Source of the DNA: Archangium sp.
GTDB lineage: Bacteria > Myxococcota > Myxococcia > Myxococcales > Myxococcaceae
Direction: 5' to 3'
Assembly (NCBI GenBank): GCA_030695565.1
Contig: JAUYRZ010000007.1
Coordinates: forward strand, 35,091-99,090
DNA length: 64,000 nucleotides
The first letter of the stretch is position 1. Every line of letters begins with the position of its first letter. Below, in pieces: positions 1-64,000 of this stretch. The position numbers and the translations under genes are program-made. Below the pieces are notes generated by a model. It made no database searches, was not told the origin of the DNA, and saw only the letters and a program-made list of their open reading frames with translations.

Positions 1-2391
1 GGCCGCTACGACGCGCGCTTCGAGCGCAGCGGCAACCAGCCCGCTGCCCTCTACAACGTGGTGGTGTTCGGCGCCGGTGCGGTGGTGCTGCCCGACGTCA
101 CGCTCTCCGTCGGGTCGGGTCAGCCTTCCCTCGTCGGCGAAGTGGGCAGCGCGCTCGATGGCGGGCTCGCGCTGCCGGTGGATGGGGGGGGCACGGTGCC
201 CGACGGAGGCCTGCTCTTGCCGGACGGCGGACTGCTGTCGTTCTGCCCGACCTCCAATGGGGGCCCACCGCTGGTCTTCCTCGATGCGCCGGCGCTGGTG
301 GGCTACGGCGAAGAGGTGGTCTTCAGCGCGGGTCGCAGCATCGACCCCGACTGCTTGCCGCTCACCTACCGTTGGACCGCGCTCGACGGCGGCGTGCCGC
401 CCTTCACCGACAACGACAGCCTCACCGCAGCGCAGCAACGCTTCACGGCCGGCGCCGTACCGACGGTGTACATGGTCGCCTTGACGGTCACGGATGATCA
501 GGGCCTCACCGCGAGCACGAGCGGTCAGGTGCGTGTCACCCCGCGGCCGGTGGTCGATGCGGGCGTCGACTTCCCCATCTCGCTCATCAACCGCGACGTG
601 ACGCTCGACGCGAGCGGCAGCGTCGAGCCGTTGGGCCGCGCGCTCACCTTCACCTGGCGCGTGGTGTCTGGCCCCGGGCAACTGATGGCCACCACCGGCG
701 CGATCGTGCCCCTCAAGATTCTGGCGACCGGGGTGGTCACCGCCGAGGTGAAGGCCTGCTACCTGCCGCAGCACTGCGCGGTGGGCACGGTGAGCGTGCA
801 AGGCATCGCCACCAACCAGGTCACCGCGGCCGTCTTGCCTGCGAACACCGTCACGCCGCTGACGCTGGGCAGCGCGGTCACCCTCACCGCACAGGCGACG
901 ACCACCACGGCGCAAGACCCGGTCACGTTCTCGTGGCAAGCGCTCGACGGGAACCTCTTCTTCACCAACGCCGGCACGGGCCCCACCATCGACGTCACCG
1001 CGTCGGCCGTGGGCGACTTTCGCGTGAGGCTCATCGCGAATGCGGGCGCCGCGAGCGCCTCGATCGATCGCCTGGTGCGCGTCTCACCGCCGCCCCCGCC
1101 GCCCCTGGTCATCGTCGACGCGGGGGTGAGCGCGCTGTCGATGTGGATGACCGTCTCGCCGCGACCCGACCCGCAGAGCCTCAACGCCACCACCATCTCG
1201 CTCACCTCTGCGAGTGACGCAGGCGTGGTGCCCTTCTCGGCGCGCTACGACGGCGTCAACGATCGCATCGTGGCGCTGTTCACCACCCCGCAGGTCGACC
1301 AGCAGCTCCGGCTCTCGCTGGTGGGCGCGACGCTCGATGGCGGTGCGACGGGCCCGGTCTCGCTGGTGCGCACCACGCCACAGCTCCGCTTCGTCGACAC
1401 CGTGCCGCACAACGCGATCGCGCTCAACCCCGCCGATCTCGCCGCAGGCGTCGCCTATTCACCGCGCGGGCCGGTGGCCTTCGGTCGCTACAAAGGCGGG
1501 AGCTGTGCGACGACGCCGTGCCTCACCGTCTTTGGCACGCGCACCCTCGAGCCCCCCGAGACCGCCTTCACGACCACCGCGACCGCCAGCGACCTTCAGC
1601 GGCGCCGCGCGCAACACGTCGGCGCTTCGATCTACGCGTGGTCCAACGCGTCGACGGCGATCGTTCGCACCGACGGCACGACTCCGGGGTTCACGCCCGC
1701 GCCTGCCCCTCCCGGCCCCCTCTTCTCAGAAGGAATGTCGGTGTGGAGCATTGGGTGGAACAACACCGCGAGCGCCTCCATCTCGCTGTGGAATGGGTCC
1801 GCGTGGCAGACGCCGCCCGAGCCGACCGCCTCGGGCACCACGGCTCTCTTGCAGCCACGCGTCTTCGGAGACGCCGACAGCTCGAACCGCTACGTGCTGA
1901 CCATCGAAGACAACGACAAGGTCTTTCTCTACGTCTCGACGTTGGTCGGAGGCTTCACGGCGTTCGCCGGGCCCGCTGGCGCCATCTCGTCGTCCGGGGC
2001 GCAGGCGCGCGTCGCAGCCTCACCGAGCGGGCCGATCGTCGCGGTGAAGGAGCTCGACTCTGGGCTGAAGCTCTTCCGCTACGACGGCTCGGGCTGGGTG
2101 GCTTCTGTGGTCGAGGCCAGTGGCGTCACGGGCTTCGACCTCATCTCACGCGAAGGCACGGTGTTCCTCGCGTACGCCTCGGCCGCGACGTTGACGGTCG
2201 CGTCGGTCGCCCCGACGAGCCTGGTGCGCACCACCTTCACCTCGCCAGGCAACGCCTCGAACTTCGCGAGCGGCGCCGCGACAGGGGTCGGCGAAGTCGA
2301 GCTCTCGGCCAGCGACTTCGGAGAGCTCGCCCTCGCGTGGTCGGAGAGTCAGACCGGTGGCTGGCGACTCTTCGTGAGCGAGCTGCGGTGA
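1..2391 (+). CDS. Large secreted/surface protein with PKD/Ig-like domains (5' end outside window)
   Basis: Frame open from base 1 (GRYDARFERSGNQPAALYNVVVFGAG...); PKD-like segments (VTDDQGLTASTSGQVRV, VDAGVDFPISL...VTLDASGS); stop at 2389-2391. Confidence 0.8.
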   Translation, partial: GRYDARFERSGNQPAALYNVVVFGAGAVVLPDVTLSVGSGQPSLVGEVGSALDGGLALPVDGGGTVPDGGLLLPDGGLLSFCPTSNGGPPLVFLDAPALVGYGEEVVFSAGRSIDPDCLPLTYRWTALDGGVPPFTDNDSLTAAQQRFTAGAVPTVYMVALTVTDDQGLTASTSGQVRVTPRPVVDAGVDFPISLINRDVTLDASGSVEPLGRALTFTWRVVSGPGQLMATTGAIVPLKILATGVVTAEVKACYLPQHCAVGTVSVQGIATNQVTAAVLPANTVTPLTLGSAVTLTAQATTTTAQDPVTFSWQALDGNLFFTNAGTGPTIDVTASAVGDFRVRLIANAGAASASIDRLVRVSPPPPPPLVIVDAGVSALSMWMTVSPRPDPQSLNATTISLTSASDAGVVPFSARYDGVNDRIVALFTTPQVDQQLRLSLVGATLDGGATGPVSLVRTTPQLRFVDTVPHNAIALNPADLAAGVAYSPRGPVAFGRYKGGSCATTPCLTVFGTRTLEPPETAFTTTATASDLQRRRAQHVGASIYAWSNASTAIVRTDGTTPGFTPAPAPPGPLFSEGMSVWSIGWNNTASASISLWNGSAWQTPPEPTASGTTALLQPRVFGDADSSNRYVLTIEDNDKVFLYVSTLVGGFTAFAGPAGAISSSGAQARVAASPSGPIVAVKELDSGLKLFRYDGSGWVASVVEASGVTGFDLISREGTVFLAYASAATLTVASVAPTSLVRTTFTSPGNASNFASGAATGVGEVELSASDFGELALAWSESQTGGWRLFVSELR

Positions 2392-2400
2392 GGGCCAGCC

Positions 2401-2961
2401 TTACCGCGCGTCGAAGGCCTCGAGGATGACCTGGGCCGCGGGGCGCACCGTGTACGTCTCTGCCAGTGAGCGCCACTGCACCACGCCTTCGGCGTCGGTC
2501 AGGAAGACCGCAGGCCAGGCGATGTCGTTGGCCGGGTCGTAGACGCCGAACGCGCGGGTGAGCTGGCGATCGACGTCGAGGCCGAGCGGGAAGGTGAGGT
2601 GCAGCCGCTCGATCAACGCCTGGCTCTTCGCCAGGTCGTCGACCGAGACGGCGACGAGCCTCAGCCCCCGCCGTTCGAACTCCGCCTTCTTGTCGAGCAG
2701 CTCACCGAGCTGCGTTCGGCAATACGGTCACCAATGGCCCCGGTAGAAGAACAGGGCCGAGGGTTGGCCGTGCAGCGAGAGGGTGGAGCCGTCGGTCATG
2801 GCGAGCTTCAGGTCAGGCACCTGCGCGCCAACGTCGAGCGCCTGCTCGAGCCCGGCAGGGGGCGTCTTGCGCCGCGCCTCGGGCGGAAAACCGCCAGCCT
2901 TCATCACGGTCGCACAGCCGCCCAGGAGCAGGGCCAGCACCAGAGCGGTTCGAGCACGCAT
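2401..2961 (-). CDS. Peroxiredoxin-like (AhpC/TSA, PRX_like2-type) lipoprotein, probable selenoprotein with in-frame TGA (Sec) at complement(2728..2730)
   Basis: Track ORFs 2728..2976 and 2401..2616 are in the same frame on the minus strand; joined protein ...SALFFYRGHW-U-PYCRTQLGELLDKKAEFERRGLRLVAVSVDDLAKSQALIERLHLTFPLGLDVDRQLTRAFGVYDP...; lipobox LLLGGC; AGGAG upstream of ATG 2961. Confidence 0.85.
2697..2713 (-). promoter_or_regulatory. Candidate bacterial SECIS hairpin downstream of the in-frame UGA
   Basis: mRNA sense GCAGCUC-GGU-GAGCUGC: 7-bp perfect stem, GGU loop; first loop base is nt +22 after UGA; can extend as CGA(ac)...UCG. Confidence 0.7.
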
Positions 2962-2972
2962 GGCTTCTCCTA

Positions 2973-3149
2973 TCACGTTCCGCGGATGTTCAGGCGGGAG
3001 CGTTCATGGCGCCGATCGGGCCGCGTCGCCGAGGCGCCCGGCGCGCCCTCGTTGCCCCAACCGCCCAGCCCGGGCCCACTGCCCCAATCGCGCAGGTCGG
3101 GAAACGCGCCCCACATGCTCAGCTTCTTGCTCTTTCCTGGAGTGGCCAT
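2973..3149 (-). CDS. Candidate small Gly/Trp-rich protein (58 aa), overlapping GTGA at the start of the selenoprotein region
   Basis: ATG...TGA reads MATPGKSKKLSMWGAFPDLRDWGSGPGLGGWGNEGAPGASATRPDRRHERSRLNIRGT; mostly G/C third positions; below the track's length cutoff. Confidence 0.4.
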   Translation of the reverse strand: MATPGKSKKLSMWGAFPDLRDWGSGPGLGGWGNEGAPGASATRPDRRHERSRLNIRGT

Positions 3150-3275
3150 GGGGATTCAATGAGGGCCACCCGAACTCGGCGCAACGACTCCGGAGGGCCG
3201 TTCAGCCGGGCGAGTGCGTTGGCCCCGGCGACGAGCGACCTCGTCGATCATCATCACGAGAGGGGGCAGCCTGTT

Positions 3276-4490
3276 CTACTCGCTGACCTTCAGCTCGCCC
3301 TTTTCCACCACCGGGGTGCCGTCGGCGGTCACGGTCGAGTCGGGCAGGAACAGCGTCATGTCGAAGGTGGTCTTGTTGGTGCCGCCCGCCCAGCCGTCGC
3401 GGCCGACGAAGAGCGTGACGGCGCCTGCGGGAACGAAGGACAAGAGCTGCTTGCCCTTCGGCGCCTTCACGTCGGCGTTGATGCCGAAGTCGAGCACCGA
3501 GAGCGAGTCCTTGCCGGCAGGCGAGGCCTCGAAGAGCGCCTTGAGGCGGTCGAACGCCTTCGAGGGTTTCGCGGTCATCGAGGTGACCTTGCCGCCCGCG
3601 ATGGTGAGCGTGAGGTCTTTCACGTCTTCGCCTTCGAAGAGGTGGCGCGTCACCACCACCGTGCCCTCGGCCGAGCTGGGGTCGATCAACGCGTAGACCT
3701 CGCCCGCGGGCAGCCAGGTGAGCAGCCGGGCTCCGCCTTCTTTCAAATCTTCGGGGGTGATCACGCCGTCGCTGACGTTGAGCGTCTTGGACTTGAGGCG
3801 GAGCTTGAGGTTGGTCCCTCCGGGCGTGGTGATGACCAACTGCCGGGTCTCGGGCACCGCGGCCATCACGGCCGCCGCGCGGGAGGCGAGCTGCCGGTAG
3901 TCGGTGCCCACCCCCGCCCAGAACAGCGAGCTGAGCTCGGCCTCGGTGAGGTTCAGCTGCTTCGCGTTGGCCTTGCTCGGCGTCAGCCCGTTGCCCAGCC
4001 ACACCGAGCGCATCTTGCGCTTCATGCGCTGCTCACCGAGTGCCGAGAGCGTCTTCTCGTAGGCCGTGATGCGCGAAGGCGCGACGTCCTTGAACAGGGC
4101 GGGGTCGTCGGCGCGCTCGATGAAGATGCGCACGTCGACCAGGGGAATGAGCTTCTCTTCCAGCGCGGCGCGGGTGGCGTCGTTCGCTTCGGGCACGGTC
4201 TGCAGCCACTTCTTGTGCATCTCGGGCCACTCGATGCGGGTGAGGGGGAGCGCGCCCCGCTGGCCGAGGGCGACGTAGAGCGCTTCCACCATGGCCAGGT
4301 CGCCGGGGTTAGCGTCGATCGCGACGACCTCGCCGGCCTTCACGCCGAGCACATCGCCGAGAATGCGATCGGCCGTTGCGGAGAAGTCCGTGGCCTTCGC
4401 CCGCGGCGTCGCAGGCGGAGCGGCGAGCGCGAGCCAGGGGGTGAGCGAAGAGAGCAGCAACAGGCGGGCGAGAGGCTTGACCAGCTTCAT
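3276..4490 (-). CDS. Aminopeptidase, M29-like family, with signal peptide
   Basis: MKLVKPLARLLLLSSLTPWLALAAPP...; ILGDVLGVKAGEVVAIDANPGDLAMVEALYVAL; GTDYRQLASRAAAVMA; internal ATG at 4488-4490 preferred over the upstream track start. Confidence 0.75.
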   Translation of the reverse strand: MKLVKPLARLLLLSSLTPWLALAAPPATPRAKATDFSATADRILGDVLGVKAGEVVAIDANPGDLAMVEALYVALGQRGALPLTRIEWPEMHKKWLQTVPEANDATRAALEEKLIPLVDVRIFIERADDPALFKDVAPSRITAYEKTLSALGEQRMKRKMRSVWLGNGLTPSKANAKQLNLTEAELSSLFWAGVGTDYRQLASRAAAVMAAVPETRQLVITTPGGTNLKLRLKSKTLNVSDGVITPEDLKEGGARLLTWLPAGEVYALIDPSSAEGTVVVTRHLFEGEDVKDLTLTIAGGKVTSMTAKPSKAFDRLKALFEASPAGKDSLSVLDFGINADVKAPKGKQLLSFVPAGAVTLFVGRDGWAGGTNKTTFDMTLFLPDSTVTADGTPVVEKGELKVSE

Positions 4491-4574
4491 GGTGGGTTCT
4501 CCGAAGCGAGGGGCGAACCGGCTTATACGCCGGCTGGGGATTTCGCGCGTGAGAGGACAGCCGAACCACGCTCG

Positions 4575-4851
4575 TCGTGATCCACGCGCGTGGTCGCCGG
4601 TGCATCCGCTTCTCGCCGTCGAAATCGCGGGCCAGAACGAAGACGAAGACATGCTGCTCGTGAAGGCGCGCTGGTATTTCAAGCATGGCGTCAAGACTGT
4701 GTGGTTGGTGCTCCCGGAGACGCGCGAAGTCATCTTCCTTCGCGGAATGCGCAACCCGCGACGCCTGAAGATGGGTGACCCGGATTCCGGCAGACCCTGA
4801 GCTGCCCGCGCTCGAGCCGCTCGTCTCTCGGCTCTTTCACCAACTCCGCTG
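4575..4851 (+). pseudogene. Uma2-family endonuclease (DUF820) remnant, 5' truncated and frameshifted near the 3' end
   Basis: HPLLAVEIAGQNEDEDMLLVKARWYFKHGVKTVWLVLPETREVIFLRGM is Uma2-like; a second frame continues PELPALEPLVSRLFHQLR*. Confidence 0.6.
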
Positions 4852-4913
4852 AGACGAGCTGTTCGACGTCGGGGAGGGCTCAGCCCACCAGCACCACGCG
4901 AAGTCGCTACCGA

Positions 4914-6191
4914 TCAGGCCGGCTTCCGCGGCCCATCGAGCAGAATCGCCACCACCATGTCGCTCATCACGTTCACACCCGAACGTGCGCGCGCGAGGAT
5001 CCAGTCGACGGGCATCACGAAGGCGATCGCCACCGCCACCAGCTGCGGCGGCAACCCCATCGCCCCCAGCACCAGCGGCAACATCACCAGCCCCGCCTCC
5101 GGAATGCCCGCGATGCCGATGCCCGCCATCAACGACGAGAGCACCACCACCACCTGCTGACCGAACGTGAGCTCGAGCCCCAGCGCCTGCGCGACGAACA
5201 ACGCAGCCATCGCCTCGTAGAGCGTGATGCCGTCGTTGTTGAGGTTGGTACCCACGCACGCCGCCAGCCGGGCCGACTCGTGCGAGACGCCCAGCTTCTC
5301 CGTGAGGCACTTCAAGGTCACCGGCACCGACGCGAGGCTGCTGTTGGTGGACAACCCGGTGAGCACTGCGTCTGCACCCTTGCCGATGTACTCGCGCGGC
5401 GTGCGACGGCCGATGAGCCAGGCCACCGCCGGGTAGTACACGAACGCGTGCAGGCCCATGCCGAGCAACACCACGCCTAAGAACGGCGCGAGCGTGGCGA
5501 ACACACCCAGGCCCGCGCGGCCCACCACCTGCGCCACCAGGCCAAACACCGCGAACGGCACCGTCATCACCACCCAACCCAACACCAGCACCAGCGCTTG
5601 ATACGCACCGTGCACGAACGTCTCGAGGGACTGAATGTCGAGCGCGTTCTCCTTCAAGCGGCGCAGCGCCGCGCCGAACAGCAACGCCAGCAACACCACC
5701 GGGATGATGCTGTTCTTGGCGAACGGGTCGACCAGGCTCTCGGGCACGTAGCTCTGCAGCGCCTTGATGGGCGAGAGCGCGTCGGGCGCCAGGGTGCTCT
5801 GGAGCGGCGGCACGTTGCCTTCCTCCAGCACCTTCTTGAAGTGCGCGCGCGAACCGATGCCCGGCTCGAGCACGTTCATCAAGGTGAGCCCGATGCCGAA
5901 CGCCACGCTCACGTTGACCGCGCAGATGAGCAGCAGCTTGAGCCCCGCGCGCGCGGAGATCTGCGTGGTCAAGAACGCGTCGAGCACCGCGAAGAGCACC
6001 AGCGGCACGGCCAGCGCCTTGAGCAGGCGGATGACCAGCAGGCCCAGGTCACCCAGTTGTTCGTTGCCCGCGCCGAGGAGGAAGGGCTCCTTGCCGAACA
6101 CCACGCCGAGCAGCGCGCCCAGCGTGACGCCGATGATCACCTGCACGAAGAGCGGCAGGTGAAAGCCCTGCTTCCTGCTCAAGAGGTCCAC
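4914..6191 (-). CDS. Dicarboxylate/amino acid:cation symporter (DAACS family)
   Basis: LLGVVFGKEPFLLG, GLLVIRLLKALAVPLVLFAVLDAF, TGLSTNSSLASVPVTLKC, GTNLNNDGITLYEAMAALFVAQ, VMPVDWILARARSGVNVMSDMV. Confidence 0.9.
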   Translation of the reverse strand: MDLLSRKQGFHLPLFVQVIIGVTLGALLGVVFGKEPFLLGAGNEQLGDLGLLVIRLLKALAVPLVLFAVLDAFLTTQISARAGLKLLLICAVNVSVAFGIGLTLMNVLEPGIGSRAHFKKVLEEGNVPPLQSTLAPDALSPIKALQSYVPESLVDPFAKNSIIPVVLLALLFGAALRRLKENALDIQSLETFVHGAYQALVLVLGWVVMTVPFAVFGLVAQVVGRAGLGVFATLAPFLGVVLLGMGLHAFVYYPAVAWLIGRRTPREYIGKGADAVLTGLSTNSSLASVPVTLKCLTEKLGVSHESARLAACVGTNLNNDGITLYEAMAALFVAQALGLELTFGQQVVVVLSSLMAGIGIAGIPEAGLVMLPLVLGAMGLPPQLVAVAIAFVMPVDWILARARSGVNVMSDMVVAILLDGPRKPA

Positions 6192-6730
6192 TCGAGCCGC
6201 ATGGTGAACCCTTCGGTGTCTTGCGTCTTCAGGGTCACGCGCGGCGAAGGCACGTGGAGGTGCGTGAGCATCTCCTCGATCACGCCCATGTCGTACTCGG
6301 GCAGGGTGTGCTTCTCGTTCAAGTGGAAGTCGAAGCAGGTAGGGGTGATCTGCGTGAGCAGCACCTTGGTGTAGTTGTTCGTCGAGGCGTAGCTGCGGGC
6401 CGCGCGGTCGAGCGCCCTGACCGGGCCGATGAGGCGCAGCAGGGGGAACAGCGCCTTGCCCATGAAGGTCTCTCCAAAGCCCACCACCGTGGAGCGCCCC
6501 AACTTCCGGTAGGCCTCGGGCGCCGCGTCCTCGGCATAGAGATGTTGGGCCGAGAGCGAGAGCACCGATGCCCAGGTCTCGACCGGATACGCGGGGTTGA
6601 AGGGGCGATCGAGGCGCACGCCCAGGGCCACCAACGCCTGATCCAGCTGGGGGGTCACCCTGTTTCGGAAGTCTTTGGAGAACAGCGCATCGAACCCAGA
6701 ACCAAAGACCACTCGCGTCTCGACAGCCAT
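6179..6730 (-). CDS. DUF2378 / TIGR02265 family protein
   Basis: MAVETRVVFGSGFDALFSKDF...VETWASVLSLSAQHLY...YRKLGRSTVVGFGETFMGKAL; myxobacterial-type family. Confidence 0.75.
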   Translation of the reverse strand: MAVETRVVFGSGFDALFSKDFRNRVTPQLDQALVALGVRLDRPFNPAYPVETWASVLSLSAQHLYAEDAAPEAYRKLGRSTVVGFGETFMGKALFPLLRLIGPVRALDRAARSYASTNNYTKVLLTQITPTCFDFHLNEKHTLPEYDMGVIEEMLTHLHVPSPRVTLKTQDTEGFTMRLEWTS

Positions 6731-6799
6731 GAAGCGGAGATCTACCTCAGGTTGTGTGAAGCTGCGCCTCTGGCCGGCAGAGCAGCACCTGGAGTCGTC

Positions 6800-7501
6800 A
6801 TGAAGCGCGTCGTCACCGCCCTCTTTCTCCTCACTGGCGCAGGCTGCCTGTCGCCCGTCGACGATCGCTGGTGCGGGCCGCAGAACCCGTGTTCGGCCGG
6901 CTTCTTCTGCACCAGCGACTTTCACTGCGTGCTCAGCCGCGATGGCGGCACCGGCGGCGGCACCATGGGGGGTGGCACCGGTGGCGGCGGTGGCAGGACC
7001 GATGCCGGTGTGGATGCCGGCGCGGGCGGTGGCGGAGGTCAGCGCTGCGACGGCATGAGCTGTTCAAGCGGCTGCTGCCTCGGGGGCAGCTGCGTACCGG
7101 TGAATTTGCAGGGTCAGAACACCTGCGGCTTCTTCGGCGACGCGTGCAAGTCGTGCTCTCGAGATGAAGGCTGCACGAGCGGCCGGTGCCAGCAGGTGAT
7201 CTTCGATGCGGGCGTCGCGTCCAGCATCGGGGGGCCCTGCGCCGACGACTCGAACTGCGGCAACGACGGCCAGAGCTTCTGCATCCCCGAGTTCAGCGGC
7301 GGTCAGCCCACCGGCTTCACCGGCGGCTACTGCAGCCGCACCTGCGACAACGAGCCGTGCCCGATGAACGGCGTGTGCGTGGAAGCCGAAACGGGAGGCG
7401 GTGACATCGTGAACATCTGCCTCGCAGGTTGCCCCAACAACATCTGCCGCGCGGGCTACCAGTGCGAGATGCAGGGCATGTCTGCGGTCTGTCTGCCGTA
7501 G
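6800..7501 (+). CDS. Secreted Cys-rich lipoprotein with Gly-rich linker
   Basis: MKRVVTALFLLTGAGCLSPVDDRWCGPQNPCSAGFFCTSDFHCV; GGGTGGGGGRTDAGVDAGAGGGGG linker; patterned Cys. Confidence 0.75.
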   Translation: MKRVVTALFLLTGAGCLSPVDDRWCGPQNPCSAGFFCTSDFHCVLSRDGGTGGGTMGGGTGGGGGRTDAGVDAGAGGGGGQRCDGMSCSSGCCLGGSCVPVNLQGQNTCGFFGDACKSCSRDEGCTSGRCQQVIFDAGVASSIGGPCADDSNCGNDGQSFCIPEFSGGQPTGFTGGYCSRTCDNEPCPMNGVCVEAETGGGDIVNICLAGCPNNICRAGYQCEMQGMSAVCLP

Positions 7502-7569
7502 ACCGTTCGCATCGAGCGCAGTCGAGATGCCAGAGTGGCTCGACGCAAACGGTGTGTGACAATGCCGCG

Positions 7570-8724
7570 ATGCGCTCCCTCGCGTTGCTGCTCTCGATGT
7601 CTGTGTTGGCGTGTGCAGGCGCCGGACCCACGCGAGACAAAAGGGCCTTCTTCCAGCGAGTCGATCTCCCTCGCTGGCAGCGGCTGGGCATCGAGCCGAA
7701 CTTCCTCGCGCAGGCCCTCGACACCACCCACTCGATGTCCGAGTTCTTCGACGACGTCTGGGTGAAACGCTGGCTCGATGAAGGCAGAAGGCTCGAGGCC
7801 ATCGCGGCCGGGCTCGAGAGCACCGACCCCACCGCAGCGGGCAAGGCCTACGCAGACGCCGCGCGCTACTACATCGTGGCGCACTACCCGAACCCCAGGA
7901 CGCCGCTGAAGAAGGAGGCCTTCGAAGCCTCCTTGCGCACCACGAGCAAGGGCATGGCGCTGGGCGGTATCGCTTTCGATCCGATCGACTTCACGGCCCC
8001 CATGGGCGCGCTGCACGTGGTGCGCAGCAAGCCGCTGGGTGACGGCGTGAAGCGGCCGGTGATCATCGTGAGCGGCGGGCTCGACGGCTACAAGGAGGAG
8101 CTCGCGCTGTTGCTCCAGGGATCTCTTGCGGGCTCCGGCGTGGCGAATGGCGTGGTGCTGGTGTTGGCCGACATGCCGGGCACGGGTCAGAACCCGCGGC
8201 CGCTCTCGGCGAAGGGTCACGAAGAATACTCGGCGATCATCGACCGCCTCGCCACCGAGCCCGACATCGACAGCACCCGCATCGGCTTCATGGGCTTGTC
8301 GTTCGGTGGTTACTGGGCAGTGCGGTTGCCGCAGGTCGAGCCGCGCATCAAAGCCGCGGTGAACTTCGGAGGCCCGATGACCAGGGCCTTCACCCTGAGC
8401 AACTTCGGCCGGCTGCCCGATGCCTTCGTGCAGGCCGCGTTGCAGGTGATGGGCGTGAGCAACATCTTCGGTCTGGCCGGGGTCTCCGATTCATTGGCGA
8501 AGTCGGTGAGCGATGGCCTGGCCACGAATCAAAAACCACTGCTGACCATCAACGGCACGGAAGACTCGGTCATCCCCATGGAAGACACGATGTTTCCCGG
8601 CACTGCGGGTTCGCCGCGCACGTTCTTCCTCGTGCCCGGAGATGATCACTGCGCGATGGGCAACCTCGAGCTGGTCGTCGGCGTGGCGAAGTCGTGGCTC
8701 GACAAGGAACTCGCCGCCCCCTGA
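7570..8724 (+). CDS. Alpha/beta hydrolase (FrsA/DUF1100-like), lipoprotein
   Basis: Signal/lipobox MRSLALLLSMSVLACAGAG; RPVIIVSGGLDGYKEE, IGFMGLSFGGYWAVRLP nucleophile elbow, DDHCAMGN. Confidence 0.75.
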   Translation: MRSLALLLSMSVLACAGAGPTRDKRAFFQRVDLPRWQRLGIEPNFLAQALDTTHSMSEFFDDVWVKRWLDEGRRLEAIAAGLESTDPTAAGKAYADAARYYIVAHYPNPRTPLKKEAFEASLRTTSKGMALGGIAFDPIDFTAPMGALHVVRSKPLGDGVKRPVIIVSGGLDGYKEELALLLQGSLAGSGVANGVVLVLADMPGTGQNPRPLSAKGHEEYSAIIDRLATEPDIDSTRIGFMGLSFGGYWAVRLPQVEPRIKAAVNFGGPMTRAFTLSNFGRLPDAFVQAALQVMGVSNIFGLAGVSDSLAKSVSDGLATNQKPLLTINGTEDSVIPMEDTMFPGTAGSPRTFFLVPGDDHCAMGNLELVVGVAKSWLDKELAAP

Positions 8725-8728
8725 ACCT

Positions 8729-8974
8729 TCAGGGAATCGAAGGCGGGGGTTTCGGCTTCGAGGGCGCGAAACGTTCGACGAGCTTCGCCACGATGGGGGT
8801 GAGCACCAGCGTGGCGAGAATGCGCAGCGGCTGGGTGAGCTTGGTGGCGACCCAGGCAGCGCCGATGGTGCCCGCGGTGCCGGCGGCGGAGTCGACCTCC
8901 ACCCCGAACTTGATGGCGATCGCGAAGCCGGAGAGCACCAGCGCGAAGATGGTGAAGTAGATGATGATCGCCAC
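8729..8974 (-). CDS. Small membrane protein, DUF1279-like; true start uncertain
   Basis: VAIIIYFTIFALVLSGFAIAIKFGVEVDSAAGTAGTIGAAWVATKLTQPLRILATLVLTPIVAKLVERF; family-like LKERLTTLLNEYGRVA lies just upstream in frame without an obvious ATG. Confidence 0.5.
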   Translation of the reverse strand: MAIIIYFTIFALVLSGFAIAIKFGVEVDSAAGTAGTIGAAWVATKLTQPLRILATLVLTPIVAKLVERFAPSKPKPPPSIP

Positions 8975-9097
8975 GCGCCCGTACTCGTTGAGCAGGGTGG
9001 TGAGGCGTTCCTTCAGTGGCGGCTTGGGTTCGATGCCGGGGGCATATCGCGCTTATCGGTCAACGGCGACGCTCACGTGCGTCGTCGGGCACCCACT

Positions 9098-10627
9098 TCA
9101 ACGGCGCCCCTGCCGGCCCTTCTCCTTCTTGCGGCGTTCATCCTCTTCCGCACGTTGAGCCTGTCCCTCACTCTCGAAGCGCTCCTCCTTCTCTTTCTCC
9201 CGCGCAACGAGCTGCTGCTCGCGCTGCCGTCGTTGTTCATCATCGAGACGACGAGCCTGCTGCTCAGACTCAATTCGCTGCCGCTGATCGGCCTCGAGGC
9301 GCTGCCGTTGGTCGGACTGTGCGCGCTGGGCCTGGAGCTCAGCCTCACGTTGTTGCCGGCGCTCAGCTTCGGCACGTGCAGCTTCACGCTGCGCCTGTTC
9401 CGCTTCAGCGCGCATGGTCTCTTGCTGTTGTCGACGCTCGGCCTCGATGCGTTCTGCATCACGCTGCTGGCGGCGCTCGGCCTCGACACGCGCTGCCTCA
9501 CGCTGTGCGCGCTCGGCTTCCGCGCGCATCGCCTCTCGCTGCTGACGGCGCTCGGCTTCGACGCGAGCCGCCTCACGCTGAATCCGCTCAGCCTCCGCAC
9601 GAGCCGCTTCACGCTGGATTCGCTCCGCCTCAGCACGCGCCGATTCACGCTGCATGCGCTCGGCTTCAACGCGCGCCGCGTCACGCTGGATTCGCTCGGT
9701 CTCGGCACGCTCGGTCTCTCGCTGCTGCCGGCGCTCCGCTTCAACGCGAGCTGCTTCTCGCTGTATCCGCTCGCTCTCGGCACGCTCGGTCTCCCGCTGC
9801 TGCCGGCGCTCGGCTTCAACGCGAGCTTGCTCTCGCTGAATCCGCTCGCCCTCGACACGCGCCGCCTCGCGCTGCATCCGTTCCGCCTCAGCACGCGCCA
9901 CTTCGCGCTGCATCCGCTCAGCTTCAGCGCGCGCCATTTCACGCTGCTGACGACGCTCCGCTTCGACCCGCTCGGCATCACGCTGACGACGCTCTGCTTC
10001 GACCCGCTCCGCATCACGCTGGCGACGTTCCGCTTCCACACGCTCGGCCTCGGCACGTTCTGCTTCACGCCGCCGGCGCTCACCCTCAACTCGCCCAGGT
10101 TCGCGCTGCTGACGGCGCTCGGCCTCGATGCGATCCGCTTCAGCGCGCTGCCACCGTTCAATCTCGAGCCGCTCATCCTCACGTTGGCGACGCTCGGCCT
10201 CAGCGCGTTGACCCTCCCGCTGCCGGTGCTCGGCATCGATCCGCGCCGCCTCGGCGTCGCGCCGATCCTCCCGGCTGACCCGCATGCCGCGCTCGAACGG
10301 CCGCCGCCTCTGAACGTCACGCCGCCCCGGCGCCCACGCCCACGGCACCCCTTCACTGCGCCGCTCACGACGAACACACCGCTGCCCCTCGATGAAGACG
10401 TACGTGTCGCCCTCGAAGTACTGCTCGGTCACGTAGAAGAAGACGTCGCCCTCGTAGAAGTGCTCGTCGGCCACGTACGGATAGGCCTCGACCGTCTCGA
10501 CCACGACCTCGGTCACCACCACCGGAGCAAGCCCGCCCGAGTGCACGCACCCCGAAGCCAGCAGCATCACCACCAACACGTTTGCAGTTCTCACGCGACC
10601 AGCGACGCGCGCTCCCCCCGAAGCCAT
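9098..10627 (-). CDS. Lipoprotein with very long charged alpha-helical repeat region (E-A-E-R-x-Q-R-E-A-A-R-V)
   Basis: Lipobox [11 protein letters not shown]; >300 residues of (A/V)EAER(R/I/M)Q(Q)RE(A/T)(A/E)R repeats; start codon may be internal. Confidence 0.7.
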
Positions 10628-10719
10628 TCACGCCGCCGGTTTAAAGAAGCATTTTGCCCTCACCCTGCCGTGTAATTCTTCTTGGGAAACCTTCCGGAGG
10701 CCGCTCTCGACAATTAAGA

Positions 10720-10917
10720 ATGCGAACCATCGCCGCCAAGAACCCCCCGATTCCCCGCTGCCCCCCGATGAACACCCAGCTGCTCGGCCCCAAGGGCCCC
10801 AAGCACCCCATCCCTCGCTGCCCGCCGATGAACCTCCACCTGCACGGGCCCAAAGGCGGCAAGCACCCGATCCCGCGCTGCCCGCCGATGGACCTCTTCG
10901 AGCTCCGGAAGAAGTAA
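10720..10917 (+). CDS. Small protein (65 aa) with three IPRCPPM(N/D) repeats at 60-bp period
   Basis: MRTIAAKNPPIPRCPPMNTQLLGPKGPKHPIPRCPPMNLHLHGPKGGKHPIPRCPPMDLFELRKK; repeats at 10750, 10810, 10870; synonymous codon changes between copies. Confidence 0.6.
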   Translation: MRTIAAKNPPIPRCPPMNTQLLGPKGPKHPIPRCPPMNLHLHGPKGGKHPIPRCPPMDLFELRKK

Positions 10918-12159
<1,242 letters not shown>

Positions 12160-12555
12160 TCAGCCCTGTTCCGTCGGGGGAGCGCTCATCACCTCGCGCA
12201 CCTCGATGTTCAGATGCATCGGCTTGCCCCCCGGCCCGGGCGCCATCGAAGCCTCCGCGGCGATCCGGTACGCACGTTCGGCGGTCTCCACGTCGACCAG
12301 CCAGAAGCCGGCGAGGAACTCCTTCGACTCGGGGAAGACGCCGTCAGTGACGGGCTCACCATCAGGCCCCGCTTTCACCAGCTTCGCCTGATCAGGCCCT
12401 GCCAGACCCTGCGCTGAGAGCAGCTCACCGTTGCCCGCCAGCTTCACAGCGAAGCCCTTCATGAAGTTGATGTGCGCCTCGAGGTCTTTCCGCGCCCAAC
12501 CAGCGACCTGGTAGGGCCCGTTGCCCGGCGTGTTCATCAGGAGCATGAACTTCAT
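12160..12555 (-). CDS. YCII-related (DGPF) domain protein
   Basis: MKFMLLMNTPGNGPYQVAGW...GPDQAKLVKAGPDGEPVTDGVFPESKEFLAGFWLVDVETAERAYRIA. Confidence 0.85.
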   Translation of the reverse strand: MKFMLLMNTPGNGPYQVAGWARKDLEAHINFMKGFAVKLAGNGELLSAQGLAGPDQAKLVKAGPDGEPVTDGVFPESKEFLAGFWLVDVETAERAYRIAAEASMAPGPGGKPMHLNIEVREVMSAPPTEQG

Positions 12556-13019
12556 GAGGTCCCCGCGCGGGCGCGCTCGAGGGCGGCCAGATCGATCTTC
12601 TGCATCGCCCTGAAGGCCTGAAACACCCGGCCTGCCTTCACGGGGTCTTTGTCCTGCAGGGTCTTCATCAAGCCGTTGGGCACCACCTGCCACGAGACGC
12701 CGAACTTGTCCTTGAGCCAGCCGCACTGCGTGGGCTTGCCGCCACCCGCGAGCAACTTGTCCCAGAACAGGTCGACCTCGGGCTGATCCTCGCAAGCGAT
12801 CATCAACGAGATGGAGTCGTTGAAGGTCTGCTTGGTGTTCCCATTGAGCGCGACGTAACGCTGGCCGCCAAGCTCGAAGCTGACGCTCATCACTGCGTCA
12901 CCCATGCGATCGACGGAGACGACGTGCGAGTCGCCGCCGAAGACCGAGACGTAGAACTTCGCCGCGTCTTCCGCTTCGGTGTTGAACCACAAGAAGGTGG
13001 TGATCTTCTGTGAAGCCAT
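12552..13019 (-). CDS. VOC family protein (PhnB-like, 3-demethylubiquinone methyltransferase-like fold)
   Basis: ITTFLWFNTEAEDAAKFYVSVF...GGQRYVALNGNTKQTFNDSISLMIACEDQPEVDLFWDKLLAGGGKPTQCGWLKDKFGVSWQVVP. Confidence 0.9.
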   Translation of the reverse strand: MASQKITTFLWFNTEAEDAAKFYVSVFGGDSHVVSVDRMGDAVMSVSFELGGQRYVALNGNTKQTFNDSISLMIACEDQPEVDLFWDKLLAGGGKPTQCGWLKDKFGVSWQVVPNGLMKTLQDKDPVKAGRVFQAFRAMQKIDLAALERARAGTS

Positions 13020-13185
13020 GTGTTTCTCCCTGGTTGGAGCCCGGTTCGGGCTCGGGTTTCACCAGTAAGTCGGAGCCGTCGCCGGAATATCGACATGGCA
13101 TTTCCGAAAGAAGGAGCGACCGGTGGGGCACTCTTTAGACCGCTTCTTGAAGCCGCCCGTTGAAGCCCGCTCACCAGGGGCTCCC

Positions 13186-15096
13186 ATGTCTTCACGTGCT
13201 TGGCTCACCACCGTCCTCGTCTCCTTCAGTGCGACCGCCGCGGTTCCCGGCGACGACACGCTCCGGCCGGCGGCCCAGAAGGGCATCACCTTCCTCGCGA
13301 AGACTGCGCTCGAGTGGCAGACCTCGCATGGAGGCTGCTTCGGGTGTCATGTGCAGGCGGTCTCCATCGAGGGCCTCTCGGTCGGTAAGCACCACCAGTA
13401 CGAGGTGCCCAAAGCCGAGTTCAGCGCGCTGCTCGACAACCTCATCAAAGGTCCTTCAGGCATTCGCTCCGCCGGCGGGCTCTCACCTGCCACCTTCCCC
13501 AGGACCTCGCGCGCCTTCGCCGGTGCGGGGCTGGCGCGTTACGACCAGTACCTCGACGGCAAGTTCACCGACGACCTGCTGCGCGTCTGCAAGGAGCTCC
13601 TCCCGATTCAGCGCGCCGACGGAGCGGTCGTCGGTGATCACCCCGTCATGGGGCCAGTCGCCGCGGGTACTTTGCAGAGCACCCACCAGGCGATGCAGGC
13701 GTGGCGTCAATGCTACGCGCGCTCGGCCGACGACGCCTGGCGTGCGCCCCTGCGCCGCGCGGAGACCTTCGTCGCCGCCACGGTGAAGTCCTGGAAGCTC
13801 GAGGGCACCACGCCCGCCGACCTGCTCATTCAGAAGAAGGTCGCGCTGCAGGACCTCAATCACGCGCTGATGGCCCTGGTGGCCGCGGGCGTGGGCGGTA
13901 CCGAGCCGTCGACCGCCGCCATCGTCAAGGAGCTGCTCTCTCGTCAGAGCAAGGACGGCGGCTGGGCGTTCGGCAGGACGGCGCACCCGATGACGGAGAA
14001 CTTCATGTCGTACCCGGCCGACGACGTCGCCTCGAACCCGCTCGCCACGGGGCAGACGGTCTATGCGCTGCGCGCCGCGGGGCAGAGTGATCAAGACGCT
14101 CCCATCACGCGGGGCCTGCGCTGGTTGATCAGTCATCAACAGAAGGACGGCGGCTGGGGCAGCAGCGGTGCGGCCAAGGCCGAGGCGATGTGGGCGGTGC
14201 TGGGGCTGGTGTCGGTCGACGTGGTGACCCTGTCGGTGCGCGGCGTGAGTGATGGCGAGAAGGTGGTGCCCGGCGTGCGCGTCATCGTCGAGGCGAAGGA
14301 CAACACCGGCCTCGCGGTCAACGAGGTGTCGCTGTTCCTCGACGACAAAGAGGTGGCGAAGGTGAAGGGCCCCGAGCTCTCCTTCGCGTTGCCTGCGCTG
14401 CCGACGGGCAAACACTTCATCGACGCGGTGGCGACGAATGCGAGGGGGCAGCTCAGCCGGCGCCGCCTCGAGCTTTTCTCGGGCGACGTGTTCCTCACGC
14501 AGCTCGGCAGCCAGTTCGACGAAGCGCGCCAGGTGACTGAGCTCTCGCTGCGCAACATCGCCACCAGCGCCGACAAGGGGAACGTGGTGTTCGAGGTGTT
14601 CCAGCTGGGCGAGAGCGGCGCTGACCCGAAGCCCGAAGCGCGGGTGAGCGAGTCGACCTCGCCCTCGGCGCCGGGCCCGGTGAGCCTCACGTGGGAGGGC
14701 AAGGGGAAGGACGGAAAGCTGCTCCCCCGCGGGCGCTACCTGGCCCGGTTCTCGTTCAAGGACGCGCAGGGCAAGGTGCTTCAGAGCGAGTCGCAGGTGT
14801 TCTTTCACGACAGCGAGCGGGTGCAACGCGAGAAGACCGGCGAGCTCGTCGGCAACCTCGGAATGAAGGGCGGCAGCGCGGGCTTCGCGGCGGATTCGAC
14901 GGTCGAGCTGGTCGATGACGATGGCAAGGTCTTCGCGACGACGCGCTCGAATGAGGCGGGCAATTTTCGCTTCAAGGCGGTGCCGAAGGGCACGTACCGG
15001 GTGCGCGCGAAGAAGGACGGGTACAAGGATCTCGAGTCCGGCCCGATGAAGGCCGAGCCCGCCGCGGCGCCGGCTGCCGCCAGCATGAGCTGGTAG
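13186..15096 (+). CDS. Secreted protein with CxxCH motif, prenyltransferase/squalene-cyclase-like repeats and a C-terminal carboxypeptidase-regulatory-like domain
   Basis: GGCFGCHVQAV; LLSRQSKDGGWAFG and LISHQQKDGGWGSS repeats; DDDGKVFATTRSNEAGNFRFKAVPKGTYRVRAKKDGY. Confidence 0.7.
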   Translation: MSSRAWLTTVLVSFSATAAVPGDDTLRPAAQKGITFLAKTALEWQTSHGGCFGCHVQAVSIEGLSVGKHHQYEVPKAEFSALLDNLIKGPSGIRSAGGLSPATFPRTSRAFAGAGLARYDQYLDGKFTDDLLRVCKELLPIQRADGAVVGDHPVMGPVAAGTLQSTHQAMQAWRQCYARSADDAWRAPLRRAETFVAATVKSWKLEGTTPADLLIQKKVALQDLNHALMALVAAGVGGTEPSTAAIVKELLSRQSKDGGWAFGRTAHPMTENFMSYPADDVASNPLATGQTVYALRAAGQSDQDAPITRGLRWLISHQQKDGGWGSSGAAKAEAMWAVLGLVSVDVVTLSVRGVSDGEKVVPGVRVIVEAKDNTGLAVNEVSLFLDDKEVAKVKGPELSFALPALPTGKHFIDAVATNARGQLSRRRLELFSGDVFLTQLGSQFDEARQVTELSLRNIATSADKGNVVFEVFQLGESGADPKPEARVSESTSPSAPGPVSLTWEGKGKDGKLLPRGRYLARFSFKDAQGKVLQSESQVFFHDSERVQREKTGELVGNLGMKGGSAGFAADSTVELVDDDGKVFATTRSNEAGNFRFKAVPKGTYRVRAKKDGYKDLESGPMKAEPAAAPAAASMSW

Positions 15097-15209
15097 TTCA
15101 CCTGTTCTGAATTGCTGAACAGTGGTGTTCTGAAAAGACAGCGACTCAGAACAATCAGAGTGTGACCTCATGTGACTCCCGGCGGCCGGCCGGTCATGGA
15201 GGTCACGTC

Positions 15210-15707
15210 ATGTTTCGAACGCCACTGCTCACCATTTCGTTGTTGCTCACCGCTTGCGGAATCGAGTCCCCCGAACCCTCGCTGCAGGAGGAGGCGCCGC
15301 TGGTCGCACAGCAACCCGCTCCGACGAACGAACGCATGGAGATCCGTGAGCTCACGCCCCAGGTGCGCCCCTCGCAGATCGCTCCGCTGGGTGGCCTCAT
15401 CGGCGTGCACTCGCTCGACGTGCCCGACGGAACGCAGGTCCGGTACGTGCTCGGTATGCTGGGCTGCGGCATCTCGGTGGTGGGCCGCGGCACCGCGACG
15501 GTCCACGGCGGCGCGTTCGACATCGCCTTCGAGCCCGACCCGGCGCCGTTCGGCGGGCTGAGCCTGTTCATTCAGTTCGACCCGGCGGGGACGTGCGACC
15601 CTGAGACCAGCACCGTCTACGAGGTCGGGGTGAGCGAGTCGGGCACGGTCGATCTCTCCGTGCTGCCCGAGAACACCTTCGGTGGCTGCTGGGTGTTCGA
15701 CCTCTGA
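15210..15707 (+). CDS. Hypothetical lipoprotein
   Basis: MFRTPLLTISLLLTACGIESPEP signal/lipobox; ATG preceded by ggaggtcacgtc. Confidence 0.65.
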   Translation: MFRTPLLTISLLLTACGIESPEPSLQEEAPLVAQQPAPTNERMEIRELTPQVRPSQIAPLGGLIGVHSLDVPDGTQVRYVLGMLGCGISVVGRGTATVHGGAFDIAFEPDPAPFGGLSLFIQFDPAGTCDPETSTVYEVGVSESGTVDLSVLPENTFGGCWVFDL

Positions 15708-15754
15708 GCGCTGCTGCCGGTGCGCGCGTGAGTCGGGGCAGGTAGCGTCTGAGT

Positions 15755-16088
15755 ATGAATCATGAGGGCGCAGCCAGCCTCCAGCTCAGCGACACCACCC
15801 CGGCGCCCTGAAGCGATATCTCGACCGGCTGCGCGCGACGCCGCCCCGCGAGCGGCTGGAGCGCGCACTGAGACTCCGAGTTCGCTCCACGGCGACCCGC
15901 GCGCAACGAACGACGCCGACCTGATCGCCGTGCTTTTCCCAATTCACTTCAAGGGCCTCAAGGCAGAGCTGGGTGACCGCTTCTACCTGGACGAAGAGGA
16001 CTTTCTTCACGCGGTGAAGGAGGAGCGGTCCTTCAACCTCGTGGACGAGATCGACCTCCTCGAGCGCGTGCTCGCCGACGCCGCCTGA
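15755..16088 (+). pseudogene. Frameshifted remnant, nucleotidyltransferase-like 3' part
   Basis: Successive frames give MNHEGAASLQLSDTTPAP, LKRYLDRLRATPPRERLERALRLRVR, then DLIAVLFPIHFKGLKAELGDRFYLDEEDFLHAVKEERSFNLVDEIDLLERVLADAA*. Confidence 0.4.
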
Positions 16089-16103
16089 AGCTCACCTCCC
16101 GAG

Positions 16104-17006
16104 TCAGCGAAGGGGGCGCGCGCGCAACGTCTTGGCCATGGTCGCGAAGAGCGCCGCGCGTTCGTCACCAGTGCGGCTGAACAACCTGAACCAGTCGGTG
16201 CGCAGCGGCCGTTTGGGCAGCAGCCGGAGCAACCGTCGGCGTTTGAGATCTTCAGCGACGAGGTATTCCGGCAGCACCGCCACGCCGTGACCCTGGAGCA
16301 CGATCTCCCGCACCGCGGCGATGGTGCCCATCGAGAGCACCTCACCGAACATGAGGTCTGCGCCACCCGGAGCGCCGCGCAGGTACGAGGCGAGCGGCTG
16401 GCCTGCGTCGATGTCGATCAGCCGGTGCGCGCGGAGATCGGAGTCCTTCTTGAGCGGCATGCGCGCGAGGTGTTTCGGACTGCCCACCAGCACGTAGCGC
16501 TCTTCATGGAGCGGATCTCCGAAGAGCGAGGGATCGACGATGCGCATCGAGCCGATGGCGCAGGGCAGGGTGCCGTCGCGCACGCGGCCGAGCAGATCTC
16601 CGCCGGCGCCGAAGCTGAGATGAAAGGTCACGTGCGGGAGCGCCTGCTGCAGCACCGGCAATGCGGGGAGGACCCACGACATGCCCAGCTCGTGGCGCGT
16701 GCCCACCGTCACGTCGAGCGCCGGCGGGCCGAGCTCACCTCTCGCGATGCGCATGGCGCGTTCGGCTCGGAGCAGTGCGTCTTTCGCCGCGGGCAGGAGG
16801 ACAGCGCCTGCGTCGGTGAGCTGCACCGAGCGGGTCGTGCGGATGAAGAGCGGTTGACCGAGTTGATCTTCGAGCTGGCGGATGCGGCCGCTGACGGCGG
16901 CCGGAGTGAGTGCGACTGCCTTCGCCGCCGCACGAAAGTTGAGCCGCTGCGCCACTTCGACGAAGCAACGGAACGAATCCAATGAGGGCAGCACTGTCAG
17001 GTTCAT
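16104..17006 (-). CDS. LysR family transcriptional regulator
   Basis: SLDSFRCFVEVAQRLNFRAAAKAVALTPAAVSGRIRQLEDQLGQPLFIRTTRSVQLTDAG; substrate-binding domain follows. Confidence 0.95.
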   Translation of the reverse strand: MNLTVLPSLDSFRCFVEVAQRLNFRAAAKAVALTPAAVSGRIRQLEDQLGQPLFIRTTRSVQLTDAGAVLLPAAKDALLRAERAMRIARGELGPPALDVTVGTRHELGMSWVLPALPVLQQALPHVTFHLSFGAGGDLLGRVRDGTLPCAIGSMRIVDPSLFGDPLHEERYVLVGSPKHLARMPLKKDSDLRAHRLIDIDAGQPLASYLRGAPGGADLMFGEVLSMGTIAAVREIVLQGHGVAVLPEYLVAEDLKRRRLLRLLPKRPLRTDWFRLFSRTGDERAALFATMAKTLRARPLR

Positions 17007-17030
17007 CTGAACAGTGTCTCACAGGCGACG

Positions 17031-17067
17031 CCTTACCCGACCTCTCCCGAAGGGAGAGGGAGCACTT
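17031..17067. repeat. Dispersed intergenic palindromic repeat (CTCACCC..TCCCgaagGGAGAGGGAG type), likely terminator
   Basis: ccttacccgacctctcccgaagggagagggagcac; related copies near 19549, 25149, 38938, 62624. Confidence 0.65.
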
Positions 17068-17903
17068 CAGGGGGGGAAGCCGAACGACAGCTTGATCGCC
17101 GAATACTCGGGGTGAACGGTGCCATCGGTGCGTCGGATGGTGAGCACCGGCTCGGCCCAGGTCTTCTCGCGAAAGGACTCCGGCAAATCACTCGCGCGGG
17201 CCATGGCGAACAAACCGAGCAGCGGCGGCTCGCCTTCCTTCAACGCCACGTCCCGCCGCTTCACGATGGCCAGGCCCGCCTTCTTCGCCCCGTCGAGCAC
17301 CCGCTCGAGCTGATGCGCCGGCAACACCGGAAACACGCACGAGAACCAGCCCGCAGGCGCGAGGTGTTTCACCGCGGTCGCGCAGTAGTCGCCGATGTCG
17401 CCGCGCACCTCGAAGCGGCAGGCGATCTTCTGCGGGTGATCCCCATGCATGCCCTGATCGAGCGGAAAATACGGAGGGCTGCCCAACACGAGGTCGAAGG
17501 TCTCGTCCTCCCTCAGCACGGCAGGATCGCGAAAATCACCCAGCCGCATCTCGTAGCGCTCGGTGAGCCCGTTGAACGCGGCCGACTTGCGCGCGAGCGC
17601 GATGCTGATGTCCTGCGCCTCCACGGTGACGAAGCGCGCACCGGGCAATCGCCACGCAGCGACCATACCCACCGACCCGATGCCGCTGCCCAGGTCGAGC
17701 ACTCGCCGCGCGGTGGGCGCGTTCGTGGTGCCGTACCAGGCGACCAGCACGTCGTCGGTCGAGAACCGGTGGCCCTTCTTGTACTGGAAGAGCTTCCACT
17801 GGCCTGAGATGGAGTCGAGCGAGGTGCCCTCCGGGTAGTCCCCCTCGGGGATTCCGGGTGGCGTGGGGCCGGGCAGCACGTAGCCCTTGAAGGTCGGTGA
17901 CAT
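17067..17903 (-). CDS. tRNA1(Val) A37 N6-methyltransferase-like SAM-dependent methyltransferase (TrmN6/YfiC-like)
   Basis: TSLDSISGQWKLFQYKKGHRFSTDDVLVAWY; VLDLGSGIGSVGMVAAWRLP; FDLVLGSPPYFPL. Confidence 0.8.
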   Translation of the reverse strand: MSPTFKGYVLPGPTPPGIPEGDYPEGTSLDSISGQWKLFQYKKGHRFSTDDVLVAWYGTTNAPTARRVLDLGSGIGSVGMVAAWRLPGARFVTVEAQDISIALARKSAAFNGLTERYEMRLGDFRDPAVLREDETFDLVLGSPPYFPLDQGMHGDHPQKIACRFEVRGDIGDYCATAVKHLAPAGWFSCVFPVLPAHQLERVLDGAKKAGLAIVKRRDVALKEGEPPLLGLFAMARASDLPESFREKTWAEPVLTIRRTDGTVHPEYSAIKLSFGFPP

Positions 17904-18001
17904 CGGCTCGGGCCATAGCCCGAGAACGCACCCCTGCCCACGCCGACCGGGTGGTCGACCCATTCCCCCTCCGGGGCGAGACGGGGTATGGGCCCGCACC
18001 G

Positions 18002-19540
18002 ATGAGTACGCGTCGCCCGATGACCCTCGAGCAGTTGCAGGCCGCCACCGAAGTGCTGGAGGCCGTGGTCGCCGACCGCTCGCTGCTGGCCGAGGTGCCC
18101 GAAGAAGCACGTCGTGCCTTCTTGATGGCCGCCGGCCGCGCGGCCAGCCCGCTTCGTCACGAGATCCAGGCGTTCAGCAAGGCGCTGCGCCGCGACCGCT
18201 TGAAGGAGCGCCAGGCCCGTGACCGCGTGGTGCGCGAGAGCACCGCCATCCGCGTGGCCCGCCAGGAGGCCGTCTTCACCGCTCCTTTACCCATGCTGCC
18301 CGGCGAGACGCGCGAAGGCCCGACGTTGGAAAAGTCGCGCTACTGCTACGTGTGCAAGGTCGAGTTCAACAAGGTGCATCACTTCTACGATGCGCTCTGC
18401 GTGCAGTGCGGTGACTTCAACTACGCCAAACGGTTCCAGACGGCACGGCTCGATGGCCAGGTGGCGTTGATCACCGGCGCGCGGTTGAAGATTGGTCAGC
18501 AGGCGGCGCTCATGTTGTTGCGCGCCGGTGCCCGGGTGCTGGTCACCACGCGCTTCCCGCACGACGCCGCCATCCGCTACGCGAAGGAGCCCGACTTCAA
18601 GCAGTGGGGTCACCGCCTCGAGGTGCACGGCCTCGACCTGCGTCACTCGCCCTCGGTGGAGTTGTTCGCGCGCTGGCTCTCCCGCCGGCTGCCGCGCCTC
18701 GACCTGTTGATCAACAACGCCGCGCAGACGGTGCGGCGCCCGGTGGGTTTCTTCAGCCACCTCATGTCGCTCGAGGAGCAGGCCATCACCACGCTGCCCG
18801 AAGGTGCGCAACTGCTGCTCCAGGGGCGGCAGGAATGTCTGGGCGCGATGGGCGCGCTGCCGCAGCTCGGCGCAGGAGCACCCGACGTGACGGGCCTCTC
18901 GAACTGGCACGTGGCGCACGGCGCGGGTGCGGGCGTGGCGGCTTCCGCGCGCTTGAGCCAGGTCCGCTACACCTACGAAGACGCGACCTACGGGATGGAG
19001 GTGTTCCCAGAAGGCAAGCTCGACGCGGATCTCCAGCAGGTCGATCTGCGCACGATGAACTCGTGGCGCATGACGCTCGACGAGGTGTCGACGCCGGAGC
19101 TGCTCGAGGTGCAGTTGGTGAACGCCGTCGCGCCGTTCGTGCTCGCGGGCCGGCTGCGTGAGCTGATGGCGAGGAGCCCGGCCGAGGCGAAACACGTGAT
19201 CAACGTGTCGGCGATGGAAGGCAGCTTCAGCCGCGGCACCAAGACCGACAAGCACCCGCACACCAACATGGCGAAAGCGGCGCTCAACATGATGACGCTC
19301 ACCAGCGCGCCCGACTACGCCAAAGACGGCATCTTGATGAACGCCGTCGATACGGGCTGGGTGACCGACGAAGATCCCGCGCACCATGCGACCCGCAAGA
19401 AGGAGTCGCTCGGGTTCCAGCCGCCGCTCGACATCGTCGATGGCGCTGCGCGGGTGATCGATCCCATCTTCACCACCGCCAATGGCGCCGAGCCCTCGTA
19501 CGGCAAGTTCCTCAAGGACTACCGTCCCACCAGTTGGTGA
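18002..19540 (+). CDS. SDR family oxidoreductase with N-terminal extension and CxxC zinc-ribbon-like insert
   Basis: YCYVCKVEFNKVHHFYDALCVQCGDFNYAKR; GQVALITGARLKIGQQAALMLLRAGARVLVTTR; DLLINNAAQTVRRPVGFF. Confidence 0.85.
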   Translation: MSTRRPMTLEQLQAATEVLEAVVADRSLLAEVPEEARRAFLMAAGRAASPLRHEIQAFSKALRRDRLKERQARDRVVRESTAIRVARQEAVFTAPLPMLPGETREGPTLEKSRYCYVCKVEFNKVHHFYDALCVQCGDFNYAKRFQTARLDGQVALITGARLKIGQQAALMLLRAGARVLVTTRFPHDAAIRYAKEPDFKQWGHRLEVHGLDLRHSPSVELFARWLSRRLPRLDLLINNAAQTVRRPVGFFSHLMSLEEQAITTLPEGAQLLLQGRQECLGAMGALPQLGAGAPDVTGLSNWHVAHGAGAGVAASARLSQVRYTYEDATYGMEVFPEGKLDADLQQVDLRTMNSWRMTLDEVSTPELLEVQLVNAVAPFVLAGRLRELMARSPAEAKHVINVSAMEGSFSRGTKTDKHPHTNMAKAALNMMTLTSAPDYAKDGILMNAVDTGWVTDEDPAHHATRKKESLGFQPPLDIVDGAARVIDPIFTTANGAEPSYGKFLKDYRPTSW

Positions 19541-19548
19541 AGTTCAAA

Positions 19549-19595
19549 CCTCGCCCTGCGAAGCGGGGAGAGGTCGGACGAAGTCCGGGTGAGGG
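19549..19595. repeat. Dispersed intergenic palindromic repeat, opposite orientation
   Basis: cctcgccctgcgaagcggggagaggtcggacgaagtccgggtgaggg. Confidence 0.55.
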
Positions 19596-19605
19596 GCCCA
19601 CGGCG

Positions 19606-20733
19606 ATGACCAGAACACTGCTTCTGCTTCTGCTGACGCTGGCCGGCTGCACCACGCCAGCCGTGACCGCAGACGCGGGCTACACCCCGACGCAAACCCG
19701 CCTGTTGGGTCTCAACGACGTCACCTTTCTCCTCCCGCTCGAATCACTCGACGCCGGCACCGCCTTCCCGCCGCCCGTCGAGATCATCCCGTTCTCCACC
19801 TTCGATCGCCTCACGTCGGCCACACCGCGCGTGCAGACCGACCTCTCGCGCCTCAGAGTGCTCGCCGCCCGTTTCGACATCTGCGACCGCGCCACGCCGG
19901 GCCCCTGCGAAGCCGACGCCGACGGAGTCTTCCGCCTGGTGCTGCAACCCGTCTTCGGCGCTCCGCCGCGAGTCGAAGACGTCACCTTCCACGCCTTCTT
20001 CTCCGTGCCGCGAGCCGAAGTGCCGCAGGTCGTCGATGAACTACGCGAGCTGGCCGCGCTGCAAGACGTGCCCCGAGGAGCCGCGCTCAGAGTGAACACC
20101 GCCGACGCGACCTCTCGGCAACGGCTCGCGCGGCTCGTCACCCGCTACGCGAAGAGCGCGCGCATGCACCGGCTGACCCTCTTCGGTCAGGAGACGGATC
20201 GCGCCGCGTTGATCTGGATCTTCCGCGGTGAAGAGCGCGCCCCCGACACGCTGGGCCCCATCGAGATCCCCGGCATCGCCACCACCTCGCAGGAGGTGCT
20301 CCTCTTCGGAGGCGACTCCTACGTGGTGACGCCGGTCGCCGACTTCCCTTCGGGGTTCTCGCGCGCCGTGATGGAGAGCAACTTCCGCAACGCCACCACC
20401 GCTCAACAGCTCGAGTCCGTGCGAAGCCTGCTGGCCATCGACAACCCTTCGCTGCACACCGCCAACACCGTGCAGTGCGCGAGCTGTCACCTGGTCACCA
20501 CCCTGCTCCAACCGCGCGCTGCTGACGCGGGCATCGACGTCACGACCCAGCCTGAGTCCTTCGGCTCGCCCAGCTTCGATCTCACTCCGCTCGGTGCCCA
20601 GAGCGCCCGCTTCCGCACCTTGCGCGCGCTGGGCTACTTCAACGACACGCCCCTCGTCTCCCAACGCGTGATCAACGAAACGGTCACCGTGCTGAATGAG
20701 CTCGAGCAGAGGTACCCCGTGGCGAGTCCGTAA
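19606..20733 (+). CDS. Lipoprotein with one c-type heme-like CASCH motif
   Basis: MTRTLLLLLLTLAGCTTP lipobox; TANTVQCASCHLVTTLL. Confidence 0.65.
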   Translation: MTRTLLLLLLTLAGCTTPAVTADAGYTPTQTRLLGLNDVTFLLPLESLDAGTAFPPPVEIIPFSTFDRLTSATPRVQTDLSRLRVLAARFDICDRATPGPCEADADGVFRLVLQPVFGAPPRVEDVTFHAFFSVPRAEVPQVVDELRELAALQDVPRGAALRVNTADATSRQRLARLVTRYAKSARMHRLTLFGQETDRAALIWIFRGEERAPDTLGPIEIPGIATTSQEVLLFGGDSYVVTPVADFPSGFSRAVMESNFRNATTAQQLESVRSLLAIDNPSLHTANTVQCASCHLVTTLLQPRAADAGIDVTTQPESFGSPSFDLTPLGAQSARFRTLRALGYFNDTPLVSQRVINETVTVLNELEQRYPVASP

Positions 20734-20832
20734 CCCGCTCCACGGAATTGGTCTGCGGGCTGCCCGCTTTCCGCGTGGCCGCTCGAGCTCCGGCGCGGCA
20801 CTCAGCCCCTGCAGCGGAATCGGGGGTTCTCA

Positions 20833-21918
20833 GTGCGGCTGGCCGTCCTCAAAGAAACGCAGACGAGTGAGCGGCGCGTCGCCCAGGTACCGGAGACGGC
20901 GGCGAAGCTGGTGAAGGCCGGTGTGAGCGTGGTGGTCGAGCGCGACGCGGGCCTCGCTGCCGGCTTTGACGACGCCGCATGGAACGCGGTCGGGGCCAGC
21001 ATCGCCAGCACCGCGGCAGAGGCAGTCGTCGGTGCTGCGATCGTCGTGGGCTTGCACGCACCGGAACTGCAGCTGGCCCCCGGAACGCTGCTCGTCTCGT
21101 TTCTCCCCCCTGCACGGCGCCCCTCGATGGCCACTGCGGGCATCTCCGCGCTCGCCATGGAGAAGGTGCCGCGCAGCACCCGCGGCCAGGCGGTGGATGC
21201 GCTCTCCAGTCAGGCCACGGTCGCGGGCTACCAATCGGTGCTGCTCGGTGCGAGCCGGTTGCCGCGCCTGCTCCCGATGATGACCACCGCCGCCGGCACG
21301 CTGAAGCCCGGCCGCGTGCTGGTGCTCGGCGCCGGCGTCGCGGGACTGCAGGCCATCGCCACGGCGAATCGCCTCGGCGCTCAAGTCTCTGCTTTCGACG
21401 TGCGCGCCGCCGTGAAGGAACAGGTGCAGTCGCTCGGCGCCAAGTTCGTGGAGATCGACGGCGTCACCAGCGCCGAGGGTGCAGGCGGCTACGCGAAGGA
21501 GCTCGCCCGCGATGAGCAAGCCCGCATCCTGGTCACGTTGAGCAGGGTCGTGCAGCAGGCCGACCTGGTCATCTGCACCGCGCAGATCCCCAACAAACCC
21601 GCGCCTCGGTTGATCACCGCCGAGATGGTCGCGGCGATGCAGCGGGGCGCGGTCATCGTGGATCTCGCGGCGGAGTCGGGTGGCAACTGCGAGCTCACCC
21701 GCCCCGGTGAAGAGGTGCTCACGCCCAACGGCGTGCTGGTGCTCGGCCCGCGCAACTTGCCTTCGACCATGCCGCTGCACGCCAGCATGATGTTCGCGAA
21801 GAACGTGCTCACGCTGGTGCAGCTGTGCGTGAAGGACGGCGGCGTCAGCCTCGATCTGAAGGACGACCTGATCGCCGCCATGCTGGTCACCCACGCGGGC
21901 GAAGTGCGGCACCCCTGA
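20833..21918 (+). CDS. pntAA: NAD(P) transhydrogenase subunit alpha part 1
   Basis: MRLAVLKETQTSERRVAQVPETAAKLVKAG; GRVLVLGAGVAGLQAIATANRLGAQVSAFDVRAAVKEQVQSLGAKFVEI. Confidence 0.95.
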   Translation: MRLAVLKETQTSERRVAQVPETAAKLVKAGVSVVVERDAGLAAGFDDAAWNAVGASIASTAAEAVVGAAIVVGLHAPELQLAPGTLLVSFLPPARRPSMATAGISALAMEKVPRSTRGQAVDALSSQATVAGYQSVLLGASRLPRLLPMMTTAAGTLKPGRVLVLGAGVAGLQAIATANRLGAQVSAFDVRAAVKEQVQSLGAKFVEIDGVTSAEGAGGYAKELARDEQARILVTLSRVVQQADLVICTAQIPNKPAPRLITAEMVAAMQRGAVIVDLAAESGGNCELTRPGEEVLTPNGVLVLGPRNLPSTMPLHASMMFAKNVLTLVQLCVKDGGVSLDLKDDLIAAMLVTHAGEVRHP

Positions 21919-21928
21919 AAGGCCCGTC

Positions 21929-22216
21929 ATGACTCTCGCCGTCGCCGAGCTGTACGTCTTCATCCTCGCGGGCTTCGTGGGCTACCAGGTCATCACCCGG
22001 GTGCCGCCGCTGCTGCACACGCCGCTGATGTCGGCCACCAACATGATCTCCGCCATCTCGTTGGTCGGCTCGATCGTGGTTGCGGGCAGCGATCGCGGCA
22101 CGCTGTCCACCGTGCTGGGCACCGTCGCGGTGACCTGCGCCACCATCAACTTCGTCGGCGGCTACATCATCACCGACCGGATGTTGAAGATGTTCGCCGG
22201 GGGAAAGAAGTCGTGA
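21929..22216 (+). CDS. pntAB: NAD(P) transhydrogenase subunit alpha part 2
   Basis: LYVFILAGFVGYQVITRVPPLLHTPLMSATNMISAISLVGSI; DRMLKMF. Confidence 0.95.
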   Translation: MTLAVAELYVFILAGFVGYQVITRVPPLLHTPLMSATNMISAISLVGSIVVAGSDRGTLSTVLGTVAVTCATINFVGGYIITDRMLKMFAGGKKS

Positions 22217-23616
22217 GCCCCGAAGCGCTCGACGGGCGAACCGCGTTCATCTCCATCGCGTACCTGGGCGCGTCGATCGCCTTCATCCTCGGCTTGCGCG
22301 GGTTGACCCGGCCAGAGACCGCGCGCGGCGGCATGCAGCTGGCGGCGCTCGGGATGATCGGCGCGATCGCCGGCACGCTGGTGAACCACGACATCGTCAG
22401 CTACGGCTGGATCTTCGTGGGCCTCGCGCTGGGCACGTTGCTCGGGTGGCCGCTGGGCATGCGGGTGGCGATGACCCAGATGCCGCAGCGCATCGCCATC
22501 TCGCATCTGTTCGGAGCGCTGGCCGCGACCCTGGTGGGCATCGCCGAGTACACCCATCACGTGTGGGGTGGTCACGAGCTGGGCCGCTTCACCGCGTTGG
22601 CCCTGGGCTTCGAGGTGCTCTTCGGAGCGCTCACCGTCTCGGGGTCATTCATGGCGTTCGGCAAGCTGCACGAGATTCTCCCCGGGCGCGGCATCACGTT
22701 TCGCGGGCAGAACGCGGTGAACCTGACCATCTTCGTGAGCGCCATCGGGCTGCTCGGCTACGTCGTCTTTGCACCGACCACCTCGTGGGCCTTCTTCGCC
22801 ATGGCCGGGCTCGCGTTCCTCGCGGGCTTCATGATGGTGCTGCCCATCGGCGGCGCTGACATGCCGGTGGTGGTCTCGTTGCTCAACAGCTACGCGGGCC
22901 TCGCGGCTGCGGCGACGGGCTTCGCGCTGGGCAACGCGGTGTTGATCATCTGCGGCGCGCTCGACGGTGCCTCGGGTCTGCTGCTCTCGGTGTTGATGTC
23001 GAAGGCGATGAACCGCAGCTTCAGCAACGTGCTCTTCGGTGCGTTCGGCAGCGCGAAGCCGGCCCTGGCGGCAGGCGCGAAGGGCGAGATGAAGGAGGTC
23101 ACGCTGGAAGACGCGGCGCTCGCGCTCCGGTACGCGAAGAACGTGGTGGTGGTGCCGGGCTACGGGCTGGCCGTCGCGCAGGCGCAGAAGATCGTGGGTG
23201 AGCTGGCCGCGCTGCTCGAGGGCCACGGCAACGAGGTGCGCTACGCGATTCATCCGGTGGCGGGCCGCATGCCCGGTCACATGAACGTGCTGCTGGCCGA
23301 AGCGAACATCGGCTACGAAAAGATGATCGAGATGGAGGACATCAACGATCGTTTCGCCGACGTCGACGTGGCGATCGTGATCGGCGCGAACGACGTGGTG
23401 AACCCGGCGGCGCAGCGAGATCCCTCCAGCCCCATCTACGGAATGCCGGTGCTCAAGGTCGAGCTCGCGAGGCGCATCATCGTGCTCAAACGCGGCAAGG
23501 GCACCGGCTTCGCGGGCATCGAGAACGACCTCTTCACCGAAGAGAGAACCTCGCTGCTCTTCGGTGACGCCAAGGCCACCCTGCAACGTCTGCTCACCGA
23601 GCTCAAAACCCTCTAA
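22213..23616 (+). CDS. pntB: NAD(P) transhydrogenase subunit beta
   Basis: QMPQRIAISHLFGALAATLVGIAEY; MPVVVSLLNSYAGLAAAATGFALGN; VVVPGYGLAVAQAQKIVGEL; MPGHMNVLLAEANIGYEKMIEMEDIN; ATGA-type overlap with pntAB. Confidence 0.95.
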   Translation: MSPEALDGRTAFISIAYLGASIAFILGLRGLTRPETARGGMQLAALGMIGAIAGTLVNHDIVSYGWIFVGLALGTLLGWPLGMRVAMTQMPQRIAISHLFGALAATLVGIAEYTHHVWGGHELGRFTALALGFEVLFGALTVSGSFMAFGKLHEILPGRGITFRGQNAVNLTIFVSAIGLLGYVVFAPTTSWAFFAMAGLAFLAGFMMVLPIGGADMPVVVSLLNSYAGLAAAATGFALGNAVLIICGALDGASGLLLSVLMSKAMNRSFSNVLFGAFGSAKPALAAGAKGEMKEVTLEDAALALRYAKNVVVVPGYGLAVAQAQKIVGELAALLEGHGNEVRYAIHPVAGRMPGHMNVLLAEANIGYEKMIEMEDINDRFADVDVAIVIGANDVVNPAAQRDPSSPIYGMPVLKVELARRIIVLKRGKGTGFAGIENDLFTEERTSLLFGDAKATLQRLLTELKTL

Positions 23617-23721
23617 CCCCGCCGGGGAGTCCGTCTGGGCGCCCTGACGACGGCGCCAACCGTGACCCCGCCCCGGGGGAATGCGATGCTCCGCGCCATC
23701 CTTCCCCCCGGAGCACCACCC

Positions 23722-24360
23722 ATGATTCGAGGCCTCGTCGTCACCACGCTCACCGCCGTTCTGCTCTCTGCCTGCGGCGGCACGGGCACGCTCTACGTGA
23801 GCGCCCGCTTCTCTTCAGACGGCAGCACGCCCAGCTCGCGCGCGCGGGTGGTCGTTCGCGAAGCGGCCACCACGGGTTCGCTGGTGCTCGACGCGCAGGT
23901 GTCCGTCACCGGCAGCAAGATGCCCAAGACCGGCATTCCCTTCGCGATGAACTCGATGGACTACCGGGTCGACGGCTTCGGGTGGGACGAGTCGTTGCGC
24001 CTCGAAGTGGTGCGCGGCAGCGATCGCGTGGAGGCCACGGTGCAGTCGCCCGGCTTCTCGGTCATCACCGCCCCCACCCAAGACGGCTCGGTGGTGAAGG
24101 CCAACGGGCTCCTCGTCACCTGGCGCGACGCGAACAACGTGCCGGCCGACATCGCGCGGGTGGTGCTGCAGCAGGCCGACCTCGACGTGACGCTCGCCGA
24201 CGACAAGTTCCAGTACCGCATCGGCGCCGAGCCGCTCGTGGTCAACGATCGCGAGACCGTCTACCTGGAGCGCAGCAACGAGATCGCCCCCGAAGGCGCC
24301 GCGCCCGGGTCGATCATCTCGGCCACCACCACGCACGCCATCAACTTCAAGGTCGAGTAA
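23722..24360 (+). CDS. Hypothetical lipoprotein
   Basis: MIRGLVVTTLTAVLLSACGGTGTLYVSARF lipobox. Confidence 0.65.
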   Translation: MIRGLVVTTLTAVLLSACGGTGTLYVSARFSSDGSTPSSRARVVVREAATTGSLVLDAQVSVTGSKMPKTGIPFAMNSMDYRVDGFGWDESLRLEVVRGSDRVEATVQSPGFSVITAPTQDGSVVKANGLLVTWRDANNVPADIARVVLQQADLDVTLADDKFQYRIGAEPLVVNDRETVYLERSNEIAPEGAAPGSIISATTTHAINFKVE

Positions 24361-24424
24361 GCGCGGCGGCGACCTGCCTCAGGAGACAGCTGCCGACGTG
24401 CCGCGTTCGGTGTAGGCCTGTCGC

Positions 24425-25147
24425 ATGTCGAAATCGGTCGCAGTGGGCGTGTTGATCTTCGTGGCGGGAATCGTGGTGGGCCGCATCAGCGTGCTGTCGA
24501 ACCAGCCGCAGGTGGCCACGCTCACGCCCGTCGCTGCGGCGCCTGCACCTGCGATGGCCGCTCCCGGCGTGCTCACGGGGACCATCGCCGAGGTGATTCA
24601 GGTCTCGCAGTACACCTACCTGCGCCTCGAGTCGGGTGAGTGGGCCGCCGTTCCTTCCGCGCCCGCGCTCGCCGTGGGGCAGCCCGTCTCGGTCTCGCTG
24701 CAGAACGAGATGACCGACTTCACCAGCCCTTCACTCGGCCGCACCTTCGCGAAGATCTGGTTCGGCGCGCTCGAGGGCGCGGCGCCGGTCGCGCGTGCGG
24801 CTCCGCCGGCGCCTCCCGAGGTGAAGGCGGCCTTGCAGGCAGTGGGCTCCGGCGCGGCGTTGACGTTGCGCGTGGTCGACGTGTTCTCCGAGCGCAAGGC
24901 GCTGGCGGGGCAACGCGTGAAGGTGACCGGCACGGTCGATCGGGTGAACTTCGTGCAGGGCGTTCACTACGTGCACCTCAAAGACGGCACCGGCGCGGCC
25001 GCCGACAAGACGGATGATCTGCTGTGTCTGAGCAGCGTCGAGGTCGCGAAGGGCGCGGCGGTGACCGTCGAAGGGCTCATCGTGCTCGACAAGGACGTGG
25101 GCATGGGCCCCGTGTCCGTCGTGCTGGATCAAGCGCAGGCTCGTTGA
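24425..25147 (+). CDS. OB-fold-containing membrane-anchored/secreted protein
   Basis: N-terminal TM MSKSVAVGVLIFVAGIVVGRISV; two GTIAEVIQVSQYTYLRLESGEWAAVP-like / RVKVTGTVDRVNFVQGVHYVHLKDGTG OB-fold segments. Confidence 0.65.
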   Translation: MSKSVAVGVLIFVAGIVVGRISVLSNQPQVATLTPVAAAPAPAMAAPGVLTGTIAEVIQVSQYTYLRLESGEWAAVPSAPALAVGQPVSVSLQNEMTDFTSPSLGRTFAKIWFGALEGAAPVARAAPPAPPEVKAALQAVGSGAALTLRVVDVFSERKALAGQRVKVTGTVDRVNFVQGVHYVHLKDGTGAAADKTDDLLCLSSVEVAKGAAVTVEGLIVLDKDVGMGPVSVVLDQAQAR

Positions 25148-25148
25148 C

Positions 25149-25184
25149 GAGGCCCTCACCCCGACTCCCGAAGGGAGAGGGAGG

Positions 25185-25185
<1 letters not shown>
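25149..25185. repeat. Dispersed intergenic palindromic repeat between convergent genes, likely bidirectional terminator
   Basis: gaggccctcaccccgactcccgaagggagagggaggct. Confidence 0.7.
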
Positions 25186-27233
<2,048 letters not shown>

Positions 27234-27327
27234 CAGACTTCGTCACAGAAGGGCCGAAACCTAACCCAGACCGAAGTCCGGATCAGCAGCGGTAAACATC
27301 CCAAAACAGGGCTCCCCGACAGGGGGA

Positions 27328-28710
<1,383 letters not shown>

Positions 28711-28723
28711 TTAAACCACCCCT

Positions 28724-28873
28724 ATGTTCCTCGCCGTTCTGGCCCAGGCTTCCAAGCACGACTTCGACCCCACCCGCGAGAACCTGGGCATGGTGGCCAT
28801 GGGCGTCATCGTGCTCGTCACCTGGCTCGCCTTCCGCCAGATGCTCAAGCTCTCCAACCGCAAGAAGCCGTAG
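28724..28873 (+). CDS. Candidate small single-TM membrane protein (49 aa)
   Basis: MFLAVLAQASKHDFDPTRENLGMVAMGVIVLVTWLAFRQMLKLSNRKKP; ATG 28724, stop 28871-28873; not in track (too short). Confidence 0.5.
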   Translation: MFLAVLAQASKHDFDPTRENLGMVAMGVIVLVTWLAFRQMLKLSNRKKP

Positions 28874-30250
28874 TTACTGCACGCGGAACAGGCCGCGCAG
28901 CTCTTCGGTCTGGCTGGTGGGGAAGAGCCGGCGAATTGCGGTCACCCGCCACTGGTAGAACTGACCGGCAGTGAGCGCAGGGCCTCCGTAGGCCAGCGAG
29001 ACCGTCGCCTTGTCGGCGATGGCCACCTGCCAGAGCTCATTGCCCAGCCCGTCGAACACGCGCAGCACGTAGGCGTCGGCGTTGGAGTGCGTCTCCCACC
29101 GGAAGGTGGGCGTGGCGGTGGTGTCTTCCACCCCGTCTTTGCCGGGGCTGATCAGGCCCACCGCGGCAGTCACCTTGAAGGCCGGGCTCACCGCGGGCGA
29201 GAGCGCGCCGTTGGTGACCGTGATGTGCTGGAGCTGCGTGCCCGAGATGCCCGGGTCGGGATCGCGCACGTTGCCGTCGTTCTCGAAGGCGGCGAGCACC
29301 ACGTACTTGCCGTCGGGAATGCCGCCGATGGTCCACGCGCCGCTGATGTTGGGAGCCCCGCTCTCAGGCGCGCGCAACCCGGGCGGCACCTCGCCGCGGC
29401 CCAGCGCTTCGATGAAGGTGCTCTCCACCACCAGCACCACGCTGGTGCCGGCGTTGTTGGCGCCCGCCACCAGCTGCACGCTGCCGCTCATCGTCGCGGT
29501 GGAGGTGGCCGACTTCTTCAGCTCGACCGCCGTGACGTCGCTGCCCGCCACCGTGACGTCGACCGGGGTGTAGTTCACGCCGCGCGAATAGCCCGACACC
29601 TTGAAGGTGCCGGCGGGCACGTTGAAGAAGACGAACTTGCCGTCGGACGCCGCCAGGGTGGTGGCCCCACCGGGCTCGAGCACCAGCATCACCGACTTCT
29701 GCTCGGCGCTCATCTCGACGGTGCCTGCGATGGAAGGCAGGTTCTGCGCGCTCTGCGCCACCGGCGAGAGGCCGATGTCGGTCTGCGGCGTCTTCAAGAT
29801 GTACGGCTTGCCGTCTTCGGTGCGCGTCGCAGCTGAGGTGTCGACCGGCAACGAGATGCGGCCGCCCGAAGGGAAGCGGGTGAAGTTCTTCGCCTGGCTG
29901 CGCAGCAGCACCTTGCGCGCGACGAAGGCGCCCTTCTCGTCACTGCGCGTCGACGGCACGCGCAGGGAGTAGGCGCCGTCAGCGCCCGAGGTCACCGCCG
30001 GGCCCGCCGGAGCGCCGTTCTCGTCGGTGGCCACCACCGAAGCGCCCGCGATGCCAGCGCTGTTGGAGAGATCGTAAACGCGGCCGTCGAGCTGCACGGG
30101 CGCGAAACACAGCGGCTTGTCCTTGCCGGTGACCGTCTCGCAGACTTGTTCTTGGGGGCAGCTGGCAGGGTCGTCCAGCTTGCACTCGGCAGGACCACAC
30201 GCGGAAACGAGGCCACCCAACAACACACAGAGCATCAGTCGGTTCGTCAT
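28874..30250 (-). CDS. Lipoprotein with carboxypeptidase-regulatory-like repeats
   Basis: LLGGLVSACGPAEC lipobox; GRVYDLSNSAGIAGASVVATDENGAP; GGATTLAASDGKFVFFNVPAGTFKVSGYSRGVNY. Confidence 0.75.
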   Translation of the reverse strand: MTNRLMLCVLLGGLVSACGPAECKLDDPASCPQEQVCETVTGKDKPLCFAPVQLDGRVYDLSNSAGIAGASVVATDENGAPAGPAVTSGADGAYSLRVPSTRSDEKGAFVARKVLLRSQAKNFTRFPSGGRISLPVDTSAATRTEDGKPYILKTPQTDIGLSPVAQSAQNLPSIAGTVEMSAEQKSVMLVLEPGGATTLAASDGKFVFFNVPAGTFKVSGYSRGVNYTPVDVTVAGSDVTAVELKKSATSTATMSGSVQLVAGANNAGTSVVLVVESTFIEALGRGEVPPGLRAPESGAPNISGAWTIGGIPDGKYVVLAAFENDGNVRDPDPGISGTQLQHITVTNGALSPAVSPAFKVTAAVGLISPGKDGVEDTTATPTFRWETHSNADAYVLRVFDGLGNELWQVAIADKATVSLAYGGPALTAGQFYQWRVTAIRRLFPTSQTEELRGLFRVQ

Positions 30251-30305
30251 GACCCGGGAGTACGGGCAAACCGAGCACTTCGGGAAGATTTAGAAGTGTG
30301 GGCCT

Positions 30306-31568
30306 TCAGCCCACCGTCCGTTCGAACAACATCCGCCCATCACCTGCGTGGTAGCGCACCCGGATTTCGCCCGCGAAGGGGTCGAGCCTGAAGGTGGTGT
30401 AGTTGTTCACCGCGCTGGAGAACTCCCACGGGTCACCGCTCGGGTAGGCGGGCAGCGGGTTGGGCTTGTTCGCGCCGGGGCCGACCAGCGCCTCGAACAG
30501 GGTGGAGCCCGGGCCCTGCTTCGCCACGCGCCCGAAACACGCGAAGTGAAAGTCGCCCGAGACGAACATCACGTTGCGGGTGCCCGCGTCTTCGAGGCCT
30601 CGCAACAGCGCCTCGCGCTGTCTGGGAAAGCCCTGCCAGTTGTCTTCGTTGAACGGCGCGAAGAAGGGCGAGTCGAACGCGCCGATGGGCACCGTGTTGA
30701 GGATGAGCTTGAAGGTGGCCGGGCTCCTGGCGACGCCGTCGATCAACCACTCCAGCTGCTCGGGCGAGAGGTACTCGCCTCTCGAACGATCGCGTTCGCT
30801 GCGCGCGTCGAGAATGAAGAGCTCGGCGGTCAGGCCCCACTTGAGGCTTCTCCAGAAACGTTTCGAGTTCTGCCGAATCGGTTGGTGCTCCAGGAACGCG
30901 CGGCGGGCGGCGTCGAGCAAGGCGGGCTTCACGCTGTCGCCTTCCCAGTTGTTGCGCACCTCGTGGTCGTCCCACTGCGTGATGAGCGAGGTCGAGCCGC
31001 GCAGCGCGGCGTACTCCGGCCCGCCGAGGCCGTCGGCCCACTTGCGGCGGAAGTCGGAGAGGGAAGAAGCCCCGTCGGTGTAGACGGCGTCGCCGAGGAA
31101 GACGAAGGCGTCGAGGTCGGTGCGCTCCGAGGCGTGACCCAGGGCCGCGTACGAGTGGCCCGCCTTGATGCAGGAGGTGGCGCCGAAGGTGATCACCTCG
31201 AGCGCATCGGGCGCGAGCGCGGTGCGGAAGCGGCCCAGCGGGCTGACGTTCCCTTCGCCCGCGGTCGACTCGAACCGAAACAGGTACCAGGTGCCGGCCT
31301 GCAACCCGGAGACGTCGACGGTGGAGAACCCGTCCACGTTGGTGGCAGGGAAGCGGCGCAGTGAGGTGAGCTCGCCGGTCTCGGGCCACACGCTCACGTC
31401 GAGCTCGGTGCCTCCGGTGTAGTGCGTCCACAACAAGGCGCCGTCGGCCAGCGCGTCACCTGAAGCGACGCCGAGCGGAAACGGTGCGCTGCTCAGCTCC
31501 GAGCCGACGCAGCCCGAAGCCAGAGCGCCCGCGAGACCTGCGAGCACGGTGCGCCGGCGGAGGATCAT
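30306..31568 (-). CDS. Alkaline phosphatase D (PhoD)-family phosphodiesterase
   Basis: MILRRRTVLAGLAGALASGC; FPLGVASGDALADGALLWTHY; DAFVFLGDAVYTDG; ITQWDDHEVRNNWEGD; FVSGDFHFACF. Confidence 0.9.
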   Translation of the reverse strand: MILRRRTVLAGLAGALASGCVGSELSSAPFPLGVASGDALADGALLWTHYTGGTELDVSVWPETGELTSLRRFPATNVDGFSTVDVSGLQAGTWYLFRFESTAGEGNVSPLGRFRTALAPDALEVITFGATSCIKAGHSYAALGHASERTDLDAFVFLGDAVYTDGASSLSDFRRKWADGLGGPEYAALRGSTSLITQWDDHEVRNNWEGDSVKPALLDAARRAFLEHQPIRQNSKRFWRSLKWGLTAELFILDARSERDRSRGEYLSPEQLEWLIDGVARSPATFKLILNTVPIGAFDSPFFAPFNEDNWQGFPRQREALLRGLEDAGTRNVMFVSGDFHFACFGRVAKQGPGSTLFEALVGPGANKPNPLPAYPSGDPWEFSSAVNNYTTFRLDPFAGEIRVRYHAGDGRMLFERTVG

Positions 31569-32137
31569 CGGTGACCCTTCTTCGCGGCCTTCACCGCGCC
31601 GATGAGACCCATCACGTCGACGCTCACGCCGGAGGCCGCGGCGCCTGCCAGCCCGGCGATCATGGTGCCCTGGCCGGTGCCGTAGTTCTTCGCTTCGGAG
31701 GCCGAGCCCGCCAGCACCATCAGGGCGCTGGCGGCGAGCACCATCGCGGGCCATCGGGCCCAGCGCCACCAGCCTGCGCGCACCGCAGCGGGATCGTCGC
31801 CGCTGATGCGGAAGAGCTCGGGGATGAGGAAGAGCGAGATGATCAGCTGCGTCGCGCCGGCGATCGCCAGGCCCGCCACGCCGCACATCGGGCGCGGCGC
31901 ACCGAACTGCGCGGTGCAGGCGCTGGGCACGCTCAAGGCGAGCACGCCGCCCAACACCGACGTGGAGACCGACACCAGGCTGGCCGCGGTCACGGAGAGC
32001 GCGAACCGCTCGGGGTGCGGCGTGCGGAGCTTCACGGGCGTCGAAGGCGCATCGCCGGTCGAAACCACTTCGGGGATCGGCTCGGCTGCGAACGCGGAAA
32101 ACGAAAACAACATCACGACAAGGAGGGAGTGCTTCAC
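31565..32137 (-). CDS. Hypothetical membrane protein
   Basis: Signal peptide plus several hydrophobic segments; ATGA overlap with the downstream PhoD-like gene. Confidence 0.65.
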   Translation of the reverse strand: MKHSLLVVMLFSFSAFAAEPIPEVVSTGDAPSTPVKLRTPHPERFALSVTAASLVSVSTSVLGGVLALSVPSACTAQFGAPRPMCGVAGLAIAGATQLIISLFLIPELFRISGDDPAAVRAGWWRWARWPAMVLAASALMVLAGSASEAKNYGTGQGTMIAGLAGAAASGVSVDVMGLIGAVKAAKKGHR

Positions 32138-32295
32138 GTCGCACAGGAATACCTGCTGCGTGTTTCTCCAGGCAAATGAGCGGCCTGCCTCAGGTGGCTG
32201 TGGGCCAACGTAAGTCGGTTATCTTGCCTCTGACTTGCAAAATTGAATCGGAAGCCGGCCTTCGGCTCTGACCGCGGCACCGAAGGTCAGCCCGC

Positions 32296-33171
32296 TCAGC
32301 CGCGTCGGCGACCCAGAATGTCGAACTCGTAGGTGAAGCCCAGCAGCAAGCGCACGCGGTAGATCTCGCCGAGGTCGCGGGTCAGGCCGATGCCCAGGGC
32401 GGCCTCGAGGACGAAGTTGGGCACCACCTCGAAGCGCGCGTGGGGGATCACCTCGAGCTGGTGCTGGTTGTTCGTCCACGCCGGGGTGATCACCTGATCG
32501 AAGTAGGACCGCCCCGCCAGCTCGACCCCGAGCAGCACCCGCTGGCCCACGTTCAGGGTGGCGGCGAAGTTGTAGAGGATGGCGTCAGGCACATCGAAGG
32601 CCCCGGCGCCGCCGCGCTGCCTCACGCCGTGAAAGAGGTAGCCGACGTTGGCCATCAGGGTGAAGTCTTGCGAGGGCCGAACCTCGGCGATCAGCGTGCC
32701 TTCCGCGTCCCACGTCCCATCCGAGAGCGAAGGAGGAATGCGATCCTGCAGCTCGACCGCGAGGCGCTGGAAGAGGCTCGTGCCCACCGGAATGGTGAGT
32801 CGGCCGTAGACCCCCAGCGAGAACACCGGCGTGTTCAGGAAAGTGAACTGCAGACCGATCGGCAGATCGCCGACGTACACGGCGAACTGGCCCGCGTTTC
32901 GCTGGTGAATGAGCATCAGGTCGAGGTGAAGGTTGAGCTCCAGCCGCTCGACGATGCCGAAGCGCACGCCCGGCGTCAGCTGGCTGTAGCCCGGCGAGTT
33001 GAGCCCATCGCCGCCGAAGAAGCCCTGGTAGCGCAGGCCGAGCTCCAGGTGCTGGGGGCCGGTGGTGAAGGTGGTGCGGGTGACCATCGCGCGAAACGGC
33101 TTGGCTTCAGCGCGGGGGAGCACCGACAACGAGACGGTGAGGAGGATCAGCGAGAGCTTCAAAGGACTCAT
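32296..33171 (-). CDS. Predicted outer-membrane beta-barrel protein
   Basis: Signal peptide MSPLKLSLILLTVSLSVLPRAEA; alternating amphipathic strands ending ...RVRLLLGFTYEFDIL. Confidence 0.65.
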   Translation of the reverse strand: MSPLKLSLILLTVSLSVLPRAEAKPFRAMVTRTTFTTGPQHLELGLRYQGFFGGDGLNSPGYSQLTPGVRFGIVERLELNLHLDLMLIHQRNAGQFAVYVGDLPIGLQFTFLNTPVFSLGVYGRLTIPVGTSLFQRLAVELQDRIPPSLSDGTWDAEGTLIAEVRPSQDFTLMANVGYLFHGVRQRGGAGAFDVPDAILYNFAATLNVGQRVLLGVELAGRSYFDQVITPAWTNNQHQLEVIPHARFEVVPNFVLEAALGIGLTRDLGEIYRVRLLLGFTYEFDILGRRRG

Positions 33172-33306
33172 GGCGCTGCGCTGTGCACGCGCCGGCCCAG
33201 TGCTGAACGGCCGTAATCAGGGGAGCGAGCGGCGGGGCGACCCATCGTTCTGATGGGCCCTTCCATCGAAGTGAGTGGGCGGCGCCCCAGGCATGGAGGG
33301 CGCTGA

Positions 33307-33762
33307 CTACTTGCAGGCCTTCTTCGCCGCGGCGAGCGTGGCGACGAACTTCCTGGCGCGCTTCTCGTCGTCGGGGCTGGTGCCGAACGCCAGCACCGCG
33401 ATCTCGCCGGTCGACTTCTGGCCATCGTCGGTGACGGTCTCGATGGCGTCGCCGATGGCGGTCACCTCCACGCCGTGCGAGCCGGGGAAACCGCCCGCGT
33501 TGGTCTGGTAGCTCGTCTTCTTCGGGTCGAGCTTCGTGAGCGGCAGCGTCATCACGTACGAATATTTCATCAGCGGCGTGGCGCAGGAGATCTTCACCGC
33601 CAGCGCGCAGTCAGGCTTCTCGACGGCGAAGGAGCACTCCTTCTTGCCGTCGTTGCGTTTGGCGCCGTCGACCGTGGCGGCCAGCTCGGCGACGGGTTTG
33701 GGCGGGGCGCCGAAGGCGGTCAGGCTGCACGAGAGGGCGGCGACGAACAGGCGGTGGCTCAT
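33307..33762 (-). CDS. Hypothetical secreted protein
   Basis: MSHRLFVAALSCSLTAFGAPPKPV signal peptide. Confidence 0.6.
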   Translation of the reverse strand: MSHRLFVAALSCSLTAFGAPPKPVAELAATVDGAKRNDGKKECSFAVEKPDCALAVKISCATPLMKYSYVMTLPLTKLDPKKTSYQTNAGGFPGSHGVEVTAIGDAIETVTDDGQKSTGEIAVLAFGTSPDDEKRARKFVATLAAAKKACK

Positions 33763-33805
33763 TCGAGGAGAGCGTAGCCCGGAAAACTGTGGCATCCGTC
33801 GGTGC

Positions 33806-34441
33806 ATGAAGCCGTGGAAGACGCTGGCCACCGACGGGAAGTTCAAACTGCGTCAGCGGGAGCGTGAGTTCATGGTGCTCTCCGAGGGCAAGATCCTCAT
33901 GAGCAGCTTGCAGCACGGCTCGGAGCCCGAGCTGGTGCGCATCGGCTGTGCGCGGGTCGACTTCGACAAGCCGAAGATCATGGTGGGCGGCCTGGGCTTC
34001 GGGTTCATCTTGCGCGCCGCGCTCGACATCGCGCCCGACCTGGCCAAGGTGATCGTCAGCGAGCCTTCGAAGACGGTGGTGGAGTGGAACATGGGCCCGC
34101 TGGCCTCGCTCAACGGCCGCGCCCTCGACGACGAGCGGGTGATCGTCGAGGTGGGCGACGTGCAGCGGGTGCTCAGCAAACACCGCAAGGGGTTCGACGT
34201 CATCCTGCTCGACATCGACAACGGTCCGTTCGCCGTCGACCTCGACGATGACTACAGCGTCTACAGCATCGGGGGCCTGTCATCGGTGCGTGCCTCGCTC
34301 AGGAGCGGCGGCCGGCTGGCCGTGCTCTCCGCGGGCACGCACCCCGGGTTCAACAAACGCCTGACCGAGGTCGGGTTCACCGCCTCCGTTCAGTACGCCA
34401 GCGACGGAGCGTCATTGGTCTTCATCGGCGACGTGGCCTGA
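33806..34441 (+). CDS. Spermidine synthase-like methyltransferase-fold protein
   Basis: KIMVGGLGFGFILRAALDIAPDLAKVIVSEPSKTVVEWN; KGFDVILLDIDNGPFAV. Confidence 0.75.
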   Translation: MKPWKTLATDGKFKLRQREREFMVLSEGKILMSSLQHGSEPELVRIGCARVDFDKPKIMVGGLGFGFILRAALDIAPDLAKVIVSEPSKTVVEWNMGPLASLNGRALDDERVIVEVGDVQRVLSKHRKGFDVILLDIDNGPFAVDLDDDYSVYSIGGLSSVRASLRSGGRLAVLSAGTHPGFNKRLTEVGFTASVQYASDGASLVFIGDVA

Positions 34442-34687
34442 TCAGTTCGGGCCGAGCCGCGTGCGGAACTCGGTGAGGCGCTTCTTCAAGTCGGCGACCG
34501 CTTCGGCGGAGACCTGAGCGGCGCTGTTGATGGCGCGTTCGACTTGCGGCTCGAGCTTCTCCCACTCGGTCTTCAAGTCCATCCCCGCCAGGTGCAGCTT
34601 GAGCCGCACCTCGTCGCGCAGCGCCCTCACATCTTGTTGAAAGGACTTCAGGTCTTGTTTCAGGTCCGAGGTCTTCTGGGTGTTCAT
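34442..34687 (-). CDS. Small helical protein
   Basis: MNTQKTSDLKQDLKSFQQDVRALRDEVRLKLHLAGMDLKTEWEKLEPQVERAINSAAQ. Confidence 0.6.
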   Translation of the reverse strand: MNTQKTSDLKQDLKSFQQDVRALRDEVRLKLHLAGMDLKTEWEKLEPQVERAINSAAQVSAEAVADLKKRLTEFRTRLGPN

Positions 34688-34733
34688 GGGGCTCCTTCCC
34701 TTCGGGGTTCGCAGGCGCAGAACCTGCGTCACT

Positions 34734-35039
34734 TCACTTCCGCCGTGAAACCTGCGCCCTGAGCGCACGCGCTTTGGGGCTGGTCGTCTTGCCTCGGTTG
34801 GCGAGCATCAGTTGTTGATCGTTCCTGCCGCCGAGCGTCGCCTTGCGAGTCGACTTGCGTGAGGGCGTACCCGACAGTGAATCCTCGAGCGCGACGCTGC
34901 TGCTCTTGTCGGCGCGTTTCGTCACGTTGCGCGTGTCGGTATGCAGTGGATCGATGATGCGCCGAGGCTTCTTCACCTTCGGAGGCTCGTGCCGCGTGCG
35001 CTGAGACTCCGCCTTGAACCGTTCCGCCTTCGTTGCCAT
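34734..35039 (-). CDS. Small basic protein
   Basis: MATKAERFKAESQRTRHEPPKVKKPRRIIDPLHTDTRNVTKRADKSSSVALEDSLSGTPSRKSTRKATLGGRNDQQL. Confidence 0.6.
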   Translation of the reverse strand: MATKAERFKAESQRTRHEPPKVKKPRRIIDPLHTDTRNVTKRADKSSSVALEDSLSGTPSRKSTRKATLGGRNDQQLMLANRGKTTSPKARALRAQVSRRK

Positions 35040-35174
35040 GGGGACCTCCAAACGCAGATGCTTCAACGTTCGTGCCGTTGGGTAACCACACGGCCTTGCG
35101 GACGCTCCACGGCATCACTGCTGCAAAGGATGCGGGCGTGCCGAGCCTCACCATGCGGCCAGGAGGAAGACCCG

Positions 35175-35873
35175 ATGAAGCTGTGGCCCCTGATGTGGTG
35201 CGCGATGGTTGGTTTGGGGTGTGAGTCGGTGAAGTCGGAGGACCTCGAGACTTCCGGGCTCTACGCCCTGCTGGAGGCGGACGCGCCGGGCGCGGGCAAG
35301 CTCAACGTGAAGGCCACGCTCACCCTGGGCCAGGGGTCGCTCACGTATCTCGAGCTCACGCCGACCGATGCGCTGACCGCCACCGTGGGCGAGACGGCGC
35401 GCGCGATGTCGCGAAAGGCCGCGTTCGGCACCACCTGGTACGAGGCGGGCTTCGAGGGCGGCGCGGCGGGAACGCCGGTGCGCGTGTCGCTCGTACGCTC
35501 CGCAGACACCAGCGCGCCGGAGTCGGTCGTCACCCTGCCTGCGCCACTCGAGTTCAGCTCACCGCCGGCCAATTCGCCCTTTCCCCGCAGCGCAGGGGTG
35601 ACGGTCACCTGGGGTGGATCTGGTGAAGCGGATCCCCTTCACCTCACCGCGCGGGGCTCATGCATAGCGCCGGTTGAGCTCGACCTGACCGGCGACACCG
35701 GCACGCAGATGCTTGCGCCGTTCGTGGCATCGAGCAGCAACGAGACGAGCACGTGCACCGTCTCGGTCACGCTGGTGCGTCGCCGCGTCGGCACGGTGGA
35801 TCCCGCGTACGGCAAGGGGGGCGTCTTCAAAGCCACCGTTTCGCGAGCACTGCTGATCAGCTCGACACCTTAG
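35175..35873 (+). CDS. Hypothetical lipoprotein
   Basis: MKLWPLMWCAMVGLGCESVKSEDL lipobox; AGGAGG upstream. Confidence 0.65.
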   Translation: MKLWPLMWCAMVGLGCESVKSEDLETSGLYALLEADAPGAGKLNVKATLTLGQGSLTYLELTPTDALTATVGETARAMSRKAAFGTTWYEAGFEGGAAGTPVRVSLVRSADTSAPESVVTLPAPLEFSSPPANSPFPRSAGVTVTWGGSGEADPLHLTARGSCIAPVELDLTGDTGTQMLAPFVASSSNETSTCTVSVTLVRRRVGTVDPAYGKGGVFKATVSRALLISSTP

Positions 35874-36769
35874 GGCGCGAAGCGAGGCGTCATCAGGCCC
35901 GCCTCGAGCAGCCGCTTCATCGCCACGCCATCGTGGCCGGGCATCACGTGCAACTTCGGCTCGGCCGCCGCCACGGCCTTGATCGCCGCAAGCTGCCGCA
36001 ACACCGCTTCCCGATCTTCACCGAGGAAGAACTGCGTGACCAGCCGCGCGCGTTCACGCACCTGCTCGTAGTTGGCCTGGTGCCACGACACGTCGCCCAG
36101 CAGCAGAAACTCTTCGCCGTCTTTCCGCTGCACGTAGATCAACTGACTGCCCGGCGTGTGGCCCGGAGCCCTGAGCAACACCACGCCCGGCGCGACGGCC
36201 GTGGCGTGCTCGTAGGTGAACGGCTTGCGGTTCGCGAGCGCGCCCTCGGGGATGATCAACGGCGCGCGTTTGCTGGGGTCCGCGAGCTGCTCATCGGTGA
36301 TGCCCGGCGCGAGCTGCGAGAGCTTCGGGTGGGTCGCCCAGCCCCCGAGGTGATCGCCGTGTTCGTGCGTCACCACGATGAGTGACGCCTTCTCCAAGGC
36401 TGCGCTCACCCGGCCAAACGCCTCGCCGTCGTAGCGCGAGGCGCCGCGGGCGGTGGCCTCGTCCATCGCGGTGTCCACCACGATGGTGCGATCGGCGAAC
36501 ACCAGCTGGTAGCTGAAGACCGGCAGCTTGCCGAACGACCACCCGGAGCCCGCCACGATGGCGGTGTTGGGAAACTCGAACTCCAACACCTCTTCGACGC
36601 GAATGAGCTCAGGCTTCTCACCCGGCAACGAGTTGGCCAACGTTCGCAGCTCGGTCAGCTTGAGCGCGAAGGTGCCCTGCGGCGACCCGCTCTCGACCAG
36701 CAGCCACCAGTACGCGGGCACGGCCAGCACCACCAACACCACAGCGACGCGGAGCTTCTTGCTCTTCAC
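35870..36769 (-). CDS. MBL-fold metallo-hydrolase
   Basis: RTIVVDTAMDEATARG; VVTHEHGDHLGGW; RAPGHTPGSQLIYV; LLGDVSWHQ; GTG start overlapping the upstream gene's end. Confidence 0.9.
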   Translation of the reverse strand: MKSKKLRVAVVLVVLAVPAYWWLLVESGSPQGTFALKLTELRTLANSLPGEKPELIRVEEVLEFEFPNTAIVAGSGWSFGKLPVFSYQLVFADRTIVVDTAMDEATARGASRYDGEAFGRVSAALEKASLIVVTHEHGDHLGGWATHPKLSQLAPGITDEQLADPSKRAPLIIPEGALANRKPFTYEHATAVAPGVVLLRAPGHTPGSQLIYVQRKDGEEFLLLGDVSWHQANYEQVRERARLVTQFFLGEDREAVLRQLAAIKAVAAAEPKLHVMPGHDGVAMKRLLEAGLMTPRFAP

Positions 36770-37659
36770 GGCACGAACGCGTCGAGCGCCTTGCGAAGGG
36801 GAGCGAAGTCTTCGTCTTTCACGTCGGCGACGCCCTCGGCGAGCAGCGCGGCCTGCAGCCACTTCTTCCCGTCAGCGCTGGTGCTGGCGGACTTCGCGGC
36901 GGCGATGATCGCGTCGACCTTTCCCTTCGAGAACTTCGGCGCGCTCACCATCACGTCGTTGGGCACCTCGCTCGACATCGCCACGATCTTCAACGTGTCG
37001 ACGCGGTTGCCCAGCGCGTTCACGCAGCCCGAGACCTTCGAGTCGTTCACCACGGGATCGCTGAAGGTCGCGCCGAGGTCGTACTTGCCTTCCATCACGG
37101 CCTTGCAGACCGCGCCGTGCGAGCCGAGAAAATCCTGCACCTCGAAGCTCTGCGCCGGATTGATGCCGGCCTGCAGCAGCAACGCCTTGGGGATGACGTA
37201 GCCGGTCGCGCTCGAGGTCTCCACCCAGGCCACCTTCAGCGGCTTCTTGTTCTTCTTGAGCGCGTCGAGCGAGGTGAGCTTGCTCGAGGGTGGGGCGAAC
37301 AACACCGAGCGGTAGGTGCTCTTGCCCTGACGCACGGTGCGGAACATCAACTGCGTCTTCGACCTGGGGTCGACCCGCAGGTACGCCAGCGGCCCCATCA
37401 ACGCGACGTCGACTTCGCCCTTGCTCACGGCGAGCGCGAGCGCCTCCTGGTCGGGGAACACGCGGGGCAGGGTGGTCTCTTTCACCGCGATGGCCACGAA
37501 GCGGGCGAGCGCTTCGGCCTGCTTCGCGGCGATCTCGTCGTTGACCGCGGCGACCACGCCCACCAGCACAGCGCTCTGCGCGGGGGGCGGTGCTTTCGTT
37601 TCCTGAGCGGCGGCGGTGAAGGAAATGAGCGCGGAAATGAGGGTGGAAAGTCGACGCAT
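36766..37659 (-). CDS. Phosphate/phosphonate ABC transporter substrate-binding protein (PhnD-like)
   Basis: VFPDQEALALAVSKGEVDVALMGPLAYLRV; SSATGYVIPKALLLQAGINPAQSFEVQDFLGSHGAVCKAVMEGKYDLGATF. Confidence 0.85.
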   Translation of the reverse strand: MRRLSTLISALISFTAAAQETKAPPPAQSAVLVGVVAAVNDEIAAKQAEALARFVAIAVKETTLPRVFPDQEALALAVSKGEVDVALMGPLAYLRVDPRSKTQLMFRTVRQGKSTYRSVLFAPPSSKLTSLDALKKNKKPLKVAWVETSSATGYVIPKALLLQAGINPAQSFEVQDFLGSHGAVCKAVMEGKYDLGATFSDPVVNDSKVSGCVNALGNRVDTLKIVAMSSEVPNDVMVSAPKFSKGKVDAIIAAAKSASTSADGKKWLQAALLAEGVADVKDEDFAPLRKALDAFVP

Positions 37660-37847
37660 GAAGCCTCCCAACGAGGTGAAGCACGAGACGCTACCCGCTG
37701 AAATGACTCGTGGTTCGAGGAAATCGCGCCCGCACCGAGTGCGGGGCTCCGCGGACCCGCGTCTTGTCTTCGACGGCTTGGGTCGTCTTCTCCACGGCAG
37801 GTGAAGACATCGCTCGACTTCGTGCGGGAGGGACGGTGGGCTGTCTC

Positions 37848-38522
37848 ATGTTCATCGGCCACTACGCGCCTGCGCTCCTGCTCAAGACGAGCGCACCGAA
37901 GCTTCCGCTCTGGTCGCTCTTCGTGGCAGTCGAGGTGCTCGACTACCTCTGGAGCGCGTTCGTGCTGCTGGGCATCGAGCACATGCGCATCACGCCCGGC
38001 TTCACGCAGAGCAACGCGTTCGATCTCTACGACATGCCGTACACGCACAGCCTGGTGGCGACGATCGGCTGGTCGCTGCTCGCGTTCGGGGTCACGGTGC
38101 TCTGGCAACGAAGGCAGCCCGGCCGGCTCTGGAGCGGCTTCGTCATCGCGCTCGCGGTGGCCTCGCACTTCTTGCTCGATCTTCCCGTGCACGTGCGCGA
38201 TCTGCCGCTGGCAGGGCCCGGCTCGCACAAGCTGGGCTTCGGGTTGTGGAGCAACCGCGCCGGGGCGCTGCTGCTGGAGACCTCGCTCTTCGTGGGCTCG
38301 GCGATCGCGCTGAGCTTCTCGACGAAGTGGAAACCCAGACGCTCGTGGTGGGTGCTGGCCGCGGTGATGACGGCGATCTGCGTGGTGAACTATTTCCTGC
38401 CGGGGCCCAAGACGCCCACCGAGCTCGCGCTGAGCGGGCTGGCCTTCTACGTGCTCTTCCCGATCCTCGCGTGGAGGGTCGAGTTCACATCGGGCGCAGC
38501 GTCCTCCCCATCGCCAGGATGA
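37848..38522 (+). CDS. Multi-pass membrane protein
   Basis: MFIGHYAPALLLKTSAPKLPLWSLFVAVEVLDYLWS...VASHFLLDLPVHVRDLPL; several TM segments. Confidence 0.75.
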   Translation: MFIGHYAPALLLKTSAPKLPLWSLFVAVEVLDYLWSAFVLLGIEHMRITPGFTQSNAFDLYDMPYTHSLVATIGWSLLAFGVTVLWQRRQPGRLWSGFVIALAVASHFLLDLPVHVRDLPLAGPGSHKLGFGLWSNRAGALLLETSLFVGSAIALSFSTKWKPRRSWWVLAAVMTAICVVNYFLPGPKTPTELALSGLAFYVLFPILAWRVEFTSGAASSPSPG

Positions 38523-38904
38523 TGTGCCACTTGCCGTCCTCTTCCTTCACGAGGCCCAGGGTGTCGCTGCAGTCGAACTGCTTGAGCTTGTAGTTCTCGA
38601 TGGTCGAAGCGACGCAGGTGAAGCGCACCGTGGCCGACTTGCCGTTGGAGTCTTCGTTGTAGTCGTCGATGGTGAGGTCGACGTCTTTCCACCCGTCGAA
38701 CATCGCGCTGAGCCGGCCCGCGGGAGAGGAGCCCAACTTCTGGCGCGACTCGACGGCGAGGGTCTCGGACATGGCCTCGAAGTCTTCGGCGACGGCGGCG
38801 TTGAAGAACGACTTCACGCTGCCCTCGGGTGAGCCCTTGGGGCCCCGGCACGAGGTGAAGGCGATCAGGGTGACGGCGAAGAAGAGTGCGGTACGGGGCG
38901 TCAT
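38485..38904 (-). CDS. Hypothetical lipoprotein (DUF4878/NTF2-like)
   Basis: MTPRTALFFAVTLIAFTSCRGPKGSPEGSVKSFFNAAVAEDFEAMSE. Confidence 0.65.
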   Translation of the reverse strand: MTPRTALFFAVTLIAFTSCRGPKGSPEGSVKSFFNAAVAEDFEAMSETLAVESRQKLGSSPAGRLSAMFDGWKDVDLTIDDYNEDSNGKSATVRFTCVASTIENYKLKQFDCSDTLGLVKEEDGKWHIILAMGRTLRPM

Positions 38905-38937
38905 CGGCGCCGCATTGAAGCACACTGATGACCCAAG

Positions 38938-38975
38938 TCCCCTCTCCCTTCGGGAGCAGGGTCAGGGTGAGGGCC
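38938..38975. repeat. Dispersed intergenic palindromic repeat, overlapping the 3' end of the RND-like gene
   Basis: tcccctctcccttcgggagcagggtcagggtgagggcc. Confidence 0.6.
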
Positions 38976-40470
38976 GAACCTCGCTGACCGTCACCGCGTA
39001 GCCGGGCGGCAGCGCGACTGACTTCACCACCCGCTCCGCCTCCGCGCGCTCCAGCCCCACCTCGAGCTCCACGGTGCGCTGCCGATTGACCCGAAGCATC
39101 GCGGTGGGCGCGAGGGTCTGGCTGATGGTCATCACGCTGCGCACCGGCCGCCCATCAGGCAACACCGCGTCGTCGAGCGAGCTGCCTGCGTGCACGGAGA
39201 TCTGCGTTCCATCGGCGAGCCGGCCGGTGGTCACCCCGCCCATGGCCAGACGCAGCGCCGTGGCGAGCCCCTTCGCACCGGGCTCGGCTTTGATCACCTG
39301 CTCGGGGCCCAGCTGAGGCCAGGCCGCGCCGAGCCAGCGGGTCTTCTCCACGGCGAGGGCGCCGCGCAGCTTCTGGGCAAACGCGGTGAGCTGCTCGAAG
39401 TCAGGCCCGCTCACCTGCACGACGGAGTGAAGCTCATCGACCGAACGCAGCGCGAGACCGGGCACCTCGGCCAGCTTCGGCTCTTCGACGAACAACAAGG
39501 AGAGCGTGTCGCCTTCAGCCGTCACGGTCGCGCCGGGATACCGGTTGCTCAGCGCGCGCATCGCCTCGTTCACTGAATTTCCCGCGGGGCTCAGGAAGGT
39601 GGCCGCTCGCACCACCTGCAAGGGCATGAGCTTCACCGCGGCATGGTCCGGCAGGAGCAACCCGGTGCCGGGGCTGATCACCACTGTGAGGAGAATGTCG
39701 CCCAGCGTCGTGCAGCTGCCTTGATCGCCGCTGACCTCGAGCTGTGCGACTTCGTTCAGCCGCACCCCATCGCGGATGACCAGGTTCTGCAGCGCTTCGA
39801 CGTCGGTGCCCGCGGCGCGCACGGTGATGCCGGTGGCGTCGAGGCGGCCCGAGGGCAGGTTGACCGAGTCGTGCTGGAGCGCGTTGACCACTTCTTCAGC
39901 GGGCAGCCCGAGCGCAGTCAGCCGGGCGGGGTCGAGGGTGATCCTGAGCTGCGGCTCGAGCGCCCCACAGGTCTTCACTTCGCGCACGCCCGCCTGCACC
40001 TCGAGCTCGTGGCGCAACACGTCGTCGAGCCAACGCGACAGCTCGATGCGCGACATGGTCTCGGCACGCACCAGGAAATGCTTCTTCTGCGGGTTCGCGT
40101 CGAGCCTCTGAACGTACGGCGCCTCGACGTGGGGCGGCAGCTCGCGCAGCGTGCGGCTCACCGCCTCGTGCGCCCGCACCACCGCGTCGGTAGAGTCCAG
40201 CCCCACGGTGGTCGCGCGGACGTTGATCACCACCACGCCCGGCTTCGTGGTGCTGCGCAGCGACTCGAGCCCTTTGACGTCGGAGAGCGCCTGCTCGAGG
40301 CGCTCGGTCACCTCACGCTCGGCCTCCGCGACCGAAAGGCCCGGCGTCACCACCGTCACGGCCAGCTCCTCGGTGAAGCGCACGTGCTCCAGCCGGTATT
40401 GCGCGAGCATCAGCACCGCGATGATGCCGATGACGACGAACGCCACCACCGCGAGGAGCGCTCGCAGCAC
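38962..40470 (-). CDS. RND-transporter-like protein with one N-terminal TM and periplasmic porter segments only
   Basis: GTG start; LRALLAVVAFVVIGIIAVLMLAQYRLEHV then AcrB-like PN1/PN2/DN segments (TPGLSVAEAEREVTERLEQALSDVKGLESLRS; PQLRITLDPARLTALGLPAEEVVNALQ) and second-half-like VQVSGPDFEQLTAFAQKLRGAL; no multi-TM bundle. Confidence 0.65.
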   Translation of the reverse strand: MLRALLAVVAFVVIGIIAVLMLAQYRLEHVRFTEELAVTVVTPGLSVAEAEREVTERLEQALSDVKGLESLRSTTKPGVVVINVRATTVGLDSTDAVVRAHEAVSRTLRELPPHVEAPYVQRLDANPQKKHFLVRAETMSRIELSRWLDDVLRHELEVQAGVREVKTCGALEPQLRITLDPARLTALGLPAEEVVNALQHDSVNLPSGRLDATGITVRAAGTDVEALQNLVIRDGVRLNEVAQLEVSGDQGSCTTLGDILLTVVISPGTGLLLPDHAAVKLMPLQVVRAATFLSPAGNSVNEAMRALSNRYPGATVTAEGDTLSLLFVEEPKLAEVPGLALRSVDELHSVVQVSGPDFEQLTAFAQKLRGALAVEKTRWLGAAWPQLGPEQVIKAEPGAKGLATALRLAMGGVTTGRLADGTQISVHAGSSLDDAVLPDGRPVRSVMTISQTLAPTAMLRVNRQRTVELEVGLERAEAERVVKSVALPPGYAVTVSEVRPSP

Positions 40471-40472
40471 GC

Positions 40473-41777
40473 TCAGCCGACCACCTTCACCAGGCAGTAG
40501 TCCTTCTTGCCCTTCTGCAGCAGCAGGTAGCGGCCGTTGATCAACTTGTCGGCGCCGACCATCAGCTTGGGGTCGGACACCTTCTCCTTGTTGATGGAGA
40601 GCCCGTTGCCCTGCAGCAGCTTGCGCGCTTCGCCCTTGGAGGCGACCAGCTGCGACTTCTCGCTGAAGAGATCGACCACGTTGAGCCGCGCGGTCAGCGC
40701 GTCGCGCGGCAGCTCGGCCACCGGCACGCCGGCGCCCACGAAGACGGAGAGGAAGCGGTCTTCGGTCAGCTTCATCAGCTGATCGATGGTGCCCTTGCCG
40801 AAGAGCACTTCGGTGGCCGCGAGTGCGACGTCGAGCTCGTCCTGGCCGTGCACCCGGATGGTGATGTCTTTGGCCAGCGTCTTCTGCAGCAGGCGGTTCT
40901 GCGGGGCGGCGTCGTGCTCGGTCTCCATGCCCTCGACCGTCTTCTGGTCGAGCAGGGTGAAGATGCGCAGGTAGTTCTTCACGTCCTCGTCGGAGGCGTT
41001 GAGCCAGAATTGATAGAACTCGTACGGCGAGGTGCGCTTCGGATCGAGCCAGAGGTTGCCGTGCTCGGTCTTGCCGAACTTGGTGCCGTCGGCCTTCTTG
41101 ATCAGCGGCGTGGTGAGCGCGTAGGCCTCGCCCTTCGCCTTGCGACGGATGAGCTCGGTGCCGGTGGTGATGTTGCCCCACTGATCCGACCCGCCCATCT
41201 GCAGCTTCACGCCCTTGTGCTGGTACAGGTGCAGGAAGTCGTAGCCCTGGATCAGCTGGTAGGTGAACTCGGTGAAGCTCATGCCCTCGTGGTCTTTGCC
41301 GCTGATGCGCTTCTCCACCGAGTCCTTCGCCATCATGTAGTTGATGGAGAGGTGCTTCCCGGTGTCGCGGATGAAGTCGAGGAAGTTGATGCCCTTGAAC
41401 CAGTCGTAGTTGTTCACCATCTCCGCGGCGTTGCTGCCGGAGAAGTCGAGCAGGCGTTCGAGCTGGCGGCGTTGTCCGGCCAGGTTCTGCTCCAACAGAT
41501 CGGAGGACAGGAGGTTGCGCTCCTCCGACTTGCCGGAGGGATCGCCCACCATTCCCGTCGCGCCGCCCACGAGCACGATGGGGGTGTGACCTGCGCGCTG
41601 AAAGTGCAGCAGCGTCATCACCTGCACCAGGTTGCCCACGCCCAGCGAGTCGGCCGTCGGGTCGAAGCCGATGTAGCCGCGCACCTTCTCCGAGCTGAGC
41701 AGCTTGTCGGTGCCCGGCATGGAGTCGTGCAGCATTCGGCGCCAGGTCAGCTCTTCGAAGAAGTTGGTGTGGCTCAT
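40473..41777 (-). CDS. tyrS: Tyrosyl-tRNA synthetase
   Basis: YIGFDPTADSLGVGNLVQVMTLLHFQRAGHTPIVLVGGATGMVGDPSGK; LQMGGSDQWGNITTGTELIRR; KKADGTKFGKTEHGNLWLD; S4 end. Confidence 0.97.
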   Translation of the reverse strand: MSHTNFFEELTWRRMLHDSMPGTDKLLSSEKVRGYIGFDPTADSLGVGNLVQVMTLLHFQRAGHTPIVLVGGATGMVGDPSGKSEERNLLSSDLLEQNLAGQRRQLERLLDFSGSNAAEMVNNYDWFKGINFLDFIRDTGKHLSINYMMAKDSVEKRISGKDHEGMSFTEFTYQLIQGYDFLHLYQHKGVKLQMGGSDQWGNITTGTELIRRKAKGEAYALTTPLIKKADGTKFGKTEHGNLWLDPKRTSPYEFYQFWLNASDEDVKNYLRIFTLLDQKTVEGMETEHDAAPQNRLLQKTLAKDITIRVHGQDELDVALAATEVLFGKGTIDQLMKLTEDRFLSVFVGAGVPVAELPRDALTARLNVVDLFSEKSQLVASKGEARKLLQGNGLSINKEKVSDPKLMVGADKLINGRYLLLQKGKKDYCLVKVVG

Positions 41778-41877
41778 GAGGTTGGGCCGGGACTAGTCCG
41801 AGTCTCCGGCGCGCACAACGAACACGCGCCTCAGGAGCGCCCGGTAACTCGACACGCAACTCATGCGTAGGCCCGGC

Positions 41878-42615
41878 ATGACCGTTTTCGCGCTCGTTGC
41901 CGTGCTTGGCGCCGTGCCTCAGCCCGTGGAGCTCGGCAAGGTGCCCTGGCTGCGTGACTTCGAGGCGGCGGTGCGCCTGTCGAAGGAGACGAAGAAGCCG
42001 CTGCTGGTGCTGTTCGACGAAGTGCCGGGCTGCGACACGGTGCGCGGCTTCGGACGCGAGGTGTTGTCGGACCCGCAGCTCGTGGCAGTCATCAGCCGCG
42101 ACTTCGTGCCGGTGGCGGTCTTGAACAACGTGGGTGGGGCCGACGCGAAGGTGCTCCAGTCGTTCGGAGAGCCGGCCTGGAACAACCCCGTGGTGCGCAT
42201 CATCGACGCCGATCGCAAACCGCTCGCGCCGCGGTTCGACGGGCCGTACAGCCTCGAGGCGTTCCAGCGCGTGCTCGCCTCGGTGCGCGCGGTCGAGAAG
42301 GTCACCCTCTCCGCCGCCTGCTTCTGGGAGTGCGAAGCGCGCCTGGGCAAACTCGACGCGGTGCGGGCTTCACGCGTGGGCTTTCTGCAGGGCGAAGAGG
42401 TGGTCGAGGTCGAGTTCGATGCGAAGGTGCTCAATCGCACCCAGCTCGTCGCCGAGGCCACGAAGCTGGAGTGCGCCGACCGCGTGTTCACCCCGAAAGA
42501 AGCAGAGTCGATCCGCTACTCGGAGAAAGACACGAAGTACTTCCTGCGCAGCTCCCGTCGCTCGATGGACGGGCTCAGCGAGCAGGAGAAGGTGCGACTC
42601 AACTCGGCGCGCTGA
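41878..42615 (+). CDS. Thioredoxin-like secreted protein (VPGCDTV motif)
   Basis: MTVFALVAVLGAVPQPVELGKVPWLRDFEAAVRLSKETKKPLLVLFDEVPGCDTVRGFGREVLSDPQLVAVISRDFVPVAV. Confidence 0.75.
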   Translation: MTVFALVAVLGAVPQPVELGKVPWLRDFEAAVRLSKETKKPLLVLFDEVPGCDTVRGFGREVLSDPQLVAVISRDFVPVAVLNNVGGADAKVLQSFGEPAWNNPVVRIIDADRKPLAPRFDGPYSLEAFQRVLASVRAVEKVTLSAACFWECEARLGKLDAVRASRVGFLQGEEVVEVEFDAKVLNRTQLVAEATKLECADRVFTPKEAESIRYSEKDTKYFLRSSRRSMDGLSEQEKVRLNSAR

Positions 42616-42711
42616 ACCCGCCGCGGACCCAGTCGTTGGCCTCGTCGCGGCTGAACTTGCAGTTCGCCGCCACCCGGTGCTTCGCAACGACCTCGCCGGC
42701 ATCGTCGGTGG
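42529..42711. repeat. Direct repeat copy 1 (~183 bp) covering the 3' end of the thioredoxin-like gene plus a remnant of the convergent gene
   Basis: gacacgaagtacttcctgcgcagctcccg...ctcgccggcatcgtcggtggcgc; by-eye match to 43687-43869 with roughly 9 mismatches. Confidence 0.9.
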
Positions 42712-42970
42712 CGCCGATCCACATCGCGGCCTTCGGAGGTTCCGCGCCATCGACGTCGAGGTCCGCTCGCTCTGCTCCACCTGCCGCGAGGGCGGGCTGG
42801 GGCTGCCCGCTCCGGTCGAGGTGAAGACCTGCCGGGTGGCTCGCCTCCGATCTCGTGGCGCTCTTGGCTGGTGTTGTTCGTCAGCACCGGTTTCTACCTC
42901 TACGCGCTGCCCGCCCTGCTGCGACGGCGCAAGCAGCGGGTGGCAAGCCCGGCGACCTGAGGGCGCTTCC

Positions 42971-43285
42971 TCAGGGAGCGAACATCTCCGACAGGGCCCG
43001 AAGTACGGCCGCGCCGGTCGATGAATCAAGTGCGCCGACACGGCGGGTCAGCCGGGTCTTGTCCACGGTGCGGAGTTGATCGACTGCCGCCACCCCGGGC
43101 TTACCGCGCAGCCGCGTCACTGGACGGAACGGATAGCTGCGCCCGGTGGTCAGCGGAACTACAACCACCGTGCTGAGGTGCCGGTTGAGCTCATCCGGCG
43201 AGACGATGACCGCTGGCCGCGTCTTGCGGATCTCGGCGCCCACCGTGGGATCGAGCGCCACCAGAAAGACCTCGAAGCGCTTCAT
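42971..43285 (-). CDS. MazF/PemK-family toxin
   Basis: MKRFEVFLVALDPTVGAEIRKTRPAVIVSPDELNRHLSTVVVVPLTTG...YPFRPVTRLRGKPGVAAVDQLRTVDKTRLTRRVG. Confidence 0.9.
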   Translation of the reverse strand: MKRFEVFLVALDPTVGAEIRKTRPAVIVSPDELNRHLSTVVVVPLTTGRSYPFRPVTRLRGKPGVAAVDQLRTVDKTRLTRRVGALDSSTGAAVLRALSEMFAP

Positions 43286-43521
43286 CACCACTCCGCATCG
43301 AAGTCGTTCGCGAAGCTCAGCAGCGCCCCGTCGTCTCCCTGTTCATGGCAGCTGCGGGCGCCCTCCGCCCATCCCGCGCGGGTGGCGTTCACCGGCTTGA
43401 GCGTGATGACGCCCTTTTGCACGCGAAGCTCGACAGCGTCCTCGAGGCCTGCTTCTTCGATCACCGCACGCGGCAGCCGGACCCCGCGCGAGTTCCCGAT
43501 CTTCACCAGTTGGATCAACAC
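43285..43521 (-). CDS. AbrB/MazE-family antitoxin
   Basis: LIQLVKIGNSRGVRLPRAVIEEAGLEDAVELRVQKGVITLKPV; start region overlaps/abuts the toxin. Confidence 0.9.
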   Translation of the reverse strand: MLIQLVKIGNSRGVRLPRAVIEEAGLEDAVELRVQKGVITLKPVNATRAGWAEGARSCHEQGDDGALLSFANDFDAEW

Positions 43522-43561
43522 GCCGTGAGTACATCGTAATTACACGGGACGGGCAAGCCGG

Positions 43562-43686
43562 TTACCCGACCGAGCAGGTTCTGGACGCCTGGATGGTCGT
43601 GCCAGCGTCGTCTCGAACCTCGAACGCCCCGTAGATGGAGAAGTACCCCCGGTTGCCGAGTGCCGGGGTCAGGTAATCGCACAGAG
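43562..43686 (-). pseudogene. 3' gene remnant between the antitoxin and repeat copy 2
   Basis: Minus strand ...CDYLTPALGNRGYFSIYGAFEVRDDAGTTIQASRTCSVG* truncated at the repeat junction. Confidence 0.4.
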
Positions 43687-43869
43687 GACACGAAGTACTT
43701 CCTGCGCAGCTCCCGTCGCTCGATGGACGGGCTGAGCGAGCAGGAGAAGGTGCGGCTCAACTCGGCGCGCTGAACCCGCCGCGGACCCAGTCGTTGGCCA
43801 CGTCGCGGTTGAACTTGTAGTTCGCCGCCACCCGGTGCTTCGCGACGATCTCGCCGGCGTCGTCGGTCG
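43687..43869. repeat. Direct repeat copy 2 (~183 bp), carrying a remnant of the thioredoxin-like gene and the intact 3' end of the minus-strand gene
   Basis: gacacgaagtacttcctgcgcagctcccg...ctcgccggcgtcgtcggtcgcgc. Confidence 0.9.
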
Positions 43870-44230
43870 CGCAGAGAACGCCGTAGGGCTCGTACTCGTC
43901 GGGCACCAGCTCGAGCGTGATGCCGTACCAGCGGCCATCCCAGGCGATGTCGAGCCGCTTCTTGAGCGCCTGATCTCGTTGGCGCGCCGAGCGGTCGAGC
44001 ACCTCGGAGGCCGTCTTCACGAACGTGGCGAAGGCGGGCTCATCGAAGGGCTTGGGGTTCTTCTTGTCTCGCCCCATCACCCACGGGCTGATGAGTGCGG
44101 GCTCGGAGAGACCGTCTTTGCGGATCTCCACGGCCCAGCCTTCGTCGCCTTCGTTGGGGATCACCCGTGCGGTCCAGCCGTTCCTGCGCCAGAGCGTGGG
44201 CTCCTTGATTTCCGCTTGTTGGTCGCTCAT
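43757..44230 (-). CDS. Hypothetical protein
   Basis: MSDQQAEIKEPTLWRRNGWTARVIPNEGDEGWAVEIRKDG...; codon-consistent ORF. Confidence 0.65.
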   Translation of the reverse strand: MSDQQAEIKEPTLWRRNGWTARVIPNEGDEGWAVEIRKDGLSEPALISPWVMGRDKKNPKPFDEPAFATFVKTASEVLDRSARQRDQALKKRLDIAWDGRWYGITLELVPDEYEPYGVLCATDDAGEIVAKHRVAANYKFNRDVANDWVRGGFSAPS

Positions 44231-44260
44231 GCCCACCCTCATACACCACTGTACCGACAT

Positions 44261-45124
44261 TCAGTGGTCTGTGGTGTGGCCAGCTTCGCACGACGGGGTG
44301 GCCAGCTGGCGATCGAGATCCTCGTCGAGCTTCGGCCACGCAAGGTCGTAGACGTGCGAAGCGACGCAGGCCTCGGGGAGTTCTTCGCCACCGCGCGACC
44401 TGCGTTGTGCGCGAGCCCGCACGGTGATCCGCAGCGTGCCCCCGTGCACGCGTGGGTCGACGAGCAGAATACCCTTGCAGCGCAGCGAAGCGCCAAGGCC
44501 GGGCGTACAGCGCGGCAACGTTCGCTCGAGTGCGGTGGCGATGGGCGCCAGCCGCTCGTACTCGCGCTCCGGAGCGTCGACCTTCACCACCTGTCGATCC
44601 GGAAAGGGGTCGAAGGGCCGCCCCCACACGAGCGCCGCTGCGCCCCCGAGCACCAACGGGACCCCCGCCGTGATGAGGTAGCCGAGCGCGAGCAGCGCGT
44701 TCGCGTTGGTGGCGCCCGTCTTCACGTGCACGGGCCGGGGCTCCGTTTCATTCGTGGCCCAGATGAGCGCCGTCCGGGTGGCGGGTGTCGACGCGGCGCC
44801 TTCGGGGTCGATGAGCGTCACCTCGGCCGTCAGTCCGTCGAGGGGTACGCGCAGGCTGTCGAACTCGACCGTCACCAGCGCCGCGCGTGTCGTGAGGGCC
44901 TCCGGCGCGCCCGGCGAAATGGTGGTGAGCTCTGCAGGCGAGAGGCGGTGCGCGCGGAGCTGCGCCCTGGCGGCGCGGACAGCGGCATCCACCACCTCGG
45001 CGTCCTGGCCGTCGGCCACCGCGCACACGGCTTCACGGTAGTGGTGGTCACGCACCAGCGAGGACAGCGACGGGCCACACGCCGTCGCCATCGTCAGCAA
45101 CACGAGGGGCAGATGCTTCACCAT
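44261..45124 (-). CDS. Hypothetical lipoprotein
   Basis: MVKHLPLVLLTMATACGPSLSSLV lipobox. Confidence 0.65.
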   Translation of the reverse strand: MVKHLPLVLLTMATACGPSLSSLVRDHHYREAVCAVADGQDAEVVDAAVRAARAQLRAHRLSPAELTTISPGAPEALTTRAALVTVEFDSLRVPLDGLTAEVTLIDPEGAASTPATRTALIWATNETEPRPVHVKTGATNANALLALGYLITAGVPLVLGGAAALVWGRPFDPFPDRQVVKVDAPEREYERLAPIATALERTLPRCTPGLGASLRCKGILLVDPRVHGGTLRITVRARAQRRSRGGEELPEACVASHVYDLAWPKLDEDLDRQLATPSCEAGHTTDH

Positions 45125-45714
45125 GCGACCAACCAACTGCCCAGGGTCAAGGCCAGGACATGGGTGACCGCGTTGGCTGACGGGAGCAGCTCCCAGGCCA
45201 CCTCGAAGGAGTAAACCCAACGCAGACCCACGGCCACGCGCAGGCCGAAGGTGGGTTCGGCCAGGCGCGCGCCTCCAATCGCCGCCAACGAGAGCACCGC
45301 GCCGGGCGTGAAGTTCCAGTCCTTCACCTGGTCGGTGGGCGTGAAGAGGAAGCTGATCCCCGCAGAGCCAAGGTGGTCTTCGGCGCCGCGGTAGGCGTAG
45401 CCGAGCTCGAAGGCGAGGACGTGATGCGGGTCACGAGCGAGCGCCAGCGCAACGCCGCCGGCCACGCGAAACCCCCAGCGTGTCGCGCCGCTGACGGCGT
45501 CGACCACGAGGCTGGGGCCGCCGTGGAAGACCCCCGTCGGCAGCACCCAGGGGAGCCGGTAATACAAGGGGCTCTGGCCGACCTCTTCGATGCTGTCAGG
45601 CGTCTGCGCGGATACCTGCGCAGCAATCAGCGCAACCAGGACAATCCAGTCGCGAGTGCGTCGGGCGCTGCGAGTCGAGAGCCTCGACACGAGAGATGGT
45701 TCACGTCTGCGCAT
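45118..45714 (-). CDS. Hypothetical outer-membrane-like protein
   Basis: DWIVLVALIAAQVSAQTPDS signal; beta-rich C-terminus; overlaps the start of the downstream gene. Confidence 0.55.
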   Translation of the reverse strand: MRRREPSLVSRLSTRSARRTRDWIVLVALIAAQVSAQTPDSIEEVGQSPLYYRLPWVLPTGVFHGGPSLVVDAVSGATRWGFRVAGGVALALARDPHHVLAFELGYAYRGAEDHLGSAGISFLFTPTDQVKDWNFTPGAVLSLAAIGGARLAEPTFGLRVAVGLRWVYSFEVAWELLPSANAVTHVLALTLGSWLVAW

Positions 45715-45761
45715 GCCAGGTGTTTAGCAATGCGTGCGCCACGGTTTCGCAAGTCAGCTGT

Positions 45762-46097
45762 TCAGCGCGAAGCCTGCATCTCGGCCAGCTGGCGATCGAG
45801 GTCCGCGCGGCGCTCCTGCTCTTCAGCCTCCATGCGCGCGGAGATCGACTCGAGCGAGTCGCGCTTCTCCCGAACCGGGCGCCCGCCTCGGCGGCCGCTG
45901 CCGAACAGCGCGCGCACCACCATCACCACCGCCGCGATGGCCAACGCCACCAGGCTCACCTTGAAGAGCGCCACGCCGACGGCGAGCGCTGCGCCCAACG
46001 CAATCAACACCAGCACGAGCGCCGGGGGCCCGAGCACTGCGACCGCGAACACGCTCAACAGCACCACCAACCAGCCAGGCATCTTGTCTGCGTTCAT
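45762..46097 (-). CDS. Small membrane protein with charged C-terminal helix
   Basis: MNADKMPGWLVVLLSVFAVAVLGPPALVLVLIALGAALAVGVALFKVSLVALAIAAVVMVVRALF...RMEAEEQERRADLDRQLAEMQASR. Confidence 0.65.
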   Translation of the reverse strand: MNADKMPGWLVVLLSVFAVAVLGPPALVLVLIALGAALAVGVALFKVSLVALAIAAVVMVVRALFGSGRRGGRPVREKRDSLESISARMEAEEQERRADLDRQLAEMQASR

Positions 46098-46299
46098 GTC
46101 TCTCAAGACGCGCGCGGCGGCGGCCGATTGCGTCCCGCCCCCGGCGTGATGGTGGGAGTAGAACGGCCCCCGCGAACGGCCAGCAAAAACACAACCCGGT
46201 GAGCGCCCGCAGCACATGTCCGTTCGAGTGCCGTGGTGGTTCGAAAGGTGACCAGTCCGCGCGTAGAGGGCGCGCTGTCTTGCTGCGTACGGTGCCGCC

Positions 46300-46749
46300 A
46301 TGCGCTGCCTGTCGTTGCTTCCCTGCCTCGCGTTGTCGGCTTGTGGAGACCAGGCCGCTCCCGCTCTCGCTGTCGTCGAACTCGCGCCGGTGATGGAAGC
46401 CGTGGTGGAAGAAACGACGCCTGCGTTCGAGGACGCCGTGCTGTCGTTGCGCGTGAAGCAGTCGACCACCGTCCGCTCGCAGCCCGACGAACGTTCGGCG
46501 CCGCTGGGTGTGCTGGCTCAAGACATGCGCGTGACGTGGCGCGGCGCCGCGACGGGCCCGTGCACGGCCATCGCGTCGTAGGCGCGTTCGGAGTTCAGGT
46601 CGTTCACCTCGCCGAGTTCGCCCGTGCCCGGAAAGCCCATCGCTCGCAAGCTGGGAAGCGTCGCCATGCGCCTCTACACGCCCGACAGCAACGAACTCGC
46701 GAGGCTGCTCACGGCAGCGCTGGAGGCAGCAGAGGGCGCCGCGCGCTGA
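46300..46749 (+). pseudogene. Lipoprotein gene interrupted by in-frame TAG at 46579-46581
   Basis: MRCLSLLPCLALSACGDQ...RVTWRGAATGPCTAIAS*ARSEFRSFTSPSSPVPGKPIARKLGSVAMRLYTPDSNELARLLTAALEAAEGAAR*, one frame throughout. Confidence 0.5.
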
Positions 46750-46815
46750 GCATCGCTCTCTCGAACCGACGGCGCGGCGCCGGTAGGTCGGGGTGAGATC
46801 GTTCTGGTGACGAGC

Positions 46816-49686
46816 TCAGAAACAATCGTTGGCTGCGGGCGAAGGGGTGAGCCGGAGCACCGCGTTGCCCTGGTCCACCGCGATCAACAGGTTACCGGCC
46901 GGGTCGATGGTCAGGCCGCGCGGGCCGGGCAGACCTCGGGCGATCCGCTCCACGGTGGGGGCGGTGTTGGCGGGGTTGGTGGTGTCGATGGCGAAGAGGT
47001 CGCCGTTGCCGTCGTCCGAGACCAGCAGGCACCCGTTGGGCAGCAACTGCACGTCCCACAGGGCGTTGAAGCCACCGTTGGTGAGGGTGAAGACCTGCGA
47101 GGTGAAAGGGAAGAGGACACCGCCCGCTGCAGTGACGGTGCTGCGCGCAGCGATCAGCTGGTTGTTGTTGCCGTCGTCCACGAAGTACTCGACTGCATCG
47201 AAGAGTCGATCGTTCGTGGTGGACCACCCGTCTCGTACGGCGAGGCCGAACTGCGGGGCGCCCACGTTGAAGGCGCCATGCGTCACGGGCGGCGTGCCCG
47301 TGGTGAAGAACCGCCGCACGCTGTTGTCGCCGTCATTGGCGACCCACAGATCGGCGTCGTGGCCCTCGGCCAAAGTCGTCGCCGACCGCCCCAGGCCGGC
47401 CGTGACGCCGATCGACACGGTGTTGGCACCGGTCGGCTCCCCCGCGAGCTTCGTGAAGATGTTCAGCCTACCGGCATTCCCGGTGACCACGCTCGCTGCG
47501 ACGGGCGAAGACGGGTTGTTGTTGATCGCCGTGACCAGCGCTGCGGCCCTGATGGCGCCGGTGGCCCCGGCCGCAGTGAAGGGGGCGCAGAAGAGCGTCG
47601 GGGTCGCGACACAGGAGGCGTTGCTGTCGAGCTCATAGGTCAGCGCCACTCCATTCTGCGTGAAGGTGAGGCGGTCGCCGTCGGTCGCGCCCGATGCGTC
47701 GACCCACCCGCGCGCAGGCAAGGCGCTCAGCACTGCAAGCCCCCGTGCGGTGCCAGCTCCGAAGTTGGTCCAGGTCTGGAGAGGGCCGGGTGCCGCCGGG
47801 TCAAAGCTGAGGACCACCCCGTTGACGGAGCGGTCGCTCAGGAAGAGCCGTTCGCCGCTGCCGCTGGGCGCTCGCACCAGGAACTCGCCGAGCACGTTCG
47901 CGGCGGCCACCTGCGCGGTCCCGCCTGAGGGCACCTTGAGCAGTTGGTTGTTGCCGCGGTTGATGATGAAGAGCGCGCCCGTGGAGTCGAACGCGAGATC
48001 CGCGGGCCGATTGAGCAAGGGGGACGCCACCGCGGTGCTCAAGACGCGCCCACCCAACGCCACTCCGGTGTTCACGTAGAAGTTCACCGCCGCCGAGTTC
48101 TGAATGTTGCCCGCGCGGTCGAGCGCCATCGCCACCAGGGGCGAGGTCTCGATGGCGTTCGAGTTGACGGTGAACCGAAAGCGGATCGTCGCGCTGGCCT
48201 GGTTGGCTGCGACGAAGACCGTGCGGGTGCGCACCGATTGGGTCGACTCGAAGAAGATGTTGTAGGCGAGCTGGGCCAACGCCGAGTTGTCAGTGGCCCT
48301 CACGTCGAAATCGACCGAGTCGCCGCTCGAGACATCGCAACCGGTGGCGACGGGCCGTGAGGCGGGCGTGCAGGGGTTGCCATTGACGGTGATGTTCGCG
48401 ATGGAGACCTGCGGCGGCGTGTTGTCGAAGTTGAGCACGGTGATGAAGACGCTGCTCGAGGTCGCCGTGGCGCCCGTGGGCTGATGCGTCGCGGTGATGG
48501 CGAAGTTGTCTTCAGCGCTGAAGGTGACGCTGGCCTGGAAGGCGCCGTTGAAGCAGCTGGTCGCGCCAGGGGTGGGGCCGGTGGTGGTGGTGCCCGTGGT
48601 GGTGAAGCTCAAGTCGCCCGCGGTCGCCGGGGTGCACTCGATGGGGTTGCCAAAGACGTCGCGGACGCGCGCGAAGAGCCTGACGGGGCTCTGGGGGCTG
48701 GTCAGCGTGGCCGAGGCCACCAGCTCCACGAAGGCGGCGGGCGCCGTGCCGACGCTCAGGTTCAGCGAGCCCTTTTGCCCGACGCCCGCGAGGTAGAACG
48801 CCAGCGTCGAGTTGCCAGCGGTGGTGGCCCGGGTGAGCTTTCCTGCCCCTGAAACACCGTCTTCCACCACGACGGCGCCCGGGGCGCTGGTGAAGGCTGA
48901 GACCGGCCCGGTGGTGACGTTGCCATACAGGTCGACCACCTCGTAGGTGTACGAAGCGTCCTGGCCCGCCACGATGGTCAGCTGCGTGCCCAGGGGCACC
49001 CACGCGAGCTTCGAGAAGGAGTGACCGCTCGCCGGGCGCACGGTAAGGGGCAGGGTGTCGCTGACTGTGCCTGAGGTGGCCTTGAGCTGAAAGACGAAGT
49101 CTGCGCTCTTCACCGCCGAGAGATCGAAGGCGACGAACTGCCGGGTGCCCGCGAGTACGCCCTGGGCCTTGGTGACCGCAGGCATCGAGCCGGGGATGGT
49201 GAAGGTCGCCGCGAGTGCGGGCGTGCTCTCGAAGCTCACGACCGCGTCGGGCATTTCGTTGCCGTATTGATCGAAGACGACGGCGATGAGCCCGACCAGT
49301 TCACCCGCCCTCGCGACGGGCGCCGTGAGCGAGAGCTTGATGTTCGAGGCTTGCGGTGACGACTGATTGACCTTCACCACCGTCGCCTCAGAAGCGTTCC
49401 CCGCTGCGTCGGTGGCCGTCACGCTCAAGGTGTTCTCGACGTCCTTCTTCAGCTCGATTTCGGCGCGCCACCGCGCGGTGAACGTGTCGGCGGTGGTGGT
49501 GACCTCCGCTGCGCCGCCTGCAAGCTTCACCGTCGCGCCGAACTCGGCCGAGCCCGTCACCGAGATCTTCAGCCTGGGGGTGGGGCTCTCGAGGGGGTCG
49601 ACCACGGGCGCCGGAGGGGGCGTGGCGTCCTTCTCGGCACAGCTCCAGAAGAACGTCAGGGTCAGCGCGAGCAGCGAAAATCTCAT
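46816..49686 (-). CDS. Large lipoprotein with Ig-like domains and NHL/beta-propeller-like C-terminal region
   Basis: MRFSLLALTLTFFWSCAEKDATPPP; SVTATDAAGNASEATVVKV; LLNRPADLAFDSTGALFIINRGNNQLLKV; RGLPGPRGLTIDPAGNLLIAVDQGNAVLRL. Confidence 0.8.
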   Translation of the reverse strand: MRFSLLALTLTFFWSCAEKDATPPPAPVVDPLESPTPRLKISVTGSAEFGATVKLAGGAAEVTTTADTFTARWRAEIELKKDVENTLSVTATDAAGNASEATVVKVNQSSPQASNIKLSLTAPVARAGELVGLIAVVFDQYGNEMPDAVVSFESTPALAATFTIPGSMPAVTKAQGVLAGTRQFVAFDLSAVKSADFVFQLKATSGTVSDTLPLTVRPASGHSFSKLAWVPLGTQLTIVAGQDASYTYEVVDLYGNVTTGPVSAFTSAPGAVVVEDGVSGAGKLTRATTAGNSTLAFYLAGVGQKGSLNLSVGTAPAAFVELVASATLTSPQSPVRLFARVRDVFGNPIECTPATAGDLSFTTTGTTTTGPTPGATSCFNGAFQASVTFSAEDNFAITATHQPTGATATSSSVFITVLNFDNTPPQVSIANITVNGNPCTPASRPVATGCDVSSGDSVDFDVRATDNSALAQLAYNIFFESTQSVRTRTVFVAANQASATIRFRFTVNSNAIETSPLVAMALDRAGNIQNSAAVNFYVNTGVALGGRVLSTAVASPLLNRPADLAFDSTGALFIINRGNNQLLKVPSGGTAQVAAANVLGEFLVRAPSGSGERLFLSDRSVNGVVLSFDPAAPGPLQTWTNFGAGTARGLAVLSALPARGWVDASGATDGDRLTFTQNGVALTYELDSNASCVATPTLFCAPFTAAGATGAIRAAALVTAINNNPSSPVAASVVTGNAGRLNIFTKLAGEPTGANTVSIGVTAGLGRSATTLAEGHDADLWVANDGDNSVRRFFTTGTPPVTHGAFNVGAPQFGLAVRDGWSTTNDRLFDAVEYFVDDGNNNQLIAARSTVTAAGGVLFPFTSQVFTLTNGGFNALWDVQLLPNGCLLVSDDGNGDLFAIDTTNPANTAPTVERIARGLPGPRGLTIDPAGNLLIAVDQGNAVLRLTPSPAANDCF

Positions 49687-49798
49687 GTGCGAAACTCCAG
49701 GGGGATGACCGGCCACGAGGACAGGTGGCGCAGGGCTGCAGGGAGCAGGCACCTGACGGCCGTGCCTTCTGGGGGCAGCCCCGGGCCACAGCTTCCCC

Positions 49799-50587
49799 AT
49801 GCACCTCCGATTGACCCGTTGGCTGACAGCTGCGCTCCTCCTGACGGCGCTCCATGCCGTTGCAGCGCCCACCAAAAAGAAGAAGGTCTCGGCCCCGCCC
49901 CCCGCGGCGAAGGTGGAGTCGGAGCTCAAATCAGCGCCCACGCTTTCACCCGTGGTGGCCGAGCCCGAAGCCCCGGCGCCGCTCAGCGCGCCCCCGCCGG
50001 TCGTTCAGCGCGAACCCGAACCTGAGCTCACGCCGTTGCCAAAGCTCGGCCGCCGCGCTGGCGTGAGCGTGCAGGCGACCGGGGGCGTGCTCGTGCCGTT
50101 CTCTTCATTGGGCGTCGGCGGCAGAGCAGAGCTGCGCGCGGCGTACTGGCTGGAAAAGCTGCCGCTGGCGTTGAGCGTGGGAGTGGCCTTCGAGCAGCAC
50201 ACCTCGCGCAGCGCCGCGCGCTTCGCCCCGCCCGCCGGGGGGTTCGATGAGGCCGCGGTCGACAATCAGACGCTGCTCCCCCTCGAGCTGAGCCTGCTCG
50301 CCGCGCTCTTTTCCGACGCCAGCAACCGGGTCCACCTGGGCGCGGGCTACGCGCTGCTGCCGGTCTGGAGCCAGACGCTCGCCCTGGGCAGCGAGGTGTT
50401 GGAGCGCGGTGTCGGGCACGAGGTCGCAGCCGAGGCGGGTTACACCCGCAGGTGGGGCGCTCTCGAGCTGACTCTCAGGCTTCGGTACTCCGTTCGCCGC
50501 ACAGCCGTGGGTGCACGCAGCGCGAGCCTCGAGCTGCCCTGGTACCAGACCTTCGGGGCGCTCGCGGGCCTGGGCTTCTGGCTTTAG
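49799..50587 (+). CDS. Hypothetical secreted protein, Pro-rich N-terminus and beta-rich C-terminus
   Basis: MHLRLTRWLTAALLLTALHAVAAPTKKKK signal; ends ...FGALAGLGFWL. Confidence 0.65.
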   Translation: MHLRLTRWLTAALLLTALHAVAAPTKKKKVSAPPPAAKVESELKSAPTLSPVVAEPEAPAPLSAPPPVVQREPEPELTPLPKLGRRAGVSVQATGGVLVPFSSLGVGGRAELRAAYWLEKLPLALSVGVAFEQHTSRSAARFAPPAGGFDEAAVDNQTLLPLELSLLAALFSDASNRVHLGAGYALLPVWSQTLALGSEVLERGVGHEVAAEAGYTRRWGALELTLRLRYSVRRTAVGARSASLELPWYQTFGALAGLGFWL

Positions 50588-50591
50588 AAAA

Positions 50592-51137
50592 TCAGCGGCA
50601 CGCGCCCCGCAGGCAGACTCCGCCCGATGGGCAGTCGGCGTTTTGAATGCAAGCCTCGCATCGCCCGATGGCCTGGTGACACCTCGGGGTCGTGCCACCG
50701 CAGTCCTCGTCGCGCAAACAGGCCACACAGCGACCGAGTGGCACGTCGCAGAACAGGCCCTCGACACAGTCGTCCGCGTCGCTGCACATCGCGCAGACAT
50801 TCGAGCGGCAGCTTCCGACGAACCCCGGGCAGTCGTTGCCATCGACACACGACTGCACGCACAGCGGCGCTGAGGGGCTGCAGAACGCGGGGCTGGTGCA
50901 CCCGATCGCCCCCCGACACGGTACGCAGCGCCGCGTGACCGGGTCGCACGCGGGGCTGGCTCCGGTGCAGTGGGAGTCGAGGACGCACTCGACGCACTCC
51001 GAGTTGGTGTCGCAGACCGACGGCGATGGGCAGCCAGCGTCGGCCCCGCACGTTCGCGAACTGCGGGGAAATACCACTGCGATGCTGCCGCAACCGCTCA
51101 GCAAGCAGACGCCGAGGACCGCTGCGAGCGACCTCAT
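50592..51137 (-). CDS. Secreted Cys-rich lipoprotein, last gene of the sigma/FecR operon
   Basis: MRSLAAVLGVCLLSGCGS; repeated CxxCxxxxDC...CDxxxxxC spacing. Confidence 0.75.
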   Translation of the reverse strand: MRSLAAVLGVCLLSGCGSIAVVFPRSSRTCGADAGCPSPSVCDTNSECVECVLDSHCTGASPACDPVTRRCVPCRGAIGCTSPAFCSPSAPLCVQSCVDGNDCPGFVGSCRSNVCAMCSDADDCVEGLFCDVPLGRCVACLRDEDCGGTTPRCHQAIGRCEACIQNADCPSGGVCLRGACR

Positions 51138-52096
51138 TGCGGCTCCAGCACCAGCTGCTCAGCGTCGGCCCGGCCGAAGCCCATGGGGAACCGCTGCAGG
51201 TATTCAGAGGCCACCTTCCGCGCCGCCGTTCGATCGGTCGCCGAGAGCCATTTCATCTTTTGAACCAATGCCGTCTCCGCCAGAGGCGAGAGCGGGTCGG
51301 CCAGCACGCCTTCGAGCTTCTTGACGGCTGCGCTGACGTCGCCCGCGCGCTGCAGGGTGAGGGCCTGCAGGTACAGCGCGTTCTGCAGGGCGAGTCGGTC
51401 CGCGTCCTTCTCGGGGCGCGGCGGTGCGGTGAGTCGATGGGTGACGATGGGTCGAATGGGCTGCGGCGTGGGCGTGGGCGTGGGCGTGGGCGGGGCCAGC
51501 GGCGCGGGCGCCGGCGCCGGATTGCAGCGCGGCCAGCGCTCTCCGGCCAGAAGCGCCGGGCCTGCGGTGATCACCACCGAGCCTTCGGTCACCTCGACCT
51601 GGGAGCGGCCGTCGCAGCCGGCACCCGGTGTGACCCGAAAGCGCCCAAGCCGCGTGGCCACCTCGGTGTCACCTGTCTCGAGAAAGAAGGCCACGTCACG
51701 CGAAATAACCTCGGCTGCGACCTCACCGCGGCGCACCACCACCCGGGCCCCGTCATCGCGCACCTGCACCGCGCTTCGAGGGCGCAGGTGGACCCGCACG
51801 CTGGCAGAGAGCTGCAGCGTGAGCGGGGCGTCACCGCTCTCCACCACCTCTGGCCGCGCCTCGACCGTGGGCCGAGCCGCGAACCACCCACCGGCCCCCA
51901 GGAGCAGGGCCAGGCTCGCTGCGAGGGCCATTCGCCAACCGGTGCCCGGGCGCGCGGGCGCCGCCACCGGCTTGCTGAGCGCCGCCTCGAGCAGCGCGAC
52001 GGTGCGCGCGCGGGCCTCGGGTGTGTCGGGGAGGTCCGTGATCTCGTCGAGGGCTGCCTTCTGAACGTGCGCCAGCAATTCGTCGTTCGTCTTCAT
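51134..52096 (-). CDS. FecR-domain protein with C-terminal helical repeats
   Basis: VESGDAPLTLQLSASVRVHLRPRSAVQVRDDGARVVVRRGEVAAEVISRDVAFFLETGDTEVATRLGRFRVTPG; one TM. Confidence 0.8.
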   Translation of the reverse strand: MKTNDELLAHVQKAALDEITDLPDTPEARARTVALLEAALSKPVAAPARPGTGWRMALAASLALLLGAGGWFAARPTVEARPEVVESGDAPLTLQLSASVRVHLRPRSAVQVRDDGARVVVRRGEVAAEVISRDVAFFLETGDTEVATRLGRFRVTPGAGCDGRSQVEVTEGSVVITAGPALLAGERWPRCNPAPAPAPLAPPTPTPTPTPQPIRPIVTHRLTAPPRPEKDADRLALQNALYLQALTLQRAGDVSAAVKKLEGVLADPLSPLAETALVQKMKWLSATDRTAARKVASEYLQRFPMGFGRADAEQLVLEPQ

Positions 52097-52785
52097 CGCC
52101 CGGCCTCCTCTCGCAGCGCAGCCAACAACTCAGGCTCGGCGTTCAACGCGATGTGAACATCGTTTCGACCGCGAACGAGCCGCGACTGAGCGTTGGCAAC
52201 GGTGATCGCCAGAATGTCTGCGATCTCCTTGAGCTCGAAGCCGTGCACGTCATGCAGCAAGAAGACCTGCACCCGACTCGGGTTCAGCAAGGCGAGCACC
52301 TCGCTGACTCTTCGGAGCGCCTGGCGCCGGAGCGTCGTCAGCAACGGCCCGTCACTCGGGTTGCTCGGGTGCTCGACGGGCGCTTCGGAGTCGTCGTCGG
52401 TCGAGCCCAGTGCGGCAAAGCGCGCCTCGAGTTTGACCCGCCGGAGCCGCTGATAAACGGTGCGCGCCGCGATCGTCGCGGCCCAGGCGTCGAGGCTGCG
52501 CACCTGGGGACGGGCGCGGAGGGACACCACCAGCTCCATGAAGGTCTGTTGCACCAGGTCTTCGTGCTCCGTGGAGCGGGGCGCCAGTCGGCGGATGGTG
52601 CGGCTGACCACGGGGCGAAGCCGGTCGTAGAGCACCACCGCGCGGCTGGCGTTCCCAGCGGCCACCGCTTCGATGAGCGAAGCGTCGTCGTCAGTGTCGT
52701 CGACGATGCGCAGCGGGGTGCGCGATGGCGTGATGGTTCGAGGCAGCACGACAGAAGGTGGCGTGGGTCGTGATTCAGAAGGCAT
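52093..52785 (-). CDS. ECF-type RNA polymerase sigma factor
   Basis: TEHEDLVQQTFMELVVSLRARPQVRSLDAWAATIAARTVYQRLRRVK; LLNPSRVQVFLLHDVHGFELKEIADILAITVANAQSRLVRGRNDV; ATGA overlap with the FecR-like gene. Confidence 0.9.
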   Translation of the reverse strand: MPSESRPTPPSVVLPRTITPSRTPLRIVDDTDDDASLIEAVAAGNASRAVVLYDRLRPVVSRTIRRLAPRSTEHEDLVQQTFMELVVSLRARPQVRSLDAWAATIAARTVYQRLRRVKLEARFAALGSTDDDSEAPVEHPSNPSDGPLLTTLRRQALRRVSEVLALLNPSRVQVFLLHDVHGFELKEIADILAITVANAQSRLVRGRNDVHIALNAEPELLAALREEAGR

Positions 52786-52791
52786 CAGCGC

Positions 52792-53634
52792 TTACAGCTC
52801 TGCAAAGTAGCCCACTTCAGGGCGAACCCAGGCCGGGCCGACGGTGCCCAGGAGCGCTTCACCCACAAAGACAGACAAGCTGCTGGGAATGAAATGCCCC
52901 GTCACCGCGAAGCGAAAGCCGTGGTGCGGCCCCACCTCGAGGCGCCCTTCGGCCGCGACGCGGAGCAATGGCAGCCAGGTGGTCAGACTCACCCCGTCGC
53001 GGCTGAGGATCGGAGCGGTCACGCCCCCTCCGACAACGGCCGCGGTGGAGAAGGCGCCCCGACTCAAGGGAACGGCGAGCTCGACGAAGAAGGATGGCTG
53101 AACGAGGGTGGTCGAAGGCGCCGCGAACAAGCCCACCTCGGCCCCCACGCCGAGCTGCAGTGGCGCCACGAGCTCGCGGCGCAGCCTCACCCCCAGACCC
53201 CCGCCGGGCTGGAGCCCCGGGAGATCGAGCCCTCCGAAGAGCGAGGCATCGAGGGTCCATGCAGCGTGCCCCTGCAGCACGGGCGCCTGCGGGGCGGGCG
53301 GTTTGAGAGACTCGAGGTCGGCCTCTCGCTCTCGCATCATCGCAGCGAGCGTGAACGCGACCGCCTTGGCCCGGTCCCTCGGGGCGTCTGACGAGGTGAA
53401 GCGCAAGAGCCGCCGAAGATCGCCCGCGATGCGCGCTGTGTGCAGCACCACCTCGACCTCGAGCCCGCCGCTCTTGTTCGTCACCCAGGCCACGGTGCGG
53501 CCGGGGGGCGCGTTGGGCCCGAGCAACACCTCGGGCACGGCCCCTGGGAAGGCCAGAGGTAGCACCACATTCAAGTCGCTCTGAAAGGGAGTCAACAGCT
53601 CACCGACGAGCAGGACCAGCAGGGTCGTGGTCAC
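52792..53634 (-). CDS. Hypothetical protein, first gene of the sigma/FecR operon
   Basis: Signal-like N-terminus; 7 bp upstream of the sigma factor; beta-rich C-terminus. Confidence 0.65.
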   Translation of the reverse strand: MTTTLLVLLVGELLTPFQSDLNVVLPLAFPGAVPEVLLGPNAPPGRTVAWVTNKSGGLEVEVVLHTARIAGDLRRLLRFTSSDAPRDRAKAVAFTLAAMMREREADLESLKPPAPQAPVLQGHAAWTLDASLFGGLDLPGLQPGGGLGVRLRRELVAPLQLGVGAEVGLFAAPSTTLVQPSFFVELAVPLSRGAFSTAAVVGGGVTAPILSRDGVSLTTWLPLLRVAAEGRLEVGPHHGFRFAVTGHFIPSSLSVFVGEALLGTVGPAWVRPEVGYFAEL

Positions 53635-53725
53635 GTCGATGAATAGTCACACGAACCTCGAAGCAGACCAAGAGCGTCACCCGACGCCTGCCCAGGAGGG
53701 GCTCGGGCCACTTCGACTGCACGCC

Positions 53726-53869
53726 ATGTCGACCGTCGCCGATGACATCAAGACGTTCCTCGCGCTGCACCACCGCCTCGCTCTGCTGAGCGCCGCCGAG
53801 CGTCAACAGTACGAAACCCTCAAGGAACGTGTGCAGGCCGCGCTGCAGCAGCCTGCCGGTGAGCGCTGA
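53726..53869 (+). CDS. Small helical protein (47 aa)
   Basis: MSTVADDIKTFLALHHRLALLSAAERQQYETLKERVQAALQQPAGER. Confidence 0.5.
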   Translation: MSTVADDIKTFLALHHRLALLSAAERQQYETLKERVQAALQQPAGER

Positions 53870-53965
53870 GATCAAAAAACAAGAAAGCCGTGCCTGTCGG
53901 CGCCCGCCTCCGGCCACCTCTCCAGGTTGTCGCTCGCCCTGTCGGCCCACCCAGAGGAGAAGTCG

Positions 53966-55942
53966 ATGCGCTCTATCGTGCTGTCGGTCGCCTGCATGCT
54001 GCTGTCCGCGTGCTCCTGCAACAACGTGGTGATCAACGCCGACGGAGGGGCCCTCGACGGCGGTTCGGGTTCCCAGGGCGGCGGCATGGGCACGGCGAGC
54101 GGGGGCGGGGGCGGTGCGACGGCCTCTTGCGGCAACCCCGGAGAAGCCTGCTGTGCCGGCAACACCTGTGGAGCGGGTGGTTGTTGTCTGGGCAGCGCCT
54201 GCGTCGGTGCCGGGGTCAGCTGCGGCGGCGCGCTGGGCGTCTGCTCCGCCGGGAGCTGTGGCACCTGCGGCGGGTTGGGCGAGGCGTGTTGTGCCAACGC
54301 CCAGTGCACGTCTGGCGGGAGCGCTTGCGTGGCGGGCACGTGCGCTGCTTGTGGTGGGCTCGGCCAGGCGTGCTGCGGCAACGACACCTGCACGCTGGCG
54401 GGCGCGACCTGCCGAAACGCGACCTGCACGGTGTGCGGCGGGCCGGGCGAGGCCTGCTGCGCGGGTCGACAGTGCGACTCGAACGCGGTGTGCGCCGGCG
54501 GGGGTGGGGGCACCTGCGCGGTGTGCGGAGGCCCGGGCCAGCCGTGTTGCGCGGGAGACGCCTGTGGAGGCGGCGGGTGCTGCGTGAACAACGCCTGCAT
54601 CGCCCCTGCCGCGACCTGCCCCGTCATCGGCGGGGCGTGCACCAACGGGAGCTGCGGCACGTGCGGCGCGCTGAGCCAGTCGTGCTGCCCGGGCGGGTCG
54701 TGCACCGCGGGCGGCGTCACCTGCTCGGCCGCCACCAGCTGCGTGTCGTGTGGCGGCGCGGGCCAGCCCTGTTGTCGCGGTGATGTCTGCACCGCCGCCG
54801 CCACGGCTTGCAACAACGGCGCGTGCGCAGCGTGCGGCGGGCCGGGTCAGCCGTGCTGTCCGGGCGCGGTGTGCGGTGGCGGCACCGTGTGTGGTGGCGG
54901 GCTGTGCGAGGCCTGTGGCGGCGTCGGCCAGCCCTGCTGCGCGGGGAGCGCCTGCGCCGCGGGCTGCTGCGATGCGAACGGCACCGACCGCTGCATCGCC
55001 TCAGGCAGCACCTGCTCTCCGGGCGATCTCTGTCTTCCCTCGGGCCAGTGTGCCGGCTGCGGTGGCCTGGGTCAGCCGTGCTGCGGCGGCACGACGTGTG
55101 GCGGCGCCAACGTCGTCTGCGCGGCTGGCGCCTGCGCGAGCTGCGGCGTCGCCTTTCAGCCGGCCTGCCCCGGCAGTGCCTGTCTGGCGGGCGGCTGCTT
55201 CGACGCCGCTTCGGGCACCTGCCTTCCGTCTGGCGCTGACGGCCCCGGCGGCACCGTGTGCAAGGCGGGAACCCTGGTGGCTTGCGGCGGGCCCAGCCAA
55301 CCGTGCTGCGCGAACAGCACATGTGGGGCAGCGGGCTGCTGCGCGGGCACCACCTGCGTAGCCGACGCGGCGAGCTGCGGTGCGGGCCTGGGGGTATGCG
55401 CCGCCGGCGCGTGCTCGACCTGCGGTGGCAACGGCTCGCAGTGCTGCCCCAGCGTGGGCCCCGCGAACGACTTCTGCACGGCGGGGGGCGCGGCTTGTAA
55501 CGGCAACGACTGCGCGACGTGTGGTGGGCCGGGGCAGCCGTGCTGCAACGGCAACAGCTGCAACAACGGAGGGTGCTGCAACAACGACGTCAACGGCGGC
55601 ACGTGCGTCTCGGCCGGGGCCGCCTGCGGTGCGGGGCTGGGAACCTGCCAGGGCGGCGGCTGCGTCTCGGGGGCGCTCTCCTGCGGGCGCCTCGGCCAGC
55701 GCGAGTGTCCAGGTGACGTGGCGTGCACCGCACCCTCGACGGTCGCCGATAACGGGTTCTGCGTGGCTTGCGGCGGCGTGGGCCAGCGGTGCTGCGAGTC
55801 GGCTTCTGGTCGGTACTGCGGCGCGGGCGCGGTGTGCGGCAACAACCAGCAATGCGAACCGTGTGGCGCTGCGACCCAACTATGTTGTCTTGGCCGGTTC
55901 TGTGACACCGGCCAGGCGTGTGGCAACGGGCGTTGCAACTGA
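53966..55942 (+). CDS. Large secreted lipoprotein made of tandem Cys-rich CGGxGQPCC-type repeats
   Basis: MRSIVLSVACMLLSACSCNNVVINADGG...; about seventeen CGGxGQxCC-like units followed by CxxGxC spacers. Confidence 0.85.
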   Translation: MRSIVLSVACMLLSACSCNNVVINADGGALDGGSGSQGGGMGTASGGGGGATASCGNPGEACCAGNTCGAGGCCLGSACVGAGVSCGGALGVCSAGSCGTCGGLGEACCANAQCTSGGSACVAGTCAACGGLGQACCGNDTCTLAGATCRNATCTVCGGPGEACCAGRQCDSNAVCAGGGGGTCAVCGGPGQPCCAGDACGGGGCCVNNACIAPAATCPVIGGACTNGSCGTCGALSQSCCPGGSCTAGGVTCSAATSCVSCGGAGQPCCRGDVCTAAATACNNGACAACGGPGQPCCPGAVCGGGTVCGGGLCEACGGVGQPCCAGSACAAGCCDANGTDRCIASGSTCSPGDLCLPSGQCAGCGGLGQPCCGGTTCGGANVVCAAGACASCGVAFQPACPGSACLAGGCFDAASGTCLPSGADGPGGTVCKAGTLVACGGPSQPCCANSTCGAAGCCAGTTCVADAASCGAGLGVCAAGACSTCGGNGSQCCPSVGPANDFCTAGGAACNGNDCATCGGPGQPCCNGNSCNNGGCCNNDVNGGTCVSAGAACGAGLGTCQGGGCVSGALSCGRLGQRECPGDVACTAPSTVADNGFCVACGGVGQRCCESASGRYCGAGAVCGNNQQCEPCGAATQLCCLGRFCDTGQACGNGRCN

Positions 55943-56205
55943 ACACGGCGTTCACTGCGACCATCACCACGAGCACCTTGATCGCGGTCGGGGTTCCCCT
56001 GGCGTCGAACCACACGTGGACCTTCACCACCGGCTATCCGCGGGCGCTGCCGGTCAACCTCGGCTCGCCGATCAACTACATGATCCTCGCCAAGACCGGC
56101 ATCTCGTCGGTGCCGGCATCGGTCGTCACGGGAAGCATCGCCGTCAGCCCCGAGGCCGCGACGGCCATCACGGGGTTCAACCTCGCGGATCCGCCGACGG
56201 TGTAG
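55935..56205 (+). pseudogene. Remnant of a Big_5-like/DUF3494 (ice-binding-like) adhesin
   Basis: LNTAFTATITTSTLIAVGVPLASNHTWTFTTG then PVNLGSPINYMILAKTGISSVPASVVTGSIAVSPEAATAITGFNLADPPTV*; only the start of DUF3494 is present. Confidence 0.65.
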
Positions 56206-56271
56206 CGCTCACAGCTACAGCGCACGACCGCCTGCCGTGCGCGCGAGAGCGAGCAGCGCGGTCCTGGGCCC

Positions 56272-57351
56272 TCAGCGACAGTCGCCTGTGGTCCTGTTGC
56301 AGGTCTTTCCTTGAGGGCAGGTCCGGCCCCAGGTGCATGAGGACGCGCACCAATTGCCTGCAGCTCCCGCCTCGCAGACGTACTCCGTGCGGCACTCAGC
56401 TTGACGACCCGGAACGGAACACGGCGCCCTGCAGAGGCTCACACCGCCCTCCGTCACGCAGACATCGGAGCCGTTCCCACAGGGCGCACCGGGCGTGCAG
56501 CTCGAGGTGCAGTAGCCGCCGTAGTACCCGGTGTGAGCCCCGTCGTAGGGGCGCTGACACACGCGGCCTGGACCGCAGTCGGAGGCGTCAAGGCAGGGCG
56601 AGCCGATAGCGGCCGTGAGGGAGGTCGCCGGGGGCGGGTCGATCCAACACAAGCTCGCGCCGTTCCAGGAGAGCCCGTCGTAGCAGCTGTACCCTGCGCG
56701 GCAGCCGCGTGGGTGGCAGGTCGGCGCGCAGAGGCGCACGCTCTCACCGAAGCGGGTGGGAAACGAGACGCAGTCGCTGATTCCCGTACACGAGGCGGAG
56801 GTGCCCTCGCACGGCAGCGTACAGAAGCCACCGGGATAGGCGACGCCGCCCGTCGTGTGCAGGCGGCAATAGGCACCTCGTCCCAGCCCCGCGCAGCTCG
56901 AGTCAGAGGTGCACGGATCGCCGACGAGCACGGCTGCAGGAGCGCACTGTTGTTTGACGCACGCTGATTCACACAGCGTGCAGGCGCTCCCCACCGGGCC
57001 GCAGCGCGAGCTGAGCTTGCCGGTGTGACAGATATCGGTGTTGTGGCAGCCGGTCGTGCAGGTGTCGGGGCCGCGGCACGACCCGCGCTCGCACCGGTTG
57101 TTGCTCGTGCACGCCTGGCAGGCTTCCGCGTAGACGCCGCACTGCGACGAAGTCTGCGAGTCCGTTCGGATGCAGGTCGCTCCGTCGCAGCACCCATCGG
57201 AGCAGTTCGCGGGACTGCAGGCCCCTGCGCCGGCCTCAGGTGCTGCAGCTTTAGTGTCACCGCACGTGGCGCCTTCGCACACGGTGACGAGACAGCCGGA
57301 GGACAACACCGACACCAGGATGACTAATCGCGAGCAGCTCCCGCCGAGCAT
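56272..57351 (-). CDS. Secreted Cys-rich lipoprotein
   Basis: LVILVSVLSSGCLVTVCEGATCG; CSDGCCDGATCIR; repeated Cys spacing resembling the protein at 6800-7501. Confidence 0.8.
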   Translation of the reverse strand: MLGGSCSRLVILVSVLSSGCLVTVCEGATCGDTKAAAPEAGAGACSPANCSDGCCDGATCIRTDSQTSSQCGVYAEACQACTSNNRCERGSCRGPDTCTTGCHNTDICHTGKLSSRCGPVGSACTLCESACVKQQCAPAAVLVGDPCTSDSSCAGLGRGAYCRLHTTGGVAYPGGFCTLPCEGTSASCTGISDCVSFPTRFGESVRLCAPTCHPRGCRAGYSCYDGLSWNGASLCWIDPPPATSLTAAIGSPCLDASDCGPGRVCQRPYDGAHTGYYGGYCTSSCTPGAPCGNGSDVCVTEGGVSLCRAPCSVPGRQAECRTEYVCEAGAAGNWCASSCTWGRTCPQGKTCNRTTGDCR

Positions 57352-57437
57352 ACTCGACTCTATCCCACGCCGTGCTCTCGCTTGTCTGCTTTGCCTCCGT
57401 CCCGCAGGAGCCGAAGTCTTCCAACGGACTGGCCGGG

Positions 57438-57866
57438 TCAGAGCGCGCCGAGGTCTATGGACGTGGTGACGCTCCCCGCACCGACGCCTCCGTCAGTGAG
57501 GCGTGGGACTGAGACGGAGAGGACGTACGTATCGTCCATGCCGAGGTGCGAACACGTTCGTGTCGGGCCCTCGGAGTACCTGAGCTCGAACGCCAGCGTG
57601 CCCGTGCTCGATGAGGTGCTGATCAGCTGCGCGCCGGTGACCCCCGCGTCGAGGAGTCGCACGTTCCCGGTCGCGCTCGGTGAGGCGTAGAACGCCGCCG
57701 GCGCCGAGGTGGGCTGCCACGTGACGTCGATGACCACGCCCGCATCGGTGGTCGTGCCGCTCGCGGCGGGCGATGGAAAGAGCACTGCGGCAGACGAGCA
57801 GGGTCCCCCGGACATGGGACAACCGGCGGTGAGGAGGAGGGTGAGAGCCAGGAGGGTCGTGCGCAT
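57438..57866 (-). CDS. Hypothetical lipoprotein
   Basis: MRTTLLALTLLLTAGCPMSGGPC lipobox. Confidence 0.65.
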   Translation of the reverse strand: MRTTLLALTLLLTAGCPMSGGPCSSAAVLFPSPAASGTTTDAGVVIDVTWQPTSAPAAFYASPSATGNVRLLDAGVTGAQLISTSSSTGTLAFELRYSEGPTRTCSHLGMDDTYVLSVSVPRLTDGGVGAGSVTTSIDLGAL

Positions 57867-57924
57867 GGCGCGGTACGCAGCAAACGCGGGGCCGTCGCGC
57901 GTTCGCTCGGACGAGGTCTGTCGA

Positions 57925-59719
57925 TCAAGACAGGCGTGTCGCGGAAAGCTCGTGCGTTCTCGTGCTCCACCTCGGCAGACGTGCAGCACCGGCGCCCGTG
58001 GCAGACCTCCACCGCCCCGCCCAACCTCCCGGCAACCACACGTGCCACGAAACTTCGGCCTCCAGGTCGAAGGTGAAGACCTCGAGGTCGGTGCGCAAGA
58101 CGAACTGGGAGGTGGTTCTGCATGGGCAGCGAGGCTCCACGCGCGCGCCGCCGTCCATGCCTGCGCCTCGCAGCGAGAGGCCGGCGGCGAGGTGGGGTGC
58201 CCGCTTTCGTGAGGGCAGCCAGCCTTCGCGACCTGCCCGGGAGATCGCGTCGAGCACCCGCAGGTCTTGCTCGAGCGCGAACCGGTCGAGCAGCACCCGC
58301 TTCGCGCGGGCCGCCTGGTTCTTCAGCGCGCGTTGCTCCTGCGCATCACTCGACGACCAATCCCTCGTGCGGCCGAGGAGGAAAGCGGCCTGCCCGCGCA
58401 CCAACGGAGAAACGTCATGGAGCAGGGGACGCAGGCGGTCGACGAGCCTGGGTTCGCGGGGCAGCTCGCGGTCGGCATCGGCAGCGTTCAGCGCCCGCGC
58501 GCGCCACTTCGGATCGCGAGTGAGGTCTTCCGCGAAGGAGAGCAATTGCTCCAGCGACCCGAGCGCGCCGAGGAAAGGGCGCGGTGCTGCGGTCGCGAGG
58601 CATCAGCTCGAGCGTGCTTTCGAGATCGCCTCCCGCAGCCAACACGGTGAGCACCCGCCTCGCGCGTTCATCGATGAACGCGAAGGAGTGCATCTCGGCC
58701 GGAATCGCCGCCGGGAGCAACGACCTCGCCGCGGTGCGCCGCTTCGTGAGGTCTCGTGGCTGCAGCGCCAACGCCGCGCGCACTTCTTTGACGAACGCGT
58801 CGAGGTCGCGGCCTTCTGGTTGGGCCTCGAACAACCCGGGGTTCCGGCGTTGCTCGAACCGATGCATCTGACCCTGGCGCCGTTGGCGCAACCCCGAGCT
58901 GACCAGGTTCCAGGCGCTGCCGTTCTGCGCGAGGAAGAGCACCACTTCGCGCTCGCCGGCTTCCCACGTGGTCTCGTACCCGTCGTCAGGCACGGCGATT
59001 TCGGCGCCTGGCTTCAGCTCGCCGCGGACGCTCTCCTTGATGCGGTAGCGGCCGGCGTCCACGTGCTCCGCCACGACGATCGCCTGCGACTTCAGGCTGA
59101 GCCCCGGCACGTCGTAGACCCACTTGAGCATCGCTTGCGCTGAATGCGGGAGCGCCAGCACGGCCAGCACCACCGCGAGCCGCTGACTGTTCGCCGACCA
59201 GCGAATGAAGGCGAAGGCGGTCAGCGCCATCACGCCGGCGAGCGCATTGAAGCCGACGTCGCGCAGGTCGTAGTGACGGGTGGGCAGCAGCGCCTGAATG
59301 CCTTCGTCGAGCCAACCGGCTGCGAGCGTGAAGAGCACCGCGAAGAGGAAGCGGCGCGAGGTGCTCCACCCGGGCTTCGCCGCGAAGAAGGCGAGTACGC
59401 CGACCGCGCCGTATTCGAGGAAGTGCAGCTTCTCTTCCGGGCTGCTCATGGGGAAGATCACCGCGCCGTAGACGAGCGCGACTCCCAGCGTCGCGAAGAG
59501 CGTGCGAGGCGTTCTGAGCGAGGGGTGGCGAACGAGGAAGACGATCACGGCGAGCGCGGCCACTCCGAAGGCCGTGGCCACCGTGGCGCGCAGCAGTCCC
59601 GCATCCCGCAATGCGTTCGACACCTGCCGGGCGACGGACAACGTGCTGTAGATGCCCAGCAGCAGGGTGGCCAGCGTGATGCGAGCGGTCCGCGGTGTCA
59701 TCGACGCAAACCATGCCAC
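57925..59719 (-). CDS. VanZ-like membrane protein with HEAT-like C-terminal region, probably split by a frameshift near 58580
   Basis: Frame 1 (58415-59719): VFPMSSPEEKLHFLEYGAVGVLAFFA, LAAGWLDEGIQALLPTRHYDLRDVGFNALAG; frame 2 resumes ALGSLEQLLSFAEDLTRDPKWRARALNAADADRELP...VDRLRPLLHDVSPLVRGQAAFLLG. Confidence 0.6.
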
Positions 59720-59777
59720 TGATTTGGTCTTGGCTGATCACGCGCGCGCCCCGCTGACTGCGGCTACACGGGTCTTC

Positions 59778-60341
59778 GTGAGTACCCGAGTGCGTCTGGT
59801 GGTGCTGGTGCTGGGCCTGGGGCTCCTCATCGGGCTCGCCAGCCTGACGGGCGTGCGTGAGTGGATGACGGAGGAGCGCCTGCGCGCCGCCGTGACGGCC
59901 GCCGGCTGGTGGGGCCTCGCGCTCTTCTTCGCCATCTTCACCGTGGGGCAGTTGCTCCAGGTGCCGGGCGTGGTGTTCATCTTCGCCGCCCGCGCGGCGT
60001 GGGGACCGATGCTGGGTTTTGCGGGCGCGTATGCGGGCGCGGTCATCTCGGCCACGCTCGTGTTTCTGCTGGTGCGCTCGGTGGGCGGCAAGGCGCTGGC
60101 CGAGATCACCTGGCCCCCTGCCCGGCGGATCCTCGCGGGCCTCGAGCAGCGCCCGGTGCTCACCATCGCGGCGTTGCGGGCGGTGATGATGCTCAGGCCC
60201 CCGCTCAACTACGCGCTCGCCCTCTCTCCAGTGAAGCAGAGCCACCACTTCATCGGGAGCGTGCTGGGGTTGATCGTACCGGTCGCGGTGGTGGTGTTTC
60301 TCTCCGAAGGCGCGCTCGCGCTGGTGAGGTCGTTGAGCTGA
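59778..60341 (+). CDS. TVP38/TMEM64 family membrane protein
   Basis: GTG start; GLALFFAIFTVGQLLQVPGVVFIFAARAAWGPMLGFAGAYAGAVISATLVFLLVRSVGG. Confidence 0.8.
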   Translation: MSTRVRLVVLVLGLGLLIGLASLTGVREWMTEERLRAAVTAAGWWGLALFFAIFTVGQLLQVPGVVFIFAARAAWGPMLGFAGAYAGAVISATLVFLLVRSVGGKALAEITWPPARRILAGLEQRPVLTIAALRAVMMLRPPLNYALALSPVKQSHHFIGSVLGLIVPVAVVVFLSEGALALVRSLS

Positions 60342-60907
60342 TGCGCGCGATCCGGATGAAGTCGTACGGTGGCCCCGAGGTGCTCTGCCTCGAGCAGATC
60401 GCAGCTCCCGTGCCCGGGCCTGATGACGTGCGGGTGGCCGTGCACGCGGCCTCGGTCAACCCGGTCGACTTCAAGATTCGTTCGGGCGGTCAACGCGCGG
60501 TGGTGTGGCTCGACCTGCCGTGGACCCTGGGCATGGACGTGTCGGGTGAAGTGCTGGAGGTCGGTGCCAAGGTGAAGGGCTTGAGGGTGGGAGACCAGGT
60601 GGTGTCGTCTCCCAGCCACCGGCGCATGGGCTGCTACGCCGATGAGGTGATCATTCGCGCCGACGAGGTCGCGCTCAAGCCGAAGTCGTTGAGTCATGTG
60701 GAGGCTGCGTCGTTGCCGCTGGTCGCGCTCACCGCGTGGGATGCGCTGGTGAGCGCGCTGCAGGTCGAGCGCGGCCAGCGGGTGTTGATTCAGGCCGGAG
60801 CGCCGCTCATCGACCGCGTGTACCCGCTGGAAGAAGCGGCCGAGGCCCACCGGTATCTCGAGACCGGCCGTGCGAAGGGCAAGGTCGTGTTGTCTGTGCG
60901 CGCCTGA
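60341..60907 (+). pseudogene. Zinc-type/quinone oxidoreductase (MDR family) with the Rossmann NAD(P)-binding domain deleted in frame
   Basis: MRAIRMKSYGGPEVLCLEQIAAPVPGPDDVRVAVHAASVNPVDFKIRSG...GQRVLIQAGA joined directly to PLIDRVYPLEEAAEAHRYLETGRAKGKVVLSVRA. Confidence 0.75.
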
Positions 60908-61021
60908 GTGCTCCACTTCGCGCGCCTTCGATCGGGGCACGGGCGCCCTGACATCGATGCCGCGTTGAGCGGACCGCCGCTCGGAGGCGCCCGGTGCAAG
61001 CATTTTGCAAGGCCGCCCCTC

Positions 61022-61423
61022 ATGCACTCGCCCTTCAGCGTCTTCGTGGTTTCCGCCGGCTTCTCGCTCGTCGCGTTCGGCTGTCTTCCCGTCCCGTGCG
61101 ACCCCATCTCGCCCGCGCCTCAAGCCCTCTGCCACCGCGCTGATGCGGGGGCGATCGCGCCTGACGCCTCCTTCGTGCTGGAGGGCGAGGCCTTCGCGGA
61201 GGACGCCCAGTGTCAGGTGGCCGTCGACGGTGGACAGATCGACCTGATCGTGACCGAAGGCTCCTGTGGCACCGTTCCGGCGAACGGAGTGCGAGCGGCC
61301 ACCTTTCCCGTGCGCTGCACCATCCCTCCGCTGCCTGCGGGCTCGTACGTCGTGAACTCGCTGCCTCCGACGCAGTTCGACGTTCCACTGGCCGCTGATG
61401 CCGGCGTGCGGGGTTGCCGGTGA
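61022..61423 (+). CDS. Small Cys-containing lipoprotein, tandem paralog 1
   Basis: LVAFGCLPVPCDPISPAPQALCHRADAGAIAPDASFVLEGEAF...CQVAVDGGQIDL...CTIPPLPAGSYVV. Confidence 0.75.
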   Translation: MHSPFSVFVVSAGFSLVAFGCLPVPCDPISPAPQALCHRADAGAIAPDASFVLEGEAFAEDAQCQVAVDGGQIDLIVTEGSCGTVPANGVRAATFPVRCTIPPLPAGSYVVNSLPPTQFDVPLAADAGVRGCR

Positions 61424-61812
61424 ACACGCTGTTCAAGTCAGTCGTTGGTCTGGGCCTCTTCGTGCTCGCCTGGAGCTGCACCCTTCCGTGTGAGAGCGCT
61501 GCTTCCGCACCTCGCGACGTGTGCCGCCGGGCCGACGCAGGAGCGCTGACAGCTGACGTGCCTTTCGTCGTGGTCGGCCAGACCTTCTTGCGCGAAGGCG
61601 CTTGCTCGGTCGGCGTCGATGGTGGGCGGATCGAGCTGCGCATCGACGGCAACACGTGCACGGGCAACTCAGGCGAAGGCCTCGCGGCGCCTCCTTTGCC
61701 CAACAGCGTCGACTGCGCGGTACCGGCGTTGCCGGCCGGCACGTACACGGTCACCGGGCGCACCTTCACGCTCCCCGAAGGCGCTGACGGTGGTCTGCCC
61801 AGCTGCCCATGA
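61420..61812 (+). CDS. Small Cys-containing lipoprotein, tandem paralog 2
   Basis: GTG start in GTGA overlap; VLAWSCTLPCESAASAPRDVCRRADAGALTADVPFVVVGQTF...CSVGVDGGRIELRIDGNTC...CAVPALPAGTYTV. Confidence 0.75.
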   Translation: MNTLFKSVVGLGLFVLAWSCTLPCESAASAPRDVCRRADAGALTADVPFVVVGQTFLREGACSVGVDGGRIELRIDGNTCTGNSGEGLAAPPLPNSVDCAVPALPAGTYTVTGRTFTLPEGADGGLPSCP

Positions 61813-61837
61813 GTCAGTGTGCGAGAGTCGAGCGCTC

Positions 61838-62233
61838 ATGAACGCCACCCCCCGACTCCTCTGCGGCCTGTGTCTTTCCGTCATTGCCTGGAGCTGCACG
61901 CCCCCGTGCGAGAGCATCTCCTCGAATCCGCAGACCGTCTGTCATCGTGCTGATGCAGGGACGATCGCCGCTGATGCGCCGTTCGTCATCGAGGGCGAGA
62001 CCTATGCGAGCGGCACGTGTTCCGTCACCGTGGAGGGCGGGCAGATCAACCTCGCGGTCGATGGCATGTCGTGCTCGCGCAGTGACTCGGAACGCGCTGC
62101 TCCGGCGGCGCCCCGCTTCGTGAAGTGCAACGTGCCCGCGCTGCCCGCGGGGACGTACACGATCAAGAGGGGTACGCCGGTCACGTTCACCATCCCCGAG
62201 TCGGCCGACGCAGGGGTTCCGAGGTGTCCGTGA
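61838..62233 (+). CDS. Small Cys-containing lipoprotein, tandem paralog 3
   Basis: VIAWSCTPPCESISSNPQTVCHRADAGTIAADAPFVIEGETY...CSVTVEGGQINLAVDGMSC...CNVPALPAGTYTI. Confidence 0.75.
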   Translation: MNATPRLLCGLCLSVIAWSCTPPCESISSNPQTVCHRADAGTIAADAPFVIEGETYASGTCSVTVEGGQINLAVDGMSCSRSDSERAAPAAPRFVKCNVPALPAGTYTIKRGTPVTFTIPESADAGVPRCP

Positions 62234-62613
62234 GAGTCGCGGCTTTCGGTTTGTTCTTCGCCAGCCTGGGGTGCTCCCCGGAGTGCGAGCCGCTGCCCCC
62301 CGTGCCGCAGCAGATCTGCCTCAGCGCGGTGAGCGCAGCGATCGTCCCTGACGCGTCCTTCGTGCTCGAGGCGACGGGCGCGGTGTACGGCGGCACCTGC
62401 CAGGTGCGCGTCGATGGCGAGCGGATCGAGCTGACCATCGCGGGCCAGACCTGCAGCCGCACCAGCGGAGGCAGCGCCAAGCCCGTGCCGCCGAAACCCA
62501 CGTCGTGCACGATTCCCCCGTTGGCCGCGGGCGCGTACACGGTGAACACGCCCGGCACGACGCCGCTTCAGGTGGCGACTTCGGGTGACTCGGGCGTGCC
62601 GGCCTGTCCGTGA
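62230..62613 (+). CDS. Small Cys-containing lipoprotein, tandem paralog 4
   Basis: GTG start in GTGA overlap; FASLGCSPECEPLPPVPQQICLSAVSAAIVPDASFVLEATG...CQVRVDGERIELTIAGQTC...CTIPPLAAGAYTV. Confidence 0.7.
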   Translation: MRVAAFGLFFASLGCSPECEPLPPVPQQICLSAVSAAIVPDASFVLEATGAVYGGTCQVRVDGERIELTIAGQTCSRTSGGSAKPVPPKPTSCTIPPLAAGAYTVNTPGTTPLQVATSGDSGVPACP

Positions 62614-62623
62614 TTTTGCGGGC

Positions 62624-62665
62624 GAGGCCCTCACCCCGACCCTTTCCCGAAGGGAGAGGGAGCCA
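62624..62665. repeat. Dispersed intergenic palindromic repeat between convergent genes, likely bidirectional terminator
   Basis: gaggccctcaccccgaccctttcccgaagggagagggagccac. Confidence 0.7.
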
Positions 62666-62667
62666 CT

Positions 62668-63531
62668 TCAGGCCGCTTTCGCGACCGTGACCGACGCGTT
62701 GTTCTCCATGAACGCCGCGGGGTCTTCCACCATCTTCTTGAGCAGCTCGAGCGACGAGGCGCAGTACAGCCCGTCTTCGATGCGCTCGTCGAAGGTGTAC
62801 TTCATCGAGCACATCTTCTTCACGGTGACCGCGCCGGTCTCGTCTGCCACCGGCACCAGCTTGGTGCGGCCCAGCGCGGCGAAGAGCGGAATGTTGCCGT
62901 ACTCGTAGAGGTGGTGGAACGCCGACTCGAGCCGCACGCTGCCCAGGTTCGCGATGAACATGCTCGCGTACATGGGGTCTGGGTGAATGAAGCTGCCCGG
63001 CAACAGGTTGACCGAGTCGAGCCAGCGCACCACGCCCACGCCGAAGCGCAGCAACATCGCGGGCAGCTTGAGGAAGAGGTTGAGCTCCTTGTCCATGTGG
63101 CTCTTCTTGTCGCTGCGGCCTTCCTTCACGTCGCCGTGGATGAAGGCGACCGTCTGCTCGAAGGTCATGGTGGGGTCGAACTTGCGCTTGAGCACCACGA
63201 TGGGAGCGCCGTCTTCCATCGACTTCTTCGCAGAGTAGGAGATCCACACGCCGTCGCGCTGGTACACCCGGCTGCCCACCACGAAGCGGTTCATGCGCGG
63301 GCGAACGTGGAGCACGTGCGCGATCGCCCAGGTGAAGAGGTGGAAGACCGTGATGCGCTTCTCGTGCGTCGCGTTGTACGCGTCGATGAACTGCTGGGTC
63401 TTGGTGAGATCCAGGTCCTGCTCGAAGTACACGGCCGACTCGGTCCGTGTGCGCATGAGGAACGGCATCATCTGGCGGAAGGGGGCGACGTCGGTGGCGA
63501 GGAATCCGTCGGGGCGCTTGAAGAGGGGCAT
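62668..63531 (-). CDS. Stand-alone 2-oxoacid dehydrogenase E2/CAT-like acyltransferase domain protein
   Basis: YFEQDLDLTKTQQFIDAYNATHEKRITVFHLFTWAIAHVL; PMYASMFIANLGSVRLESAFHHLYEYGNIPLFAALGRTKLVPV; MKYTFDERIEDGLY. Confidence 0.75.
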   Translation of the reverse strand: MPLFKRPDGFLATDVAPFRQMMPFLMRTRTESAVYFEQDLDLTKTQQFIDAYNATHEKRITVFHLFTWAIAHVLHVRPRMNRFVVGSRVYQRDGVWISYSAKKSMEDGAPIVVLKRKFDPTMTFEQTVAFIHGDVKEGRSDKKSHMDKELNLFLKLPAMLLRFGVGVVRWLDSVNLLPGSFIHPDPMYASMFIANLGSVRLESAFHHLYEYGNIPLFAALGRTKLVPVADETGAVTVKKMCSMKYTFDERIEDGLYCASSLELLKKMVEDPAAFMENNASVTVAKAA

Positions 63532-63748
63532 GCAGGGTCGGTGTGCAGGGCGCGGGCCGAGAAAAGTCTGAATGGTGTCGAGTGGTTATGTGTCTGCGCG
63601 GTGTGAAGCCTGCTCAGTGATGTGCAGGTCGCTTCACGCTCCTGGGAGGGGGTCCTCCCGATGACGTATGGAGGGAAATCAGGCTGCCTTCGATACTCCT
63701 TCAACCAAGCCGCTCCACTCCCGGAGCAGCCCACGAAGGAGTGACACC

Positions 63749-64000
63749 ATGGCGAAGCTCAACAAGCAGATGGCCCTCAAGAAGTCCCGCGGTCAGGGCA
63801 TGACGGAATACATCATCATCGTCGCGCTCATCGCCATCGCTGCCATCGGCGTGATCACCCTCTTCGGCGACAACATCAAGGCGCTGTTCGGCATGTCGGC
63901 TGACGCCCTCGCCGGCGACACCCAGGTCGAGAAGCGCACCAGCAAGTCGCAGGGCAAGCTCGAGAAGAAGAAGCTCACCGACTTCGCCAAGGAAAACGCG
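63749..64000 (+). CDS. Flp-type pilin-like protein (3' end outside window)
   Basis: MAKLNKQMALKKSRGQGMTEYIIIVALIAIAAIGVITLFGDNIKALFGMSADALAGDTQVEKRTSKSQGKLEKKKLTDFAKENA; AGGAG upstream; no stop before window end. Confidence 0.85.
   Translation, partial: MAKLNKQMALKKSRGQGMTEYIIIVALIAIAAIGVITLFGDNIKALFGMSADALAGDTQVEKRTSKSQGKLEKKKLTDFAKENA

Follow-up and report, generated by a model that had tools for sequence, protein, structure and literature searches.

What are the four small, cysteine-patterned genes that lie in a row close to the end of a myxobacterial contig, and what might their products do in the cell? The genes fall within a window of 64,000 nucleotides, the whole stretch of DNA analyzed here, which makes up the final 64 kb of a 99-kb contig in the 8.5-Mb genome of a myxobacterium, Archangium sp. 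(G000). A sequence-only reading had taken positions 61022-62613 for four tandem paralogous small lipoprotein genes, products of an old amplification that had since diversified in function, perhaps toward surface display or kin-recognition-like variation. Our analysis supports a real but modest finding: the family is new, although small lipoproteins confined to one lineage are a common type, and it has expanded in tandem within a single genus. The four copies, designated c1 to c4, and the two genes that flank them are as follows.

60341..60907, + strand: upstream neighbor, PIG3-type NAD(P)H quinone oxidoreductase, 188 aa (the orthologue in the same-genus genome G003 has 333 aa)
61022..61423, + strand: c1, 133-aa small putative lipoprotein paralogue; ATG start; predicted signal peptide to residue 20, putative lipid Cys21, six more Cys
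61420..61812, + strand: c2, paralogue of 130 aa; its GTG start overlaps the stop codon of c1 (GTGA); noncanonical AWSC lipobox
61838..62233, + strand: c3, 131-aa paralogue; ATG start; the copy closest to the syntenic G004 copy
62230..62613, + strand: c4, paralogue of 127 aa; its GTG start overlaps the stop codon of c3 (GTGA); the most diverged copy
62668..63531, - strand: downstream convergent neighbor, PF00198 2-oxoacid dehydrogenase acyltransferase-like protein; landmark of the syntenic locus in both G003 and G004

When the c3 protein was used as a query against its own 8.5-Mb genome, it matched c2 (E = 7e-39), c1 (E = 1e-27), and c4 (E = 6e-20), with no further copies found, and a profile built from the four copies added a single match at chance level (E = 0.15). 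As c3 finds the other three at such values and nothing else in the genome, the array is real and the paralogy of its members, which are 127 to 133 aa long, is secure. Pairwise protein identity among c1 to c4 is 35 to 54%, so the copies are indeed strongly diverged, and c4 shares 36 to 45% with the other copies of the locus. The GTGA overlaps read earlier are present at the c1/c2 and c3/c4 junctions, while c2 and c3 are separated by 25 bp, an arrangement which suggests that the four genes are cotranscribed and translationally coupled. A promoter and terminator scan gave no sigma-70-like promoter, and the three terminator-like sites are not clearly above the 1.3 expected in shuffled sequence (standard deviation, 1.2). 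Neither Rfam families nor tRNAs are found within the 64-kb window.

In all four proteins, a signal-like N terminus leads to a Cys where cleavage would be expected, and six more Cys follow at positions common to c1 to c4. The seven cysteines of the earlier reading are thus present in every copy; the lipobox that it also named is weak. The PROSITE-type lipobox pattern is met by c1 (AFGC) and c4 (SLGC) but not by c2 and c3 (A-W-S-C), in which the Trp at position -2 is outside the usual pattern and counts against a lipoprotein assignment, and none of the four copies in the window matches the strict form [LVI][ASTVI][GAS]C. Most relatives have clearer lipoboxes (FAAC, FVAC, LTAC, LIAC, VAGC, and LAAC), and for this reason c1 to c4 are probably lipidated and lipid anchored as well. 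The sequence motifs quoted with the earlier reading fared similarly, holding strictly in some copies, with several broken in c2 and c4 and with VEGG and NVP in c3. Across 22 full-length members, which are related sequences rather than independent cases, the Cys other than the lipid Cys number exactly 6 or 10 in all but one (L046). An even count is the pattern expected of an oxidized, exported, disulfide-bonded domain, and Cys parity suggests that three disulfides hold each domain of the array.

The mature part of each protein is predicted to fold as one small all-beta domain. AlphaFold models were generated for mature c3 and for the G004 copy (63% identical), using alignments of 18 and 24 rows, and returned pLDDT values of 80 and 81, respectively, with pTM values of 0.68 to 0.69. 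Both models have eight strands in the same order and are all beta, and a Foldseek search of the PDB with either gave no match better than E = 1. The suggestion that the copies might prove unrelated on structural alignment is countered in part by their clear sequence homology and by this common strand order, which concerns the two members modeled. We also considered bacterial Ig-like and similar beta-sandwich domains, to which the array proteins are likened by the all-beta prediction and by weak profile matches of single members (Big_3_5, E = 0.019; PGS Ig-like, E = 0.03) that are below curated cutoffs. Whole proteins score 14.7 bits against a cutoff of 35.5, and 13.9 against 45. Membership in the Ig-like, TIG, or Big beta-sandwich groups is not supported, as no Pfam or NCBIfam score is above cutoff and neither model has a significant fold match in the PDB. 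In addition, the array proteins would be stabilized by conserved Cys, which are as a rule absent from bacterial Ig-like and similar domains. The domain is probably a small, sandwich-like, all-beta domain of an unnamed fold. Conservation across all members, or almost all, is confined to Cys, Gly, Leu, and Tyr positions, with no invariant His, Ser, Glu, Asp, or Lys that could serve in catalysis, and an enzymatic role is unlikely given this set of residues.

To place the array in a wider context, profile searches were run first from the window copies and then from their relatives. Family members, most of which come from metagenome assemblies, were found in 9 of the 40 relatives searched, in 11 of 96 genomes of the host family, in 18 of 145 genomes of the order, and in 21 of 195 genomes in the phylum search. 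Away from this locus they are scattered lone genes, and no neighbor genes common to the lone members were found within the host family. Two of the five other genomes of the same genus have no member, nor were any found in two large, well-sampled genera of the host family (g34 and g38). No relatives were found on viral contigs, and searches against PHROGs and PADLOC gave matches at chance level only. Immunoglobulin light chains surfaced as candidate relatives, with weak profile matches (E = 0.017 and worse) that were taken as chance. Sequence searches of Pfam, NCBIfam, and PDB yielded no significant match. The sequence-only reading had assigned the proteins no known function, and likewise no Pfam or NCBIfam model names them, so that the reading withstands its own first check, the search for a well-characterized domain. 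This is a previously undescribed Myxococcota family, patchy among myxobacteria, disulfide rich and fast evolving, which the libraries searched here do not name; it defines a small exported family with a sharp Cys signature, the lipid Cys plus 6 or 10.

The members with 10 Cys besides the lipid Cys belong to f7, a different family within the order (L032 and L111 to L116), in which each genome has one orthologue in conserved gene order. The link to the array is distant, consisting of one match in the first search (E = 5.6e-4) together with the common Cys and LPAL-x2-G-x-Y pattern. The f7 relatives share with the array the lipid Cys, the six core Cys, and a C-x-LPAL-x2-G-x-Y motif, whereas they differ in being single copy and in carrying two extra Cys pairs, by which the count stays even. 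The neighbors differ as well, being a radical SAM/SPASM gene and small membrane proteins in f7 and a quinone oxidoreductase and an acyltransferase at the array. At L114 (6381-10237), and also at L032, L111, L113, and L116, the lone member sits between two small genes and the radical SAM/SPASM gene, in an order kept across genera. The best NCBIfam matches of this last gene are to the mycofactocin, GeoRSP, and NirJ maturases, all below cutoff.

Syntenic contigs were found in the same genus by means of the neighboring acyltransferase, in metagenome-assembled genomes labeled Archangium sp. and Myxococcales bacterium. In G004 (VFKJ01000454.1), at least two tandem copies adjoin the orthologous acyltransferase, the second being cut by the contig end. 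In G003 (JAUXRX010000056.1) there is one remnant, which starts near protein residue 53 and has no N-terminal half. Over the shared stretch, the first G004 copy (G004a) is 61% identical to c3, 58% to c2, 57% to c1, and 45% to c4, so that the best match across species is only slightly above the best match within the array (54%, in a range of 36 to 54% over that stretch). The acyltransferase is 84 to 85% identical between the same species, which indicates that the lipoproteins, at up to 61%, change much faster than their neighbor. With cross-species identity about equal to that within the array, and the acyltransferase at 84 to 85%, the duplications probably predate the split of the sampled species of the genus, and the old amplification proposed earlier is upheld by at least two syntenic tandem copies in a sister species. 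The order of the duplications is beyond the protein tree, in which 1 of 15 inner branches is well supported. The array would be the product of local tandem duplication with turnover by birth and death; it resembles the gene expansions commonly seen in single lineages and offers a compact example of how lipoprotein genes turn over in this way at one syntenic locus.

Selection was assessed by the method of Nei and Gojobori. Between copies, dN ranges from 0.37 to 0.69 and dS from 0.68 to 1.51, and dN is below dS for all pairs, with dS close enough to saturation that dN/dS is a rough guide. Taken over stretches of 20 codons, pN/pS lies between 0.37 and 0.96, and the peak near 0.96 falls in the variable, Gly/Ala/Pro-rich loop that joins strands 5 and 6. 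No 20-codon stretch has dN above dS, in a comparison whose power is limited by near-saturated dS. The copies are under loose purifying selection, and the functional diversification read into their divergence is not borne out, as dN exceeds dS in no stretch.

By exclusion, the proteins would be nonenzymatic envelope modules with a structural or binding role. The reading that we favor, with somewhat better than even confidence, is that of a new Myxococcota family of small disulfide-stabilized beta-domain lipoproteins, locally expanded through old birth and death, that serves as a structural or binding component of the envelope; each protein would be made with a signal peptide, lipidated on its first mature Cys, and anchored there. 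It is distinctly unlikely, in our view, that the tandem copies of the new beta-domain each took a different envelope binding partner, contact or prey factors among them. If the proteins were surface-exposed contact or prey-binding factors, the array would matter more. There is a low but appreciable chance that the genes are a graveyard of duplicates, decaying and near dispensable, with little current function. The remnant in G003, which has lost its first half, would fit such decay, as would the two of five same-genus genomes with no member, the low identity, and a neighboring quinone oxidoreductase that lacks its core in this genome. However, all four window copies are open, retain all seven Cys and the signal peptide, and have dN below dS. 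Small secreted disulfide-rich inhibitors or ligand binders, for example protease inhibitors guarding a predator from its own or its prey's enzymes and amplified for dose or target range, would account for the small size, the even Cys number, the relaxed selection, and the variable loop between strands 5 and 6 with its pN/pS near 0.96. Yet no inhibitor family or structure was matched in the profile and PDB searches, no conserved reactive-site-like motif is present, and the neighbors give no hint, making this explanation unlikely.

Under kin recognition, or self/nonself surface variation, the tandem copies would be kept as diversified recognition or toxin modules that cells display or exchange, as with SitA or TraA in Myxococcus. 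Myxobacteria are known to have lipoprotein toxins and polymorphic receptors (PMC5562445, PMC6372800), and the array consists of tandem, strongly diverged lipoprotein copies in a myxobacterial host. Nevertheless, no immunity-type gene is adjacent, as a quinone oxidoreductase precedes the array and a convergent acyltransferase follows it; every copy aligns over its full length as a single domain that retains the C-terminal Cys, with no variable C-terminal toxin domain; and no stretch has dN above dS. Moreover, the host family's best-sampled genera have no member, and no link to an outer-membrane-exchange locus was seen. The SitA lipoprotein toxins of Myxococcus xanthus are likewise myxobacterial lipoproteins with several diverged versions per genome, but they are toxins whose C-terminal domain varies and which are paired with a cognate sitI immunity gene, in many cases on Mx-alpha prophage-like units (PMC5562445), whereas the array proteins are single domains of about 110 aa with no partner gene. 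A SitA toxin/immunity cassette was rejected, there being neither an adjacent cognate immunity gene nor a layout of conserved N terminus and variable C terminus. The kin-recognition-like variation proposed earlier thus finds no immunity-type partner, no polymorphic C-terminal domain, and no excess of dN, and we consider it very improbable.

Several further features of the surrounding sequence were observed. Upstream, on the - strand, lie genes for a 359-aa Cys-rich protein (56272-57351) and a short signal-peptide protein (57438-57863; MRTTLLALTLLLTAGCPMSGG); no Pfam family scores above cutoff for either, and neither looks related to the array. Compared with its 333-aa G003 orthologue, the quinone oxidoreductase gene (60341-60907) is missing about 435 bp in frame, so that the protein lacks its central part, from after the GroES-like N-terminal portion to before the C-terminal end; this represents either a real deletion or an assembly collapse. 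At the contig end (63668-64000), a short gene begins whose product resembles a Flp-type pilin in its N-terminal part (GMTEYIIIVALIAIAAIGVITLFGDNIKALFG); no comparable frame turned up in a quick pattern search of the sequence around the syntenic locus in G003 or G004. Between c4 and the acyltransferase gene, at 62630-62661, there is a palindromic CCCTTTCCCGAAGGGAGAGGG-type element that looks like a dispersed REP-like repeat, and, from a reading of translations, a like sequence seems to be present in the G003 intergenic region.
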